A program made the position numbers and the translations under genes. Positions 1-64,000 of a stretch of DNA of 64,000 nt are shown piece by piece. A model generated the notes under the pieces. It was not told the DNA's origin, did not search any database, and saw nothing but the letters and a program-made list of their open reading frames with translations. Within the stretch, counting starts at the first letter, position 1, and every line of letters begins with the position of its first letter. The stretch is from an uncultured Opitutia bacterium (GTDB taxonomy: Bacteria; Verrucomicrobiota; Verrucomicrobiia; Opitutales; Opitutaceae): positions 1 through 64,000 of the forward strand of contig CAIMFY010000014.1 of NCBI GenBank assembly GCA_903840415.1, given 5' to 3'.

Positions 1-96
1 GAGCAGTCGTTCGAGGCGCGAGAACAACGCGGCGCATTGCTCCAACGCCGGATAATTATCCGACGTCGTCAGCTTTGCTTCCACGGTGATCGTCAT
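1..96 (-). CDS. Partial gene, N-terminus of a possible IS605-type (TnpB-like) protein
   Basis: The minus strand has an ATG at position 96 followed by 32 open codons running off the left edge. The peptide starts MTITVEAKL and continues into ALEQCAALFSRLERLL. From memory this resembles the start of IS200/IS605-type transposase (TnpB-like) proteins found in Verrucomicrobia, but the catalytic part lies outside the window and cannot be checked. A perfect 7+7 bp inverted repeat sits directly upstream at 98-113. The open frame is certain, the family tentative. Confidence 0.4.
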   Translation of the reverse strand, partial: MTITVEAKLTTSDNYPALEQCAALFSRLERLL

Positions 97-97
97 A

Positions 98-113
98 GTG
101 TGCAAATGCACAC
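98..113. repeat. Perfect inverted repeat upstream of the left-edge gene
   Basis: GTGTGCA, a 2-nt AA spacer, then TGCACAC gives seven perfect base pairs, starting 2 nt upstream of the minus-strand ATG at 96. In RNA the loop would be too tight, so a protein-binding operator or element-end structure is as likely as a hairpin. The remaining sequence up to 201 shows no other clear feature. Confidence 0.4.
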
Positions 114-201
114 GTTTAGGCGCAATGGCAAGATCTTCCGCTGTGTTGGACGGCAAAGTTTCGCGTTAAACGCCTACAAAAGCCCATGAAATCGGCAGCT
201 G

Positions 202-1812
202 ATGGCAACCCTTCTGTCATTCCATCCCACAGTCAGCGATCATCCGCAAGTTGATCCGAAGTGGCACGATCTGGTTGCGCCCGAAGCGGAGCCAGTCATG
301 GTGTCTCCCTCCATGAGCGGGTCCAACCAACTTCTCACTACCAACCGCAAGGCGCTCACGATTAACCTCGCCGACGCCCAATACGGCACCTTCGCCGAAA
401 TTGGCGCCGGACAGGAAGTCGCACGCGTCTTTTTCCAGGCCGGCGGCGCTTCCAAGACGATCGCGAAGACCATATCGGCCTACGACATGACGTTTAGCGA
501 CGCGATCTACGGCAAGGCGCCGCGCTACGTCTCGCGCGAACGTCTTGGCGAGATGCTCGATCACGAATACCGGTTGCTTCTCGAGCGCCTCGCGGCGCAG
601 CGCGGCGACCGCACCACATTTTTTGCGTTCGCCGACACCGTCGCCACGAAAAACTTCAAGGGCACCAACGAGGCCCACGGCTGGATGGGCGTGCGTTTCC
701 AAACCACCCCCGGCGGTCCGCCGAGCGAGATCATCCTCCACGTGCGCATGTGGGACAAGGATGCCGTCCTCCAGCAACAGGCGCTCGGCATTATCGGCGT
801 CAACGTCATCTACGGAGCATTTTATTTCCGGGCCGATCCGCGGAAATTCATCGAGTCGCTCCTCGACAACCTTAGTGTCGATCGCATCGAGGTCGATATG
901 TTGCAATTCAGCGGCCCGGCTTTCCCCGCGGTGGACAACCGGCTGATGTCGCTCCACCTCGTCCAGTGTGGTCTGACCAACGCCGTGATGTTCGGCCCCG
1001 GTCGCGAAGTGCTCCAGCCGGCGGAAGTGCTCTTCAAGAAAGCCATCCTCGTCGAGCGCGGCAGCTTTCGGCCAGTCACCAAAGTCAACGTCGACATGCT
1101 CAACTGCGCAGCGGCGCAGTTCGTCCAGGAACCGCTCGTCAAGGGCAAGGAAGTCGTCGTCCTGATGGAGATTACGATGAACAACCTCCTCGTCGCCGGC
1201 GAACTCGACGCGCAAGACTGCCTCGCCCGCGTCGATCTGCTCGGCGACATCGGGTTCACCGTCCTCATCTCCAACTACTCAGAATATTTCCGCCTCACCA
1301 CCTACTTCCGTCGCTACACGAAGGAGATGGTTGGCGTGGCTATGGGCGTCAATGTCCTCATCGAAATTTTCAACGAGAAATACTACGAAAATCTCGAGGG
1401 CGGCATCCTCGAATCATTCGGTCGCCTCTTCCGCAACGCGGTCCGCCTCTACATCTACCCGATGCGGCAGGATGCCTACGACAAATTCCTGATGACTGGG
1501 CCGGCCGTGCCGGTGCCCGGCGCGACCAGCGGCCACACCTTTGCCTCGAACGTCCTGATCAACGCCAAGAACGTCCAAGTCGTTGAACACTTGCGCAACC
1601 TCTACAATCACCTCCTCGAGAACCACTACATCGACAGCATCGTCGGCTACGATCCCGATATCCTGCATATTTTCTCCCGTGAAGTCCTCCGCCGGATTAG
1701 TGAAAACGATCCGACGTGGGAGCAGATGGTTCCGGCCGGCGTCGTGCTCGCGATCAAGCAGCGCCGCCTATTCGGTTATCTGCCGCCGCCCGCCATCGCG
1801 GCCTCGGCGTGA
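202..1812 (+). CDS. Conserved protein of unknown function, 536 aa
   Basis: Long soluble-looking protein without signal peptide or membrane segment. Its N-terminal third has a highly conserved-looking block: YGTFAEIGAGQEVAR at residues 61-75, then a Gly-rich stretch with TIAKTISAYDM at 87-96 and KAPRYVSRERL near 105-115. I recall a widespread bacterial family with these blocks and a length of about 480-550 residues. Automatic pipelines label it inconsistently (TonB-dependent receptor, nicotinate-nucleotide adenylyltransferase). Neither label fits: there is no signal peptide or beta-barrel pattern, and I see no nucleotidyltransferase HxGH motif. It stands alone, about 100 bp upstream of the DapF-like gene on the same strand. 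ATG start at 202. Confidence 0.85.
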   Translation: MATLLSFHPTVSDHPQVDPKWHDLVAPEAEPVMVSPSMSGSNQLLTTNRKALTINLADAQYGTFAEIGAGQEVARVFFQAGGASKTIAKTISAYDMTFSDAIYGKAPRYVSRERLGEMLDHEYRLLLERLAAQRGDRTTFFAFADTVATKNFKGTNEAHGWMGVRFQTTPGGPPSEIILHVRMWDKDAVLQQQALGIIGVNVIYGAFYFRADPRKFIESLLDNLSVDRIEVDMLQFSGPAFPAVDNRLMSLHLVQCGLTNAVMFGPGREVLQPAEVLFKKAILVERGSFRPVTKVNVDMLNCAAAQFVQEPLVKGKEVVVLMEITMNNLLVAGELDAQDCLARVDLLGDIGFTVLISNYSEYFRLTTYFRRYTKEMVGVAMGVNVLIEIFNEKYYENLEGGILESFGRLFRNAVRLYIYPMRQDAYDKFLMTGPAVPVPGATSGHTFASNVLINAKNVQVVEHLRNLYNHLLENHYIDSIVGYDPDILHIFSREVLRRISENDPTWEQMVPAGVVLAIKQRRLFGYLPPPAIAASA

Positions 1813-1909
1813 ACTCGCGGTGAAGTAGCGTGGAGTGGGTGGCGAGCAGCCGTGCTCATCGCCGTTTGCTTTCTCATCGCTAAGCGCTACTCACTACTTT
1901 CTCTCGCCC

Positions 1910-2764
1910 ATGCGCTTCCACAAATATCACGCCCTCGGCAACGACTACATCGTGCTCGAACCGCGCGATTTTCCCTCGTGGCAACCCGCCCCGACGGTCG
2001 AACAGATCCGCATCGTCTGCCACCGCAACTTCGGCGTCGGCTCCGACGGCATCCTCTGGGGCCCGCTCCCGTCGCAGCAAAGTGAGTTTGGCCTGCGCAT
2101 CTTCAACCCCGATGGTTCCGAGGCCGAGAAATCCGGCAACGGCCTCCGCATTTTTTCGCGTTTCCTTTGGGATCAGAAACTCGTGCGCCAACCAAACTTC
2201 ACCGTCGAAACGCCCGGTGGCCACGTGCAGGTCGCGATCAAGGACGGCGGCAAACTCCTCACAATCGCTATGGGATCGGTGAGTTTCGACAGCGCGAAGA
2301 TTCCCGTCGCCGGCGCGCCGCGCGAAGTGCTCAACGAGAAAATCACCATCCTCGATCGCGAGCTCACCTACAGTGCCGCGACCATCGGCAACCCGCACTG
2401 CGTAATTCCGCTGCCGGAAATCTCCTCTGCCCTCGCGCACCGCTACGGCCCGCACCTCGAGACGCACCCGAATTTCCCGCGCAAGACCAACGTGCAGTTT
2501 CTCCGCGTTCTCGATCGCGCCAACATCCAGATCGAAATCTGGGAGCGCGGCGCCGGCTATACCCTCGCGTCTGGAAGCAGTTCGAGTGCGTCCGCCGCCG
2601 TCGCCCACCGGCTCGGTCTCGTCGATCGCAGTGTGACGGTCCACATGCCCGGCGGCCAAATCGGCATCGAGATCGGCGATAATTTTTCGATCAGCATGAC
2701 CGGCACGGTGAATAAAGTCGCCGAAGGCACGATGCATCCGGAATTATTCACGGTGCGAGTGTAG
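1910..2764 (+). CDS. dapF: DapF-fold epimerase (diaminopimelate epimerase family) with both catalytic Cys replaced by Ser
   Basis: 284-residue protein starting MRFHKYHALGNDY, which matches the DapF N-terminus (GND at 10-12), so the ATG at 1910 is chosen over the longer open frame. Classical DapF interconverts LL- and meso-diaminopimelate for lysine and peptidoglycan using two cysteines, Cys73 and Cys217 in Haemophilus. Here the first motif reads AEKSGNGLRIF with Ser75, and the second reads ERGAGYTLASGSSSS with Ser221 at the cysteine position. Fold and length otherwise fit the family. I recall other DapF-annotated proteins with the SGNGLRIF motif, so this may be a recognised subclass. Whether it is a true DAP epimerase or acts on another amino acid is open. 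Confidence 0.8.
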   Translation: MRFHKYHALGNDYIVLEPRDFPSWQPAPTVEQIRIVCHRNFGVGSDGILWGPLPSQQSEFGLRIFNPDGSEAEKSGNGLRIFSRFLWDQKLVRQPNFTVETPGGHVQVAIKDGGKLLTIAMGSVSFDSAKIPVAGAPREVLNEKITILDRELTYSAATIGNPHCVIPLPEISSALAHRYGPHLETHPNFPRKTNVQFLRVLDRANIQIEIWERGAGYTLASGSSSSASAAVAHRLGLVDRSVTVHMPGGQIGIEIGDNFSISMTGTVNKVAEGTMHPELFTVRV

Positions 2765-2865
2765 GTCCGATCGAAACTCAGCACGTTGCCCATCCGGTTG
2801 CTTGCCGGTGTCGCAGCCAAGCGAATTCGCTTTGCCGCCCCGAGTGCGGCCTCTACGATGGCGGC

Positions 2866-4377
2866 GTGCTGGGCTGGCTCGCCGACCTCTTCCGCCTCGT
2901 TTGGGGCCTTCTCTACTGGAACTTGCGCAAAGCCTGGTTCCGGCGGGGCCGTGGCCGGGCGCGCTGCCCGTGCCAGAACCCGAGCGACTCCGGCCGGGCG
3001 TTTGAAACCAGTTGCGAGGCGTGCGTGAACTGGGATGAGCCGGTGCGTTTCCGCCGCGTGTGCCCGCTGCTCGTGACCACGCCGAAGGGCCTGCGCTGCT
3101 CGGCGAACACCGCCGATGTGCGCCCGTTCTGGCTTCGAGTGGCCGGCTGGTATGGCGGCACGTTGTTCGCGATCTATCTCACGGGTGCCATCGCGGTCTT
3201 CACGTTTCTGCGCACTATCGGCTATCCGATCAGCATCGTGCACGTCACTTGGCCCGGACTTTGGTATCGTGTGCCGCAAGCGCGCGGCTGGTTCTTCGTC
3301 CAAAAATCCCAACGTGCGCTTGCCGCCGGACGCACCGCAGAGGGATTGCTCTATCTTTCCAACGCCTACCAATTCGATCCCGGCAACTACCAAATCGCGC
3401 TCACCCTCGCCAAAAACTTTCAGGCCGGCCGGCCGCACGAGTCCGACGCGCTGTTCGAGCGCCTATTGCGCGAACACCCCGCGCAGCGCGACGCCACTGC
3501 ACAGGAGTGGTTCCGCGCGCTGCTCTCCCGTGGGGACTTCCAGAAAATCGCCACCCTGGCCTACACCGAAACACTCGTCGACCAGACCCATGCGCACGTC
3601 TGGATTCGCGCCCTATTGTTTGCAACCCGCCAACTCGGCGACGACACCCGGCTGCGCTCGCTGCTGGCCAATCCGTCGCCTTCCTCCGTCGAGTGGCACC
3701 CGGTGATCAAAATCGAATTGCTGCTGCGCGCGGGCCGCTTGCGCGAAGCCCGCGCCAACCTCGACGGGACGTGGTCGACCCCGGTGTCCCCGTTCATTCT
3801 CTACTATCGTGTTAGCACGCTCACGGCCCTCGGCGACACCTACGCCGCGCTCGATCTCCTTGAGAGCAGTCGTGCGCGCCTCGACGATGACGAAGCCTAC
3901 TTCACGCTGAAACTCGACGCCCTCGCCGCCGCCAGTGCACCGCGCTTGTTGCAGGCAAAACTTGATGAACTTCTCGTTCCCAAGCTCACCCTCTCCCGCG
4001 CGATGGTCCTCTGCGCACACCTGATTCGGCATCCCGATGCGGCGACCTTCGCGCGTCTGCACGAAAAGGTGCAACGCGAGCAACTCCCGCTCGACTCGAC
4101 CAGCGCCGGCGTCTGGTTCACGCTGCTCTGCACGGCCGGCGCCGTCGGTGATTTGCCGCGGTTGCACGCGTTGGTCGTCACACTCAAGCTCGCCGCGAAT
4201 TCCCCCTTCATCGCCGTCAGCGTCATCGAGGCGTTTTTTCGCGGCGAAACCGGCGTTGAAAAGATCACCACCTTTCTCCCCGTGATTCCCCTGCCAATCG
4301 AGATCAACTACGCGCTCATCGAGCGCTACTCGCCGCCTCCGCGCATCAACTTCTTGGCCCCCGCCAAACAGCCATGA
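2866..4377 (+). CDS. Membrane-anchored protein with Cys-rich N-terminus and TPR-like helical repeats, exosortase-linked
   Basis: 503 residues from a GTG start. The first ~90 residues carry six cysteines (34, 36, 50, 53, 66, 78), including CPC and CEAC, suggesting metal binding on the cytoplasmic side. One strong membrane segment follows at about 93-115. The remaining ~370 residues look like alpha-helical TPR-type repeats (e.g. RTAEGLLYLSNAYQFDP, then regularly spaced Leu/Ala-rich helix pairs). The stop overlaps the exosortase start in an ATGA arrangement, so the two are very probably translationally coupled. I do not recognise a named family. A role in presenting or scaffolding substrates of the exosortase is an inference from context only. 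Confidence 0.75.
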   Translation: MLGWLADLFRLVWGLLYWNLRKAWFRRGRGRARCPCQNPSDSGRAFETSCEACVNWDEPVRFRRVCPLLVTTPKGLRCSANTADVRPFWLRVAGWYGGTLFAIYLTGAIAVFTFLRTIGYPISIVHVTWPGLWYRVPQARGWFFVQKSQRALAAGRTAEGLLYLSNAYQFDPGNYQIALTLAKNFQAGRPHESDALFERLLREHPAQRDATAQEWFRALLSRGDFQKIATLAYTETLVDQTHAHVWIRALLFATRQLGDDTRLRSLLANPSPSSVEWHPVIKIELLLRAGRLREARANLDGTWSTPVSPFILYYRVSTLTALGDTYAALDLLESSRARLDDDEAYFTLKLDALAAASAPRLLQAKLDELLVPKLTLSRAMVLCAHLIRHPDAATFARLHEKVQREQLPLDSTSAGVWFTLLCTAGAVGDLPRLHALVVTLKLAANSPFIAVSVIEAFFRGETGVEKITTFLPVIPLPIEINYALIERYSPPPRINFLAPAKQP

Positions 4378-6035
4378 CTCCCGTGGACGAAATCATGGCG
4401 CCACCACCCGTGCGTTCGCTGGTCGCGGCCCTGCGCGATCTGCCATTGGTGGCGAAGTTTTGCGCCGGAGCGGTCGTGCTTTTCGCCATCGCGTTAAGCA
4501 TTCAGCTCTGGCCAGATTGGCGGCAAAACCCCGACCTGTCGCACGGGCTCTTCATGCCGCTGGTTTTTCTGCTCCTACTGCACGAGAGTCGCGCCACCGC
4601 CGCGCCGCGCTGGCTACGAGCGGGCGCGATGACCAATTCCACGCTCGTTGCGCTCGTCGGCGGCGGGTTGGTTGCGTTGTCCGCCGCTGGGCTTTACGCC
4701 GCCGCGCTCGACTGGTCGCACGCGCTCGTAATTTTCGCACTGAGCGCAGCGCTCGCGCTCTTCATCGGCGCCGCCATCGTGGCATTCGCCGGCGAGTCGG
4801 TCCGGCTCGTGCCATGCAATTGGAGCGCCGTGGTCGCCGCGGGCCTCTGGGTGTTGTGCGCGCCGATCCCACCCGGCACCTACACGCGCCTCACACTCGG
4901 CCTCCAACTCTGGGTCAGCGAAAACGTTCTCCGGGCGCTCCATCTGCTCGGCATCGCCGCCGACCGGCACGGCAACATCATCGAACTGGTGCGCGGCAGT
5001 GTGGGCATTGAGGAAGCCTGCAGCGGCGTGCGCAGTCTGATCTCGTGCGTGTTTGCGGGGTTGTTTTTTTCCGCGAGCCTCGTCCGGCGCCCATGGGCGC
5101 GCGTCCTCATCATCGGGCTCTCGGCGCCACTCGCACTCGTGATGAATTTTATTCGTTCGCTGACGCTCACGCTCCTCGCCAACAGCGGCGTGAACATCAC
5201 GGGCACCTGGCACGATGCCACCGGCTTCGCCGTCCTCGGCGTGACCGCCGTCATGCTCGGCGGCCTCGCGCTCCTGCTTGAGCACAGCGAGAAAAAAACC
5301 GCGCGCCCCGCACCGTCTTCCGCCAGCGCCACCTCGCCGGTTTCCGACTCAAGTGTACCTCCGTCACTTGTTCACTTTCCGCTCGCCGGGTTGTGCGCCG
5401 GACTCGCGCTTGCGCTCGCGTTGCTCACCGTCTTCACCCTCAACACCCGCTCGTCGCCCCGCCGCGGCGCGCTGATCCCCGATCTGCGCGCGGTGCTACC
5501 CGAAGCGACGCCCGGCTGGACCATCGTCAACACCGACCTCTACGAATTCAGCGACACCCTGCACACCGATCACCTCGTCCAGCGCACCTACTACAAGACC
5601 ACTCCCGCCGGTCCCGTTCGGATCATTCTCTATCTGGCTTATTGGGCGCCAGGGCAGGCCTCGGTCAGTCTCGTCGCCTCGCATACCCCGGACGCTTGCT
5701 GGCCCGGCTCCGGCTGGGCTCCGCAGACGATCGACCAACCCCGCGAACAACTCGTCGTCGACCGGCGCGCGCTGGCGACGGCGGAAGCCCGCTTCTTCAA
5801 ACTCGGCGACGAACCGGAGTTTGTCTGGTTCTGGCACCTCTACGACGGCCGTCCGATCAACTACCGCGATCCCTACTCCGCGTCCGAACTCCTCCGCATC
5901 GCGCTGCGCTACGGCTTTCGACATGACGGCGATCAACTCTTCGTCCGCGTCTCGTGCAATCGCCCCTGGTCGACCATCGAACACGAACCGCTCATCGCAC
6001 AATTTTTCGCCCGCACGCAGACCCTCGGTCTCTGA
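4374..6035 (+). CDS. Exosortase/archaeosortase family transpeptidase fused to an EpsI-like domain
   Basis: 553-residue polytopic membrane protein. Residues ~1-310 form the exosortase core: SHGLFMPL near 47-54, then the predicted catalytic residues Cys216 in EEACSGVRS, Arg261 in NFIRS and His280 in TWHDATGF. After a Ser/Pro-rich linker and another hydrophobic segment (about 340-360), residues ~370-553 resemble EpsI, with the DACWPGSGW block typical of that domain. Exosortases process C-terminal PEP-CTERM-like sorting signals on exported proteins, often alongside exopolysaccharide export. No PEP-CTERM substrate is visible in this window. The gene overlaps the upstream TPR gene by 4 bp. Confidence 0.92.
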   Translation: MTPVDEIMAPPPVRSLVAALRDLPLVAKFCAGAVVLFAIALSIQLWPDWRQNPDLSHGLFMPLVFLLLLHESRATAAPRWLRAGAMTNSTLVALVGGGLVALSAAGLYAAALDWSHALVIFALSAALALFIGAAIVAFAGESVRLVPCNWSAVVAAGLWVLCAPIPPGTYTRLTLGLQLWVSENVLRALHLLGIAADRHGNIIELVRGSVGIEEACSGVRSLISCVFAGLFFSASLVRRPWARVLIIGLSAPLALVMNFIRSLTLTLLANSGVNITGTWHDATGFAVLGVTAVMLGGLALLLEHSEKKTARPAPSSASATSPVSDSSVPPSLVHFPLAGLCAGLALALALLTVFTLNTRSSPRRGALIPDLRAVLPEATPGWTIVNTDLYEFSDTLHTDHLVQRTYYKTTPAGPVRIILYLAYWAPGQASVSLVASHTPDACWPGSGWAPQTIDQPREQLVVDRRALATAEARFFKLGDEPEFVWFWHLYDGRPINYRDPYSASELLRIALRYGFRHDGDQLFVRVSCNRPWSTIEHEPLIAQFFARTQTLGL

Positions 6036-6040
6036 TCGCC

Positions 6041-6133
6041 ATGCCGCTTCCCGTCACCGCCCTCGAAAAACGCATCCTCGCCGTCTTAGACTTGCTGATT
6101 GTCCTCGGCTTGATCGGCTTCGCCGTCTTGTAA
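6041..6133 (+). CDS. Possible 30-residue single-span membrane peptide in the exosortase locus
   Basis: A short ATG-to-TAA frame begins 5 bp after the exosortase stop and ends 10 bp before the next gene. The peptide starts MPLPVTALEKRIL and continues with an unbroken hydrophobic stretch of about 16 residues, long enough for one membrane pass. Tight packing between two genes and the hydrophobic composition favour a real gene, but GC-rich DNA also produces such frames by chance. Confidence 0.4.
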   Translation: MPLPVTALEKRILAVLDLLIVLGLIGFAVL

Positions 6134-6143
6134 CCGCGCCGCC

Positions 6144-6755
6144 ATGTCCGACGAAACCTTGCCGTCAGGTCGCGCCCGTCCTCCGTGCCCCGCCATTTTT
6201 TCGCTGCTCCCCTGGCTCGTCGCCGCCGGTTTTGCCGCCATCGCTGCCGTGCTTGGACAACGCCAATTCGTCCGCCAGTCCGAGACCGCCTTGCTCCGCG
6301 AGCAGGTCGCAATCGCCGCGATCGAATTAAAGGCTGTTCGCAACGAAATCGCCGCCGAACAAATCCTCGCGCGCCATCAACTTGGCTCCGTCGTTTCGCG
6401 TCCGTCGGACGATCTCGCCGGCCTCAAAATCACACTGCTCTCCTCGCGCTCGAAAAGTTCGCCGCAGGCCAGCGCCGTTGTGGTATGGAATCCTGCGAAA
6501 CAGGAAGGCGTGCTCAAGGTGGAGCAGCTTCCCCTCCCCGCCACCGACCGCGATTACCAGCTCTGGATCATCGAACCGCAGTCTGCCGATCCGGTCGATG
6601 GCGGCGTGTTCGCCGTCGAAGCGTCGACGGGCGTCGCCGACGTGAAATTCACGGGCCGGCAACCCATCGCGACTCTTGAGGCGTTCGCCATTTCGCTTGA
6701 GCGCAAGGGAGGCGTGACCAAACCCGAGGGCCCATTCGTGCTGTTTGGCAAGTAG
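6144..6755 (+). CDS. RskA-like anti-sigma factor C-terminal domain protein, membrane anchored
   Basis: 203 residues with one membrane segment at about 18-38, a probable short coiled coil at 45-75, and a C-terminal region (about 95-203) resembling the extracytoplasmic domain of RskA (anti-sigma-K): VVWNPAKQEGVLKVEQLP, a YQLWIIEP block, and a final FAISLERKGG / PEGPFVLFGK. The cytoplasmic zinc-binding anti-sigma helix bundle usually found before the membrane span is missing; only ~17 residues precede it. No sigma factor is adjacent. It sits last in the exosortase locus, so it may be a structural relative used outside the membrane. Confidence 0.75.
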   Translation: MSDETLPSGRARPPCPAIFSLLPWLVAAGFAAIAAVLGQRQFVRQSETALLREQVAIAAIELKAVRNEIAAEQILARHQLGSVVSRPSDDLAGLKITLLSSRSKSSPQASAVVVWNPAKQEGVLKVEQLPLPATDRDYQLWIIEPQSADPVDGGVFAVEASTGVADVKFTGRQPIATLEAFAISLERKGGVTKPEGPFVLFGK

Positions 6756-6821
6756 ACGCCATCACCGCGGCGTGAAATCTTTTCTCGACGCGCTTTGCCG
6801 CTCTCCTGAAGCTCGATAGGC

Positions 6822-8009
6822 ATGATCATCAAACCCAAGGTTCGCGGATTCGTTTGCGTCACTGCCCATCCCGAAGGCTGTGCCGCGCACGTGCAGCAGT
6901 GGATCGACCACGTGAAGGCGCAGGGTCCGATCACGCCTGGCCCGAAAAAGGTCTTGGTCATCGGCTCGTCCACCGGCTACGGGCTCGCGTCGCGCGTGGC
7001 TGCGGCGTTCGGATCGGGCGCCGCGACACTCGGTATATTTTTCGAACGCCCCTCCGAGGAGGGCCGCCCCGCGACCCCGGGTTGGTATAACTCGATCGCC
7101 TTCACGAAGGCCGCCCGCGCCGCCGGACTCTACGCGAAGAATCTCAACGGCGATGCATTTTCCGACGACATCAAGCGCCAGGCGCTCGAACTCATCCGCA
7201 CCGATCTGGGGCAGGTTGACCTCGTCGTCTATTCGCTGGCATCGCCGCGGCGCACGCATCCGAAAACGGGCGCCGTGCACCGTTCCTGCCTAAAACCCGT
7301 CGGCCAGCCCTACACCAATAAGACCGTCGATCCCGACAAGGGCATTGTTTCCACCGTCACGATCGATCCGGCCGACGAGCAGGAAGTCGCCGACACTATT
7401 GCCGTGATGGGCGGCGAAGATTGGGAGATGTGGATGCAGGCGCTTTCCGACGCGCACCTCCTCGCCCCCGGCGCGCAAGCCGTGGCCTACTCCTACATCG
7501 GGCCCGAGGTCACGTGGGCCGTCTACAAGAACGGCACCATCGGCCTCGCCAAAAACGATCTGGAGCGCGCGGCGCGCCACATCGATTCGCTACTCAAACT
7601 GAACGGCGGCGGTCGCGCGTTCATCTCGGTGAACAAGGCACTGGTCACGCAGGCCAGCTCCGCGATTCCCGTGGTGCCGCTCTACATAGCGATCCTCTAC
7701 AAAATCATGAAAGCGAAGGGCACGCACGAAGGCTGCATCGAGCAGGTGCAGCGACTGTTCGCCACGCACATGTATGCCGGCAAGACGCCGAAGTTCGACG
7801 AAGCGGGCCGCGTGCGCGTCGACGATTGGGAGATGCGCGCCGAAATTCAAGACGCCGTGCAGGATATCTGGCCGCGCATCACGACTGAAAACCTCGACGC
7901 TGAGACCGACATCGAAGGCTACCGCAGCGAATTTCTGAAACTCTTCGGGTTCGGCCTGCCGGGCATCGATTACGAGGCCGAGACGGAACCGCACGTACCG
8001 ATGCTCTAA
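6822..8009 (+). CDS. fabV: Trans-2-enoyl-ACP/CoA reductase FabV
   Basis: 395 residues, the usual FabV length. It catalyses the NADH-dependent last reduction of fatty acid elongation, replacing FabI. Visible motifs: the start MIIKPKVRGF, the nucleotide-binding GSSTGYG at 48-54, a second conserved region LVVYSLASPRR, and the Y-x8-K active site with Tyr235 and Lys244, the same numbering I recall for characterised FabV enzymes. FabV enzymes are known for low sensitivity to triclosan. dtd follows after 6 bp, so the two are probably cotranscribed. Confidence 0.97.
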   Translation: MIIKPKVRGFVCVTAHPEGCAAHVQQWIDHVKAQGPITPGPKKVLVIGSSTGYGLASRVAAAFGSGAATLGIFFERPSEEGRPATPGWYNSIAFTKAARAAGLYAKNLNGDAFSDDIKRQALELIRTDLGQVDLVVYSLASPRRTHPKTGAVHRSCLKPVGQPYTNKTVDPDKGIVSTVTIDPADEQEVADTIAVMGGEDWEMWMQALSDAHLLAPGAQAVAYSYIGPEVTWAVYKNGTIGLAKNDLERAARHIDSLLKLNGGGRAFISVNKALVTQASSAIPVVPLYIAILYKIMKAKGTHEGCIEQVQRLFATHMYAGKTPKFDEAGRVRVDDWEMRAEIQDAVQDIWPRITTENLDAETDIEGYRSEFLKLFGFGLPGIDYEAETEPHVPML

Positions 8010-8015
8010 TTTTCC

Positions 8016-8468
8016 GTGCGCGCGGTCGTCCAGCGAGTCAGCAGCGCCCGCGTCACCGTCGCCGGTGAAATCACCGGCGAGATCGCCTCCGGGTTGCTCG
8101 TGCTGCTCGGCATCGCGCAGGGCGACACCGAATCCGACGTCGACTGGCTCGCGCAAAAAATCGCTGCGCTCCGCATCTTCGAAGACGACGCCGGCAAGAT
8201 GAATCGCTCCGTCGTCGATGTGGCCGGCGACGCGCTCGTCGTCAGTCAATTCACGCTGCTGGCGAGCACGGCGAAGGGCACGCGCCCGTCGTTCAATGCC
8301 GCCGCGGCGCCGGCGCTCGCCATCCCGCTCTACGAAAAATTTGTGCAGCAACTCTCCGCGACCCTCGGCCGACCGGTCGCGACCGGTCGTTTCGGCGCGA
8401 TGATGGACGTCGCGCTCGTCAACGCCGGTCCGGTCACGCTCGTGATCGATTCACGGGTGCGAGAGTGA
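8016..8468 (+). CDS. dtd: D-aminoacyl-tRNA deacylase
   Basis: 150 residues from a GTG start 6 bp after the fabV stop. Dtd hydrolyses D-amino acids mischarged on tRNA and also Gly-tRNA(Ala). The start [15 protein letters not shown] and the two active-site motifs SQFTLLA (near residue 78) and NAGPVT (near residue 138) are canonical for the bacterial family; the second motif is usually NxGPVT. The length matches the usual 145-150 residues. The GTG start is fixed by the conserved N-terminus. Confidence 0.96.
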
Positions 8469-8469
8469 A

Positions 8470-8504
8470 CCACGCCGCCACCGGGCCAGAGCCCGCCGGC
8501 GTGG
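8470..8504 (+). terminator. Nested GC-rich hairpin after dtd, possible terminator
   Basis: The outer stem CCACGCCG (8470-8477) pairs perfectly with CGGCGTGG (8497-8504). Inside, CGGGC (8482-8486) pairs with GCCCG (8491-8495) around a CAGA loop. It starts 2 nt after the dtd stop. There is no immediate U-run (the next T-rich run is ~45 nt on), so it may be a Rho-independent-like structure or simply an RNA 3' end stabiliser. The remaining gap to 8683 holds no convincing gene. Confidence 0.4.
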
Positions 8505-8683
8505 CCGGTCCCGGTTTCCGGTCGCGTTTTCCCGTGGGCGCGCCATTTTTTCGATCGGAATAGCGGGTTCGGAGCCTTCGACTGTCATGATGCGCAAGAG
8601 TGAAACCATTCTCGTCTCCCCTCCTTTCTCCGTTCGCCGATTCGGTCGAGTCGGGCGCGGGCCGTGCCGCGCTCTGTGTTGCC

Positions 8684-9226
8684 ATGGCTGACACCCCCGA
8701 ACCGCCCCGCGATTTCGCGACCCTCTATCGCACGACCCTCGCGCCGTTGCGGCGCTACCTTGCGCGGCTCCTCGGCAACGCCACCGAGGCGCAGGATATC
8801 GCGCACGACGCCTATTTGCGCGTTTACGCGAGCGTCACTGCGCAGACGTCGGAGCGACCCGAGGCGCTGCTCTACGTCACCGCGCGCCGCCTCGCGATTA
8901 ACCGGCTCAAGCGCCGCAGCATCTCGCCGCTCTCGCGCGAACCAATGAACGAGGCGACCGCCGTTTCCACCACGCCCGGCGTCGCGCAACAAGTCATGGC
9001 ACGCCAGGAACTCGCCCTGCTCGAACGCGCCATCGCCGAACTCCCCGAGGGCTGCCGCACCGTGCTCCTGTTGCGCAAGGTCGAACTCCTCTCCCACCGC
9101 GAAATCGCCGACCGCCTCGGCATCGCGATCAGCACCGTTGAGAAACAGCACGCTCGCGCGCTCCGACTACTCCGCGCCGCGTTGCCCACTGACACCGCCG
9201 GGCAGCACCAGGAGGCCACTTCATGA
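8684..9226 (+). CDS. ECF (FecI-like) RNA polymerase sigma factor
   Basis: 180 residues from the ATG at 8684; the frame is open further upstream but that part is not sigma-like. Region 2 is at about 8-75 (DFATLYRTTLAPLRRYL, then EAQDIAHDAYLRVY) and region 4 at about 115-168 (AELPEGCRTVLLLRKVELLSH, EIADRLGIAISTVEKQ). This is the group that partners with FecR anti-sigma factors and TonB-dependent transducers. Its last codon overlaps the start of the FecR gene (ATGA). It probably directs transcription of the receptor gene downstream. Confidence 0.95.
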   Translation: MADTPEPPRDFATLYRTTLAPLRRYLARLLGNATEAQDIAHDAYLRVYASVTAQTSERPEALLYVTARRLAINRLKRRSISPLSREPMNEATAVSTTPGVAQQVMARQELALLERAIAELPEGCRTVLLLRKVELLSHREIADRLGIAISTVEKQHARALRLLRAALPTDTAGQHQEATS

Positions 9227-10269
9227 ACACACTCTCTCGCCAACCTGATCCCGCCGCCGAGGAGCAAGCGTCACTCTGGGCCGCACGGCTCGAAGGCGGC
9301 ACGCTCTCCGCTACCGATCGCGACGCGCTCGACGCCTGGCTTAACGCCGATACCGCTCATCGCCCGCTGCTCTCCCAATATTGCCAGTTCTCTACCGATC
9401 TTGAGGAGCAACTCCTCACACTCGTCGCGACCGGCAGCGTAAAACTGCCGCCGGAGCCGGAGTCAGCTTCCGCGGAAGAACCGGAACTGGCGCTCGTGAT
9501 TCGAGTTCGCCGCTGGAATTTTCCCCGAGTCGCGAGCATCGCACTCGCCGCCGCCGCGGCCATCGCGCTCACCGTGTGGGTGGCCCGGCCGACGCCGCCA
9601 GTCGCAATCATCGCGACCGCCGCCGCACAGCGCTCCGCCGTCACGCTCGGCGACGGCACCCGCGTCGAACTCAACGCGCACACCAGCCTCACCTTCGCAA
9701 ACAGCGCCAACGAACGGCGCGTGCGGCTCGCGGGTGGCGAAGCGTTTTTCACCGTCAGCAAAGACAAGTCGCGACCCTTCATCATCGAGACCCCAGCCGG
9801 TTCCGTGCGCGTCACTGGCACCGTCTTCAACGTCCGCACCGACACGCCCGCCGACCTCGTGGTCACCGTCGTCGAAGGCTCCGTGCAAGTGCGTCCCGGC
9901 GAACCTGCGACGAGCCGTGACACCGATCCTTACGCGCTCGGCGCCAATGACTGCCTCTCCATCGTGCAGGGCAAGCCGGCGAAGCGCATGCTTTCCGCCG
10001 CCGAACTCGGCGACACGCTTGCGTGGCGGCAGGGGCAGATGGTGTTCAAGGACGTTCCGTTGCGCGATGTCCTCAAGTGGTTCGCCGACTACCACGGTAA
10101 AAAGATCTTTCAGTCCGCCGGGATCGATCAATCGAAGCAGACCGTGAGCGGTCCCTACGGCATCGACGATCTCGAGAGCGCGCTCACCACGCTCGCGACG
10201 TCGTTCGATCTGGACGTCGAGCACGAGCCGAGCGGCACGATCCGGGTGAAATTGAAAGCCGAGCGTTAG
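9223..10269 (+). CDS. FecR-family anti-sigma factor
   Basis: 348 residues. The N-terminal cytoplasmic part (about 10-55, QASLWAARLEGG, ALDAWLNADTAHR) fits the DUF4880-type sigma-binding domain. A single membrane span lies at about 102-122. The periplasmic FecR domain follows at about 130-230 (VTLGDGTRVELNAHTSL, GGEAFFTVSKDKSRPF, VTGTVFNVR). The C-terminus (about 275-345) resembles the DUF4974/STN-like domain that contacts the receptor. The ATG overlaps the sigma factor stop, consistent with fixed stoichiometry. It would hold the sigma factor at the membrane until the receptor signals. Confidence 0.95.
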   Translation: MNTLSRQPDPAAEEQASLWAARLEGGTLSATDRDALDAWLNADTAHRPLLSQYCQFSTDLEEQLLTLVATGSVKLPPEPESASAEEPELALVIRVRRWNFPRVASIALAAAAAIALTVWVARPTPPVAIIATAAAQRSAVTLGDGTRVELNAHTSLTFANSANERRVRLAGGEAFFTVSKDKSRPFIIETPAGSVRVTGTVFNVRTDTPADLVVTVVEGSVQVRPGEPATSRDTDPYALGANDCLSIVQGKPAKRMLSAAELGDTLAWRQGQMVFKDVPLRDVLKWFADYHGKKIFQSAGIDQSKQTVSGPYGIDDLESALTTLATSFDLDVEHEPSGTIRVKLKAER

Positions 10270-10311
10270 ACACGAACCTCGTCCTCCATTCCGCTGTCCT
10301 ACCACTCTCTC

Positions 10312-13300
10312 GTGCTTCGCGTCTTTCGTTTTTACCTTCTGTTCAGCCTGAGTCTCGGCTGTTTCCTCGCTGTCGCATGCGCGGAGCCGCTGACCATCGA
10401 CGTGCCGGCTCAACCGGCGGATCTCGCGCTACTCGCCCTGTCGAGCGAAGCGCACATCGAGGTGCTGTTCTCGTCCAGCGACCTTCATCAAAAAACCTCC
10501 ACGGCGGTCGTCGGGCGTTTCGAGCCGGCGGAAGCGCTGGCCCGCGCCCTCCGGGGCACCGGTTACGAGGCGCGCGCCACGAGCCCAGGAAAATTCGCGG
10601 TGCTGCGCGGCGGCACGCAGACGACTTCGATCAGCGGCCGGCTGGTCGGCCCGGATGGCGTCGGCGTTAGCGGGGTGCGGGTCGCCCTGCCCGCGGTGCA
10701 GCTCTCACGCACCACCGGCGAGAACGGTGAATTCGCGTTCGATACCGTCGCACCCGGCGATTACGAACTCATCGCCAGCGCCTCGCGTTTTCAAACGCTG
10801 CAGCTTTCCGGCCTCCACGCCGTCGCCGGCGAGCCGCTGACGATTCCGACGCACACGCTTCTGGCCGGCACGGAGCCGTCGCGCCTCGCGCCGTTCGTGG
10901 TCGAAGGCAGCACCGATCAGCCGGGCGGGATCGGTGGACACCCGGCGCCGCTGCCGCCGCGCACAGCCGTCGGCAATCTCGACCTTGCGCGCACGGAAGA
11001 TGACGCGATCCCCTTTACCATCCTCGATCGCGAGCACATCCGCCGCAGCGGCGTGGTGAATTTGAATGAGTTTCTCCAACGCGAACTGCTCGACAGCAGC
11101 GCCACCAGCCGTCCGCCCGAGCAGGATGGCACCACCAGCAGTTTCATCACCGGCAGTTCAAATCTCAGTTTGCGCGGATTCGATGCCGACGAGACCATCA
11201 TTCTCGTCAACGGCCGGCGTCTGCCCGAAGCCCTCACGAGCGGCAGCGATGGGCGGCCGCGGATGCCCGACGTAAATTTCATTCCGCTCAGCCTCGTGCA
11301 ACAAGTCGAGGTGCTCCCGATCTCCGCGTCTTCACTCTACAACGGCAATCCCGTCGGCGGCGTGATCAACATCGTGTTGCGACCCGGCGTCGACGCCAAC
11401 TCCACGGAACTCACCGCGACCTATAATAACGCCGTCGGCCGATTCGATGCTCCGCAATCTACGCTATCGCTCCTCAACAGTGAGACGCTGCTGGGAGGCG
11501 CACTCCGGCTGCGGTTCAACTCGAGCACGTCGCGCTCCACGCCCGCCACCGAAGCCGAACTCGGCTATCATCGCCGCGATCTCGCTGCGCCCAGTTCGCT
11601 CGCCGCTTTGATTCACCGCGCTACGCCGAATCTCCACAGCGCCGATCTTTCGCCGCTGTTCGGGCCGGGCACGTCGCCCGTCACTTCGGTAGCGACAGGC
11701 GCAGACGGCACCGGCGGCCTCGGAGCTTTTGCCGGCCGCCAGGGTGTCCGCGATCTCGATCTGTTCAAATCACCGGGCGGCATGGCAGCGTCGCTCGACA
11801 GCAGCGACTACCCGTATGGCCGCGAGCAGCAGCGCACCGTATACTTCGCCTCCGTCGTGGGAGACGTGACTCCATGGCTCCAACTCGGCCTCGACGCCAC
11901 ATACTCCAGCACCGTGGTGCATCGCGGCTACGATGTGTTTGGCGCCGACTTCACGCTCGCAGCCGTTTCACCGCGCAATCCGTTTGGACAGGACGTAGTC
12001 ATCTCGCTTAACGAAACCGCTCGATCACTCGGGCAGGATTACAGCGAGGCGCGGCTTGAGTTTTCGTCTCTTGTCGTCGGCGCAATGGCGAAGTTGCCGC
12101 ACTCGTGGCGGCTCTCGGTCGATGCGCAATACGCGCGCAACCTCACGCGCTTCCGCGGGCTCTATGGCGCCGACGCCAGCCGATGGCAGCAACTCGTGGA
12201 TTCCGGCGGCTACAATCCGCTGCGCGACACGCAGGTCTCCGGTCCGCCCGCCGCCTTCTACGATCAGGTGTTGATTTATCGCGGTGCTCGCGGGCAGTTC
12301 GTGACGCTCGGCGACAACACCAATCTCGACGCCGCGTTTCGCGCGACCAACGAATCGCTGCAACTCCCCACCGGCCCGGCCACACTCAACGTCGGCGGCG
12401 ATTACCGTCGCAGTCATCTCGCCGCCTATCGCGAGGAATTCCGCTACGCCGACGGCTCACTCGCCTCCAATCCGACCGATTGGGCCGCGCGCACTCTGCA
12501 ACGCTACAGCGTCTTCGCCGAACTCCGCGCCCCGCTTCTACCCGCGCGCCACCTTCCCGCCGTGCTTCACGCCATCGACGCCGATCTCGCGGTGCGCTAC
12601 ATCGGCGCCAACTCGACCAAAGAATCCTATGTGGCGCCCACCCTCGGACTGAAACTCGACCTCGGCCACGGCTTCTCGCTGCGCGGCAGCTTCACGACGT
12701 CGAGCCGTTATCCCACGCCGCAGTTAAATCGCCCGGTGGCGGCGCCGTCCACTGGCGGGATCGTCTTGCCCTACACAGAAATGATCTCGGATCCGCGGCG
12801 CGGAAACGCGAGCTACAGCGTCGCGGTGAACCAACTGCCCAATCCCAGCCTGCTGCCGGAGACCGCGCTCACGCAGTCGTTCGGCCTGCTCTTTCAACGC
12901 GGCAAAATCCATCGCGTGCGCGCGACCCTCGACTTCGTCAATACTCACAAAACCAACGAGGAACTTTTTCTCGGCTCGCAGTCACTCGTCGAACTCGAGG
13001 CGCTCTTTCCCAACCGCGTCACCCGCGCACCGCTCGCGCCCGGCGATCCGAACAGCGTGGGCGTCGTGACTTCCGTTCTCACCGGCACGACGAATCTCGC
13101 CTGGCGGCACTCGCAGAACTGGAACGCCTCCGCCGACTACGCGTGGACCGAATGTCTTGGCGGCACACTCGATGTCTATGGCCGCCTGCTTTATTACCAA
13201 CTCTACCGGCGCCAGATTCTGCCCGGCACTCCGGCGGCCGACGAACTCGCGCACCCGGACGGTGCCGGCAACGAGTTGCTGCGCTATCGCACAAATTTCG

Positions 13301-13626
13301 GTGTCGGTTGGTCCACTCGCGACGTCGGTTTCGGACTCGACGGTCGATTTTTTTCTTCACGGGTGTTGCCGGTGAACGAATGGCCCGCGCAAGGCCGCGA
13401 CCGCATCCGGCCCGCCTGGCAGTTCGACACCTACGTCGAATCCGATCTCGGTCGCTGGCTGCCGTGGGATCACGCGCGCCACAGCCTCCGCGCCCAATTG
13501 CGCGTCAACAATGTCTTTGGCGACCGCTTTCCGAAATACGTCAACGAACCGTCTGGCGCCGGCGTTCAACCTTACGGTGACTGGCGTGGGCGCACATACT
13601 CGCTGTCCTTGACGACAAATTTTTGA
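10312..13626 (+). CDS. TonB-dependent outer-membrane receptor/transducer with STN domain
   Basis: 1104 residues from a GTG start 42 bp after fecR. Order: signal peptide (~1-24), secretin/TonB short N-terminal (STN) signalling domain (~26-100), carboxypeptidase-regulatory-like domain (~105-180, ISGRLVGPDGVGVSGVRV), plug domain (~220-350, with LRGFDADETIILVNGRR and NPVGGVINIVL), then a ~750-residue beta-barrel ending in Phe (SLSLTTNF). The STN domain marks it as a transducer that reports ligand binding to the FecR protein upstream. The ligand cannot be read from sequence; it could be a ferric complex or a sugar polymer. The 76 bp after it show nothing clear. Confidence 0.95.
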   Translation: MLRVFRFYLLFSLSLGCFLAVACAEPLTIDVPAQPADLALLALSSEAHIEVLFSSSDLHQKTSTAVVGRFEPAEALARALRGTGYEARATSPGKFAVLRGGTQTTSISGRLVGPDGVGVSGVRVALPAVQLSRTTGENGEFAFDTVAPGDYELIASASRFQTLQLSGLHAVAGEPLTIPTHTLLAGTEPSRLAPFVVEGSTDQPGGIGGHPAPLPPRTAVGNLDLARTEDDAIPFTILDREHIRRSGVVNLNEFLQRELLDSSATSRPPEQDGTTSSFITGSSNLSLRGFDADETIILVNGRRLPEALTSGSDGRPRMPDVNFIPLSLVQQVEVLPISASSLYNGNPVGGVINIVLRPGVDANSTELTATYNNAVGRFDAPQSTLSLLNSETLLGGALRLRFNSSTSRSTPATEAELGYHRRDLAAPSSLAALIHRATPNLHSADLSPLFGPGTSPVTSVATGADGTGGLGAFAGRQGVRDLDLFKSPGGMAASLDSSDYPYGREQQRTVYFASVVGDVTPWLQLGLDATYSSTVVHRGYDVFGADFTLAAVSPRNPFGQDVVISLNETARSLGQDYSEARLEFSSLVVGAMAKLPHSWRLSVDAQYARNLTRFRGLYGADASRWQQLVDSGGYNPLRDTQVSGPPAAFYDQVLIYRGARGQFVTLGDNTNLDAAFRATNESLQLPTGPATLNVGGDYRRSHLAAYREEFRYADGSLASNPTDWAARTLQRYSVFAELRAPLLPARHLPAVLHAIDADLAVRYIGANSTKESYVAPTLGLKLDLGHGFSLRGSFTTSSRYPTPQLNRPVAAPSTGGIVLPYTEMISDPRRGNASYSVAVNQLPNPSLLPETALTQSFGLLFQRGKIHRVRATLDFVNTHKTNEELFLGSQSLVELEALFPNRVTRAPLAPGDPNSVGVVTSVLTGTTNLAWRHSQNWNASADYAWTECLGGTLDVYGRLLYYQLYRRQILPGTPAADELAHPDGAGNELLRYRTNFGVGWSTRDVGFGLDGRFFSSRVLPVNEWPAQGRDRIRPAWQFDTYVESDLGRWLPWDHARHSLRAQLRVNNVFGDRFPKYVNEPSGAGVQPYGDWRGRTYSLSLTTNF

Positions 13627-13702
13627 TCGCAGATTTCTGCTCCGCCTGACGGATGTTTCGCTAGCGGATATTCCTCGGTCGCTTGTCATCTCAGTTGAGT
13701 CC

Positions 13703-14068
13703 ATGAACGCTTCCTCGACCGAATCCGACTCCGCGCTGTGCGAGGCATTGAAACACTGCTCTCCACAAACCTGCGAGGCCGCGCTCCGCTTCCGCGCTAC
13801 CGGCAATATCGCCGAAATTCCTCTCGTCATCCGCGGGGTGATCGAACGTTTCGCCGCTCGCGAACGGCGCGAGCGTCTCCACGCGGCCACCCCTGATCTC
13901 CGTCTCGCCGAAGATCTCGGCCTCGATTCACTCACGATGATGGAGATCGTGATGCTCACCGAGGAAGCGCTGCCCATCACGATCAGTAACGAAGAACTCC
14001 GCCAACTCCGGACGCTTGGAGACGTCGAGCAATTTATCGCCCGCAAACTACGGCGCCAGCCAATCTAG
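13703..14068 (+). CDS. Acyl carrier protein with N-terminal extension
   Basis: 121 residues. The C-terminal ~60 residues carry the phosphopantetheine attachment site in DLGLDSLTMMEIV with Ser76, followed by the helix III/IV pattern ISNEELRQLRTLGDVEQFI. A typical stand-alone ACP is about 78 residues, so there is an N-terminal extension of about 35-40 residues. No fatty acid or polyketide genes are adjacent: upstream is the receptor, downstream an S9 peptidase. It could serve fatty acid synthesis or a specialised acyl transfer; the context does not decide. Confidence 0.88.
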   Translation: MNASSTESDSALCEALKHCSPQTCEAALRFRATGNIAEIPLVIRGVIERFAARERRERLHAATPDLRLAEDLGLDSLTMMEIVMLTEEALPITISNEELRQLRTLGDVEQFIARKLRRQPI

Positions 14069-14128
14069 CTACGTCTGAACGAAACGTGTTCGACTCGCCG
14101 CCATCGCGCTGCAACAAATCGCCGCGTA

Positions 14129-16324
14129 ATGAAACTACCCCGCCTCCTCGCTCTCTTCGCCGCGGTCTGCGCTCTCGCTCGCGCCGCCGACGAAGACGCC
14201 AATCTCAAATATTTCCGCGATCTCGCCGAGACACGCAGTTACTCCCTCGGCCGGCCCGTCGCGCCGAAACTTACGCCCGACGGCCGGACGGTCATCTATC
14301 TCCGCGGCGGCCCCCGCGATCCGGTGCTGCGGCTCTACGAATTCCCGCTGCCCGCTGGCCCGGAGCGCGAACTCCTCACTCCGTCGCAATTGCTCGGCAC
14401 CGCCGAGGAAAAACTTACCGCCGAAGAAAAGGCGCGCCGTGAGCGTGCCCGCATCACGCTCCGAGGTTTCACGCGTTTTGACCTTTCCAAGGATGGCGCC
14501 CGACTGCTCGTCACGCTCTCCGGTCAACTCTACGTCGTAAACCGCGCCGACCTCAAAGTCACCGCACTCCCCGGCAAAAACTGGATCGACCCGCGCTTCT
14601 CGCCTGACGGCACCGCCGTCGCCGCCGTCTCTGCCGGCGAACTCCACGTGATCGACCTCGCGACCGTGACGAGCCATGCCGTCACGAGCGGCGCTACGGC
14701 GACGCTCTCTCACGCCACCGCAGAGTTCGTAGCCCAGGAAGAAATGGATCGACGCGAAGGTTACTGGTGGGCGCCAGACTCCCAGTCGCTCATTTATCAG
14801 GAGACTGACGAGTCAGCCGTCGAAGTGCGCCACATCGCCGATCCGCTCCATCCTGAAGCTGCGCCGGTGGATTTCTTTTACCCGCATGCCGGCTCCACCA
14901 ACGCCACCGTCCGGCTCGGCGTTATCGCCCGCTCCGGCGGCGCGACGCGATGGATTAATTGGGACGCCGCCAAATTTCCCTATCTCACCCGCGTGGTCTG
15001 GCGCGAGGTCGGCGACCCGCTGTGCCTCTCCGTCATGGATCGCGCGCAACAAACTTCGCTCCTGCTCCGCGCCGATCCCGCCACCGGTGCCACCATCGAA
15101 CTCATCCGCGAGACCGACGCCGCCTGGCTCAACCTCGACGATCAATCCGTCCTCCCCCGCTGGCTGCCGGGCGGCAAAGAATTTCTTTGGACAACCGAGG
15201 CGCGCGGCGCCTGGCAAGTCGAGCTTCGGGCTGCCGATGGCAAGCTACTCCGGCCGCTCACGCCGCCCGATTTCATTTACAAGGGTTTGCTCAAGATCGA
15301 TGCCGCCCAAGGCTCGATCTACGTCAGCGGCGGCTCCGATCCGCGCGAGTCGCACCTCTGGCGTTTTCCGCTCGCCGGTGGCGCCGGCACCGCGCTCACC
15401 ACGGCGTCGGGTCAGCACTCCGCGAGTTTTGCCGACAACGCGTCTGCGTTTATCCATTCTTTCAATCTCCTCGATGGCAGCGCCGGCACGGAAGTCCTGA
15501 GTGCCGACGGTCAACATCTCGCGACGCTGCCATCAGTCGCCGAAAAGTTTCCCGCGCTGCCCAATCTCGAACTCACGCGCACCGTCGGCATGCCGTCATT
15601 CTACGCGGCGATCGTGCGTCCACACGCATTTCAGGCCGGGAAAAAATATCCGCTCATCCTCGCGGTTTACGCCGGACCGACGACCACCACGGTAAACTCT
15701 GCCATCCGCGGCTACCTCGCCAACCAGTGGATGGCCGATCACGGCTATATCGTGGTGCGCATCGACGGTCGCGGCACGCCGTTGCGCGGTCGCGATTGGG
15801 AGCGTATCGTCCGTGGCAACCTCATCGATGTCGCCCTCGAAGATCAGGTCGCCGGCTTGCGCGCCCTCGGTCAGCGCTATCCCGAACTCGATCTCACGCG
15901 GGTGGGTGTGACCGGTTGGTCGTTTGGCGGTTATTTTTCGGCAATGGCCACGATTCGGCGCCCCGATGTCTTCAGCTGCGGCGTGGCGGGCGCACCAGTT
16001 ATTACCTGGGAAAATTACGACACGTTCTACACTGAACGCTACCTCGGCCTGCCGCAGACTGATGCCGCTGCCTACAAAATCAGCAGTGTGCTGACCTATG
16101 CGAAACAACTCGCCCGCCCGCTCCTCCTTATCCACGGCCTGACGGACGACAACGTCTATGCGCAACACACGCTCCAACTCACCGACGCGCTTTTCATGGC
16201 GGGCAAGCCGTATGAGTTCATGCCAATGCTCGGCACACACATGGCCGGTTCGAGCGACCCGATGGTGCAACTCCGCGAAAACGTCCGAGTCATGGACTTC
16301 TTCAACCGCGAACTTAAGCCGTAG
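14129..16324 (+). CDS. Secreted prolyl oligopeptidase, S9B dipeptidyl-peptidase IV type
   Basis: 731 residues with a signal peptide at about 1-20 (MKLPRLLALFAAVCALARA). An N-terminal beta-propeller region (~60-470) is followed by an alpha/beta-hydrolase domain with the triad Ser598 in GWSFGG, Asp673 in LTDDNV and His704 in GTHMAG, and the family signature DGRGTPLRGRDW. DPP IV enzymes remove N-terminal dipeptides, mostly after Pro or Ala. The EQEE-like substrate N-terminus-binding glutamates are plausibly AQEEMD near residue 205. Location is periplasmic or extracellular. It converges with the short-chain dehydrogenase gene 12 bp downstream. Confidence 0.95.
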   Translation: MKLPRLLALFAAVCALARAADEDANLKYFRDLAETRSYSLGRPVAPKLTPDGRTVIYLRGGPRDPVLRLYEFPLPAGPERELLTPSQLLGTAEEKLTAEEKARRERARITLRGFTRFDLSKDGARLLVTLSGQLYVVNRADLKVTALPGKNWIDPRFSPDGTAVAAVSAGELHVIDLATVTSHAVTSGATATLSHATAEFVAQEEMDRREGYWWAPDSQSLIYQETDESAVEVRHIADPLHPEAAPVDFFYPHAGSTNATVRLGVIARSGGATRWINWDAAKFPYLTRVVWREVGDPLCLSVMDRAQQTSLLLRADPATGATIELIRETDAAWLNLDDQSVLPRWLPGGKEFLWTTEARGAWQVELRAADGKLLRPLTPPDFIYKGLLKIDAAQGSIYVSGGSDPRESHLWRFPLAGGAGTALTTASGQHSASFADNASAFIHSFNLLDGSAGTEVLSADGQHLATLPSVAEKFPALPNLELTRTVGMPSFYAAIVRPHAFQAGKKYPLILAVYAGPTTTTVNSAIRGYLANQWMADHGYIVVRIDGRGTPLRGRDWERIVRGNLIDVALEDQVAGLRALGQRYPELDLTRVGVTGWSFGGYFSAMATIRRPDVFSCGVAGAPVITWENYDTFYTERYLGLPQTDAAAYKISSVLTYAKQLARPLLLIHGLTDDNVYAQHTLQLTDALFMAGKPYEFMPMLGTHMAGSSDPMVQLRENVRVMDFFNRELKP

Positions 16325-16336
16325 GCTCTGCCGGCA

Positions 16337-17023
16337 TCAATCTTCGCCACCACTCACGCTCACCGACTGCCCGTTTTGCTTCGGTCCAAGTTTCAGGATG
16401 AACGGTGCAGCGGTCTTCGCCCATTGCTCGGCCTTCGGATAGCTCGCAGCGCCGTCGGCCCAGCACGAGCGCAGCATATCGGTGTCGATCACACCGGGAT
16501 TCAACGGCACGGCAGCCATGCCGGCGGGCAGTTCCGCGGCGAGTGCTTTGGTGAGTCCCTCAATCGCCCATTTCGACATACAGTAGGACGCGACCTCGGG
16601 CGACACACTGCGACCCCAGCCCGAGCTAAAATTTACGATCACACCTTTTTTTTGTGCGACCATCGCGGGCACGAAGTGTCGGATAACGTTTTGCACGCCG
16701 CGGATGTTCACATCGGTGAGCTTCGTGAACTCGCGGTCGTCCTGCTCCCAGAGCGGCGAAAGGCGGTTCATAACGGCAGCGTTGTTGATCAACAAATCGG
16801 GCGGGCTGTCATTCTCCAACACCTTGGCTGCCCAAAGCGCGACCTTGCTGTCGAGTGCGACATCGACGACCGAAAAATCGTGTGGCGCTGCATGCGACAT
16901 CCGCAAATCGAAGATGGCATCGCCGGCGCGGCCGCAGCCGAGGACCGTGTGGCCGGCGCGAATGAACTCCTCCACCAGCGCACGACCCAGTCCACGCGTG
17001 ACTCCGGTGATGACGATTTTCAT
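16337..17023 (-). CDS. Short-chain dehydrogenase/reductase
   Basis: 228 residues with the classical SDR pattern: nucleotide-binding TGVTRGLG at 6-13, the NNAA motif in LLINNAAVMN, a catalytic Ser in VNFSSGWG, and the YxxxK pair in SYCMSKWAIEG, followed by NPGVIDTDML. It should be an NAD(P)H-dependent oxidoreductase of unknown substrate. It lies downstream of exbB-exbD on the same strand (43 bp gap) and could be read through with them. Confidence 0.92.
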   Translation of the reverse strand: MKIVITGVTRGLGRALVEEFIRAGHTVLGCGRAGDAIFDLRMSHAAPHDFSVVDVALDSKVALWAAKVLENDSPPDLLINNAAVMNRLSPLWEQDDREFTKLTDVNIRGVQNVIRHFVPAMVAQKKGVIVNFSSGWGRSVSPEVASYCMSKWAIEGLTKALAAELPAGMAAVPLNPGVIDTDMLRSCWADGAASYPKAEQWAKTAAPFILKLGPKQNGQSVSVSGGED

Positions 17024-17066
17024 GACGCTGAAATTCTCTCGTCGCGTGCAGTCGGCCGAGAAGTTT

Positions 17067-17480
17067 CTAGCGCGACTGGAGACTAAACTTGTTGAGGCCC
17101 GTCTTTCGGCAGGCGTCCATCACAAAGGCGAGCTTCTTCAACTGCGTCGTTTCATCCGCCTTAATCAGCACGGGGATGTCGCGGTCGATCTTCTTCACCT
17201 GCTCCAACAGACCAATCAACTGGTCGTCGGTCACGACGCGGTTGTTGTTGGCCCCAGTGGCGAAGGAAATGACTCCATCCTTGTCGATGCTGATCGTGAC
17301 CGTGCCCTTGAACTCGTTTTTGCCAGCGGTATCGACCTTCGGAAGCGTGATATTCAGCGTCGTCATCGACTTGAACTGCATCGTGACGAACGCGAAAAAA
17401 ATCAGCATCACGAGCACGTCGATGAGCGGCACGAGGTTCAGCTCGGGCCGTTTGCGGCGCTTTTGGTAAAGGCTGCTCAT
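17067..17480 (-). CDS. exbD: Biopolymer transport protein ExbD/TolR
   Basis: 137 residues with a cytoplasmic N-terminal tail, one membrane span at about 18-38 containing the functionally important Asp (LVPLIDVLVMLIFFAFV, Asp21), and a periplasmic domain. With ExbB it forms the proton-driven motor that energises TonB-dependent outer-membrane transport, or the Tol system. It overlaps the exbB stop by 4 bp. No tonB or tolA gene is in the window, so which motor it drives is undetermined. The receptor at 10.3-13.6 kb is one possible client. Confidence 0.92.
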   Translation of the reverse strand: MSSLYQKRRKRPELNLVPLIDVLVMLIFFAFVTMQFKSMTTLNITLPKVDTAGKNEFKGTVTISIDKDGVISFATGANNNRVVTDDQLIGLLEQVKKIDRDIPVLIKADETTQLKKLAFVMDACRKTGLNKFSLQSR

Positions 17481-18049
17481 TGCCGCGAGCGCTGAAGGAT
17501 GCGCTCGAGGAGCACGTCGAGTTGCGCCGCGTAACTTTCGATTTTACGCTGCAAGTAGCCGCTGCCGACCAGTGAAGGAATCGCGATCGTGAGGCCGAGC
17601 ACGGTAGCCGACAGTGCGAGCGCGACGCCACTGGTGAACTTCACCGGATCGGGCAGACCGGTGTCGGGGGCGATTTGCGAGAAGACCTCAAGGAGGCCGG
17701 TGACCGTGCCGGTCAGGCCGATGAGCGGCGCCGCGGCGTAAATGACGTCCAAGTAAGCCACGCCGCGCTCCATGCGGTTGATTTCGAGGCGGGCGAAGGC
17801 TTTGACGGCGCCTTCATCGTTTTTATGGACTTCGGCAAATTGGACGATGCGCGCCAGCACCGTGTGTTTGCCGCCGACCAGCGGGCGACCCGCGACTACC
17901 GCGTCGACCAAATCCTCCGGCATCACGGCGCCCTTGCGCAACGCAAAGGCGCGTTCGCAGATAATGAACACCGCTCCAGCAGAACAGAGAGCGAGAGGAT
18001 AAATGAGGAGGCCGGCCCCCTTCACAACGTCGAGCATGGCGAGGAACAT
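17477..18049 (-). CDS. exbB: MotA/TolQ/ExbB proton channel family protein
   Basis: 190 residues with three hydrophobic segments: ~11-30, ~100-122 (IYAAAPLIGLTGTVTGLLEVF, carrying the conserved GLxGTVxGL pattern) and ~138-165 (SGVALALSATVLGLTIAIPSL). It forms the proton channel with ExbD, whose start overlaps this stop. ExbB/TolQ proteins are usually 220-240 residues, so the N-terminus is short. The gene starts 117 bp after the leuD stop on the same strand, with a terminator between. Confidence 0.92.
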   Translation of the reverse strand: MFLAMLDVVKGAGLLIYPLALCSAGAVFIICERAFALRKGAVMPEDLVDAVVAGRPLVGGKHTVLARIVQFAEVHKNDEGAVKAFARLEINRMERGVAYLDVIYAAAPLIGLTGTVTGLLEVFSQIAPDTGLPDPVKFTSGVALALSATVLGLTIAIPSLVGSGYLQRKIESYAAQLDVLLERILQRSRQ

Positions 18050-18099
18050 AAGGTAAGATGAGTGCCGAGTTGTGACGTGCCGTCAGCGAAAAAGTTCGA

Positions 18100-18128
18100 A
18101 AAAATAGTGCCGACAGCCTCATCGGCAC
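18100..18128 (-). terminator. Rho-independent terminator downstream of leuCD
   Basis: Read on the minus strand, GTGCCGA and TCGGCAC (18122-18128 with 18107-18113) form a perfect 7-bp stem around an 8-nt loop. It is followed at once by TATTTTTTCG, a clear U-run. It lies about 40 bp after the leuD stop and separates leuCD from exbB-exbD. Confidence 0.75.
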
Positions 18129-18165
18129 ATCTAGACCAGAGGCGGAGTCGGCCGATGGCGCACTA

Positions 18166-18768
18166 TTAAGCCGCCAAATAAGGCAACTTCGCAGCCATCG
18201 CCTTCACCTGAGGCACGCCTTCGAGGAGTTCGCCGATGGCGTCCCAGCGGCCATTCACAAGAGCGTCGCGCGCAGTTTCACGCACAGCGGCCTTCACCGT
18301 TTGGCCGCCAAACCGGATTTCTTGCTTAGCCACATCGAAAACGATCTCAGTCTGCGGATTGGCTTCGATGGCGGAGGCGATCGTAGCGATATCGGCGCGG
18401 CTGGCGGTGGCGCAGGGAATGCCGAGGGTCGTGCAGTTGCCGAAAAATATCTCGGCGAATCCCTCAGCGATGACTGCCTGAAACCCATATTTCTGGATCG
18501 CCTGCGGAGCGTGCTCGCGAGAGGAACCGCAGCCGAAGTTCGCGCCGGAAAACAGGAGAGTTGCACCCTTAAAGCGCGACTCGTTCAGCGGGTGCGGCTT
18601 GTTGGTGCCGTCGGCATTCTTCCGGACGTCGTAGAACAGAAACTCACCGAGTCCGTCAAACGTGACGCATTTCATAAAGCGCGCCGGAATGATGCGGTCG
18701 GTGTCGATGTCGTTGCCGGGGACGTAAACACCGCGGCCGGTGCGGGAGGTAATTTTTTCGAGAGCCAT
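18166..18768 (-). CDS. leuD: 3-isopropylmalate dehydratase small subunit
   Basis: 200 residues, matching LeuD length. It starts with the conserved RGVYVPGNDIDTDRIIPARF region (~13-32) and carries LLFSGANFGCGSSREHAP at about 70-88, the swivelling-domain signature of the aconitase superfamily. With LeuC it isomerises 2-isopropylmalate to 3-isopropylmalate in leucine synthesis in the cytoplasm. It follows leuC by 25 bp and is cotranscribed. Confidence 0.96.
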   Translation of the reverse strand: MALEKITSRTGRGVYVPGNDIDTDRIIPARFMKCVTFDGLGEFLFYDVRKNADGTNKPHPLNESRFKGATLLFSGANFGCGSSREHAPQAIQKYGFQAVIAEGFAEIFFGNCTTLGIPCATASRADIATIASAIEANPQTEIVFDVAKQEIRFGGQTVKAAVRETARDALVNGRWDAIGELLEGVPQVKAMAAKLPYLAA

Positions 18769-18793
18769 GGAAGTGTGAAGTAAAGGTTAGGAA

Positions 18794-20206
18794 TCAGTTG
18801 ACCGCGAAAACCTCACGCGCGTCAGCGACGGAGCCGGCGACTGCGGCGGCAGCGACCATGAGCGGGCTCATGAGCAAGGTGCGTCCGGTCGGCGATCCCT
18901 GACGGCCCTTAAAGTTGCGGTTCGACGAACTGGCGCAGAGTTGATCGCCAATGAGCTTGTCGGGATTCATCGCGAGGCACATCGAGCAACCAGCCGCACG
19001 CCATTCGAAACCGGCCTCACTGAAAATTTTATCGAGGCCGAGTTTTTCGCACTGGAGTGCCACGATTTGCGAGCCCGGCACCGCGATCGCTTTCACGCCC
19101 GCAGCGACCTTCCGGCCACGCACGAATCTCGCGACTTCTTGGAAATCGCTCAACCGTCCGTTCGTGCAGGAACCAATGAACGCCACGTCGATCTTCGTGC
19201 CCTTGATGGGCGCGCCGGGCTTTAGTTTCATGTAGGCGAGTGCTTCTTCGATGGACGCTTTTTCATCGACTGAAGTCGTCTTCGTTGGATCGGGAATAGC
19301 CTCCGCGATCGAAATGCCCTGGCCAGGATTGATGCCCCATGTGACGGTCGGCGCGATGTCGGCAGCGGCGATAGTGACGACATCGTCGTAGTAACAATCC
19401 GCGTCGCTAGCGAATGACTTCCACTGCGCCACCGCACTGTCCCACGCCGCACCTTTCGGCGAATAGGGACGGCCTTTGAGGTAGCTGAATGTCGTCTCGT
19501 CAGGATTGACGTAACCCGCGCGCGCGCCGCCTTCGATGGACATATTACACACGGTCATGCGCTCCTCCATCGAGAAGTGGTCGAAGACCTCGCCGCCGTA
19601 TTCGTAGGCGAAGCCGGTGCCGCCATTCACACCCAGGGTCCGGATGATGTGGAGAATGACGTCCTTGGCATATACCCCCGGTCGCAGCTTACCCGTCACA
19701 TTGATCCGGCGGACCTTCAGCTTGCCGAGCGCGATGGTTTGGGTCGCGAGCACATCGCGGATTTGCGTGGTGCCGATGCCGAACGCAATCGCGCCGAACG
19801 CGCCATGCGTGCTAGTGTGCGAGTCGCCGCAGGCAATGGTGGTGCCCGGCTGCGTAATGCCTTGCTCCGGACCAACGATGTGGACGATGCCCTGCTTGCC
19901 GCTCGCCCGGTCAAAAAACGTGATGCCAAATTCGCGGCAGCTCTTGCGCAACTCATCCATCATCGCCTGAGCGAGCGGGTCGCCGTAAGGCTCCACGAGT
20001 TGATCCGTTGGGATGATATGGTCGACGGTGGCAAACGTGCGGTGCGGCATCGCCACCTTAAGCTTGAGGTCACGAAGCATCCCAAACGCCTGCGGACTGG
20101 TCACTTCATGGATGAGGTGAGTGCCGATGAGGAGTTGGGTCTGGCCGTTGGCGAGCTTGCGGACGGTGTGAGCGTCCCAGACTTTTTCAAACAAAGATTT
20201 GGGCAT
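18794..20206 (-). CDS. leuC: 3-isopropylmalate dehydratase large subunit
   Basis: 470 residues, the length of bacterial LeuC (type 1). It carries the Fe-S ligand motifs: [12 protein letters not shown] around 345-357 and [11 protein letters not shown] around 408-418. It also has substrate-side motifs such as [13 protein letters not shown] near 130. It acts with LeuD in leucine biosynthesis. The start is the ATG at 20206 ([15 protein letters not shown]). It faces a LysR regulator across an 82-bp shared control region containing a dyad at 20237-20252. Confidence 0.97.
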
Positions 20207-20236
20207 GGCGACAGAGGAGATTTCCTAAAAACAACG

Positions 20237-20252
20237 TCTGGAGGCTACCAGA
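20237..20252. promoter_or_regulatory. Dyad operator candidate in the leuC/LysR shared control region
   Basis: TCTGG, six bases, then CCAGA: a perfect 5-bp interrupted palindrome. On the leuC strand the six central bases read TAGCCT and lie 18 nt after TTTACA. The pair could therefore be the -10 and -35 elements of the leuC promoter with the dyad over the -10. LysR-type proteins commonly bind interrupted dyads between divergent genes. The promoter elements are weak matches, so this is a hypothesis. Confidence 0.4.
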
Positions 20253-20288
20253 ATGTTGCCATGCCTGTAAATACTTGTTCAGGTCGCT

Positions 20289-21209
20289 GTGATGCCTCGG
20301 GAGTATCAGTTCCCGTTTGAGTTACGCCACCTCGTCTACTTTCACGAAGTCGCCCGGCACCTGCATTTCCGCAAGGCCGCTGAATCGCTAGCGCTCGCGC
20401 AGCCTGCCCTTAGCCGACAGATCGCACAATTGGAGAAGGCCCTCGGTGCGCCGTTGTTTGTGCGCTCACGCCGTCGCGTCGATCTCACGCCCGCCGGGCG
20501 GGTGCTTGCAGAGCGCGTCGAACCGCTCCTGCGCTTGCTCAACCGCATGCCCCGCGATGTCCGGGCCGTCGCCGACGGCGAGGTTGGTCACGTCCGCGTG
20601 GCATTCACCGGCCTCGCGATGGCGACCGTGTTGCCGAAAATTCTTCACGCGTTTCACCTCCGTCACCCCGGGATTCGTCTAGAGCTAACGGAGTCGCCAA
20701 CGTCGGCTCAGATGGTGGCACTGCAATCGGGTGATCTGGCGTGCGGCTTTTTCCACCCCGATGCGGCGACCGTCGGATTAAATACCAAGCTCCTCCTCCG
20801 CGAACGCAACGGGGTGCTGCTACCCGCCACCCACCTACTCGCCAAACGCGCCGCGCTCAAACTCCTCGACCTCGCGATGGTGCCACTCGTGCTTTTCCCC
20901 CGGACGCACAATCCCGGCTTCTACGATCGCATCCTCGCGGCGTTTGCGATGGTGGGCATCACTCCGCGCATCGCCGAGGAAGTGTGGCCGCGCGCGAACG
21001 CCGTCGGGCTCATTCGCGCCGGACTGGGTGCGACATTTATGACTCCGTCCGAGGCGCAGCACTTGCCACCGGAGATTGTGTTTCGGCGGTTGCGCGGACC
21101 GGCTCCCGAAAGCCGGCTCGTCCTCGGTTGGCGGCAGTCCCCCAATCCGGAGCCGGCGCTGGCAGCGTTTCTGGCGGTGGCGCTCGCGTCACCACGAACT
21201 CGCGACTGA
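20289..21209 (+). CDS. LysR-family transcriptional regulator
   Basis: 306 residues, typical LTTR length. Winged helix-turn-helix at about 10-70 (ELRHLVYFHEVARHLHFRKAAESL, ALSRQIAQLEKALGAPLFVR), then an effector-binding domain of the periplasmic-binding-protein fold at ~95-300. It is divergent from leuCD, so by the usual LTTR arrangement it may control leucine biosynthesis, though its sequence does not identify the coinducer. The first codon is GTG at 20289, followed at once by ATG at 20292; either may be the start. Confidence 0.93.
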   Translation: MMPREYQFPFELRHLVYFHEVARHLHFRKAAESLALAQPALSRQIAQLEKALGAPLFVRSRRRVDLTPAGRVLAERVEPLLRLLNRMPRDVRAVADGEVGHVRVAFTGLAMATVLPKILHAFHLRHPGIRLELTESPTSAQMVALQSGDLACGFFHPDAATVGLNTKLLLRERNGVLLPATHLLAKRAALKLLDLAMVPLVLFPRTHNPGFYDRILAAFAMVGITPRIAEEVWPRANAVGLIRAGLGATFMTPSEAQHLPPEIVFRRLRGPAPESRLVLGWRQSPNPEPALAAFLAVALASPRTRD

Positions 21210-21217
21210 GCGACGTT

Positions 21218-23047
21218 CTATCGCGCCAACTTCAAGGCTTTCTCCAGTCGGTCGAATTCGTTGGCCAACTGGCTGTGGGCTTCAGCCTGAAGTGTGTGGC
21301 GCGCCCGCTCGATCGCGTGCCGCGCTTCTGTCGGATGATTCAGCTGCATGAGATGGGCCACGAAGCGGACGACCACCGCGTCGAAAAACGCGACTCCTGC
21401 ACCTCGCCCGTAAGTTTCAACGACGGAATTGTAGGCGCGCACCTGCTCTGCCAGCGGCTGCGTCTCGATCGCCCGCTGCACGATCTCGCGCGCCTGCGCC
21501 ACGTTCAGATCGCTGCGGTCATCCTGATTCTTTCGCGCGATCCGGCGCTCCTCGGCATTGGCCTCACTTGTTTGTCCGCGTGCCCGCAGGCTTGCGCTCA
21601 AGCGGTTCACATAGGCCGCCTCGAGATCCGGATACCGCTGAAACGCCAGCGCCGCCTCGCGCATCACGGCTTCCACCGGCTTCGACTCGAGTGTCGCCTT
21701 CTGGGTGGCGGCGATGAGTGTGTCCCACGCAGTGTCGTTTCGGCGTTCGGTGTCCACCGCGAGACGCGCGGCAGTCAACGCCGCACCGACGTTGCCTGCC
21801 GCCAGGTAATCTGCAGCAAACCCTCGGTGGATTCGCGAGGTGGCGAACGCCGGCAGTTCGTGAAAACGCTCGGCCATAAATTGCAGCTCGTGATCGGTGA
21901 GTTCGCCCCACGTCTGCGGATCGCGGGCCAAGCCGGTGACGAATTTTTGTCCGATGTCCCGGCCGGCATCGAGCTGCCAGTGGTTGTTGCTGTCGAGAAA
22001 ACCGAACCACGCGTGGCGCCCGTCATGGCCGGCGCCGTGGAAAAATAATGTCGGCACCCCGCGCGCTTTGCCAAGTTCCGTCGCGAAATACGCCTGATCG
22101 ACGCAGATGCCACCGTCGCGCAGGATGTCCATCAGGCGGTAAGTGCGGCCGGGCCAGATCGGGCGTTCCGCCGCCAACCGCTCGTTGCGATAGCGGATCA
22201 TGGCGTAGGCGCGGGCGAGTTGGTTGAGGGGGATGTCGGAGATATTCTGTGCCCACTCAAGTTCCGGCGTCGGTGCGGCGGCATCGACGACAAACTTCAG
22301 CTCGTCCGCCGGCAATCGATTCAATCGGTGAAATGTCCGACCGATCTGATCTTGGTGAGTCCACCACGCGAAAGCATCGGTCGCACTGGGGAATCGTCGC
22401 GGCAGCGCCTCAGTCGCAACCTGTCCGTGCGGCCAGTCGGGCGGTGGCGGAACATCGTAAACCACCGCGATCGCGAGGGCGAGGTGGCTGTAGCCGCGCA
22501 CTCGTGCTGGGTCATGCCGGTAAAGCTCATCGAGAATCTGGAAGACCTTCGGCAAATAATCCACCGGAGACAGCAAAGCGAAAAACTCCTCCGCCACCGC
22601 GGCATCGTTGATGAGCCAAGCCTGCGTCGCGGGCGAGAGCGCGTAGCCCAGCGGGCTGTCGCGCGGCGTGTAGCGCGAGGGCATGTTGGCATGGCCGACC
22701 TGCGCGGCCGTCACGGCCTGAATCCAACGCGGGAGAAAATGCGCCTCGGTTTCGCCCAACAGGGTGGCCCACCGTGCGGCATTGAGCCACGCTTCGGCAG
22801 CGGGGAGCCGACCCGCGTCGTAAGCCCGGACCGCGGCACCTCGCAGACCAGCCTGCTGCGGCGCCCAGCCATCGCGCTGCGCAGCGGAGAATACGGCGGA
22901 GAGGCGCGCTCCGGTCGGCGGCTGGAGGCTTTCGGTTGCGGGGATTTGCGCCCCGAGGCGCGTAGCAAGGCCCAGCGAAAAAATCACGCCGCAACGCGTC
23001 AGTCTGAGCGAGACGAAGAATCCGGCACGGCGGCCGTCTGCGAGCAT
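21218..23047 (-). CDS. Exported protein with transglutaminase-like domain and helical C-terminal repeats
   Basis: About 609 residues from the ATG at 23047, chosen because a signal-peptide-like segment follows (RCGVIFSLGLATRLGAQ); an upstream start at 23086 adds 13 charged residues. A transglutaminase-like cysteine-protease fold is suggested by a Cys-His-Asp order: Cys315 in GGICVDQAY, His345 in GRHAWFGF and Asp360 in LDAGRD. N-terminal and C-terminal parts are alpha-helical and TPR-like (AALTAARLAV, DTLIAATQKA and similar). Possible roles are peptidoglycan or protein cross-link hydrolysis in the periplasm. I do not recognise a named family. The triad is read by eye. Confidence 0.7.
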   Translation of the reverse strand: MLADGRRAGFFVSLRLTRCGVIFSLGLATRLGAQIPATESLQPPTGARLSAVFSAAQRDGWAPQQAGLRGAAVRAYDAGRLPAAEAWLNAARWATLLGETEAHFLPRWIQAVTAAQVGHANMPSRYTPRDSPLGYALSPATQAWLINDAAVAEEFFALLSPVDYLPKVFQILDELYRHDPARVRGYSHLALAIAVVYDVPPPPDWPHGQVATEALPRRFPSATDAFAWWTHQDQIGRTFHRLNRLPADELKFVVDAAAPTPELEWAQNISDIPLNQLARAYAMIRYRNERLAAERPIWPGRTYRLMDILRDGGICVDQAYFATELGKARGVPTLFFHGAGHDGRHAWFGFLDSNNHWQLDAGRDIGQKFVTGLARDPQTWGELTDHELQFMAERFHELPAFATSRIHRGFAADYLAAGNVGAALTAARLAVDTERRNDTAWDTLIAATQKATLESKPVEAVMREAALAFQRYPDLEAAYVNRLSASLRARGQTSEANAEERRIARKNQDDRSDLNVAQAREIVQRAIETQPLAEQVRAYNSVVETYGRGAGVAFFDAVVVRFVAHLMQLNHPTEARHAIERARHTLQAEAHSQLANEFDRLEKALKLAR

Positions 23048-23090
23048 GCTCTTGGATTCTTTGCGACACGCAGAATGACAAACCAAAAGA

Positions 23091-23127
23091 AAACCCCGCT
23101 CCCGTTGTTCTCGGAGGGGCGGGGTTT
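23091..23127 (-). terminator. Rho-independent terminator after clpC
   Basis: AAACCCCGC (23091-23099) pairs perfectly with GCGGGGTTT (23119-23127), and the stem extends inward through one wobble pair and a further CCC/GGG. On the minus strand the stem is followed by TTTTCTTTTGG. It sits about 30 bp after the clpC stop and insulates the operon from the transglutaminase-like gene. Confidence 0.75.
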
Positions 23128-23156
23128 CTGTGGGCGACGGGTGGTCGGCGTTTTTG

Positions 23157-25685
23157 TTATGGCGCCACTCCGCTTGTGGCGGCGGGTGGTGTCTTTTGCT
23201 TGAAAACTAGTTTCTCTCCGTCGCGGGTCACGAGGCACGGCTCGCCGTCCTTGACCTCGCCCTTGAGCAACGCCTCGGCCAGCGGATCCTCAAGATAGTG
23301 CTCGACGGCGCGGCGCAGCGGACGCGCACCGTATTTTTCGTCGTAGCCCTTCTCAATTAGGAGATCTTTCGCCTCCTGCGAGAATTCGAGCGTGATTTTC
23401 CGCTCGACGAGCCGCTTGGCGAAGTTCGCGGTTTCGAGTTCGACGATCTTAATCAGATCGTTTTTGTCGAGGGGACGGAAGAAGACGATGTCCGAGATCC
23501 GGTTTAGGAATTCCGGCTTGAAGACGCGCTTGGCCTCTTCGAGCACCTTTTCGCGCATCTTCTCGGCGTCGTTGAAATTCGATGCCGCCGCCGCGAAGCC
23601 CATCGAGGTCTGGCGCTGCAGGAGCGCCGCGCCGACATTCGAGGTCATGATGATGATCGTGTTGCGGAAATCGACTGTGCGGCCGAGCGAGTCGGTCAGG
23701 CGGCCATCCTCAAGAATCTGCAGCAGCAACTGGATGACATCGGGGTGCGCCTTCTCCACTTCGTCGAACAGCACCACCGCATAGGGTTTGCGCCGCACAG
23801 CCTCGGTAAGCTGTCCGCCCTCCTCGTAGCCGACATAGCCGGGAGGCGAGCCGACGAGGCGGGACACGGAGAATTTCTCCATGTATTCCGACATGTCGAC
23901 CTGGATGATGGCGTCCTGATTGCCGAACATCTGTGCGGCAAGTTGCTTCGCGAGCATCGTCTTGCCGACGCCCGTTGGGCCGACGAACATAAACGAGCCA
24001 ATCGGCCGGCGCGGATCCTTGAGATCGGCGCGCGAACGACGGAGGGCGCGAGCGATCGAGACGGCGGCAATGTCTTGGCCGATGACGGCCTTTTGGAGCT
24101 CGGATTCGAGCGCGAGGAGTTTCTCACTCTCTTTCTTTTCCATCCGGTTGAGCGGAATTCCCGTCCAGTCTGCAACGACCTGCATCATCAGTTCTTCGTC
24201 GATGGCGACGCGTTTCTCGTCGCGGGATTTTTTCCACTGCTCGGTAACCTGTTCCTGTTTCGCGCGGAGTTGTTTCTCCTGATCGCGAAACTTGGCGGCT
24301 TCTTCGAAATGCTGTTCGGCAATGGCTTTTTCCTTCGCCGCGCAGACAGCCTCGATTTCTTTGATGAGACTCTCGATGTCCGGCGGACGCGTGAGCGCTC
24401 CGATCCGCGCACGGGAACCGGCCTCGTCCATCACGTCGATGGCTTTGTCCGGCAGGAAGCGGCCGGTGATGTAGCGGTCCGAAAGTTTGGCGGCGGCCTC
24501 AAGCGACTTGTCGGTAAACGTCGCCTTGTGGTGATCCTCATACTTGGAGCGAATGCCTTTGAGGATGAGAATGGTGTCGTCGACGGAGGGCGCCTCGACT
24601 TTCACGGACTGGAAACGACGATCGAGAGCGGAGTCCTTCTCGATGTATTTCCGGTATTCGGTGAGCGTAGTGGCGCCGACGCACTGGAGTTCGCCGCGCG
24701 AAAGGGCCGGCTTGAAAATATTCGAGGCGTCCATCGCGCCCTCGGCGGCGCCAGCGCCGACGATGGTGTGGAGTTCGTCGATGAAGAGAATGATGTTCTT
24801 GGCGCGCTTGATTTCGTCCATCACGGCCTTGATGCGCTCCTCGAACTGGCCGCGGTATTTAGTGCCGGCGACCATCAGCGCGAGATCGAGCGTGATGACT
24901 TTCTTCTCGGCGAGGATTTCGGGCACAGCGCCCGCGGCGATTTCCTGCGCTAGGCCTTCGACGATGGCAGTTTTGCCGACGCCGGCCTCGCCAATAAGGA
25001 CGGGATTATTCTTCGTCCGGCGGCAGAGAATCTGGATGACGCGGCGAATTTCGTTTTTGCGTCCGATGACGGGATCCATTTCGCCTTTGCGGGCGAGTTC
25101 GGTGAGATCGCGGCCGAAGGCTTTCAGCGCGGGCGTCTTCACTTCCTTCTTATCCTCGGGCTGCGCTGCGGAGCGCTGTGGGTTGCCGGCAGTCGCCTCT
25201 TCGCCGCCACCTTCGCCAGGCTGCGAGCCGGAGAACTGTGGATCGAGTTCGCGGAGGATTTCGTTGCGGGTCCGTTCGATGTCGATGTCGAGCGACTTGA
25301 GCACACGGGCGGCAACGCCTTCGCCTTCGCGCAGGAGGCCGAGCAGAATGTGCTCGGTGCCGACGTAGGAATGGTTGAGCGTCTTCGCTTCGCGGCCGGC
25401 GAGCGCGAGCACTTTTTTCACGCGGGGTGTGTAGGGCACGCTGTTTTGTGCCTTCGTTTCCTGGCCGATGCCGACCTGCTTCTCGACGGCGTTACGCACC
25501 GTCTCGAGGTCGAGGCCCATTTTTTGCAGCACGCTGACGGCCACGCCCTGACCCAGCTTGATCAGGCCAAGCAGGATGTGCTCCGTGCCCACGTAATTAT
25601 GGTGGAAGCGGTCGGCTTCCTTGCGGGCGAGCGCGAGCACCTGCTGGGCGCGCGGCGTGAAATTGTTCATCGGTTCCTGAGACAT
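23157..25685 (-). CDS. clpC: ATP-dependent Clp protease ATP-binding subunit ClpC
   Basis: 842 residues. Two N-terminal Clp repeats (~5-150, [16 protein letters not shown] and [15 protein letters not shown]), AAA+ domain 1 with Walker [14 protein letters not shown] (~230), a middle UVR-containing segment (~435-475, [14 protein letters not shown]) that is diagnostic of ClpC, AAA+ domain 2 with Walker [14 protein letters not shown] (~565), and a C-terminal D2-small domain. It unfolds proteins for ClpP. Its operon partners McsA and McsB mark substrates by arginine phosphorylation in Firmicutes. The start is the ATG at 25685, 17 bp after the mcsB stop. Confidence 0.97.
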
Positions 25686-25702
25686 GGTCGTGAGATGGGC
25701 GC

Positions 25703-26791
25703 TTAGTTTTTTCCGTTGCTGAAATTGAAGTCCGGGTGGGTAAAATTGGCAAACTCCGAACGCAGTCGCACGGCCCGCAGCAAGTCGCGCTGGCCCGGTT
25801 CGAACTCGCGCTTCTGCGCGTGCTGAAGGTGCCCCGGCTGCGCCTCAATCAGGAGGCGATCGATGACGGAGCGGTTGGCGTCGGGGAACGCGCCGAGGTC
25901 CACGCCCAGGCGGATGAGAGAGAGGAGATTCATCGCCTCGCTCGACGACAGGAGATGCGAATTTCGCAGGATGCCGTAGGCGCGTCCGATCTTGTCGAAA
26001 AGCTTCGCGGGATCGGCCTCCAGGAGTTTGCCACGGGCGTTGAGTTCGTGCTCGGTGATCGACTGGAGCACGCTGCCGAGGCGCTTGATGATTTCTTCTT
26101 CGGATTCGCCGAGGGTCGTCTGATTCGAGATTTGGAAAATACTGCCGCTAGCGTCGGAGCCTTCGCCGAACAGGCCGCGCACCACAATGCCGAGTTGGTT
26201 CACCGCACGGACGACTTTTTCCATCTGGTTCGAAATGACGAGCGCGGGAAGGTGCATCATCGCCGATGCACGCATCGCCGTGCCAAGGTTCGTCGGGCAG
26301 GCCGTGAGGTAGCCGAGTGTCGGCGAGAATGCGAAGTCGAGGACGTCCTCCAGCGCGGAGTCGAGTTCGTTGATCGCGTTCCAGGCTTTCTTCAGTTGAA
26401 AGCCGGCGCGCAACACCTGGATGCGCAGATGATCCTCCTCGTTGATCATCACGGAAAACGTCTGGTCCTTGTTGATCACGACGCCGGCATCGGACTTGGC
26501 GCCGCTGAGTTCGCGACTGATGAGGTGGCGTTCGACGAGGATTTGCTTTTCGAGCTCGGTGAGGTCGCTGATTTCGATGTCGAGGCCGCGCTTCATTGGT
26601 GTGGTCGCGGCGACGGCGGCTCGGCAGCCGCTGAAAATTTCCGCCCGCTGCGCAGGCTTCGCCCAGCCGGGAAACGGCCGGCCGGCGAGATTGCGGGCGA
26701 GGCGGATGCGCGTCATCAGCACGATCGCGGTCTTGCTGCTCGCGGAGTCGGTCAGCTCGGACGGGGAATCGATGAGGGAAGCGATCGTCAT
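25703..26791 (-). CDS. mcsB: Protein-arginine kinase McsB
   Basis: 362 residues from the ATG at 26791, 4 bp after the mcsA stop; a longer frame reaching 26848 would overlap mcsA. It belongs to the ATP:guanido phosphotransferase family: ATP-binding arginines in VLMTRIRLARNLAGRPFPGW (~25-45) and the signature CPTNLGTAMRASAMMHLPAL (~180), matching the creatine kinase active-site block. In Bacillus, McsB phosphorylates arginines on damaged proteins and on CtsR, targeting them to ClpCP. It is translationally close to mcsA. No ctsR gene lies in this operon. Confidence 0.95.
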   Translation of the reverse strand: MTIASLIDSPSELTDSASSKTAIVLMTRIRLARNLAGRPFPGWAKPAQRAEIFSGCRAAVAATTPMKRGLDIEISDLTELEKQILVERHLISRELSGAKSDAGVVINKDQTFSVMINEEDHLRIQVLRAGFQLKKAWNAINELDSALEDVLDFAFSPTLGYLTACPTNLGTAMRASAMMHLPALVISNQMEKVVRAVNQLGIVVRGLFGEGSDASGSIFQISNQTTLGESEEEIIKRLGSVLQSITEHELNARGKLLEADPAKLFDKIGRAYGILRNSHLLSSSEAMNLLSLIRLGVDLGAFPDANRSVIDRLLIEAQPGHLQHAQKREFEPGQRDLLRAVRLRSEFANFTHPDFNFSNGKN

Positions 26792-26795
26792 GGGC

Positions 26796-27302
26796 TCAGC
26801 GCACCGGCTTCTGGGTGACGGTTTGCTTGACCTGGTTGATTTCATCACGGGTGCGGGCAGCGTCTTCGTAGCGTTCTGACTTCACGGCTTCCGTGAGATC
26901 GAGTTCAAGTTTGGTGAGGCGGTCGTAGAGGGATTTGCGCTCGAGGGCCCGGTGCGGGATTTTGCCGGTGTGGGTGACGCCCTTGTGCATGTTGTCGAGC
27001 ATCGGTTCGATGAGGCCCTTAAAGGTGTCATAACACGCCGGGCAGCCGAAACGGCCGTGCTTTTTGAAGTCGCCCGGGGTGAAACCGCATTGCTCGCACC
27101 GCACGCCGGTGATGGAGGGCTCAGGATTGAGCGAGGCTTTGAGCAACAGGTCGGCCAGCGAGAAGCCGCTCGGGTCGGTCACGCCCTTGGCCTGCGCGCA
27201 CGCCTCACATAGGTCCACCTTGTGAACCTTGTTGTTCACGATCTGGGTGAGGTGCACCGTCGCGGGTTTCGAGCAGAGGTCGCATTTCAGCGGATTGGCC
27301 AT
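26796..27302 (-). CDS. mcsA: McsA, zinc-binding activator of McsB
   Basis: 168 residues with four CxxC-type pairs: CDLC (8-11), CEAC (32-35), CEQC (~69-72) and CPAC (~86-89), giving two zinc-binding modules. A C-terminal UVR motif follows (~125-165, LDLTEAVKSERYEDAARTRDEI), like the ClpC middle-domain segment. McsA stimulates McsB kinase activity. First gene of the mcsA-mcsB-clpC operon. A plausible promoter is at 27329-27356, giving a short 5' leader. Confidence 0.94.
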   Translation of the reverse strand: MANPLKCDLCSKPATVHLTQIVNNKVHKVDLCEACAQAKGVTDPSGFSLADLLLKASLNPEPSITGVRCEQCGFTPGDFKKHGRFGCPACYDTFKGLIEPMLDNMHKGVTHTGKIPHRALERKSLYDRLTKLELDLTEAVKSERYEDAARTRDEINQVKQTVTQKPVR

Positions 27303-27328
27303 GAATAGATGTTGGGTTGCTTGCAGGC

Positions 27329-27356
27329 ATCATGCCACAGACCCGCGCGCTGGCAA
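27329..27356 (-). promoter_or_regulatory. Putative sigma-70-type promoter for mcsA-mcsB-clpC
   Basis: On the minus strand TTGCCA (27351-27356) and CATGAT (27329-27334) are separated by 16 bases, matching -35 and -10 consensus at 5/6 and 4/6 positions. Transcription would begin about 20 bp before the mcsA ATG. A palindromic CGCGCGC / GCGCGCG pair (27344-27350 and 27359-27365, 8-nt loop) straddles the -35 and could be an operator. I saw no CtsR heptad repeat and no CIRCE element. Confidence 0.4.
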
Positions 27357-27470
27357 GTGCGCGCGAACAGTGACTCACCACGCGCCGAGTCGTCACGGTG
27401 CGCCGTGCCAAGGGTGCAATCGTGACGCGCAGGCGAAACTTGAGCGAAACCTGCCCCGGCTCGCAGGGCA

Positions 27471-28337
27471 TCAAATCCGTGTGCCGTCGACCAGCACGAG
27501 CTTCCGAAACGACGCCAGCACGCGTTGCGTAATCGGACCCGGCTTGCCGGTGCCGATTTCGCGACCGTCGAGTTTGACCACCGGAATGACCTCGGCGCCC
27601 GTGCCGGTGAGGAAACATTCGTCGGCACACCAGACGTCGTAACGGGTCATATCGGACTCGCGGATCGGCACGCCGATGTCTTTCGCGATATCAAACATCG
27701 AACCGCGAGTGATGCCCTTAAGCGCACCCTGCGATGCGCCTGGAGTGATGATAGTGCCTTTGTGGACGATGAACACGTTGTCCGCCGTGCATTCGGCCAC
27801 GTAGCCCTGCTCGTTCAGCATGATGGCCTCGAGCGCGCCAAACTGCTTTGCCTCAATCTTTCCGAGGATATTGTTCAGGTAGTTCAGCGACTTGATGGTT
27901 GGCGGGAGCGCGGCCGGGCCGATCCGGCGGGTCGGCACGGTGACGATGGCGAGGCCGTTGTCGTAATGCTCCTTCGGGTAGAGCGAAATCTTGCTCGCGA
28001 TGCAGAACACCGTGGGCTTCGGGCAGAGCCAAGGCGCCAATCCGAGATCGCCGACTCCGCGCGTAACGACGAGGCGGATGTAGGCGTCGGTAAGATTATT
28101 TTGCCGACAGGTTTCGCAGACGGCTTCACTCAGTTCCGCACGGGACAACGGCAGCGTCAGCAGGATCGCCTTCGCGGAATACTCGAAGCGTTCGAGGTGT
28201 TCCTCGAGCCGAAAGACATTGCCCCCATAAAGCCGGATGCCCTCAAAGACACCGTCGCCATAGAGCAGGCCGTGATCGAACACGGACACTTTCGCATCGG
28301 CCTCGTCGACGAACTTTCCATCGAGATAGATCTTCAT
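27471..28337 (-). CDS. ilvE: Class IV aminotransferase, branched-chain amino acid type
   Basis: 288 residues, fold type IV PLP enzyme. The N-terminus MKIYLDGKFV, the loop FDHGLLYGDGVFEG (~21-34) and the PLP-lysine region IKSLNYLNNILGKIEAK (~148) are characteristic of this group, as is EAIMLNEQGYVAECTADNVF. It probably transfers amino groups to branched-chain 2-oxo acids (Ile, Leu, Val); D-amino-acid transaminase and ADC lyase are closely related alternatives not fully excluded by motif reading. It is separated from the prepilin-like gene by a ~130-bp divergent control region. Confidence 0.9.
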   Translation of the reverse strand: MKIYLDGKFVDEADAKVSVFDHGLLYGDGVFEGIRLYGGNVFRLEEHLERFEYSAKAILLTLPLSRAELSEAVCETCRQNNLTDAYIRLVVTRGVGDLGLAPWLCPKPTVFCIASKISLYPKEHYDNGLAIVTVPTRRIGPAALPPTIKSLNYLNNILGKIEAKQFGALEAIMLNEQGYVAECTADNVFIVHKGTIITPGASQGALKGITRGSMFDIAKDIGVPIRESDMTRYDVWCADECFLTGTGAEVIPVVKLDGREIGTGKPGPITQRVLASFRKLVLVDGTRI

Positions 28338-28469
28338 GGCATCAGATTAGCCGTGGGAAAAAAGTTTTGTCCAGCCCCGGTCGGTCAAAATCTGCTTGTG
28401 CTCTGATTTTTTCGGGGAAACTGTCGCGTGCCTTCGCGCCAGTTCGCTCCACTCCCCCCTCTCTCCACC

Positions 28470-29297
28470 ATGCGCCTGTCGAATCGCCGCTCTGCTCCGG
28501 GTTCTGTCCTCGATCACTCGAAAAGACACTCCGGTTTCACTCTCGTCGAACTGCTGACCGTCATCGCCATCATCGGCATTCTGGCGGCTATTTTTATCCC
28601 GACGATTGGCTCCGCGCTCGATAAGGCGAAGCGCGCCGTCGACGCAGCCAATCTCCGCGAGATCGTCAAGGCTGCCTCCATGTATGCGCAGGACAACGCC
28701 GACAAACTTCCCGACCCGACGACCGGCATCATCCCGACCACGACGCTCAACGCCACGCCCCGCACCCTGCTTTGGCCTGGCATCATCGCCCGGAACGGCA
28801 TTCTTACCGACCCGAAGGTTTATTTTTCAAAGCTCGATCCGTTTTTCACCGGCACTTATCCGAACGCGATCATGATTGCTGCGGGCGCGAGCACCGTGAC
28901 CAAGACCACTCTCGACCCAACATTTCCGAGCACGGGCGGCGCCCTCGCGTATGAATTTGTGGGTGGACTAAGAACGAGCAACCCTTCGACAACCCCAGTC
29001 GCTTACACGCGGGGACTTCAAACCACGGGTGCTTGGAGCGTCACCAGCGGAGTTTACCGGGATGTTGGCGGCTACGTCGGCTACCTCGGTGGGAACGTCG
29101 AATTCTATAGCAACACCGCTACCCCGTCACCGGTTTTTACCTCGAATAATTCGGGCACCAAAACCGGAAATATCCAGATGGCGATCCCGTTCAATGCGAC
29201 CACTCCCGCCAATTCGGCCAAGCTTTGGGGTGTCCCGCCCACTGGCACGACTACCCTTGGCAGCGCCACCGGCGTGACGGCGGCACGCGGGCCCTGA
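28470..29297 (+). CDS. Prepilin-type protein (type II secretion/type IV pilin-like)
   Basis: 275 residues from the ATG at 28470. A short basic leader ends in KRHSG, followed by the hydrophobic FTLVELLTVIAIIGILAAIFIP. Cleavage by prepilin peptidase between Gly22 and Phe23, with Glu27 as the +5 glutamate, follows the classical rule. The remainder is a long globular region rich in Thr, Pro and Gly, about 240 residues, larger than a typical major pseudopilin. Such proteins are unusually numerous in Verrucomicrobia. Function (pilus, secretion or surface protein) is unresolved. No secretion genes are adjacent. Confidence 0.85.
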   Translation: MRLSNRRSAPGSVLDHSKRHSGFTLVELLTVIAIIGILAAIFIPTIGSALDKAKRAVDAANLREIVKAASMYAQDNADKLPDPTTGIIPTTTLNATPRTLLWPGIIARNGILTDPKVYFSKLDPFFTGTYPNAIMIAAGASTVTKTTLDPTFPSTGGALAYEFVGGLRTSNPSTTPVAYTRGLQTTGAWSVTSGVYRDVGGYVGYLGGNVEFYSNTATPSPVFTSNNSGTKTGNIQMAIPFNATTPANSAKLWGVPPTGTTTLGSATGVTAARGP

Positions 29298-29319
29298 GTT
29301 TTTTCTCGCTCACCTTCGT

Positions 29320-29349
29320 AACCCGGCCGTTTGCGCGACCGGGTTTTTT
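29320..29349 (+). terminator. Rho-independent terminator after the prepilin-like gene
   Basis: AACCCGG (29320-29326) pairs perfectly with CCGGGTT (29339-29345), followed by TTTT. It begins 22 bp after the stop codon and ends about 50 bp before the pyrophosphatase start. Confidence 0.75.
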
Positions 29350-29401
29350 ATTTCCCGCTTCCACCGCTGCATTCTGCTCTTCAATCTCGCCAGCCCGACC
29401 C

Positions 29402-31147
29402 ATGACGCCTGACGCCACCAACGCCTCCCCTGCGCCGCATCCGACCTATGTCGTCGGCCACCGCAACCCTGACGCTGACGCCATTTGCTCCGCCATCGCC
29501 TACACCGCCTACAAGGAAGCGCGCGGTGAGCGCGGCTATGTCGCCGCCCGATGCGGCAATTCTAACGCTCGCATCGACACGATCCTCGCGCGTTTTCACC
29601 AGTCGCTTCCGCACTATCTCAGCGATGTCTCACCCCGGGTTCGCGATCTCATGGCGACTGACGTCATCTCGATTTCCGAAAATGCGACCTGCGCCGAAGC
29701 CCTCGAGTTGATCGATCGCCATCATGTGCGCGTCCTGCCCGTCACCTCGGCGCGGAAAGGCGTCGTCGGCGTCGTCTCGCTCACGGCGCTCGGAGGTGTG
29801 TTCATTCCGCGCGTCAGCGAACCCCGCGCTATGCGTCAGGTAAACACGTCCCTTTCGCACATTGCCCGCGCCCTTCACGGCCGGGCGCTGCACCTCGTCG
29901 GTGACAAAAAAATCGAAGAACTATTCGTCCGCCTTGGCACGATGGACATCCGTTCCTTCTGGAGCATTTCGATCAAAGAGAACATTCCCGCCGACCGCTC
30001 GATCATCATCGTCGGCGACCGCCGCGACATCCAACACCGCGCCATCGAACTCGGCATCCGCGCTCTCGTCATCACCAGCAGCCTCGATCCCGACGCCGAG
30101 ACCATCGCTCTCGCGAAGAAGAAAGGCGTCAGCCTCATCATCAGTCCCTACGATTCCGCCACCACCGCGTTGGTTGTCCGCACCGCCTCGACGCTCGACC
30201 GCGTGATCGAGCGCGACTTCACGGCCATCGGTGCCGACGTTCGGGTCGCCGACATCCGAAAAAAATTCTCCTCGGCCGCCGCACACGCGTTTCCCGTCAC
30301 CGCCGAGGACGGCGCTCTCCTCGGTATCCTCACCAAGACCGACATACTCAAACCCGTCCAAACCCGCCTCGTCCTCGTCGATCACAACGAACTCTCCCAA
30401 GCCGTCCCCGGCGCCGACGAGGTCGCCATTGCCGAAATCATCGATCACCACCGCCTCGGCGCGCTGAACACCGCGCAACCGATCCTCTTTATCAACGAGC
30501 CCGTCGGCTCTACTTGCACCATCGTCGCCGATCTGTTTCGTCGGGAAAATCTCCAACCGTCGCCGGCGATTGCTGGCATCATGATGGCCGGCCTCATCTC
30601 CGACACGCTCCACCTCAACGGTCCCACCACCACGCGGAAGGATGCCATCATCCTCGCCTGGCTCGCCGAAATCGCCGGCGTCAATTCGCAAAATCTCGCT
30701 GACGAGATCTTCAACTCCGGCTCTGTCATCCTCGCCAATCCCCCGGAAAAAATCGTCCGCTCCGACCACAAGGTTTATGAGGAGGACGGCGTGCGCTTCG
30801 CGGTGTCGCAGGTTGAGGAACTCGGCTTCGGCAATTTCTGGCAGCACGCCAAGCCAATCGCAGAGGCGCTCGCCGCGCTGCGCGAAGAGGAGCGCCTCGC
30901 GTTTGCTGCGCTGCTCGTCACCGATATCAACACGCAAAACTCGCTTCTCCTCGTGAAAGGCGATCCCGGCCTCATCCAACGCATTGGCTACGCTCACATT
31001 GAGCAGGACGAAATTTTCGATTTGCCCGGCATCGTCAGCCGCAAAAAGCAGCTCATCCCCTACTTCACGAGTCTGCTCAAGGAAATGTCCGCCGACGGCG
31101 TGTTGCCGACTACCCGCAGCGCCGCACCGTTTAAGAAAAAACGGTAG
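29402..31147 (+). CDS. Family II (Mn-dependent) inorganic pyrophosphatase with inserted CBS-DRTGG-CBS regulatory module
   Basis: 581 residues from the ATG at 29402 (earlier in-frame codons lie in the terminator and pilin gene). The DHH-phosphoesterase N-terminal motif VVGHRNPDADAICSA is at ~18-32. The catalytic core is then interrupted by CBS-like sequence (~75-125), a DRTGG-like region (~180-300) and a second CBS part, before VDHNE (~323) and the DHHR motif (~347). A DHHA2 domain closes the protein. Family II PPases hydrolyse pyrophosphate; in CBS-containing forms adenine nucleotides regulate activity and the DRTGG domain binds diadenosine polyphosphates. The order fits that known subclass. 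Confidence 0.93.
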   Translation: MTPDATNASPAPHPTYVVGHRNPDADAICSAIAYTAYKEARGERGYVAARCGNSNARIDTILARFHQSLPHYLSDVSPRVRDLMATDVISISENATCAEALELIDRHHVRVLPVTSARKGVVGVVSLTALGGVFIPRVSEPRAMRQVNTSLSHIARALHGRALHLVGDKKIEELFVRLGTMDIRSFWSISIKENIPADRSIIIVGDRRDIQHRAIELGIRALVITSSLDPDAETIALAKKKGVSLIISPYDSATTALVVRTASTLDRVIERDFTAIGADVRVADIRKKFSSAAAHAFPVTAEDGALLGILTKTDILKPVQTRLVLVDHNELSQAVPGADEVAIAEIIDHHRLGALNTAQPILFINEPVGSTCTIVADLFRRENLQPSPAIAGIMMAGLISDTLHLNGPTTTRKDAIILAWLAEIAGVNSQNLADEIFNSGSVILANPPEKIVRSDHKVYEEDGVRFAVSQVEELGFGNFWQHAKPIAEALAALREEERLAFAALLVTDINTQNSLLLVKGDPGLIQRIGYAHIEQDEIFDLPGIVSRKKQLIPYFTSLLKEMSADGVLPTTRSAAPFKKKR

Positions 31148-31187
31148 AGCGAGTCTTTCTTGCACGCCGCCATTTCGGAGAGTTTGC

Positions 31188-31562
31188 TCAATGCCACGGG
31201 AACACCGTGAATGCGATCGCTGCGGCTGCGAAGGTCCACATTGCACCAACGAGGCACAGCGCAGGTGTCATTGAGCCGCTGCGGCTCCGCCAAAGATGCG
31301 GCGCCAACCGAAACTGGATCGTCACAATAATCGCGCAGCCTGTCAGCAGCGTAGCGCCTCCGTATCGGGGTAGGACCACAAACACCAAGAAGACACTGAC
31401 CAGATAGAACAACGCCTGGCCGGTTGGAGCTTTCAATAAGTTGATTGCTTTCACGGTATGAACTGCCTGTTGGCTGGTTGGCACGGTAGCTCTGTCACGC
31501 CGAACCAACCAGCCGAAATGGTGTGCATTTCTTGCCGAGGCCCAAGTAACAGGATCTATCAC
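31188..31562 (-). CDS. Small membrane protein of unknown function
   Basis: Up to 124 residues with three hydrophobic segments in the C-terminal two-thirds: ~51-66, ~68-85 and ~100-120. They contain FYLVSVFLVFVVLP and ALCLVGAMWTFAAAAIAFTV. The hydrophobic part is convincing; the first ~36 residues are not, and a GTG at 31454 giving about 88 residues is a good alternative start. It follows lpdA on the same strand after 22 bp. No recognised family. Confidence 0.5.
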   Translation of the reverse strand: MIDPVTWASARNAHHFGWLVRRDRATVPTSQQAVHTVKAINLLKAPTGQALFYLVSVFLVFVVLPRYGGATLLTGCAIIVTIQFRLAPHLWRSRSGSMTPALCLVGAMWTFAAAAIAFTVFPWH

Positions 31563-31584
31563 CCACTCCGACCGACGGTTCTGC

Positions 31585-32991
31585 TCAAATGTGAATCGCC
31601 TCGCCGCACGTCGCGGCCGCTGCCTCCATCAGTGCCTCGCTGAGCGTCGGATGCGCATGGATAGAGTGATGCACGTCATCGACGGAAAGCTCCGAGTTCA
31701 TCGCCAGCACGTATTCCGCGATGAGTTCCGGCGCCTCGTTGCCGAGGATGTGCACGCCGTATATTTCCCCGGTCTTCGCATCGCTCACGACTTTTACGAA
31801 ACCCTCGGTGTCGCCTGCAGCCACCGCCTTGCCTGACGCCGAAAACGGAAACTTGCCCACCTTGTAGTCGAGTTTTTTTTCTTTCGCCGCCTTTTCCGTA
31901 AGCCCCGTGCTCGCAATCTGCGGCTGGCAATAAGTGCAGCCGGGGAAATTCTTCACGCGCCCCGCGTGGGGATGGCCGAACATCGCGGCGACCGCGTTGA
32001 CAGCCTCGAACGTCGCCACGTGTGCGAGCCACGGCGGCCCGATGATGTCCCCCGCGGCGTAGATTCCCTTCACGCTACACTCAAAATTATCGTCCACCTT
32101 CACGTAGCCGCGCTCGAGTTCGAGCTTTACCTTTGTAGATAGTGCGCCGTCAAGATTTGGCGAAACCCCGATCGCGACCAGCAGCGTCTCCGCCTCGATC
32201 TCGGTCGGAGCGGTCTCGCCGTTCTTGACGAGGCTGAGATGCACCGCCTCCACATCGACGCACACTTTCTCCACCTTCGTGTTTACGTGGACGGAGATGC
32301 CCTGTTTCTCAAACGATCGTTGCAGCGCCTTCGCCACGTCCTCGTCCTCGACCGGCACCACCTGCGGCAACATTTCAATCAACGTTACCTTCGACCCAAA
32401 CGCGTTGAAGAAATACGCAAATTCCACCCCGATCGCGCCCGCCCCGAGGATGGCGATCGATTTGGGCGGGTTCGCCCGCGGCTCCAGTGCCTCGCGCGAG
32501 GTCATCACTCGCACCCCGTCCACTGGCACATCGGGCAGCCGGCGCGGTTTGCAACCGGTGGCGAGGAGCACGTTCTTCGTTTTGAAGAATTTCCCTTTAT
32601 GCTCGCCGTCGGTGATCTCGACCATGCCGGGGACGGTCACTTGGGCGCGGCCGACGAAGTAATCGACCTTGTTCTTGCGCAGCAAAAACTCCACGCCTTT
32701 CGCCATCTGTCCGGCGACATTCCGCGAACGGCTCATCACTTTGGCAAAGTCGAAACTCACGCCCGTGGCGCCGATGCCAAACGTCTCCGCCTTCTTCAGC
32801 GAGCGGTAAAACTCCGCACTCTTCAGCAGCGCCTTCGTCGGGATGCAACCCCAGTTGAGGCACGTGCCGCCCGCGCGCTCCAGTTCGATGCACGCGACCT
32901 TCTTACCGAGCTGCCCGGCGCGAATCGCGCCCGCGTAGCCCGCCGGTCCGCCCCCGATGACGATGAGATCGTAGTCTGTGTTGTCTGCCAT
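31585..32991 (-). CDS. lpdA: Dihydrolipoyl dehydrogenase (E3)
   Basis: 468 residues from the ATG at 32991 (MADNTDYDLIVIGGG). FAD-binding GGGPAGYAGAIRAGQLG at ~13-30, the redox-active disulfide motif GGTCLNWGCIPTK at ~40-52, NAD-binding GAGAIGVEFAYFFNAFG near 180, and the C-terminal dimer-interface HAHPTLSEALMEAA with the catalytic His. It reoxidises dihydrolipoamide in pyruvate and 2-oxoglutarate dehydrogenase and in glycine cleavage. It is not next to E1/E2 genes, so it probably serves several complexes. Confidence 0.96.
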   Translation of the reverse strand: MADNTDYDLIVIGGGPAGYAGAIRAGQLGKKVACIELERAGGTCLNWGCIPTKALLKSAEFYRSLKKAETFGIGATGVSFDFAKVMSRSRNVAGQMAKGVEFLLRKNKVDYFVGRAQVTVPGMVEITDGEHKGKFFKTKNVLLATGCKPRRLPDVPVDGVRVMTSREALEPRANPPKSIAILGAGAIGVEFAYFFNAFGSKVTLIEMLPQVVPVEDEDVAKALQRSFEKQGISVHVNTKVEKVCVDVEAVHLSLVKNGETAPTEIEAETLLVAIGVSPNLDGALSTKVKLELERGYVKVDDNFECSVKGIYAAGDIIGPPWLAHVATFEAVNAVAAMFGHPHAGRVKNFPGCTYCQPQIASTGLTEKAAKEKKLDYKVGKFPFSASGKAVAAGDTEGFVKVVSDAKTGEIYGVHILGNEAPELIAEYVLAMNSELSVDDVHHSIHAHPTLSEALMEAAAATCGEAIHI

Positions 32992-33032
32992 GCTTTCACC
33001 GTCGCACGGCACCAAAACCCGTCAAACGGAAA

Positions 33033-33452
33033 CTAAATGTCGATCACGTCGTCCGGCTTTTTCTTCGCCGGTGGCACGGCCGGTCTCGTCGAACTCTTCA
33101 CAAACGCGTTCACGAAAAGATTCGTGAGGCTCACTACCAGCGCGCCCCACACGGCCGGCCAAAACCCCGCCACGTGAAATCCATCCACGAGCCGCCCGAC
33201 AAACAGAAACAACAAGGCATTGATTACCAACACGCCGAACCCCAGTGTCAGCACGATGAACGGAAGTGTGAACAACACCAGCAGCGGCTTCAGGATCGCG
33301 TTGAAAAAACTCAGCAGGAGCACGACCGCGACCAACGTGCTGCCATCGCGACACTCAATCCCGGGCACCAGCTTGGTCGCGAGCACCACGCCCAGCGCAA
33401 GGATGGCCCAGCGGACCAGCAGTTGAAAAAACGATGAATTCACCGGTGCCAC
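33033..33452 (-). CDS. Four-helix membrane protein of the phage-holin-IV-like family
   Basis: 139 residues with four hydrophobic segments (~10-30, ~38-62, ~66-88, ~95-115) and a Lys/Asp-rich tail. A GTG start at 33452 is preferred: it has GGAG five bases upstream and avoids overlap with the divergent glycosyltransferase at 33478; an ATG at 33494 would overlap. The pattern, including LKPLLVLFTLPFIVLTLG and INALLF, matches the widespread DUF360/holin-superfamily-IV membrane proteins, whose function in non-phage genomes is unknown. It is not evidence of a prophage here. Confidence 0.8.
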   Translation of the reverse strand: MAPVNSSFFQLLVRWAILALGVVLATKLVPGIECRDGSTLVAVVLLLSFFNAILKPLLVLFTLPFIVLTLGFGVLVINALLFLFVGRLVDGFHVAGFWPAVWGALVVSLTNLFVNAFVKSSTRPAVPPAKKKPDDVIDI

Positions 33453-33477
33453 TGTTTCTCCGCCTCCGTCGCGGGCA

Positions 33478-34584
33478 ATGAAAATCCTCGTCATCCAGGA
33501 CTATCTGCGCAGCGGTGGGACGGAGCGGCAATCGGTCTTGCTCGCGAATGCGTTCGCGGCCGCCGGACACGCGACGACGTTGCTGACTTTTCGGCCCGGC
33601 GGCCCGCTCGCGCCCGCCGTTGCCGCCGCCGTGCAGCGACTCATCCTCCAACCCATCGATCTCAGCCTCGACTGGTTTGCGCCGGGACTTTACCGCGCCA
33701 TCGAGCGCAATCCACCTGACATCGTCCTGTGCATGGGCCGAATGGCCAACTGCTGGGCACACGCCATCCACAACGTCCTCGTCGATCGCCAGCCGCACTC
33801 GGCGGTCGTTTGCACAATGCGCACCGGCAAGAAGCTTCCGTGGCTATTCCGCCGTTCGCTCCGCGTCGCGCGCCATATCGTCGCCAACAGCCACGACGCC
33901 CGCGCCACACTCAGATCCCAGCATCACCTCGTCGCTGAAAAGATCTCCGTCATTCACAATTCCCTCGTCTTTCCGGCGGAGTCCGCGCTCTGGCGCAACG
34001 GTCCGCTCCGCGCACAACATGGTGCCACGCCCGCCACGCATGTCATGCTCAATGTCGCCATGTTCCGCCGAGAAAAAGGCCAGCGTGAACTGATCGAGAT
34101 TGTGAGTGGTCTGCCTGATTCGCTCGACTGGCAGCTCTGGCTCGCAGGCGATGGCCCGGAGCGCGCCACCTGTGAGAAACTCGTCGTCGAAAAGCGACTC
34201 GGTGCCCGCGTGAAGTTTCTCGGCCTCATCCGCGACCCGACGCCACTCTACTGCGCCGCCGATCTCGCTGTGCATGCTTCGTGGAGCGAGGCGTTGTCGA
34301 ACTTCTTGATCGAAGCCCAAGCGCACGGCCTCCTCGCGGTCGCCTACGAGGCGCAGGGCATCCGCGAGTGCTTCCTTCCTGGTCGCACCGGCTGGGCCAT
34401 CGCGCGCGACGACCGCACCGCGTTTCGCGATACGCTCACTCGGCGGATGAGCGAGCCCGCCATCGCGCACGCCGAGCGTTCCGCCGACGCCCGCGCCTAT
34501 GCGCGCCAGAACTTCGACACCGCGAGACAGGTTGCAGCCTACCTCGAATTGTTTCAGACACTCCTCGCGACTCCCGCCCCATGA
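33478..34584 (+). CDS. Glycosyltransferase, GT4 (GT-B) family
   Basis: 368 residues with a two-domain GT-B architecture: the N-terminal MKILVIQDYLRSGGTERQ with the glycine-rich acceptor-side loop, and a C-terminal donor domain with LWLAGDGPER (~222), VKFLGLIRDP (~242) and the EALSNFLIEAQAHGL stretch (~263-277) that holds the E-x7-E-type nucleotide-sugar motif. It probably transfers a hexose in cell-surface or lipid glycan synthesis. The stop overlaps the DeoR-type gene start (ATGA). Donor and acceptor are unknown. Confidence 0.92.
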   Translation: MKILVIQDYLRSGGTERQSVLLANAFAAAGHATTLLTFRPGGPLAPAVAAAVQRLILQPIDLSLDWFAPGLYRAIERNPPDIVLCMGRMANCWAHAIHNVLVDRQPHSAVVCTMRTGKKLPWLFRRSLRVARHIVANSHDARATLRSQHHLVAEKISVIHNSLVFPAESALWRNGPLRAQHGATPATHVMLNVAMFRREKGQRELIEIVSGLPDSLDWQLWLAGDGPERATCEKLVVEKRLGARVKFLGLIRDPTPLYCAADLAVHASWSEALSNFLIEAQAHGLLAVAYEAQGIRECFLPGRTGWAIARDDRTAFRDTLTRRMSEPAIAHAERSADARAYARQNFDTARQVAAYLELFQTLLATPAP

Positions 34585-35360
34585 CGAACAAGCAGCGCAC
34601 CGACCTCATCGAGCAATTTATTCGCGAACACAAATACGCCGACTTGCGCACCCTCGCGACTCGATTCAGCGGCTCGCTCTCCACCGTCCGCCGCGCCCTC
34701 GATCAACTCGAAGCGCGCAACATCGTCCGTCGCCACCACGGCGGCGCCTCGCTGATCGAAACCGACGCGCTCACACAGGAATACGATTTCATCGCCCGCA
34801 ACCAGCGGCACCCCGACGAGAAGTTTGCCATCGCGAGCCTCATCGCCGAGCAGGTGCAGCCTGGCATGACAGTGATTCTCGACGGTGGCAGCACCACCTA
34901 CACCATCGCCCGCTTGCTCGCTGACAAACGTCTCCAAGTCATCACCAACTCGCTGCCCATCGCGTCGCTCTTTAGCGAAATCGGCAGCGTCGAGACAATC
35001 GTGACCGGCGGCGCCATCTACTCCCGCCTCGGTGTGCTCATCGGCCCGCTCTGCGAACAATCCTTCGAGCAAACACACGCCGACATCGCGATTCTCGGCG
35101 GCGCCGGCATCACCGAAAGCGGTATCTGGAACCAAAACGCCCTCATCGTCGCCGCCCAGCGCAAAATGATCGCCGCCGCTACCCGCACGATTTTCGCGCT
35201 CGATAATTCCAAGTTCGGCCGCAAAGCCCTCAGCCTCACCGCACCGTTCGAATCTCATTTCACGATCGTCACCGACACGCGCCCGGCGCCCGCCGTCACC
35301 CGCGCCATTAACGCGGCTGGCGCCAAGCTCACGCTCGCCGCGAAAAAAGCTGCCCGGTAG
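34581..35360 (+). CDS. DeoR/GlpR-family transcriptional regulator
   Basis: 259 residues from the ATG at 34581, overlapping the glycosyltransferase stop by 4 bp. N-terminal DeoR helix-turn-helix (~6-57, RTDLIEQFIREHKYADLRTL, STVRRALDQLEARNIVRRHHGGA). The C-terminal sugar-phosphate-sensing domain includes ILDGGSTTYTIARLL (~99-113), VITNSLPIASLF and a GGAIY block. DeoR regulators usually bind sugar phosphates and repress carbohydrate operons. Coupling to a glycosyltransferase instead of a kinase or transporter is atypical. Its target is not apparent. Confidence 0.93.
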   Translation: MTNKQRTDLIEQFIREHKYADLRTLATRFSGSLSTVRRALDQLEARNIVRRHHGGASLIETDALTQEYDFIARNQRHPDEKFAIASLIAEQVQPGMTVILDGGSTTYTIARLLADKRLQVITNSLPIASLFSEIGSVETIVTGGAIYSRLGVLIGPLCEQSFEQTHADIAILGGAGITESGIWNQNALIVAAQRKMIAAATRTIFALDNSKFGRKALSLTAPFESHFTIVTDTRPAPAVTRAINAAGAKLTLAAKKAAR

Positions 35361-35470
35361 TGCGCCACTCGTCGGCCGGGCCGCGCCTGCCTCCAACTTT
35401 GCCTGCGGCGACCGCGCCGTCGCACGCTCCCAGTTGCGCTCACCGAATCTCTGTCCATTCGTGTCACCCC

Positions 35471-38400
35471 GTGGCTAAAGACCAACCCACTTCCTCGTCC
35501 GCCAAACCCGAGTGCATCCGCCTGCGCGGCGTCCGTCAGAACAACCTCAAGGGCTTCGATCTCGATCTGCCACTCGGTCGTTATGTGGTCGTCACTGGCC
35601 TGAGCGGCGCCGGCAAGTCCTCGCTCGTCTTCGATACGCTCCACGCCGAGGGCCAGCGCCGCTACGTCGAGACGTTCAGCGCCTACACGCGCCAGTTTCT
35701 CGATCTGCTCGACAAACCGAAAGTCGACGCGGTCGAAAACATCCGCCCGTCGATCGCGATCCAACAGACCAACACCGTCAAGACCTCGCGCTCCACCGTC
35801 GGCACGATGACAGAACTCACCGACTTCTTTAAGGTGTGGTTCAGCCACGTCGCCGAGTGTTTCGATCCCGCGACTGGCGAAAAAGTTGAGGACGACAACC
35901 CTCAGACCATCTGGGACAAATCCATCGCCGCACACCCTGGTCGTTCGGTCATCATCGCGTTCAAGATCGTAAAGCCGGCCAGCCTCACGTGGCCGGAGAT
36001 TCTCACGAACCTAAAAAACCAAGGCTACCTCCGCGCGCTCGCCGCCGGCGCCGTCCAAAAGATCGACGATCTCCTCGCCAACGCGACGCCGCTCGCGAAA
36101 ACGACTGAGCTGTTCGTCGCGCAGGATCGACTCGCGTTGGAGACCGCACAAAAGACTCGCGGGCTCGAAGCGATCGAGACCGCGCTCCACTTCGGCAAGA
36201 GCCAAGTTCACTTGTTCGCCGCCGATTCGCTCGCTGAGGTTGGACATTATTCGCGCGGCCTCCACTCGCCCAAGACCGAACGGACGTTTCGCGCCGCGAC
36301 TCCCGCGCTGTTCTCGTTCAACTCCCCGCTCGGCGCGTGCCCGAAATGCCGCGGCTTCGGCCGTGTCATCGAGATCGACTACCGTCTCGCGATGCCCGAC
36401 CTCGCGCTCTCGATCGACGACGGCGTCATCAAGTGCTGGGAGAGCGAAATCTACGGCGAGTCCAAGAAGGATCTCCGCGTCTTCACGAAGAAAAAAAAGA
36501 TCCCGACGAACGTCCCGTTTGCCGCTCTCACGCCTGAGCAACAGCGCTACGTCATCGACGGTGAACCCGGCTACGGCGAGGAGAACGGCAAGTCATGGCC
36601 GCAGTATTGGTATGGGTTGAAAGGATTTTTCCGCTGGCTGGAAAAGACGACCTACAAGATGCATGTGCGCGTCTTCCTCGCCCGCTACCGCGCCTACAAT
36701 CCGTGCCCCGACTGCGGCGGCCAGCGACTCCAACCCGAGGCGCTGTGCTGGAAATGGCGCGGCAGCACGCTGCCCGAACTTTACCAGCTCCCCGTCTCCG
36801 AACTCCTCACTGGACTGGCCGATGCCTGTCCGCGCCAAGGGGATCGCCAGTCTGAACTCGCCTACGAATCGATCCTCACGCGGCTGCGATACCTCACTCA
36901 GGTCGGGCTCGGCTACCTCACGCTCGATCGCTCGTCGCGCACGCTGTCGGGTGGCGAAGTTCAACGCGTGAACCTCACCTCGTGCCTCGGCACGTCGCTG
37001 GTCGACACGCTCTTTGTCCTCGATGAGCCGAGCGTCGGCCTCCACCCGCGCGACATTCACCGCCTTATCGCGATTATTCGCACGCTCACCGACACCGGCA
37101 ACACCGTCGTCGTCGTCGAGCACGACGAGGCCATGATTCGCGCCGCCGATCACGTCATCGAAGTCGGCCCCGAGCCCGGCAGCCGCGGCGGCCACATCGT
37201 ATTCCAAGGGCCCGTGCCCACCATGCTCGCCTCGCCCGCGAGCATCACTGGAAAATATTTCTCCGGCCGTGAAACGATCCCGACGCCCGCGACCCGTCGC
37301 TTCGCCGGCAGCCCGATGGCGGGCGCTTCCGACACGCCCTGGCTTCGTTTTCACAACGTCACCAAACACAACCTCTGCCACCTCGACGTCGCCATTCCGC
37401 TCGGTCGCTTCGTCTGCCTCAGCGGCGTGTCTGGCTCCGGCAAATCCACGCTCCTCGACAATGTCATCTATCAGGGCCTTCTCGCGCAGCGCCTCAAGTT
37501 GACCGAAGATCCCGCTGCGATCGAAAAGATTACGAGCGATCGCGAGTTCGAGGAGATCGTCCTCGTCGATCAGTCGCCGCTATCGCGCACGCCGCGCTCG
37601 AATCCTGCGCTTTACACCGAAGCTTGGGAACTCATCCGCGAACTTTACGCCGACACACCAGCGGCTCTGGAAGCTGGTTACAGCCCATCGTCATTCTCGT
37701 TTAACAGCGGCGACGGCCGCTGCGATCATTGCCTCGGGCTCGGCTACGAACGCGTTGAGATGCAGTTTCTCTCCGACGTTTTCGTGCCGTGTCCCGTCTG
37801 CGAGTCACGCCGCTTTAAACCCGAAGTCCTCGCCATCCAGTGGCACGGCCGCTCCGTTTCCGATCTCCTCAACACGTCGGTCGCCGACGCGCTGCCGCTG
37901 TTCGCCGCGTTTCCCGCAATCCTACAGCGCCTCGCCTCGCTCGACTCCGTCGGCCTCGGCTACCTCACCCTCGGCCAGCCCCTCAACACGCTTAGTGGTG
38001 GCGAATCGCAGCGACTGAAACTCGTCCGCTACCTCGGCGTGTTTGCCAGCGATGGCGTGCCCGAGACCAAATCCGGCGCGCTGCTCCTCCTCGACGAACC
38101 GACGACCGGCCTCCACCGTCACGACGTCAAACGCCTCCTTGGCGTCCTCCATGCGCTCGTCGATCGCGGCCATAGCGTGATCGTCATCGAGCACAATCTC
38201 GACATTCTGAAATCCGCCGACTGGCTCCTCGAAATCGGACCCGACGCCGGCGTCAACGGCGGCCGCATCGTGGCCGAAGGCACGCCGGAACAGGTAGCGG
38301 CGGCCGATACTGAGACGTCGACTTTCTTGCGCACGGCACTCGCGCGCACCGACGAATATCTGCCGCTCGCAGCGGAAGACGCCGCACCCTATCTCGTCCG

Positions 38401-41122
38401 GCCTCCACTCACCCTCACCAGCGGAGATCTCACGATCAGCGGTGCGCGAGAAAACAACCTCAAGAATCTATCGCTCTCGATTCCGCACCGGCAGCTCTCC
38501 GTAGTCACCGGTGTGTCCGGCTCGGGCAAATCCACCCTCGCGTTCGACATCGTGTTTGCCGAGGGCCAACGGCGTTTCATGGAATCAATGTCGCCCTACG
38601 CGCGACAGTTCGTCGAGCAGCTCCCCCGCCCCGCCGTCGATTTGCTCACCGGCATCCCGCCGACGGTAGCAATCGAGCAGCGGGTCACGCGCGGCTCGCG
38701 CAAGTCCACCGTCGCGACGATTACCGAGGTCGCGCAATACCTCCGCCTCCTCTACGCGCGGCTCGGCGTCCAGCACCATCCCGACACCGACAAGCCCGTG
38801 CAGCCGCTTTCAGTCGGCCAGTTGAAAAATCTCCTCGCCCGCGTGCTCGCCACACCGAAAGCGAAAAAGGCGAAGCACCTCTATCTCTGCGCGCCGCTCA
38901 TCCGCGGCCGCAAGGGCCATCACCAACCGATCGCGACGTGGATTGCCAAACAGGGTTTCGAACTTATGCGCGCCGACGGCCAACTCACGCGGGTCGATAC
39001 TTTTCAAAAACTCGATCGCTACAAGGAGCACGACATCGAGGTCGTCGTCGCTGATCTGAAGGATTCAACGACGAAAGCCGCCGATGCCCTCACTCGCGCG
39101 CTGGAGATGGGGAAAGGCGCTTGCTTCCTCCTTACGCCGCAGGGCGACGTGCTCTCGTGGTTCTCCACCACGCGCACTGACATCGAAACCGGCGAGAGTT
39201 TCCCCGAGCTCGACCCGAAGAATTTTTCGTTCAACTCGCCGCGCGGCTGGTGCCCGACGTGCCGCGGCCACGGCCGAATTTTCCCCTGGATGCTTGTGCC
39301 CGAGGACGACGAGGATAATTCCGATCCGCTCGCGAAGCTCCGCGCGTTTGGCGTCGATTCGACTGACGATCTTTCGGACGAAGGTTCGCCCTGCCCCGAT
39401 TGCCACGGCGCGCGGCTCAACCGCATTGGTCGGTCCGTCAAACTTCCGCTGCGCGCCTCCGCGAAGCAGCGACCAATTTCGCTGCCCGCGTTGCTCGCCT
39501 GCACACCCGCGCGGCTGCTCGCCACGCTGCGGGCGCTCGAGCTCGACGCTCGGGGAAGACTCATCACGCAGGACATCGTGTCGCAGATCAAGGAGCGCCT
39601 GAATTTTCTCGACCACGTCGGGCTCGGCTATCTCGCGCTGGAGCGTCCCACCGAAACGCTCTCCGGCGGCGAGGCGCAGCGCATCCGGCTCGCGGCCCAG
39701 CTCGGCACCAACCTCGCCGGCGTCCTCTACGTGCTGGACGAGCCGACCATCGGCCTCCACGCCCGAGACAACCAGCGCCTGATCGCGACGCTCGAAACGC
39801 TGCGCGACAAGGGCAACACCGTGCTTGTCGTTGAGCATGACGACGAACTCATGGCCCGTGCCGACCACATCATCGATCTCGGACCGGCCGCCGGGGTTCA
39901 CGGTGGCGAGATTCTCGCGCAAGGCACGCCTGCCGAAATCCGCGCCAGCCCGCAGTCGCTCACCGGGCTCTTTCTGGCACGCGGCATTGTCCACCCGCTC
40001 CGCGGCGAATATCGGAAACTGGAAAGCGCTGCGGTGAGGAATGCGTGGCTCGAATTGAAGTCCGCGCGCTACCGCAATTTGAAAAGCATCGATCTTCGTC
40101 TCCCGCTGGGAAGGCTCATCATGGTCGCCGGGCCGAGCGGCGCCGGCAAGTCCTCGCTCTTTCGCGACCTGCTTCGTCCCGCCGTCGCGTGCGCGATTAA
40201 GGGAAAAAAAAAGAAACTCGCCGGCCGCGAATTCACGGAGGATACCGGTTTCGTTTCCGATATTCCGGGAGTCGCGCCGTTCACCGAACTGCTCAATGCT
40301 GGCGCGTTTCGCTCCGTCATCGAAGTGGATCAGTCGCCCATAGGGAAGACGCCGCGCTCCACGCCAGCGACCTATCTCGGTATCTTCGATCTGGTGCGGC
40401 AGTTTTTTGCGTCGCTACCGGAGTCCAAGATGCGCGGCTACACGGCGTCGCGATTTTCGTTCAACACCACCGGCGGCCGTTGCCCGACCTGCGAGGGCGC
40501 GGGCCGGATCAAGTTAGAGATGGCCTTCATGCCCGACACTTACCTGCCGTGCGACGACTGCCGCGGGCTGCGCTATGGCCCCGAGCTCGCCGACATCACG
40601 TGGAAGGGCAAAACGATCGGCGATGTGCTGCGGCTGACCTTCGAGGAGGCGGCGCCGTTCTTTGATTTTCATTCGCAGCTTTCGCAGGTCTGCCGGTTGA
40701 TGATCGACTGCGGGCTGGGTTACCTGGCGCTCGGCCAGAGTTCGTCGACGCTTAGCGGCGGCGAGGCGCAACGGCTCAAGCTCGTCACCGAACTAGCCAC
40801 GGGGCTGGCGACCTACCGCGAGCGCAGCCGCGGCACGCTGCCGCGCAATCTCTACCTGCTCGAGGAGCCGACGATCGGACTCCACCTGAGCGACTGCGAA
40901 AAACTCATCCGCGTCCTCCATTCCCTCGTGGACCAGGGCCATACTGTCGTCGTGATCGAGCACCACTTGGATTTGCTCGCGGAGGCGGACTACATCGTCG
41001 AACTCGGTCCGGTCGGCGGCCCAGACGGCGGCGAGTTACTTTATCAGGGTGAACTCGCCGGCTTGCTCCGTGTGAAGCGCAGCCCCACGGCGCCGTATCT
41101 GCGCAAAAAGCTCAAGCCGTGA
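35471..41122 (+). CDS. uvrA: Double-length UvrA, excinuclease ABC subunit A
   Basis: 1,883 residues from a GTG at 35471 just before the conserved [19 protein letters not shown]; the frame is open a further 37 codons upstream. It is two UvrA-like halves in tandem. Four Walker A motifs: GLSGAGKSS (Lys49), GVSGSGKST twice, and GPSGAGKSS. Four LSGGE signatures: [27 protein letters not shown] and LSGGEAQRL. Four zinc-finger CxxC-type clusters including CPKC...CPDC and CPTC...CDDC. UvrA recognises DNA lesions in nucleotide excision repair; a normal protomer is ~950 residues. Chlamydiae carry a comparably fused UvrA. The last Walker B reads LLEEPTIGL, where the others read LDEP. The DeoR stop is 111 bp upstream. 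Confidence 0.96.
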
Positions 41123-41128
41123 TCGCGT

Positions 41129-41518
41129 TCAGCGCGGCAAAGCGTGCCGAATAGCGTCCACCAGATCTGCGGCTGCGACAGGTTTCATCAGGCACCCGGC
41201 GAGACCGGCAATTTCCGTGCTGCGCGATAGCAGCTCGGGGTTGACGTAGCCCGTGAGCAAAATCCGCTGCACTTTCGGATACCGGGTGCGGGCGCGGATG
41301 AGAAACGGCAGGCCTTCCTCGTCCGGCATCAGGTGATCGCAGACGATGACGTCGAATTCGCGGGTGGCGAGCATCAGCTCAGCTTCGTTGGTCGAACGCG
41401 CCGCCTCGACTTCGAAATGCGATCCGAGCCCGAGCATCAGCACGTCGCGAATTTGTTCCTCGTCATCTACAATCAGCACCACAGCCCGTTGGGGCGGATT
41501 GGGACGAAAGTTGGTCAT
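41129..41518 (-). CDS. Stand-alone response-regulator receiver protein
   Basis: 129 residues, only a REC domain. Acidic pair VDDEEQ (~17), phospho-Asp in VIVCDHLMPDEEG (~60), Thr/Ser in ILLTGY (~90) and the lysine in GCLMKPVA (~112). No output domain, so it probably acts by protein contact or as a phosphorelay shuttle. It is closely similar to the neighbouring receiver upstream (shared DHLMP, TGY, RSxxxAxL, KPVA patterns), which indicates local duplication. It converges with uvrA, with only 6 bp between stops. Confidence 0.92.
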   Translation of the reverse strand: MTNFRPNPPQRAVVLIVDDEEQIRDVLMLGLGSHFEVEAARSTNEAELMLATREFDVIVCDHLMPDEEGLPFLIRARTRYPKVQRILLTGYVNPELLSRSTEIAGLAGCLMKPVAAADLVDAIRHALPR

Positions 41519-41535
41519 GGGGAAGAAATCCCCGC

Positions 41536-41973
41536 TTACTTTTTTCCGGCTGCAACGACACTGGCATCGTGTGCTTTGGCGGCATCAGCGACGACAGATA
41601 GCAATTCCGCGATTGCGACCGGCTTGAGAAGGTAGCGAAAGAGGGCGGCCTCGTTCACGCTGCGCAGCAGCATCTCGGGCTTCATGTAGCCGGTGACGAG
41701 AATCCGCTGCATGTGTGGAAAATCCTCGCGGGCGCGCGTCAGAAAATTCATCCCGTTACCACCCGGCATCAAGTGATCGGCGACCACCACTTTGAACGCC
41801 TTCTTCTGCAAAATAAAGTCGGCTTCGCGCGCCGTGTTGGCCGTCGAGATCTCGAAGCGCGGCGACAGAGCCGCTCGAAACACGTCGAGCAAGGGTTGCT
41901 CGTCATCGACCAGCAGCACGGCATCTTTGCCGGATGCTCCGGCGGCGGACGTATTCGGAAGGGCGGCAGACAT
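41536..41973 (-). CDS. Stand-alone response-regulator receiver protein, paralogue of its neighbour
   Basis: 145 residues from the ATG at 41973 (an earlier start at 42003 is possible). REC domain only: LVDDEQPLLDVF (~21), phospho-Asp in VVVADHLMPGGNG (~66), ILVTGYMKPEMLLRS (~95) and YLLKPVAIAELL (~118). It is 17 bp upstream of the next receiver and shares its motifs closely, suggesting tandem duplication and cotranscription. The cognate histidine kinase is not in the window. The divergent ankyrin gene starts ~115 bp away. Confidence 0.9.
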   Translation of the reverse strand: MSAALPNTSAAGASGKDAVLLVDDEQPLLDVFRAALSPRFEISTANTAREADFILQKKAFKVVVADHLMPGGNGMNFLTRAREDFPHMQRILVTGYMKPEMLLRSVNEAALFRYLLKPVAIAELLSVVADAAKAHDASVVAAGKK

Positions 41974-42089
41974 TGTCCGTATCCTGTTTTCCGCCCTCGG
42001 CATGGCAAATCCAAACCACCCGAATGCGTGTATTTACCTGCGTCTTTTGGTTGCCTCGCGTCGACCCGCGGAATTGCCTCGGCCTTGCG

Positions 42090-43115
42090 ATGGAAACCTA
42101 CGACCTGCACGCTGCCGCCCGCCACGGCACGTTGACCAATGTCCCGCCGGAGGCGCTCACCACCGCGGCCCTCACCGCCCGCAATGCCGCCGGCAACACG
42201 CCTCTGCATGTCGCAGCCAAGTCCGGTCACCTCGGTGTGATTCCCCCGATCCTGCTCACCGCCGAAACGCTCACGGTGAAGAACGATGCCGGCTATTCTC
42301 CCCTTCATCATGCCGCCATTGGTGGTCATCTCGACAAGGTTCCGGCCGACTTGCTCACCGCTGAGTCGCTCGCGACCCGCAGCAACGCCGGTTACAGCGT
42401 CTTTCATCTCGCCGCCGCCCACGGCCACCTCGATCAAATTCCGGCGGAGTTTCTCACCGCAGATGTCTTTCTCCGACGCACCGATGTCGGGAACACCCTG
42501 CTCCACGAGGCCGCCGAAAATGGCGCTCTCGATCGGGTGCCGGCAGAGTTTGTCACCGCGGCCGCGCTTAGTCTGAAAAACATTGGGGGTGAAACCGTGC
42601 TTCACGTCGCCGCCTTCAACGGCAACTTCACCCAAATTCCTCCCGCGCTCCTCACGGTCGCCGCGCTGCTGGAGCCGACTGGCGCGGGCGACACCGTCTT
42701 TCATGCGGCCGCGATCTCGGGTCATCTCGGTCAGATCCCGGCGCAATTCCTCACGCACGACAATCTCGTCCTCGCGAGCAAGAGCGGCTTCACCGCCATT
42801 CATGCGGCCGCTGAAACGGGCCAACTCGACAAGATCCCTCGGGCGCAATTGACTGCCGATCTTCTGCTCACACGCAACGATAACGGCGACACGCCCCTGC
42901 ACGCCGCCGCTTACGAAGGTCACCTCGACCAGGTGCCGGTCGAACTGCTCACGGTCGCACGCGTTGGCACCCGCAACTACGACGGCATGACTGTCGCGCG
43001 ACTCGCGTTCGACCGCGGTTTTTCACATCAGATTCCCGAAGCATCACGGCCGCGGACGCTGGGGCCGTTCCGGCGGTTTCTTCACACGCTAGGCCGGTCG
43101 AAAGCGCCGTTTTGA
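42090..43115 (+). CDS. Ankyrin-repeat protein with a modified 33-residue repeat
   Basis: 341 residues from the ATG at 42090. Eight regular repeats of 33 residues plus a degenerate ninth cover nearly the whole protein. Each begins with the ankyrin turn and first helix (xxxGxTPLHxAAxxGHLD) but continues with (I/V)PxxLLTAxxL where a normal second ankyrin helix would be. There is no signal peptide or membrane segment, and the C-terminal ~35 residues are basic (PRTLGPFRRFLHTLGRSK). Likely a protein-interaction module. It is divergent from the receiver pair and precedes enolase. Partner unknown. Confidence 0.88.
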   Translation: METYDLHAAARHGTLTNVPPEALTTAALTARNAAGNTPLHVAAKSGHLGVIPPILLTAETLTVKNDAGYSPLHHAAIGGHLDKVPADLLTAESLATRSNAGYSVFHLAAAHGHLDQIPAEFLTADVFLRRTDVGNTLLHEAAENGALDRVPAEFVTAAALSLKNIGGETVLHVAAFNGNFTQIPPALLTVAALLEPTGAGDTVFHAAAISGHLGQIPAQFLTHDNLVLASKSGFTAIHAAAETGQLDKIPRAQLTADLLLTRNDNGDTPLHAAAYEGHLDQVPVELLTVARVGTRNYDGMTVARLAFDRGFSHQIPEASRPRTLGPFRRFLHTLGRSKAPF

Positions 43116-43121
43116 GAAAAA

Positions 43122-43144
43122 CCGCCGCTGGAGTCCAGCGACGG
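43122..43144 (+). terminator. Hairpin after the ankyrin gene, weak terminator candidate
   Basis: CGCTGG (43126-43131) pairs with CCAGCG (43135-43140) around AGT. The stem is extended outward by CCG/CGG across one mismatch. It begins ~7 bp after the ankyrin stop. No clear T-run follows, so termination is uncertain. The rest of the ~130-bp region up to enolase holds no other evident signal. Confidence 0.35.
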
Positions 43145-43151
43145 AAATTGA

Positions 43152-44552
<1,401 letters not shown>

Positions 44553-44561
44553 CTTCAGACT

Positions 44562-44590
44562 GTGGCGGCAGTCGCATCGATTGCCGCCAC
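44562..44590 (+). terminator. Strong hairpin between enolase and the next gene
   Basis: GTGGCGGCA (44562-44570) pairs perfectly with TGCCGCCAC (44582-44590), a 9-bp stem with an 11-nt loop. It begins 9 bp after the enolase stop and ends 6 bp before the next ATG. No long U-run follows (only TTCATC), so it may end or attenuate transcription, or cover the ribosome-binding region of the downstream gene. Confidence 0.55.
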
Positions 44591-44596
44591 TTCATC

Positions 44597-45250
44597 ATGA
44601 AACTCCTCCTCGTTTCCGCCGCTTTGTTCGCCGCGTCGCTAGCCATCGCCGACGACACGCCGACTCAACCCGACGCGAAGGAAACGATGAAGGCGCTGAT
44701 GCTCGAGGATGCCAAACGCAAGGCTGCCGAGGCCGCGACCAAGTCTCCCGCCTCAGCCGCAACAGCGAAGCCGGATAAAGAATCGAAACTCGCGCTCGCC
44801 GCGCCCGCCGAGCCGCCGGTGTTAGCCGCACCTGCAGAAAAACCTGCTGCTAAGAAAGCTGAAGCCGCCGCGGCCAACGCCCAAGCGGCCGCGCAGCCCG
44901 CGGCTGTGCTCCCAAAAGTGGAGGTGAAGAAGGCGCGCATCACGGTTCTCGACTACCAGCTTCAGCAACAACAGCAGGAAATCGCCCGCGAGGAGAAGCT
45001 CACCAAACCCACCGAGCTCGACAAGGCGCTCAACGATTCCAAGGTCACGAAATCCCTCTCCATCCTCGGCGGCCAGTCGGCTGATTATCGCGCCAATCTG
45101 GCGAAAGAACGCGTCAGCATGATGAAGGACGAAAGCGATCTGATCGAAGCCATCGCGCACGCGAAGACGAAGGAAGAGCGGGTCGAGTTGCAGCGGCAAC
45201 TCGAGGAACTTCGCGCCTACCGCCGCGATCTGGAGAAGGCGCTGCGCTGA
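44597..45250 (+). CDS. Secreted Ala/Lys-rich protein of unknown function
   Basis: 217 residues with a clear signal peptide (MKLLLVSAALFAASLAIADD, cleavage near residue 18-20). A low-complexity Ala/Lys/Pro linker follows (~45-105), then a charged helical C-terminus likely to form a coiled coil (~110-215, EIAREEKLTKP, LQRQLEELRAYRRDLEKAL). I recognise no domain. Possible periplasmic spacer or cell-envelope linker. No typical Shine-Dalgarno is visible; the upstream hairpin ends 6 bp before the ATG. Confidence 0.75.
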   Translation: MKLLLVSAALFAASLAIADDTPTQPDAKETMKALMLEDAKRKAAEAATKSPASAATAKPDKESKLALAAPAEPPVLAAPAEKPAAKKAEAAAANAQAAAQPAAVLPKVEVKKARITVLDYQLQQQQQEIAREEKLTKPTELDKALNDSKVTKSLSILGGQSADYRANLAKERVSMMKDESDLIEAIAHAKTKEERVELQRQLEELRAYRRDLEKALR

Positions 45251-45333
45251 GTTATCGTGACGCGGAGCCAGTGCGGTCTGCGTCTTGACTCTAGATGAAA
45301 TGAAACAGCCTCACGCCGGTTGCCGGACGGTTC

Positions 45334-45795
45334 TCAGGCCACCGCGTCGAGATCGAGCGAGTCGAGCGCGTCCGCGATCATCTCTGTCACCACTTTGCGT
45401 GGCTGCTGTTTCAACACGTAGCCAATCGCACCGTATTCTGCGAAGCGCTTGACGGTCTGGTGCTCACTTTGCGACGTGACCATGATGACGGCGGCCTGGG
45501 GAAAGCGCCGAGCCAGACCTTGCACCACGCCCTCACCGGAAAGCACCGGCATGTTCAAGTCGAGTAAGACGACGGTTGGCTGGTGCAGTTCATAAAGATG
45601 CAAAGTCTCCGCGCCGTCGCCTGCCTCCCAAATCGTGGTCACTCCGAGTGAGCGCAGCACGAGGCGCAGGTAGGTGCGCACATGCGGTTCGTCGTCCGCA
45701 ATAAGTGCGCTGATTCGGGCACGGGCCGAATCGGGCGCCGCTTGCTCATCATGCAAAATGCTAGGTTCCACTCCGCCAATATCGGTCGGAATCAC
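45334..45795 (-). CDS. Stand-alone response-regulator receiver protein
   Basis: 153 residues: ~25-residue leader then a REC domain with LIADDEPHVRTYL (~31), phospho-Asp in TVVLLDLNMPVLSG (~77), Thr/Ser in IMVTSQSEHQTV (~105) and the Lys in GYVLKQQPRKV (~127). No output domain. It is closely similar to the receiver 17 bp upstream (both have ADDEPHVRT/VDDEPHVRT, WEAxDGxxTL and SQS blocks), implying tandem duplication. The pair resembles CheY-type single-domain regulators. Kinase not present nearby. Confidence 0.9.
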   Translation of the reverse strand: MIPTDIGGVEPSILHDEQAAPDSARARISALIADDEPHVRTYLRLVLRSLGVTTIWEAGDGAETLHLYELHQPTVVLLDLNMPVLSGEGVVQGLARRFPQAAVIMVTSQSEHQTVKRFAEYGAIGYVLKQQPRKVVTEMIADALDSLDLDAVA

Positions 45796-45812
45796 CTCAG
45801 CTTAAATTTAAC

Positions 45813-46214
45813 TCACGCAGGGGCGCTGTCGCCGCCACCCTCGCAACGATCCAACGCCTCACGCAGCATCTCCAATGCTTCCGCCGGCTTGCTGTGCTTG
45901 AGAATGTAGGCGAGTGCGCCGAGCTTCACGCACTCAAGCACGGTTTTCATCGCACTCTGCGACGAGAGCATGATGATGGGCAATTCCGGCCGCTGTTCAT
46001 GCAGCAATTGCAGCACTTCGAGTCCGTTCATCATCGGCAGGTTGATATCGAGCATGACCAACTCGGGCCGATGCTCCGCCACCATGGCGAGTGCCTGTGT
46101 GCCGTCGGCAGCTTCCCAGGTTTTCGTGATTCCAGCTTCCTTGAGCAGGACGCGCACAAAGGTGCGCACGTGTGGCTCGTCATCGACAATTAGAGCATTC
46201 ACCGGTCTCGCCAT
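45813..46214 (-). CDS. Stand-alone response-regulator receiver protein, paralogue of its neighbour
   Basis: 133 residues: REC domain with LIVDDEPHVRTFV (~8), phospho-Asp in ELVMLDINLPMMNG (~56), IIMLSSQSAMKTV (~82) and Lys in AYILKHSKPAEAL (~105). A short acidic tail replaces any output domain. First gene of the receiver pair; its partner follows after 17 bp. Confidence 0.9.
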   Translation of the reverse strand: MARPVNALIVDDEPHVRTFVRVLLKEAGITKTWEAADGTQALAMVAEHRPELVMLDINLPMMNGLEVLQLLHEQRPELPIIMLSSQSAMKTVLECVKLGALAYILKHSKPAEALEMLREALDRCEGGGDSAPA

Positions 46215-46274
46215 AGTCCGACCCTCGTTTATCGGCCGCGATTGTTCAAGCGCAGCTTACTGGTGCCGAGCGGA

Positions 46275-47450
46275 TTATTCCGCCCGCAAAATGTAGCCCC
46301 GGAGATATTCGCTCTCCATCATCGTCACGAGCACTGGATGATCGGGCGGCTGGTGACTCCACTCGACCACTCGCACCTTGCGCTTCGCATCGGTCGCCGC
46401 TGCAGCGATCACCCCGCGAATTTCAGCGTCCTGCATGTGATGTGAACACGTGTAGGTCGCCAAGATGCCGCCTGGTGCGAGCCGCTGAAACGCACGCAAA
46501 TTGATTTCCTTGTAACCGCGCAACGCTCCCTCGAGCGCGCTCTTCGATTTCGCAAACGGCGGCGGATCGAGCACGATCACGTCCCACGCTCCGTCGCCGG
46601 CGCGCACCGGGTCGTTGAACCAGTCGAAGACGTTCGCCACCTCGAACTTCGCCGCGACGCCGTTCTTTTCGGCGTTGCGCCGCGCCGCGCCGATCGCGTC
46701 CTCCGCGCTGTCGAGCCCAAGCACTTCGCGGGCGCCGGCCCGCGCAGCGTGCAGCGCGAACGCCCCTTGGTTGCAGAACGCGTCGAGCACACGTTTGCCC
46801 GCGCAATATTTCGCCACCGCCGCGTGCTGCGGGAGTTGGTCGAGGTAAAATCCAGTCTTCTGTCCACCCTGCAAATCGAGCCAATAATCGAATCCATCGA
46901 TCGCCATCCAACGCGGCTCCCATGAGCGGCCCGATCGCGTGTGCACCTCCATCGGCAAACCCTCGAGCCGACGAATTGGCGCATCGTTGCGAAAAATAAT
47001 TTCCGCCGGTTTCACCACCTCGGCGAGGACATCGCCGACCAGCGCAGAGCGTTTCTCCATCGCCGCCGTTTGAATCTGCACCACCAACACCTCACCAAAT
47101 TGATCGACCACGAGTCCGGGCAAATCGTCCGACTCCGACCACACAAGGCGCCGGTTCGCCGTCGCATCCCGTCGCGCCAGCGCTCGCTCAACGGCCCCGC
47201 GCAAAAACGCGCCATTCAACGCCGCCCGCTCGCGACTGAAGCGCCGCCACACGATCTGCGACTTCGAGTTGTAGATGCCACTCCCCAGAAACCGATCGAC
47301 ACGATCCCGACACTCGACGACCTCGCCGTCGTGCTCAGCCGGCAACAGCTCATCGACTTCGTTTGCAAACACCCACGGATGCCCCGAGAGCACACGGGGC
47401 TTGGCGTTGGGCTTGAGTTTGAGCGTAGGCGTGGCGGACACGCCACTCAC
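46275..47450 (-). CDS. rlmI: RlmI-like 23S rRNA (cytosine-C5) methyltransferase
   Basis: 391 residues from the GTG at 47450. The frame stays open to a TTG at 47495, so the start is ambiguous; the GTG fits the family N-terminus LKLKPNAKPRVLSGHPWVF (PUA domain) better. Central EEHUD-like region, then a Rossmann methyltransferase fold: FYLDQLPQH (~212), RVLDAFCNQGAFALHA (~226-241), VLGLDSAEDAI, and the catalytic motif VLDPPPFAKSKSA (~292). A Cys near TYTCSHHM (~333) is the probable nucleophile. E. coli RlmI modifies C1962 of 23S rRNA. A possible 38-residue membrane peptide gene lies just upstream. Confidence 0.9.
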   Translation of the reverse strand: MSGVSATPTLKLKPNAKPRVLSGHPWVFANEVDELLPAEHDGEVVECRDRVDRFLGSGIYNSKSQIVWRRFSRERAALNGAFLRGAVERALARRDATANRRLVWSESDDLPGLVVDQFGEVLVVQIQTAAMEKRSALVGDVLAEVVKPAEIIFRNDAPIRRLEGLPMEVHTRSGRSWEPRWMAIDGFDYWLDLQGGQKTGFYLDQLPQHAAVAKYCAGKRVLDAFCNQGAFALHAARAGAREVLGLDSAEDAIGAARRNAEKNGVAAKFEVANVFDWFNDPVRAGDGAWDVIVLDPPPFAKSKSALEGALRGYKEINLRAFQRLAPGGILATYTCSHHMQDAEIRGVIAAAATDAKRKVRVVEWSHQPPDHPVLVTMMESEYLRGYILRAE

Positions 47451-47491
47451 GCTTACGGGTTTGTGGCGCCTCGCGACGAAAAAATCGACCC

Positions 47492-47608
47492 TCAAAAATC
47501 TTCAGCCTTCTCCAACTCGGTCCCGTCCCGCGGTGCCGTCATAGCCATGACGATGCCGAGAACAAATACCAAGCCGAGGTAGACGGCGATGGAAAGGATT
47601 ACCTTCAT
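47492..47608 (-). CDS. Possible 38-residue single-span membrane peptide upstream of rlmI
   Basis: ATG at 47608 to TGA at 47492-47494. The peptide opens MKVILSIAVYLGLVF, runs through a hydrophobic stretch of about 20 residues ending near GIVMAM, and closes with a charged tail (TAPRDGTELEKAEDF). The single-span topology with a charged tail argues for a genuine small protein. If rlmI started at the TTG at 47495, the two would overlap by 3 bp. Family unknown. Confidence 0.5.
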   Translation of the reverse strand: MKVILSIAVYLGLVFVLGIVMAMTAPRDGTELEKAEDF

Positions 47609-47718
47609 GACCCCGACATCGGCACCTTTAGCCGAAACTTTAGCGCCTTGGGCCCGCCTCGCCACGCACAAAAGTCTTCCCCCCCCGCCCCTCGCCCCTT
47701 TCCCTTGGCCTTTACGCC

Positions 47719-49353
47719 ATGTCGCCCACCGCCGAAATCGCCCGCCGCCGCACCTTCGCGATCATCTCGCACCCTGACGCGGGTAAGACGACGCTCACGG
47801 AAAAATTCCTCCTCTACGGCAACGCCATCCACCTCGCCGGCACCGTCACCGTCCGCAAGAATCAGCGCGCCACCGCCTCCGACTGGATGGAACTCGAGAA
47901 GCAGCGCGGCATTTCGATCAGTTCGACTGTTCTTCAGTTCGACTACACCGGTTACGCCGTCAACCTGCTCGATACGCCCGGTCACAAGGACTTTTCCGAA
48001 GACACCTACCGCGTGCTCACCGCGGTCGATGCCGCGCTCATGGTGATCGATGCCGCCAAGGGCGTCGAGGCCCAGACGCGCAAACTCTTTGAAGTCTGCC
48101 GCCGCCGCGGCGTCCCGATTTTCACCTTCATGAACAAGTGCGATCGCCCGACGCGCAACGCACTCGAACTCCTCGACGAACTCGAAACCGTCCTCGGCCT
48201 CCAGTCCTCGCCCGTCGTCTGGCCGCTCGGCAATGGACCGTCGTTCAAGGGCGTCTTCGATCGCCGCACGAAGGAAGTTCACCTCTTCGAACGCGTCGCC
48301 GGAGGAAAGTTTCAGGCGCCCGTCAACGTCACTTCCCTCGACGATCCGGCCGTTCGCGAAAAGCTCGACGACTACACCTACGAGCAAGTGAAGGAGCAGC
48401 TCGAGATGCTCGACGGCGCCGGCCATCCATTCGACTTGGGAAAAGTGCGCGCCGGCCAGCAGACCCCGGTCTATTTCGGCAGTGCCGTGAATAACTTCGG
48501 CATTCAGCTTTTGCTCGACGGATTTCTCCACGACTCCGTCCCGCCAGCTGCCCGCCGCTCCGTCTCCATTCCAAATCCGAAATCCAAAATTGAAAATTGG
48601 GAGGTGCCCGTCACGTCGCCGAAGTTTTCCGGTTTTGTCTTTAAGATTCAGGCCAACATGGACCCGAAGCACCGCGACCGTATCGCGTTTCTCCGCGTGT
48701 GTTCGGGCAAATTCGAACGCGACATGAGCGTCGTCCACGCGCAGACCGGCCGCAGCGTCCGCCTCTCCTCGTCGCATAAACTTTTCGGCCAGGATCGCGA
48801 GACGGTCGACGAGGCCTGGCCGGGTGACGTCATCGGTCTGGTCGGCCACGACTCGTTTCGCATCGGCGACACGCTCACTGAGGACAAGGCCATCCTCTAC
48901 GACGAGATCCCACGTTTCCCGCCGGAAGTGTTCTCGTTCATTGCCAACCCGGTGCCTGCCGACGCCAAAAAATTCCGCGCCGGCCTCGAACAGCTCCTGC
49001 AAGAAGGCGTCGTCCAATCGATCACGCTGCGCGCCGGCATGACAACGTCGACGCTCCTCGCCGCCGTCGGCCCGCTGCAATTCGAAGTCGTGCAATTCCG
49101 TCTCCAGAGCGAATACAATGCCGCCTCGCGCCTCGATCCATCGCCGTGGACAATTATGAAATGGATCGCGCCCAAGACCGCCGAGGCGAAACTTCCTGAT
49201 TTGGCGCGCCTCATCGTTGCCAGCGGCGTCGCCTTCGGCACCGACAAGCTCGACCATCCCGTCGGGCTTTTTCCCAACGAATGGACGATGCGCTATTTCC
49301 TCGAGAAGAATCCCGAAATCCAACTGCACGATCTTCCGCTGGAGCAGATGTGA
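47719..49353 (+). CDS. prfC: Peptide chain release factor 3
   Basis: 544 residues. GTPase domain with SHPDAGKTTLTEKFL (~17-31), DTPGHKDFSEDTY (~86-98) and MNKCDRP (~140), followed by FSGFVFKIQANMDPKHRDR (~305) and the C-terminal domains. RF3 recycles RF1/RF2 after termination. Compared with E. coli RF3 as I remember it, an insertion of roughly 10 residues (IPNPKSKIENWE, about residues 284-295) sits between the linker and domain 2. It is encoded by an AT-rich sequence that looks like a dispersed repeat. The start is well fixed (MSPTAEIARRRTFAIISHPD). Confidence 0.97.
   Translation: MSPTAEIARRRTFAIISHPDAGKTTLTEKFLLYGNAIHLAGTVTVRKNQRATASDWMELEKQRGISISSTVLQFDYTGYAVNLLDTPGHKDFSEDTYRVLTAVDAALMVIDAAKGVEAQTRKLFEVCRRRGVPIFTFMNKCDRPTRNALELLDELETVLGLQSSPVVWPLGNGPSFKGVFDRRTKEVHLFERVAGGKFQAPVNVTSLDDPAVREKLDDYTYEQVKEQLEMLDGAGHPFDLGKVRAGQQTPVYFGSAVNNFGIQLLLDGFLHDSVPPAARRSVSIPNPKSKIENWEVPVTSPKFSGFVFKIQANMDPKHRDRIAFLRVCSGKFERDMSVVHAQTGRSVRLSSSHKLFGQDRETVDEAWPGDVIGLVGHDSFRIGDTLTEDKAILYDEIPRFPPEVFSFIANPVPADAKKFRAGLEQLLQEGVVQSITLRAGMTTSTLLAAVGPLQFEVVQFRLQSEYNAASRLDPSPWTIMKWIAPKTAEAKLPDLARLIVASGVAFGTDKLDHPVGLFPNEWTMRYFLEKNPEIQLHDLPLEQM
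48567..48600. repeat. AT-rich dispersed repeat copy inside prfC
   Basis: About 34 bp rich in the units CCAAATCC, AAATCCAAAAT and AAAATTGG, starkly AT-rich against the GC-rich gene. It is read in frame as part of RF3 (IPNPKSKIENW). It closely resembles 58150-58185 in lspA and, inverted, 58055-58092. Confidence 0.65.
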
Positions 49354-49413
49354 TTCTTTGCCTGCGACTTTGCGTTAACTCCTCCCACTCGAGCCGCTCA
49401 TTCAAATTTAGCG

Positions 49414-49656
49414 ATGTCATCGTCCATTCACGGCCACGATGTGATCGCCATGATTCAAGAATCGCAGCAGGGCTACACGCGCGAAACGCTGGTCGCCACC
49501 ATCGTGGCCCGATTTGGCGCCGCCACCCGATTCTACACCTGCTCGGCGCGGGACATGAAGGCGGAGGAACTCGTCGACTTTCTCGCGTCTCGCGGCAAAT
49601 TCATGCCTCTGGCAGACGGCTTCACGATCAATCCGGATCGCGTTTGCGAGCACTAA
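49414..49656 (+). CDS. yecH: YecH-like metal-binding protein (DUF2492)
   Basis: 80 residues, whole-length match to the YecH pattern as I remember it: SIHGHDVIAMI at the N-terminus, FYTCSARDMKAEELVDFL (~40-57), GKFMPLADGF, and a C-terminal CEH. Conserved His, Cys and acidic residues are the presumed metal ligands. Function unknown. The surrounding 60- to 125-bp gaps show no other features. Confidence 0.9.
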   Translation: MSSSIHGHDVIAMIQESQQGYTRETLVATIVARFGAATRFYTCSARDMKAEELVDFLASRGKFMPLADGFTINPDRVCEH

Positions 49657-49780
49657 GCCGAAGCGTCTCGACTGGCGGACACCGTGGTGCGGCCATCGTG
49701 TGCGATCGCCACCCGATGAGAGAAAATCGGTGCAGTTAGATTTCGCTCGCACCGCGCGGAAAAAATTTCTCCCCTGCCGG

Positions 49781-50842
49781 ATGATTTTTTCGCGCCATTT
49801 TCTAGCAACCACTCTGTTCTGCGTCGTCGCGCTTACTGCCGACGTCGTTGCCGCAACTCGCGCCAAGCCCACTCGCCCATCCGACGACGATTCGGGCGCC
49901 TACAAGGGCGCCATCGTGATGGATGCCGCCACGGGTAATGTCCTTTTCGAGCGCAATGCCGACGAAATCAGCCCACCCGCGAGCATGACGAAGTTGATGA
50001 CGTTCGCCGTGCTGAATGACAAACTTCAGAGCGGTGCCGTGACGCTTGCCACCCCAGTGCGGATTACCGTGGACGATGCCAAGATGGGCGGAACGGAAGT
50101 CTTCCTCGATCCTCGCGAGACCTTTCCCGTCGAGGAGCTTGTCTACGCTATGATGATTCAATCGGCCAACGATGCCGCCCATGCCCTCGCGCGCTTTTCG
50201 GCCGGATCGGTCCCGGCGTTTGTCGAACTCATGAATGCCAAGGCACGCGAACTCGGCATGACGCACACCACCTTCCGCTCGCCCCACGGGTTGCCGCCCA
50301 ATAGCCGCAAGATCGCCGACGGCGATCTCACCACGCCGCGCGATTTTGCGCTGCTTTGCCGTTACGTCCTGCTGAAAACCGATGTGCTCAAGTATACCTC
50401 GGTGCGCGTCCGCGACTTCGGACCGGCGCGACCGAAGGGCCCACAGCGCATGGAAAATCACAACAAACTTCTCGGCAAAGTCACTGGAGTCGACGGTCTA
50501 AAAACTGGTTATACCATGGGGGCTGGCTACTGCCTCAGCGCGACCGCCCAGCGCAATGGCCGACGAATCATCGTCGTTATCATGGGTTCCTTCGGTCCGA
50601 ATGGACAAATCGACAAGGGCCACGCCCGCGACATCAAGACGATCGAACTCCTCGAGCGTGGCTTCAGCGCCCTGCCCGTCGGTGGTCCGGCCTTCAGTCC
50701 TGCGGTTACCGGCACCGCACCAGTAGCCCCAAATTCCGAACCTTCCCCCGTCACGCCCGCGCCAGTTACGACCGCGCCTGCCACCCCCGCGACCAACACC
50801 GGTCCAGCGATCAAATTTGCCATTCCCCCCGCTAAAAAATAG
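49781..50842 (+). CDS. D-alanyl-D-alanine carboxypeptidase, PBP5 (S11) family
   Basis: 353 residues from the ATG at 49781, which gives a proper signal peptide (MIFSRHFLATTLFCVVALTADVVAA). Active-site motifs: SMTK at 68-71 (Ser68 nucleophile, Lys71), an SAN-type motif in MIQSANDAAHAL, and KTG in VDGLKTGYTMGAG (~233). It trims the terminal D-Ala from peptidoglycan stem peptides in the periplasm. The C-terminus is a Pro/Ala/Thr-rich tail (~300-353) in place of the amphipathic membrane anchor of E. coli PBP5. Confidence 0.95.
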   Translation: MIFSRHFLATTLFCVVALTADVVAATRAKPTRPSDDDSGAYKGAIVMDAATGNVLFERNADEISPPASMTKLMTFAVLNDKLQSGAVTLATPVRITVDDAKMGGTEVFLDPRETFPVEELVYAMMIQSANDAAHALARFSAGSVPAFVELMNAKARELGMTHTTFRSPHGLPPNSRKIADGDLTTPRDFALLCRYVLLKTDVLKYTSVRVRDFGPARPKGPQRMENHNKLLGKVTGVDGLKTGYTMGAGYCLSATAQRNGRRIIVVIMGSFGPNGQIDKGHARDIKTIELLERGFSALPVGGPAFSPAVTGTAPVAPNSEPSPVTPAPVTTAPATPATNTGPAIKFAIPPAKK

Positions 50843-50854
50843 CGCGGTCTACGC

Positions 50855-51574
50855 TCACCGCTCCAACAACACGACGAGCACGCCGAGCCCGAAGAAAAGT
50901 CCACCAAGCAGTCCGGCTTCGCGACGCTCCAAGCTCTTCACCTCAATTTTTCCGAAGCCAAGCAACGCGAGCCAAGTGAACAGCAGCATCGCCGCGATGG
51001 CCGCCACAGCGAGGATGCCGCTGAGCACCCAAAAACCAAACCAGCCGAATCGCACCGCCGAGAGGTAGATCGGCAAAAATCCCTCACAGGGCGACAGCGT
51101 CAGCATGATGAACAGCCCGGAAATCGCGGCGAGTTCGCCGGCCTTGGTCGAGACGAGCGGGGTATCTTTCAACTCTTCCTCCCAGTGACTCTGCTCGTGC
51201 GGCTCGACGCAGTGTTCGTCCGCATGGTGATGCCCACCCGGCGGGTGATGGTGGCAGATGCCGCCGCCGCGCCATTGCCGCCAGAAATAAAAACCGCCCA
51301 TCGCCCACAACAATCCGCCCGCGATCCAAGGAAACGCCGCACCAATTTTTTCGTCGAGTTCAAAGCCGAACCACGCAATCGCGAGCCCAAGTAGTGTCGT
51401 CACCAGCACGTGACCCGCGCCGGCCAGCGCGGTGATCGCGAGCGTCTTCGGCCGGCTCCAGCCGCGCGCCCGCGCCGTCAACACGAACGGCAGCCAATGC
51501 GTCGGGATGGCCGCGTGAATAAATGCCACGCTGAAGCCCGTCGCGGCGACCGTCGTGAGCATGGCGGAATTCAT
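50855..51574 (-). CDS. Polytopic membrane protein with His-rich loop, nickel/cobalt or related metal exporter-like
   Basis: 239 residues from the ATG at 51574 (another ATG at 51562; an upstream start is possible). About six hydrophobic segments; the N-terminal FIHAAIPTHWLPF carries spaced His residues and a mid-protein cytoplasmic or periplasmic loop (~100-125) is strongly His-rich (HHHPPGGHHH, HCVEPHEQSHW). This layout is typical of RcnA/NicO-type metal efflux permeases and some urease-accessory-like or sulphite-export relatives. Metal and direction are not decidable from sequence. It is divergent from hemE. Confidence 0.75.
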   Translation of the reverse strand: MNSAMLTTVAATGFSVAFIHAAIPTHWLPFVLTARARGWSRPKTLAITALAGAGHVLVTTLLGLAIAWFGFELDEKIGAAFPWIAGGLLWAMGGFYFWRQWRGGGICHHHPPGGHHHADEHCVEPHEQSHWEEELKDTPLVSTKAGELAAISGLFIMLTLSPCEGFLPIYLSAVRFGWFGFWVLSGILAVAAIAAMLLFTWLALLGFGKIEVKSLERREAGLLGGLFFGLGVLVVLLER

Positions 51575-51695
51575 TGGGAAGGTTGAAGCAGCACGGAGAA
51601 GCCGCACTGTCGAACCTGAACCATAACAAAGTCGTCAAGCGCCGGATGCGCACTTGCGCGCCGGCTGGTCCCACCTGTTAATTCGACTCCACAAC

Positions 51696-52727
51696 ATGAA
51701 TTCCCGCGAACGCTTCCTCGCTGCCATTGGCTGCACTCCACTCGATCGCCCCCCGCTTTGGGTGATGCGACAGGCAGGCCGCTACCTGCCCGAATACCGC
51801 GCGCTCAAAGCCAAGTCGTCGTTCTTGGAAATGGTCCGCACACCGGCGCTCGCCGCTGAAGTTACGCTGCAACCGCTGCGCCGTTTTCCTGGCATCGATG
51901 CCGCGATTCTATTTTCCGACATCCTCGTGATTCCCGAGGCCATGGGCCAGGGTTACAAGTTTCGCGACGAAGGTGGCATCGCGATGGAATTTCGCCTCGA
52001 AACGCGCGCGCAAATCGACGCCCTCGCACCGGCCTCCGCCGTCCCCGATCGGCTCAGCTACGTCGCTGATGCCCTCGCGCTGCTGAAAAAGGAACTCGGC
52101 GGACAGAAAATCCTGCTCGGCTTTGGCGGCTCACCCTGGACGCTTGCCACCTACATGATCGAAGGTGGCAGCTCCGAGGAATTCGAACGCATCAAGCAAC
52201 TTTTCTACACGGACCGCGCGACCTTTGACGCGCTCCTTGAGAAAATCACGGCCGCACTCATCGCATATTTTCAGATGCAGATTCGTGCCGGTGCCGAGGC
52301 AATCCAGATTTTCGATTCATGGGGCGGGATTATCGCCGGGCCCGATTACGAAGCAGCGTCGCTCAAGTGGATCCGCCAGATCATCGCCGCCCTGCCGCGC
52401 GAATTCCCCGTCATCCTCTATGCGAAGGGCACCGCGCCGCACCTCGCGGATCAGTCGTTTTCCGGCGCGCGAGTGCTGAGTGTGGATTGGACAAGCGATC
52501 TCTCGATTGTCCGCCGCACGCTGCCCGCCAACATCGCTGTCCAAGGCAACCTGGACCCGGTGTTGCTCAACACTACGCCCGCCATCGTGCGCCACGAGGC
52601 GACCCGCCTGCTCGAATCGATGCGCGGCACCGCCGGCCACATCTTCAACCTCGGTCACGGCATCATGCCGCACGCCAAGATCGAATGTTTCCAGGCGCTG
52701 GTCGATACGGTGACGACTTGGAAATGA
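51696..52727 (+). CDS. hemE: Uroporphyrinogen decarboxylase
   Basis: 343 residues from the ATG at 51696 (MNSRERFLAAIGCTPLDRPP). Signature PLWVMRQAGRYLPEYR (~21-36), the FPGIDAAILFSDIL region with catalytic Asp (~64-78), GFGGSPWTLATYMIEG (~139) and FNLGHGI (~315). It decarboxylates uroporphyrinogen III to coproporphyrinogen III in haem synthesis. The haem gene hemG follows 46 bp downstream on the same strand. Confidence 0.97.
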   Translation: MNSRERFLAAIGCTPLDRPPLWVMRQAGRYLPEYRALKAKSSFLEMVRTPALAAEVTLQPLRRFPGIDAAILFSDILVIPEAMGQGYKFRDEGGIAMEFRLETRAQIDALAPASAVPDRLSYVADALALLKKELGGQKILLGFGGSPWTLATYMIEGGSSEEFERIKQLFYTDRATFDALLEKITAALIAYFQMQIRAGAEAIQIFDSWGGIIAGPDYEAASLKWIRQIIAALPREFPVILYAKGTAPHLADQSFSGARVLSVDWTSDLSIVRRTLPANIAVQGNLDPVLLNTTPAIVRHEATRLLESMRGTAGHIFNLGHGIMPHAKIECFQALVDTVTTWK

Positions 52728-52773
52728 TCTTCCCGCAGGGTGCAAGAAGCGCAAAAGGCGATTAGCGCCGGCG

Positions 52774-54171
52774 ATGGTTTTCGGGCATCTTGACGCTGCT
52801 GTGCCAAACTCCGGTTCCAAATCGATTGCAATCCTCGGTGCTGGTGTCACCGGTCTCACTACTGCGTTCCGATTGGTCCAGCGTGGGCATCGGGTCCGGC
52901 TTTTCGAAGCGACCGGTCGCGTGGGTGGTGCGGTGCGCACCGAACGGACCGACGGCTGGCTCATTGAGGGTGGCCCAAATTCGGTGCTCACGGGCGAACC
53001 TGCACTCGACCAACTCATCACCGAGCTCGGACTCGCGAACGAGCGCATCGACGCCAACGCCATCGCCAAGAACCGCTACATCGTTCGTGGGGGTCAGGCG
53101 CTCGCCATGCCGTCGTCGGGCGGAACATTTCTCCGCACGCCGTTGTTTTCATTTGGCGCCAAAGTGCGGCTGCTGACGGAGATTTTCTTCCGCGCGCGCC
53201 ACCGCACCGACGATGTCAGTCTTGAGGAATTTGTTCGCGCGCACGTCGGGCAGGAACTCGTCGACTACGGGCTCAATCCGTTCGTCGGTGGTGTCTATGC
53301 CGGCGATCCCAAAAAACTCTCCGCCCGCCACTCGTTTCCCCAACTCTGGGAAATGGAGCAGAAGCACGGCTCGCTGATCCGTGGCGCGATCGGGACCGCC
53401 AAGGCGCGCAAAGCCCGCGGCGAGCCGCGTGGCGGCATGATCTCGTTCCGCCGCGGCCTGCAAACGCTCCCCGATGCCATCGCCGCCCGCCTTCCTGCTG
53501 GCACGCTCACGCTCAACGCCCGCCTCGAAGCACTCGTGCCCGGCCAGCCGTGGAGCCTCAGGTGGCACGACGGTGCCACGGCCCACACCGAATCCTTCGA
53601 CTCGATTGTCGCCGCGCTACCGGCGCCAGCGCTGGCGCAACTCCGTTTCGGCCCGAATGGCGATCGCCCACTCGCCTCGCTCGACGCCATCGATCATCCG
53701 CCGGTCGCTTCGCTGTTTCTTGGTTACCGACGCGATCAAGTCGCACATTCGCTTGACGGTTTTGGCGTCCTCGCACCCGAGGTCGAACATCGCTCGGTGC
53801 TCGGCATTCTCTTTTCATCGAGTCTGTTTTCAGGCCGCGCTCCCACCGACCACGTCGCGCTCACCGTCATGGCCGGTGGGGCGCGCCAGCCGGAGATTGG
53901 CCGGTTGCCGCCGGATCAACTGCTCGCCTCCGTCGACCGCGATCTGCGCGAACTGATCGGTGTTTCCGGTGCGCCGGTGTTTCAGCGTCACACGTTCTGG
54001 CCGCGGGCAATCCCACAATACAATCTGGGTTACGAACGGCACCTCGCCACCTTGACCGCATGCGAACGCGACCATCCCGGCCTGTTCCTCGGCGGCCAGG
54101 CGCGCGACGGCATCGCGTTGCCCGCGGGCCTGGCCGCGGGCGAGAAGCTCGCGACGCGCGTTTTGGCGTAG
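52774..54171 (+). CDS. hemG: Oxygen-dependent protoporphyrinogen oxidase
   Basis: 465 residues of the flavin monoamine-oxidase/PPOX family. N-terminal FAD motif AILGAGVTGLTTAFRLVQRGH (~18-38), then LFEATGRVGGAVRTER (~43) and GGPNSVL; C-terminal GYERHLA and LFLGGQARDGIALPAGLAAG (~436-455) close the FAD site. It oxidises protoporphyrinogen IX to protoporphyrin IX. Adjacent to hemE. Start at the ATG 52774; a GTG at 52801 is an alternative closer to the FAD motif. Confidence 0.95.
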   Translation: MVFGHLDAAVPNSGSKSIAILGAGVTGLTTAFRLVQRGHRVRLFEATGRVGGAVRTERTDGWLIEGGPNSVLTGEPALDQLITELGLANERIDANAIAKNRYIVRGGQALAMPSSGGTFLRTPLFSFGAKVRLLTEIFFRARHRTDDVSLEEFVRAHVGQELVDYGLNPFVGGVYAGDPKKLSARHSFPQLWEMEQKHGSLIRGAIGTAKARKARGEPRGGMISFRRGLQTLPDAIAARLPAGTLTLNARLEALVPGQPWSLRWHDGATAHTESFDSIVAALPAPALAQLRFGPNGDRPLASLDAIDHPPVASLFLGYRRDQVAHSLDGFGVLAPEVEHRSVLGILFSSSLFSGRAPTDHVALTVMAGGARQPEIGRLPPDQLLASVDRDLRELIGVSGAPVFQRHTFWPRAIPQYNLGYERHLATLTACERDHPGLFLGGQARDGIALPAGLAAGEKLATRVLA

Positions 54172-54213
54172 CGACCTCGCTGTTCCGACGTCCGTTTTTC
54201 AGGCTGCAAACGA

Positions 54214-54239
54214 ACGGGGCTTGTCGAGCGACGCCCCGT
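54214..54239. repeat. GC-rich hairpin between hemG and ileS
   Basis: ACGGGGC (54214-54220) and GCCCCGT (54233-54239) form a perfect 7-bp stem with a 12-nt loop. It lies in the 125-bp gap about 60 bp before ileS. There is no U-run. It could be a terminator without poly-U, part of an ileS leader, or a REP-like element; only one clear copy was noticed. Confidence 0.4.
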
Positions 54240-54296
54240 CCTACGCCATCCTTGACTCTCCCCCGGCACGACCTACCGTCGCGCACTTTTTGACGA

Positions 54297-57140
54297 ATGG
54301 CGCTCGACCTGAAAGACACTCTGCAGCTTCCGAAAACGGACTTCCCCATGCGTGCCGGTCTCGCCCAACGCGAACCGGGCCGCGTCGCTCACTGGGAGAA
54401 AATCGGCCTCTACGACCTGATTCAGGATAAGCGCGCCAACAGCGATAAAGTTTACGTTCTCCACGACGGTCCGCCGTTCACCAACGGCGACGTCCACATC
54501 GGCACCGCGCTCAACAAATCCCTCAAAGATTTCGTCAACCGCTACAAGACGATGCGCGGCTACCGCACGCCCTATGTCCCCGGTTGGGACTGCCACGGAC
54601 TGCCCATTGAGCAAAAGGTCTCGCGAGAAATCCGCGATGAGAACCTCACCCTCACCACCGCCGAACTGCGCGCCCGCTGCGACGCATTTTCCGAATTGTG
54701 GATCGCGAAGCAAACCGCGCAGTTCAAACGCCTCGGTGTCCTCGCCGACTGGAAGAACGAATATAAGACGAAAGCGCCGGCCTTCGAAGCTGACATCGTG
54801 CGCACCTTCGCCGCGTTCGTCGAAAAGGGCCTCGTTTATCGCAGCAAAAAACCCGTCTATTGGAGTATCCCCTTCGAAACCGCCCTCGCCGAAGCCGAGA
54901 TAGAATACAAGGACCACGCCTCGATCGCTATCTGGGTGAAGTTCGCTGTTCCCGCTTCCGAGGCGAAAAAATTCGGCCTCCCATCCGACAAGCCGCTCTT
55001 CATCGTCATTTGGACGACCACGCCTTGGACAATTCCAGCCAACCTCGCGATCGCGCTCCATCCGGAGGTCGATTACGTGATCGCCGATCTCGGCACCGAG
55101 CGATTCATCGTCGCCGAGGCGTTGCTCGGTTCAGTTCTAAAGGCCGCCAAAATCGAAACGCCGCCTTCCATCACCAAGACGGTTAAAGGCGCAGTGCTCG
55201 AAAAACTCGCTGCCCGCCATCCTTTCATCGACCGCGCCTCACCAGTCGTCCTCGCTGACTACGTCACAACCGACAGTGGCACCGGCGCCGTCCATACCGC
55301 ACCCGGCCACGGCGCGGATGACTATCTCACCGGCCTAAAATATAAACTTCCGATCTACTGCCCTGTCGGCGACGACGGCCGCTACCTCGACGACGGGCAA
55401 GTCCCCGCCGATCTCGTCGGCCTCACGACGCTCGAGTCGGTCGAAGATTTGGCGGCAAAAAAACCTGCCCCGGCAAACCTCGGCGTCCTGAAAAAACTCG
55501 CCGAAGTCGGTGCGCTCCTCACGAAAGCGAAATACCTCCACAGCTATCCGCATTGCTGGCGTTCGAAGACCCCCATTATTTTCCGCGCCGTCGATCAGTG
55601 GTTCGTCTCACTCGACAAGGCGGGCATCCGCGACACCGCGCTCGCCGAGATCAATAATATTGCCGCCGCCAAAGGTTGGATTCCCGCGTGGGGCGAGGCC
55701 CGCATCCGCGGCGCCGTCGAGTCGCGGCCCGACTGGTGCATCAGCCGCCAGCGCTCTTGGGGCGTTCCAATTCCAGCGTTCTACGACGAGAAAAAGACCG
55801 CCTATCTCGACGCCAGCGTCGCTCGCGCCATCGCGGACAAATTCGCGACGCGCGGCACCAATTTTTGGTATGACGCCACGGCCGCCCAGATTCTTGACGG
55901 CATTAGTCTTCCCGTGGACTGGCCTGCGCCTGCAACGCTCACCTGTGGTCGTGACACGCTCGACGTCTGGATCGATTCGGGTTCGTCGCACGCCGCCACA
56001 CTCAAGCACGGCCAGGGTGGCACGCAGTGGCCCGCCGATCTTTATCTTGAGGGTAGCGACCAGCATCGCGGTTGGTTTCAGTCCTCGCTGTGGACGAGCG
56101 TGATCGCTTTTGGCGCCGCGCCCTACAAGGCCGTCCTCACCCACGGCTTCATCGTCGATCAGGAACGCAACAAGATTTCCAAGAGCAGCACCTACGAGAA
56201 ACCCCAGACGAGCACGGCCTACACCGACGAATATGGCGCCGACGTCATCCGCCTCTGGATCGCCTCCCAGGATTTCCGCGACGACATCCCGATCTCGAAG
56301 GAAATCCTTTCGCATGTCGGCGAAACTTACCGGCTCATCCGCAATACGCTGCGCTACCAGCTCTCCAACCTCTTCGATTTCGATCAGGCGCGCGACGAAG
56401 TCCCCCATGCGAAACTGAATATTCTTGATCAATGGGCGCTACATCAGACGGCGATGCTAATCGCCGAATGCACGAAAGCCTACGACGCCTACGAATTCCA
56501 CCGCGTTTACCAGCTCTGCAACCAGTTCTGTTCGGTCACACTCTCCGCAACCTACCACGACATCCTCAAGGATCGCCTTTACACACTCGGCACCTACGCG
56601 CCGCTGCGACGATCCTCGCAGACCGCGATTCACCACATCTTCCACGCCCTCGTTCGCCTGCTTGCGCCGATCCTGACTTTCACTGCCGACGAAGCTTGGG
56701 CCTATGCGACGGCGAAGGTGGAATATACCAACGACTCGGTGCACCTCCACGACTGGCCGATCGTGCCGTCTGAATGGAGTCAACCTGCTCTCGCCGCCAG
56801 CATGGCAACTCGGCTTCAGGATCGGACCAAGGTCAATGAGGCCATCGAACCGCTGCGTGCCGCTGGCAAGATTGGCAAATCGCTCGACGTCGCGATCACG
56901 CTGCCAAAGCAGTCGGAGGCGACGGTGCAGTCCGAAGCGATCGCTCAGGTCGAATTCCTCGCTGAGCTTTTCATTGTCTCACAGGTCAGCGTCTCGCCGA
57001 CCACGGAATCCGGCATCGGCGTGCACCCTTGCGCTGAACTCGGATTTCACCGCTGTCCGCGTTGCTGGCGCTGGGTGCCAGCGCTCGAAAACTCTCCGCA
57101 TGGCGACGTATGTCCACGTTGCATTGAGGCACTGAAGTAG
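54297..57140 (+). CDS. ileS: Isoleucyl-tRNA synthetase
   Basis: 947 residues, class Ia synthetase. HIGH-type motif HIGT at 67-70 in FTNGDVHIGTALNKS, tRNA-recognition PYVPGWDCHGLPIEQKV, an editing (CP1) domain (~200-400, with TTTPWTIPANLAIA), KISKS at 626-630, and a C-terminal zinc site CPRCW...CPRC (~915-942). It charges tRNA-Ile. It leads a probable operon with a DksA-like gene 25 bp after and then lspA, an order I recall from Bacteroidetes and relatives. Confidence 0.97.
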   Translation: MALDLKDTLQLPKTDFPMRAGLAQREPGRVAHWEKIGLYDLIQDKRANSDKVYVLHDGPPFTNGDVHIGTALNKSLKDFVNRYKTMRGYRTPYVPGWDCHGLPIEQKVSREIRDENLTLTTAELRARCDAFSELWIAKQTAQFKRLGVLADWKNEYKTKAPAFEADIVRTFAAFVEKGLVYRSKKPVYWSIPFETALAEAEIEYKDHASIAIWVKFAVPASEAKKFGLPSDKPLFIVIWTTTPWTIPANLAIALHPEVDYVIADLGTERFIVAEALLGSVLKAAKIETPPSITKTVKGAVLEKLAARHPFIDRASPVVLADYVTTDSGTGAVHTAPGHGADDYLTGLKYKLPIYCPVGDDGRYLDDGQVPADLVGLTTLESVEDLAAKKPAPANLGVLKKLAEVGALLTKAKYLHSYPHCWRSKTPIIFRAVDQWFVSLDKAGIRDTALAEINNIAAAKGWIPAWGEARIRGAVESRPDWCISRQRSWGVPIPAFYDEKKTAYLDASVARAIADKFATRGTNFWYDATAAQILDGISLPVDWPAPATLTCGRDTLDVWIDSGSSHAATLKHGQGGTQWPADLYLEGSDQHRGWFQSSLWTSVIAFGAAPYKAVLTHGFIVDQERNKISKSSTYEKPQTSTAYTDEYGADVIRLWIASQDFRDDIPISKEILSHVGETYRLIRNTLRYQLSNLFDFDQARDEVPHAKLNILDQWALHQTAMLIAECTKAYDAYEFHRVYQLCNQFCSVTLSATYHDILKDRLYTLGTYAPLRRSSQTAIHHIFHALVRLLAPILTFTADEAWAYATAKVEYTNDSVHLHDWPIVPSEWSQPALAASMATRLQDRTKVNEAIEPLRAAGKIGKSLDVAITLPKQSEATVQSEAIAQVEFLAELFIVSQVSVSPTTESGIGVHPCAELGFHRCPRCWRWVPALENSPHGDVCPRCIEALK

Positions 57141-57165
57141 TAGCTTGTAACACCCAAAACTCCCC

Positions 57166-58053
57166 ATGGCTAAGCATCACAAAAAATCTGCCAAAATCAA
57201 CGCTGCGGCCAAGTCGCCAGTGAAGAAAACACCAGTCGCGTCGATCAAGGCAAAGCCCACGATTGCGCCAAAGCCTGGGGCGACCAAGCCCGCAAAAAAT
57301 TCTCCCATCATGGAAAAACCGTCCAAAAAAACCGCCCTGCGCGACAAGCTCCTCAAGCGCAAGGCGCCTGCCAAGCCCATTGCATTCAGCCTCGACGAGG
57401 TTCGCGCCATCGCAAAAACCGTCACGAGCAAGACCAGCGCTCCCTTTGTTGCGAAGAACGCCAAGGGCGTTGCGCCGAAACTGGCCGCGCTGGAGAAACC
57501 GGCCAAGCCCAGCCACCACAAGGCGGCATCGCTCTCCGATATTCTGGGCTTTAACCCGAAGCGAGCACGCTCCGCCGAAGAAATTGCAGAAAAGGACGTG
57601 CCGGAAAAATTCAAGCGTTTCTACAAACTGCTGATTGATTTGCGCACGCATCTCACCGAAGGCATCGAGCGCCACTCCGAAGAAACGCTCAAGCGATCCG
57701 CCAAAGATGACGCCGGAGATCTTTCGTCCTACGGCCAGCACATGGCCGACGCCGGCACCGATACTTTTGATCGCGACTTCGCGCTCAGCATGGTCGCCAA
57801 CGAGCAGGAAGCGCTCTCAGAAATCGACGCCGCCATTAAACGTGTGCATGATGGCACCTATGGCATTTGCGAAGTTACGCAGAAGCCCATCGCCAAGGAT
57901 CGGTTGCTAGCCGTGCCGTTCACGCGTTACACCGCCGAGGCCCAGAAAAATCTCGAACGCAACCGCCATCGCTCCCGCACCCAAGCCGGCATCTTCGGCG
58001 AAGGAGAAGAGGGCGGCAAGATCGCCAGCGACGACGGTGGTGGCGACGAGTGA
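57166..58053 (+). CDS. DksA/TraR-family protein with a histone H1-like N-terminal tail
   Basis: 295 residues. The first ~120 residues are Lys/Ala/Pro-rich, with repeated AKSPVKK, PAKPS and similar units, like eukaryotic H1 tails. From ~140 the protein has the DksA/TraR architecture: a helical hairpin (~155-245) and the terminal zinc-finger-like DGTYGICEVTQKPIAKDRLLAVPFTRY (~224-250). Only one cysteine of the usual four (CEVT in place of CxxC) is retained, so no zinc is expected. DksA binds RNA polymerase with ppGpp. Its position between ileS and lspA suggests cotranscription. Acidic C-terminal tail. Confidence 0.85.
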   Translation: MAKHHKKSAKINAAAKSPVKKTPVASIKAKPTIAPKPGATKPAKNSPIMEKPSKKTALRDKLLKRKAPAKPIAFSLDEVRAIAKTVTSKTSAPFVAKNAKGVAPKLAALEKPAKPSHHKAASLSDILGFNPKRARSAEEIAEKDVPEKFKRFYKLLIDLRTHLTEGIERHSEETLKRSAKDDAGDLSSYGQHMADAGTDTFDRDFALSMVANEQEALSEIDAAIKRVHDGTYGICEVTQKPIAKDRLLAVPFTRYTAEAQKNLERNRHRSRTQAGIFGEGEEGGKIASDDGGGDE

Positions 58054-58054
58054 T

Positions 58055-58092
58055 CGAATTTTCGATTTGAGATTTCGATTCTGAATTTTTTG
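58055..58092. repeat. AT-rich dispersed repeat copy upstream of lspA
   Basis: About 38 bp of AATTTT, CGATTT and GATTTCGATT units between the DksA-like gene and lspA. Its reverse complement resembles the copies at 48567-48600 and 58150-58185. It forms an imperfect inverted pair with the latter, bracketing the lspA start codon. Confidence 0.6.
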
Positions 58093-58096
58093 ACCC

Positions 58097-58666
58097 ATGG
58101 CTGACGACCCGACTCAGTCTTCGTCGACCGCGATGGGTCCGGCTTCCAGTCAATCAAAAATCGAGAGCCCAAAATCCAAAATTCAGCGCGTCCTCGCCTA
58201 CCGGCTGCTGCTCAGCCTCGCCGCCGGAATTTACGTCCTCGATCAGCTGACGAAACTCTGGATCGCTGCGCGCTTGGTGTATGGCACTTACGGGGAACTG
58301 AGCGGCGCAATCCCGGTGGTGCGCGGATTTTTCTATCTGGTGCATCAGGGAAACACTGGCGCCGCTTGGAGCATGTTCACCGGACGCAGCGTGCTGCTCG
58401 CCGGCCTCGCCGCCGTCACGCTCGCCGCGATCTATTTCTGGCGGCACACCCTCGGACTAAGAGAGCGCCCTGCCCAACTCTGCTTTGGATTACTTTGTGG
58501 CGGCATCGCCGGCAACCTCACGGACCGGCTCGTCCATGGCCATGTGATCGACTTCATCGATCTACACTTCGGCAGCTATGTCTATCCGACTTTTAACGTC
58601 GCCGATTCCGGCATCTGCGTCGGTGTGATTCTCTACCTCCTCCTGTCGCTGCAGGCTCCAAAGTAG
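58097..58666 (+). CDS. lspA: Lipoprotein signal peptidase (signal peptidase II)
   Basis: 189 residues, four membrane spans. The conserved core starts at about residue 31 (RVLAYRLLLSLAAGIYVLDQLTK). NTGAAWSM (~92), the first catalytic Asp region GGIAGNLTDRLVHGHVIDFID (~136-156) and the second FNVADSGI (~167) are the two aspartyl active-site blocks. It cleaves prolipoproteins after lipidation. The first ~30 residues are extra relative to the family; about 13 (SQSKIESPKSKIQ) come from an AT-rich repeat read in frame. Either the true start is downstream or the repeat has been domesticated as an N-terminal tail. Confidence 0.93.
   Translation: MADDPTQSSSTAMGPASSQSKIESPKSKIQRVLAYRLLLSLAAGIYVLDQLTKLWIAARLVYGTYGELSGAIPVVRGFFYLVHQGNTGAAWSMFTGRSVLLAGLAAVTLAAIYFWRHTLGLRERPAQLCFGLLCGGIAGNLTDRLVHGHVIDFIDLHFGSYVYPTFNVADSGICVGVILYLLLSLQAPK
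58150..58185. repeat. AT-rich dispersed repeat copy at the start of lspA
   Basis: About 36 bp of CAAAAATCGAGA, CCCAAAATCC and AAAATTCAG units, encoding QSKIESPKSKIQ in the lspA frame. It is direct-repeat-like to the prfC copy (both give xPKSKIxN/Q in protein) and inverted with respect to 58055-58092. Confidence 0.65.
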
Positions 58667-58682
58667 CACCGACAGTCGGCGC

Positions 58683-59555
58683 CTACTCCACATTCGCGAT
58701 CTGTTCTCGCACACGTTCGAGTTCGTTTTTCAAATCGATGACGGCCCGGGCAATCGTGAGGTCGTTGGCCTTGCTACCGATCGTGTTCACCTCGCGGCCG
58801 ATTTCCTGGAGAATAAATTCCGCTTTCCGCCCGATTTCGCCGTCGGATTTCAAAAGGGCGGCGAATTGCTCGAAATGACTGCGCAAACGGGTGATTTCCT
58901 CGGTCACATCGCAGCGATCGGCAAACAGCGCAATTTCGCGCAGCACGCGCTCGTCGCTGAGATCGATTTCGAGGCCGGCATCACGGAGGCGTTTCAGCAA
59001 CTGCTCGCGATAGTTGGCCGGCACCTTTGGCGCTCGGGCCGCGATGGACTCCACCAACCGGTGCAGAAGCTCTGTGCGTTTGATGAAATCCACCATCAGG
59101 GTTTCACCTTCTTTCGCCCGCATCGCCGCGAATTCGCGCAACGCCTGCGTGAGCACTTTCGTCACGACCGGATGCGCGCTTTCCGTCGCCGGCAACTCGG
59201 TCCCACGCTTTTGCGCGTTGGCTACCTGCCACAGTAACTCCGGCGTAGGCTTGAACGGCACCTTGCGCTTCTTCGCAAACGCCGCGAGCCGGGCGAGCGC
59301 TTCGCTCGCCGCGACCTCGTCCCATGCCGAATCGCGACTCGATCGATCGCCGGTGAGCTCGATGTTGACGTGCACTTTGCCACGTGATGCGAATTTTCGG
59401 ACGAGTTCGCCGATGGCCGGCTCCAGACTCTCCCACTCCTCCGGGAGCGCCACAGTGAGATCGAGCGTCTTCCGGTTGACGGAACTCACCTGCACGGTGA
59501 GCGAAAACCCTTCGATCGCCGCGGTCGCGCGGCCATAGCCGGTCATGCTTTTCAT
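58683..59555 (-). CDS. yicC: YicC-family endoribonuclease
   Basis: 290 residues. N-terminal [16 protein letters not shown] and the C-terminal block (~190-290, [21 protein letters not shown] and [17 protein letters not shown]) are diagnostic of YicC, whose E. coli member is an endoribonuclease implicated in sRNA turnover. The ATG overlaps the trpB stop (ATGA), so the two are coupled. Confidence 0.95.
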
Positions 59556-60781
59556 AGTTTCACCCCGAGGATTTTCGCCACCTGATTCACATCCTTGTCA
59601 CCGCGGCCAGAGAGATTGATGATGAGCACTTCGTCTGGGCGCATTTGCTTCGCACGTTTGAGCCCGTGGACGAGTGCGTGGGTGCTTTCAAGCGCGGGAA
59701 TGATTCCTTCAAGTCGCGAGCAGAGTTGAAACACCTCCAGCACCTCGTCGTCACAGGCGTAAGCGTAGTCGATGCGGTTGCGATCCCGATAGAACGCGTG
59801 CTCCGGTCCGATCGCGGCATAGTCGAGGCCGGCGCTCACCGAGTGTGTCAATTCGATCTGTCCGTCGGGGTCCTGGAGGATGTAGGTCTTGCAGCCTTGG
59901 AGCACACCGAGCTTGCCGCCCTCAAAGCGGGCGGCGTGATCGCCGCGCGTGATGCCGCGGCCACCCGCCTCGACGCCGACGAGGCGGACGTTCTTATCCT
60001 CCAGAAATTCAAAAAAGAAACCGATCGCGTTCGAACCGCCACCGACGCACGCGATCATTTCGTCGGGCAAGCGGCCTTCACGCGCGAGAATCTGCTCCCG
60101 CACTTCCTGACCGATCACGCGGTGAAAATCGCGGACCATCATCGGATAGGGATGCGAGCCAAGCGCGGAACCGAGAATATAATGCGTGCTGCGAACATTC
60201 GTCACCCAGTCGCGCATCGCCTCGTTGACGGCGTCCTTGAGCGTTTTCTGGCCTTGCTCGACGGGCGTGACTTTCGCGCCCATGAGGCGCATCCGAAATA
60301 CGTTCAGGGCCTGTCGTTCCATGTCCACGGCGCCCATGTAAACCGTGCAATCAAGACCGAACTTCGCGCAAACCGCCGCCGTGGCCACGCCGTGCTGGCC
60401 CGCGCCCGTCTCGGCGATGATGCGCTGCTTTCCCATACGACGCGCGAGCAGGGCCTGGCCGAGAGCGTTGTTAATCTTGTGCGCACCGGTGTGGAGCAGA
60501 TCTTCGCGTTTAAGGTAAATTTTTGCGCCACCACAGTGCTTTGTGAGTCGCTCGGCAAAATACAACTCGGTCGGCCGGCCGGCGAACTCCTTCAAATGAT
60601 GCCGCAGTTCGGTGATAAAGGCCGGATCGTTGCGGGCGACTTCATAGGCGGTGCCGAGATCCTCGAGCGCAGTCATCAACGTCTCTGGCACAAACACGCC
60701 GCCATAGCGGCCAAAGTGTCCGCTGGCATCGGGCAGCGTGAGGCGGTCGAGGCGGGTGGCGTCGGCAGTGGCGGTGGACAT
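59552..60781 (-). CDS. trpB: Tryptophan synthase beta chain
   Basis: 409 residues from the ATG at 60781 ([14 protein letters not shown]); an upstream in-frame ATG at 60829 would overlap the phosphatase gene. PLP-binding Lys in [18 protein letters not shown] (~92-109), [13 protein letters not shown] (~124), and the [12 protein letters not shown] phosphate loop (~240). It condenses indole and serine to tryptophan; TrpA normally supplies indole, but no trpA is adjacent. It overlaps yicC by 4 bp downstream and follows the GAF-PP2C gene by 44 bp. Confidence 0.97.
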
Positions 60782-60825
60782 CGCGATTTGAGGTTGAGGC
60801 GAGTGCGTTGCGAGGCAAGCGCCGG

Positions 60826-62268
60826 TCACACCCGTTTCACCGTCACCACGGTAAAATCATCGCGCTGCGGCGTCTCGCCGGTGAAGCGCTGCATCGCCGC
60901 GAGGATCCCGTCGTTGATTTCGCTGGCCGAGACATGGTGTAACGCATGGGTGGCATCGGCTAAGCGCGCACCCGAGAATTCTTTTTCGACGTCATTCGGC
61001 GCTTCGGTCAGTCCATCAGTGTAAAGCACCAGCACATCGCCGGGGCGGAATGGTTCACGGTGATCGAACGTCGCGGCGGAGAAAATATCATCCGAGACCA
61101 TGCCAAGCGACATGCCTTCCGAGCCGACAAAATCGGCGCTATACCCGCCATGCTCAGGATCGCGTCGCACGAAGAGCGGCAATTCGTGACCCGCGCGGGA
61201 GAAAGTCACGTCATTCGCAGCGACGTCGACAATGGCATAGAGCATCGTGATGAAGTGGCCGGGGAGCATGTCGGCGGCGAGCACCCGGTTCAACTCGGCC
61301 AGCACCGCCGCCGGTGAATGGTGGCGTGGCGCGATCTGGCGGAGATTAGTGCGGCAGATCGCCATCAGCAGGGAAGCCGGGATGCCTTTGCCTGACACAT
61401 CCGCGACCACCACGCCAAGTCGCGTCGCAGAGAGGGAAAATACGTCGTAGAGGTCGCCACCGATTTTTTGCGCGGCAGCGTAGCGGGCATCGAGTTCTAG
61501 CCCGGCGATCGTCGCGGCGTGTTGGGGCAGGAGCATCTGCTGGATGCTGCTCGCCACCGCGAGGTCCAGGTCGAGTTGTTGTTTCTCGATCTGCAGATGC
61601 AGAAATTCCGAATTGTGCAGCGCCAGCGCGGCCTGTTCGGCAAGGGACTGAATCAGGGAAAACTCCGAGGCAGTGAACGGGCGATCGCCCGCCGGATTCG
61701 TCACAGCCAGCACCCCAAATGAGCGCCCGCGAAACGCGAGCGGCACGGCGATCACCGAGCGCACAGTCAAGGCCGGGTCGTCATGCTTGACGATGCGCGG
61801 GTCGGACTCCGCCTCTGCTACGAGTTCGCCTCGTCCAGTAGCCGCCACGCGACCGACGATGCCATCGCCAACCGAAAACTCCTCCGACTTGAGCACTTCT
61901 TCGATGAACTTGGTGCGGGTCGTCAACTTTGACCGCGCTTCCGCCGACAGCGGCCGATGCGGCGGAAACAGCCCCTCAACCGCCGCGCCGCGCATCGTAT
62001 GGTGCTCCGTGCGCTCGAATAGGCAGGCGCTGAGAGCATCTGTGCACACAATCGCGGCGTGCACGATGCGTTGCTGCAATTCCGACCGCGACAGGCTTTC
62101 ACCCAGCGCCTCGGTCATCATGTGCATGAACTCCAACAAACGTTCTCGATCCCGGCCGAACCGCTGACTTTCCTCAATGGCCCGATCGGTCGCGTGGCGG
62201 GCGCGCATCAGCCATGGCACCAGCGCCAGTGCGCCGAGAACAAGACCGGTTAAAAGCAGCCAGAGCAT
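60826..62268 (-). CDS. Membrane-anchored GAF-PP2C (SpoIIE/RsbU-type) phosphatase
   Basis: 480 residues: an N-terminal membrane span (~2-20), a short coiled segment, a GAF domain (~60-225, [21 protein letters not shown]), then a PP2C-type serine phosphatase domain (~240-478). Metal-binding acidic motifs are [38 protein letters not shown] and [10 protein letters not shown]. RsbU-type enzymes dephosphorylate STAS anti-anti-sigma proteins in partner-switching systems. A STAS protein gene lies 80 bp upstream on the same strand. The GAF domain probably senses a small molecule. Confidence 0.92.
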
Positions 62269-62347
62269 CGCGGGTTATCATCATGCTGCGCAATGGCTCG
62301 GGCAATCGTGATTATGTCGGCGGTGAATCGCGCCTCCTCGATCCGCT

Positions 62348-62860
62348 TCACTTCTGCTCCACACGGTTCTTCAGAAAGGCGAGCACGTCCTGAAATTTCG
62401 CCCGGTTCGCCTCATCGGCTGAAACCAAGTGTTCGTGCGCCTCCAAGACCATCCGGGCATTTTCCAGTTCGGTGTGATTCGCGACCTGGAGCGGCGTGTT
62501 GCACTGGTCGAAGCACAGCGGTTTGTCCCCGGCATCGACAATCAGCAAGCGGTGGAGGCCGAGATTGCGAATCAACTCCAAATTGCGCTGACCCACGCGA
62601 GCCAACACGAGGCTGCCGGGGGTCGCGGACTTTTTCAGCTCCAGCGCCGCGCCGGCAATCACACCCAAAAACGTGCTGTCCATGCTGGCGCAATTTTGGA
62701 AATCGACCACGAAGCGGCTCTTACCCTGTCGGAGCAACTCAGCGATAAAATCACGCAGACAGGCACTGTTCTGAAAACATGCGCGGCCCTCGATTCGGAT
62801 GACCACCGGATCGGAATAGGCATCGACAAGATAGACAGGCTTGTTGGCGACTTCAGGCAT
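62348..62860 (-). CDS. STAS-domain anti-sigma-factor antagonist
   Basis: 170 residues. STAS domain at ~8-110 (VVIRIEGRACFQ, RFVVDFQNCASMDSTFLGVI), with the candidate phosphoserine Ser62 in MDSTFLG. A ~55-residue extension (~115-170) is predicted helical with charged residues and is not part of the usual ~110-residue antagonist. Such proteins bind anti-sigma kinases when dephosphorylated. The GAF-PP2C gene follows on the same strand, as expected for a phosphatase-antagonist pair. No RsbW-type kinase is visible in the window. Confidence 0.9.
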   Translation of the reverse strand: MPEVANKPVYLVDAYSDPVVIRIEGRACFQNSACLRDFIAELLRQGKSRFVVDFQNCASMDSTFLGVIAGAALELKKSATPGSLVLARVGQRNLELIRNLGLHRLLIVDAGDKPLCFDQCNTPLQVANHTELENARMVLEAHEHLVSADEANRAKFQDVLAFLKNRVEQK

Positions 62861-62989
62861 GAATCAGTATTGGAAAAATCGGCGTGAATCGGTGCAACTA
62901 AAGGTGAACGGATTAGGCCGCTCGGCAAGCGCGCGGCGGCACAGGCTTGGGAAATTCTTAGGCGGCACGAGGGGCACCGCCCGCAGAAC

Positions 62990-64000
62990 TCAGTTCTGCG
63001 CTACGATTTGCCGTAACACGTAGGGCAGGATGCCGCCGTGCTGGTAGTAATCGATTTCGATCGGCGTATCGATGCGGCAGCGGACCAGGACGTTTTCGAC
63101 CGCGCCGTCCTTGCGCGTAATCTTCAACGTGAGGTCCTGCTGCGGCTTGATGTCGGCGGTCAGGCCGACGACGTCGTATGCCTCAGTGCCATCGAGCTTC
63201 AGCGTCTGGGCGGTCGTGCCGTCCTTGAACTGGAGGGGAAGCACGCCCATGCCGACGAGGTTGGAGCGGTGGATGCGCTCGAAGCTCTGCGCGACGACGA
63301 CTTTCACGCCGAGGAGATTCGTGCCTTTCGCGGCCCAGTCGCGCGATGAACCGGTGCCGTATTCCTGGCCGGCGAGAACGATGAGTGGCGTGCCGTTCTT
63401 CTGGTGTGCGATGGACGCGTCGTAGATCGAGGTCTCAACGCCGTCGGGCCCGATCGTGTTGCCGCCTTCCTTGCCACCGAGCATGAGGTTCTTGATGCGG
63501 ACGTTGGCGAAGGTGCCGCGCGTCATGATGCGGTCGTTGCCGCGGCGCGAGCCGTAGGAATTGAAATCTTCAAACGCGACGCCGTTCTCGAGGAGGAATT
63601 TCCCAGCAGGCGCGCTCTTCTTGATCGCGCCGGCAGGTGAAATGTGATCGGTCGTGACGGAGTCGCCAAAGATGCCGAGCGCGCGGGCGCCGGTGATCGG
63701 TTTGATGGCACTGGGGGTCATCGAGAAGTTCGTGAAGAACGGCGGCTCCTGGATGTAGGTCGACTTCACGTCGAACTCGTAAACGTTGCCCACGGACGAC
63801 GGGATTTCGTTCCACTTTGGGTTCTGCGCGGCGAAGTTCTTGTAGAGCTTGCGGAAGACTTCCGGTTTGAGCGCGGACTGCATGGCGTCGCGGACTTCCG
63901 CGAGCGTCGGCCAAATATCGGCGAGATAAACCAGCTGGCCGTCCTTGCCCGTGCCAAGCGGTTCGCACGAAAGATCGAGATCGACGCGGCCGGCGAGCGC
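62990..64000 (-). CDS. acnA: Aconitate hydratase, C-terminal part
   Basis: The frame is open to the right edge (64000) and the 5' end lies outside. About 336 residues are seen, including [15 protein letters not shown], the [13 protein letters not shown] block, [19 protein letters not shown] and [20 protein letters not shown], all characteristic of the swivelling domain of aconitase A/IRP-type enzymes. The Fe-S cluster cysteines lie upstream of the visible part. Converts citrate to isocitrate in the TCA cycle. The 129-bp gap before the STAS gene holds no clear gene. Confidence 0.96.

Follow-up and report, generated by a model that had tools for sequence, protein, structure and literature searches.

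Exosortases are widespread, and to our knowledge their accessory proteins are poorly defined outside proteobacterial EPS loci. The exosortase itself is a membrane enzyme that probably trims and delivers surface proteins. Here we ask which neighbours of an exosortase gene belong to its machinery at one locus of an uncultured Opitutia bacterium, contained in a 64,000-nucleotide stretch of DNA that we refer to as the window. A sequence-only reading of this DNA had described four consecutive frames, and had suggested that two of the products, a TPR membrane protein and an RskA-like protein, are dedicated partners of the exosortase in a sorting complex. All four frames proved to be genuine and their positions right (Table 1), and a comparison of 150 genomes of the window's family (Opitutaceae), many of them drafts, splits them into three evolutionary units: the TPR and exosortase genes, the micropeptide, and the RskA-like gene.

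Table 1. Genes of the exosortase neighbourhood in the window.
Feature	Position	Strand	Description
TPR membrane protein	2866..4377	+	503 aa, GTG start, stop 4377
Exosortase-EpsI fusion	4374..6035	+	553 aa; PF09721 + C-terminal EpsI/DUF3485
Micropeptide MPLPVTALEKRILAVLDLLIVLGLIGFAVL	6041..6133	+	30 aa, single span, one copy per genome family-wide
Orphan RskA remnant	6144..6755	+	short cytoplasmic tail + TM + juxtamembrane helix + RskA_C
dapF (diaminopimelate epimerase)	1835..2764	+	flanking gene, frequent left border: 50/98 stretches
fabV-type enoyl reductase	6822..8009	+	flanking gene, frequent right border: 67/98 stretches

Results

The exosortase and its genomic setting

The exosortase matches PF09721 at 132.5 bits (cut-off, 25.7) and TIGR04178 at 50.4 bits (cut-off, 23). 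Its putative EpsI domain matches PF11984 (DUF3485) at 44.7 against 26.1, and reaches 23.2 for TIGR02914, below the cut-off of 42.8. The proposed active-site residues that had been read from the sequence are all there and conserved: Cys216 and Arg261 in 94/94 aligned homologues, and His280 in 93/94. None of the named NCBIfam exosortase subtypes was reached at its cut-off, the best being XrtD (144 against 400 bits; XrtA, 75 against 208; XrtW, 71.5 against 425), and a PDB structure search with the exosortase model, in which an EpsI fold was sought, gave no match at E <= 0.001. For the comparison, we scored the exosortase as present at E <= 1e-60, which yields a set of 98 genomes that includes fragments (e.g., in G113) and seven diverged, non-syntenic homologues; the exosortase tree was built from 94 of the 98 loci.

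The usual site of an exosortase gene, according to PMC1569441, is among exopolysaccharide genes, and the window locus departs from this pattern. A Pfam scan of 29 of the 38 other window ORFs of at least 180 aa, together with the 150-aa dtd, found no EPS cluster; the sole relevant match was a single glycosyltransferase (33478-34581) that lies 27 kb from the exosortase, in agreement with the earlier statement that no EPS genes are nearby. Similarly, in the relatives examined the exosortase is found mostly between dapF and fabV, and not beside EPS genes.

The TPR protein has a conserved Cys4 domain

Most of 34 aligned orthologues start in the same alignment column or close to it, which supports the GTG start of the TPR gene. 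All six of the N-terminal cysteines that had been pointed out are present (residues 34, 36, 50, 53, 66 and 78). Four of them (36, 50, 66 and 78) are invariant in 34/34 orthologues; 28 orthologues retain C34 and 15 retain C53. The four invariant cysteines lie within an N-terminal domain (residues 1-88) that is probably stabilised by a metal or by disulfides, and we take the long predicted helix that follows (89-118) as a membrane span. From about residue 124 to 490, the predicted fold is an alpha-solenoid of the TPR type; the TPR-like repeats previously described are thus borne out by the fold prediction but not by the Pfam TPR match, which at 23.0 bits stays under the cut-off of 25. A structure search with the modelled TPR part, which covered only the families in its list, so that others may match too, returned many TPR solenoids, the best of which (CtpA-LbcA, VIA-align Z 11.5) does not stand out. 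Net charge, a weak signal here with a median of +9 for residues 1-91 and also +3 on the opposite side (117-150), suggests that the Cys domain is cytoplasmic and the solenoid periplasmic.

The TPR and exosortase genes are inherited together

Of the 150 genomes, 87 have both genes, 11 have only the exosortase, 2 have only the TPR gene and 50 have neither (Fisher p = 2e-26). Counting a TPR fragment in G144 as a TPR gene gives 87/11/3/49 (p = 5e-25), and counting the seven diverged homologues as exosortase-less gives 80/11/9/50 (p = 9e-20); the latter are the only close exosortases of seven TPR-positive genomes (G006, G035, G083, G044, G097, G117 and G134). These counts depend on how matches were scored: 97 genomes had TPR matches at E <= 1e-10, of which 89 were counted as present (that of G016 is partial), while short or weak matches in G022, G047, G062, G067, G074, G082, G098 and G144 were counted as absent. 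The TPR protein thus occurs essentially only with the exosortase, being found in 2 (or 3) of the 52 exosortase-less genomes, or in 9 of 59 if the diverged homologues are excluded. Phyletic profiles share ancestry, and counting within genera, as follows, corrects for this only in part: nine genera hold both species with the pair and species with neither gene, or eight if the G144 scar fragment (3e-77), whose scoring as absent adds one genus, is taken as a TPR gene. The partner is not obligatory, because 11 exosortase genomes have no counted TPR protein (G047 and G098 among them carry fragments); all three genomes of g30 and four genomes of g2 belong to these 11.

The TPR stop and the exosortase start of the window overlap by 4 bp (ATGA), as had been reported. 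Among 50 linked pairs, 43 likewise offer the exosortase frame a start codon that gives an overlap of exactly 4 bp, as counted by a script that looked for a start at that position. The two genes may therefore be translationally coupled. Together, the co-occurrence, the co-loss within eight or nine genera, the overlap, two deletion scars described below and an association that persists in unlinked copies support the TPR protein as a dedicated exosortase partner; this is the half of the sequence-only proposal that stands.

PEP-CTERM proteins accompany the exosortase and the TPR protein

A genome-wide scan for sorting-motif proteins listed 17 PEP_CTERM matches in the window genome, 16 of them above the cut-off and 14 ending no more than 10 residues from the stop; none of the 17 lies on the window contig, consistent with the earlier claim that no PEP-CTERM substrates are nearby. 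These proteins cannot be assigned to this exosortase, because the genome has three others (four in total). Across the family, the median number of PEP_CTERM matches is 9 in the 98 genomes with this exosortase and 1 in the 52 without it, and zero matches were found in 4/98 and 23/52, respectively, the counts being lower bounds in genomes where 52 candidates were scored. Genomes with a single PF09721 match, which is this exosortase as inferred from counts (G045, G075) or from agreeing coordinates (G014, G060), include ones rich in PEP_CTERM matches (G045, 27; G075, 23; G014, 15) and others that are poor (G060, G093 and G141, 0; G085, 1; G091, 3). G113 has 4 matches, and its single PF09721 match lies on another contig.

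We also found a PEP-CTERM tail in 13 of 35 stretches around unlinked TPR copies (11 strong, 2 weak), versus 1.7 expected from genome counts; these stretches, from 31 genomes, were hand-picked, and PEP-CTERM proteins had been noticed beforehand near the TPR gene in G149 and G095 and on the TPR contigs of a few more genomes. Three of the tails belong to immediate neighbours, and most others lie 2-6 kb away. Such data would also fit a TPR protein that works in the PEP-CTERM pathway without touching the exosortase, acting later or elsewhere (in matrix polysaccharide assembly or outer-membrane delivery) and co-inherited through common substrates. There is a precedent in PrsT, a TPR protein found with PEP-CTERM systems in proteobacteria (PMC1569441 and PMC9850573), and both the frequent separation of the TPR gene from the exosortase and the 11 genomes without it agree with such a role. 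We nevertheless regard this explanation as rather unlikely: the recurrent 4-bp overlap suggests synthesis matched to the exosortase itself, and a profile search with the PrsT model, TIGR02917, found no match to the TPR protein at E <= 1.

The RskA-like gene is what remains of a sigma/anti-sigma pair

The protein encoded at 6144-6755 does have the RskA fold assigned to it (PF10099, RskA_C, 62.8 against 29.4 bits). Its proposed role as a dedicated partner did not hold, as the gene is absent beside the exosortase in many relatives; the reason is that it belongs to a SigK-type anti-sigma factor, of which the sigma gene and the sigma-binding domain are gone in the window. In many relatives a cognate ECF sigma gene lies just upstream of RskA, and a relative of the same genus as the window retains both sigma and the sigma-binding domain. 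Sigma gene and anti-sigma domain are both found at 36 of the 98 loci, and only one of them at none. By contrast, the window copy has no match to the anti-sigma domain, and the window locus has no ECF sigma gene between micropeptide and RskA. The two elements changed jointly at least 10 times on the exosortase tree, leaving a selected stub. We conclude that a SigK-type sigma/anti-sigma pair once stood here and that the RskA-like gene is what is left of it. Sigma-RskA pairs also persist without this exosortase (G018, G022, G054, G062 and G066), and three of these genomes (G018, G022 and G062) have no PF09721 match.

Could the orphan simply be a decaying pseudogene, uninformative on function? RskA_C itself has been lost in several lineages (L080, L082, L083, L085, L100 and L138), and in 7 of 9 pairs the orphan has a higher dN/dS than the exosortase next to it. 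We think decay unlikely all the same: all nine pairs have a dN/dS well below 1 (0.26-0.51, rough values with dS near or above 1 in most pairs), the frames have stayed open throughout clades that comprise several species, and nearly all orphans keep their tail, span and helix, even those without RskA_C.

A conserved element, GCATC...CGTA, lies upstream of the sigma gene. Of 30 genomes searched, 17 bear sigma, and all of these but G135, which has a variant there, carry the strict motif GCATCY-N16-CGTATG at their own locus (16 genomes); no consistent second site was found genome-wide. With one mismatch allowed, the mean was 16.8 sites in these 17 genomes versus 15.6 in the 13 others. As far as this motif goes, a sigma regulon over PEP-CTERM or exosortase genes was therefore rejected, though a looser one may exist.

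The TPR-exosortase pair is lost, and the micropeptide stays

Two genomes carry scars of the pair. In G062 one open frame joins residues 1-44 of the TPR protein to residues 426-553 of the exosortase, and in G144 one joins residues 1-174 to residues 390-552, in both cases in the same frame. In G054, G066, G080 and G103, dapF lies 10-126 bp from the micropeptide in contiguous DNA, with TPR and exosortase genes absent between. Clean absences and single deletions of this kind, and the adjacency of the TPR gene to the exosortase in 53 of 98 stretches, might mean that the two are linked passengers lost as one DNA segment and have no common function. We consider this improbable, since the association also holds where the genes sit on different contigs or far apart, and PEP-CTERM tails lie near many unlinked TPR copies.

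The 30-codon membrane frame has proved to be a real gene. It is under purifying selection, is present as a single copy in 132 of 150 genomes, has relatives in sister families of the order, and matches no Pfam or NCBIfam model at E <= 1. As long as exosortase loci alone were considered, a partnership with the exosortase looked strong (30/30 including the window; of the 97 loci that had room for it, 78 have the micropeptide immediately 3' of the exosortase). It fell once exosortase-less genomes were searched: the micropeptide is present in 89/98 genomes with the exosortase versus 43/52 without (p = 0.19). It is not part of the exosortase, because it also occurs in 6 of the 8 genomes without any PF09721 match. 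Rather, it is an independent, family-wide membrane micropeptide. A single dedicated sorting complex of all four proteins, to which this 3' position and the adjacency of RskA and TPR in many relatives had pointed, is thus largely refuted and highly improbable, given the micropeptide of exosortase-less genomes, the sigma-RskA pairs that persist without this exosortase, and G093, where the exosortase lies elsewhere and the micropeptide remains with sigma-RskA-fabV.

Discussion

We consider it likely that the exosortase-EpsI fusion processes PEP-CTERM proteins whose genes lie elsewhere in the genome, and does so with a dedicated TPR partner encoded by an overlapping gene, the peptide and the RskA stub lying outside the machine. 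The partner would comprise an N-terminal Cys4 domain followed by a single membrane span and then a TPR solenoid, and the solenoid may keep either PEP-CTERM proteins or the EpsI domain in place at the active site of the exosortase.

The closest comparison is the PEP-CTERM/exosortase system (EpsH, XrtA-type), which has an associated TPR protein, PrsT, and substrates scattered over the genome, as described in PMC1569441. The two share a multi-span exosortase with Cys, Arg and His, a domain that is putatively EpsI in the window protein, scattered PEP-CTERM proteins and a TPR protein. They differ in that no EPS cluster was seen among the scanned window ORFs, that the window exosortase falls under every named Xrt cut-off, and that its partner is a Cys4-TM-TPR protein whose gene overlaps that of the exosortase and which the PrsT model does not match.

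The 36 sigma-bearing loci resemble SigK-RskA in having a SigK-like ECF sigma followed by an RskA-type anti-sigma factor (N-terminal anti-sigma domain, one span, RskA_C); unlike that pair, the window copy has neither an adjoining sigma gene nor an anti-sigma domain, and other lineages drop RskA_C too, keeping tail, TM and helix. In CtpA-LbcA, a TPR solenoid serves a periplasmic protease; the likeness of the predicted window solenoid to it is an analogy only, its Z being level with that of other TPR solenoids in the list. CydX and KdpF are small single-span membrane proteins, which the micropeptide recalls in its length of about 30 aa, one hydrophobic span, single copy and conservation; unlike them, it has no Pfam or NCBIfam match and no known complex, and the genomic contexts differ outside the family.

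A more speculative picture, which we hold to be doubtful, is that the 30-residue peptide and not the exosortase is the constant core of the neighbourhood. It would often form a membrane module with the RskA TM-helix stub, the TPR-exosortase cassette would plug in and out, and anti-sigma factors would repeatedly have been converted to small structural membrane proteins.

The titles and abstract openings of the exosortase, PEP-CTERM, Opitutaceae, RskA/SigK and orphan anti-sigma literature that we searched hold no description of the TPR protein, the micropeptide or the RskA stubs, and the Cys4-TPR partner of the exosortase is previously undescribed. The micropeptide and the halving of RskA are easily overlooked from one genome alone. 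The former has no match in Pfam or NCBIfam, and the latter is a repeated evolutionary experiment, in which sigma and the sigma-binding half vanish together and the membrane half is kept under selection. Finally, the co-inherited Cys4-TPR partner offers a concrete starting point for learning how substrates are recognised or received by a PEP-CTERM exosortase.

Co-inheritance of the TPR protein with the exosortase

To ask whether the Cys-rich TPR protein and the exosortase-EpsI fusion are inherited together, we scored both in the 150 genomes of the family, counting the exosortase as present at E <= 1e-60. A TPR-profile match at E <= 1e-10 was found in 97 genomes, of which 89 were counted as having the TPR protein and eight were left out. 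Both proteins occurred in 87 genomes, the exosortase only in 11, the TPR protein only in two (drafts of 68-70% completeness) and neither in 50 (Fisher p = 2e-26); nine of 49 genera contained both states, the two proteins being present in some members and absent in others. Counting a scar fragment in genome G144 as a TPR protein gave 87/11/3/49 (p = 5e-25) and eight such genera, and not counting seven genomes that have only a diverged, non-syntenic exosortase homologue gave 80/11/9/50 (p = 9e-20).

In 43 of the 50 pairs in which the two genes are linked, the exosortase frame has a possible start codon that overlaps the end of the TPR gene, stop included, by exactly 4 bp. In genomes G062 and G144, the N-terminus of the TPR protein and the C-terminus of the exosortase fall within one open frame, and a single deletion appears to have removed the middle of both genes; these scars (L151/L230 in G062; G144:C96:3092-4036) are in-frame. 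In four further genomes (G054, G066, G080 and G103) dapF adjoins the micropeptide on contiguous DNA, and both genes are missing from that place.

Other copies of the TPR gene do not lie beside the exosortase. A PEP-CTERM tail was found in 13 of 35 stretches around such copies, with 1.7 expected from genome-wide counts, and the 11 strong tails among them give p = 7e-4 even at twice the expectation. Three of the tails belong to immediate neighbours of the unlinked TPR genes. With that profile, 3 of 97 exosortase loci and 2 of 35 other loci yielded a tail. These results link the TPR protein to the exosortase, in line with the partnership inferred in the sequence-only reading.

Organisation of the locus

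Features of the exosortase locus and nearby genes in the window
Feature	Position	Strand	Remarks
536-aa protein	202-1812		upstream of dapF
TPR protein	2866-4377	+	GTG start, 503 aa, six N-terminal Cys, one predicted span, TPR solenoid
exosortase-EpsI fusion	4374-6035	+
micropeptide frame	6041-6133	+	30 aa
RskA_C protein	6144-6755	+
ECF sigma + FecR + TonB-dependent receptor	8600-13626		just downstream

As read, the locus is bordered by dapF at one end and fabV at the other. Among the window's open reading frames scanned against Pfam, those nearest to it encode DapF, a reductase of the fabV type, a D-tyrosyl-tRNA deacylase and a sigma/FecR/TonB-receptor set. The last looks like a FecI-type system, and its sigma factor scores lower against the SigK-like profile (174 bits versus 261-349). 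The 536-aa protein is conserved in many relatives and had no Pfam match at E <= 1e-8.

Distribution and predicted fold of the TPR protein

In a class-wide survey, the TPR protein was matched at E <= 1e-10 in 17 of 188 genomes, one of them (G074) weakly, and all 17 were among the 18 of the window's family; at the same threshold, it was found in 0 of 15 genomes of the same order outside the family. The 75 named public records with orthologues are nearly all Opitutae, Opitutaceae or Verrucomicrobia MAGs. Two MAG records titled Akkermansia muciniphila (L298 and L300) also have the gene; as all its other occurrences were within the window's family, they are probably mislabelled.

Four cysteines are invariant in 34/34 orthologues. 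In the structure model, which is of high confidence (mean pLDDT 88), the C-terminal part is a predicted TPR-type solenoid, and at E <= 0.01 the Pfam matches of 15 orthologues were to TPR-type families only, plus one to ANAPC3. The median net charge is +9 for residues 1-91 and +3 for residues 117-150.

The exosortase and its candidate substrates

Judged by profile and active-site residues, the window enzyme is an exosortase family member: Cys216, Arg261 and His280, already recognised in the sequence-only reading, are conserved in 94, 94 and 93, respectively, of the 94 homologues aligned. None of the named NCBIfam exosortase subtypes matched it at its cut-off. A diverged clade of the same fusion type (loci L143, L144, L145 and L150) lies in other neighbourhoods, with glycosyltransferase-like genes by eye, and is possibly an EPS-linked version.

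A scan of the window's own genome for sorting tails returned 16 PEP_CTERM matches over the cut-off. Fourteen of them reach to 10 residues or fewer from the stop, with sequences resembling VPEPSTYAxxAGLxxLGFAAxRRR. None of the 16 is on this contig, in agreement with the earlier remark that no substrates lie nearby. The genome holds three further exosortase genes, and its tails therefore cannot be assigned to the window exosortase.

Across the 150 family genomes, the median number of PEP_CTERM matches was 9 with a close homologue of this exosortase versus 1 without, and no match at all was found in 4/98 versus 23/52 genomes. In nine of the genomes with this exosortase, PF09721 matches just once. 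The PEP_CTERM counts of these nine are 27 in G045, 23 in G075 and 15 in G014; at the low end are G113 with 4 (its single PF09721 match is on another contig than the exosortase counted), G091 with 3, G085 with 1, and G060, G093 and G141 with 0. In the 22 genomes where PF09721 matches once but a close homologue is lacking, the median PEP_CTERM count is 0.5 and the maximum 8.

The micropeptide is a gene independent of the exosortase

The possible micropeptide of the sequence-only reading proved to be a real gene. Divergence by codon position is 0.42/0.25/0.53 (67 sequences), dN is below dS in 13/13 close pairs, and an alignment of 37 sequences shows M1, T6 and E9 without variation and L13, L22 and G23 with almost none. 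It directly follows the exosortase in 78 of the 97 loci with room for it, at nearly always 29-32 aa.

By profile search, 132 of the 150 family genomes have one copy and no more. The micropeptide is present in 89/98 genomes with the exosortase and 43/52 without (p = 0.19), and in 6 of 8 without any PF09721 match, so it is not a part of the exosortase. In G093, where the exosortase lies elsewhere in the genome, the micropeptide remains with sigma-RskA-fabV.

Among same-order genomes outside the family, 11 of 15 have a micropeptide match at E <= 0.01, and seven of these reach E <= 1e-5. The surroundings mostly differ from those in the family, though one locus (L224) has dapF 1.3 kb upstream. Among these loci from sister families (L216-L225), L216 and L225 have the micropeptide directly after a gene with a Tat-signal-like N-terminus. 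Our guess is that it might stabilise a complex of the cell envelope or be one of its small subunits.

Probable repeated reduction of the sigma/anti-sigma pair

Many close relatives carry about 0.9 kb extra between the micropeptide and RskA, comprising a SigK-like ECF sigma gene and then a full RskA with an N-terminal anti-sigma domain. Sigma, anti-sigma domain and RskA_C are all present in 36/98 loci, including that of a same-genus relative (exosortase 74% identical) as regards sigma and anti-sigma domain; 17/98, the window included, have RskA_C without either, and 0/98 have just one of sigma and anti-sigma domain. On the exosortase tree, the sigma and stub states (a stub being an RskA remnant without the anti-sigma domain) are separated by at least 10 changes when supported branches are counted and by 13 under a fewest-change count; both figures include stubs with eroded or diverged RskA_C. 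Shared position and homology suggest that these changes were losses; the tree alone cannot separate gain from loss.

Going by rough dN/dS values (0.26-0.51 in 9/9 pairs, dS being high in most), the stubs are under purifying selection, weaker than that on the exosortase in 7/9 pairs. Nearly all keep a short tail, the span and a juxtamembrane helix. RskA_C was apparently lost more than once among them. Six stubs (L080, L082, L083, L085, L100 and L138), of 81-113 aa, consist of tail, span and juxtamembrane helix only.

In the alignment of sigma-bearing loci, at least 85% of the rows listed have a conserved GCATC...CGTA element ahead of the sigma gene; between micropeptide and sigma gene (loci among L052-L151) it reads GCATCY-N16-CGTATG and resembles an ECF-type promoter. 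Of 17 sigma-bearing genomes searched, 16 have the strict element at its own locus. Because it had no consistent second site in the genomes searched, the sigma factor seems to regulate itself and not the exosortase or PEP-CTERM genes.

Proposed mechanism

We infer translational coupling, TPR-exosortase binding, topology and substrate presentation as follows. The exosortase would most likely cleave PEP-CTERM proteins, and through the overlapping start its synthesis would be matched to that of the TPR protein. The positive N-terminal side of that protein would place the solenoid in the periplasm, although residues 117-150 are positive too; there it would offer substrates to the enzyme or help to arrange the EpsI domain. 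PrsT is a TPR protein known to associate with PEP-CTERM systems (PMC1569441; PMC9850573); the window TPR protein has no match to the PrsT model. The titles and abstract starts searched held no description of this TPR protein or of its overlap with the exosortase gene. The micropeptide, together with the apparently repeated truncation of the sigma/anti-sigma pair, is the more unusual by-product of the analysis.
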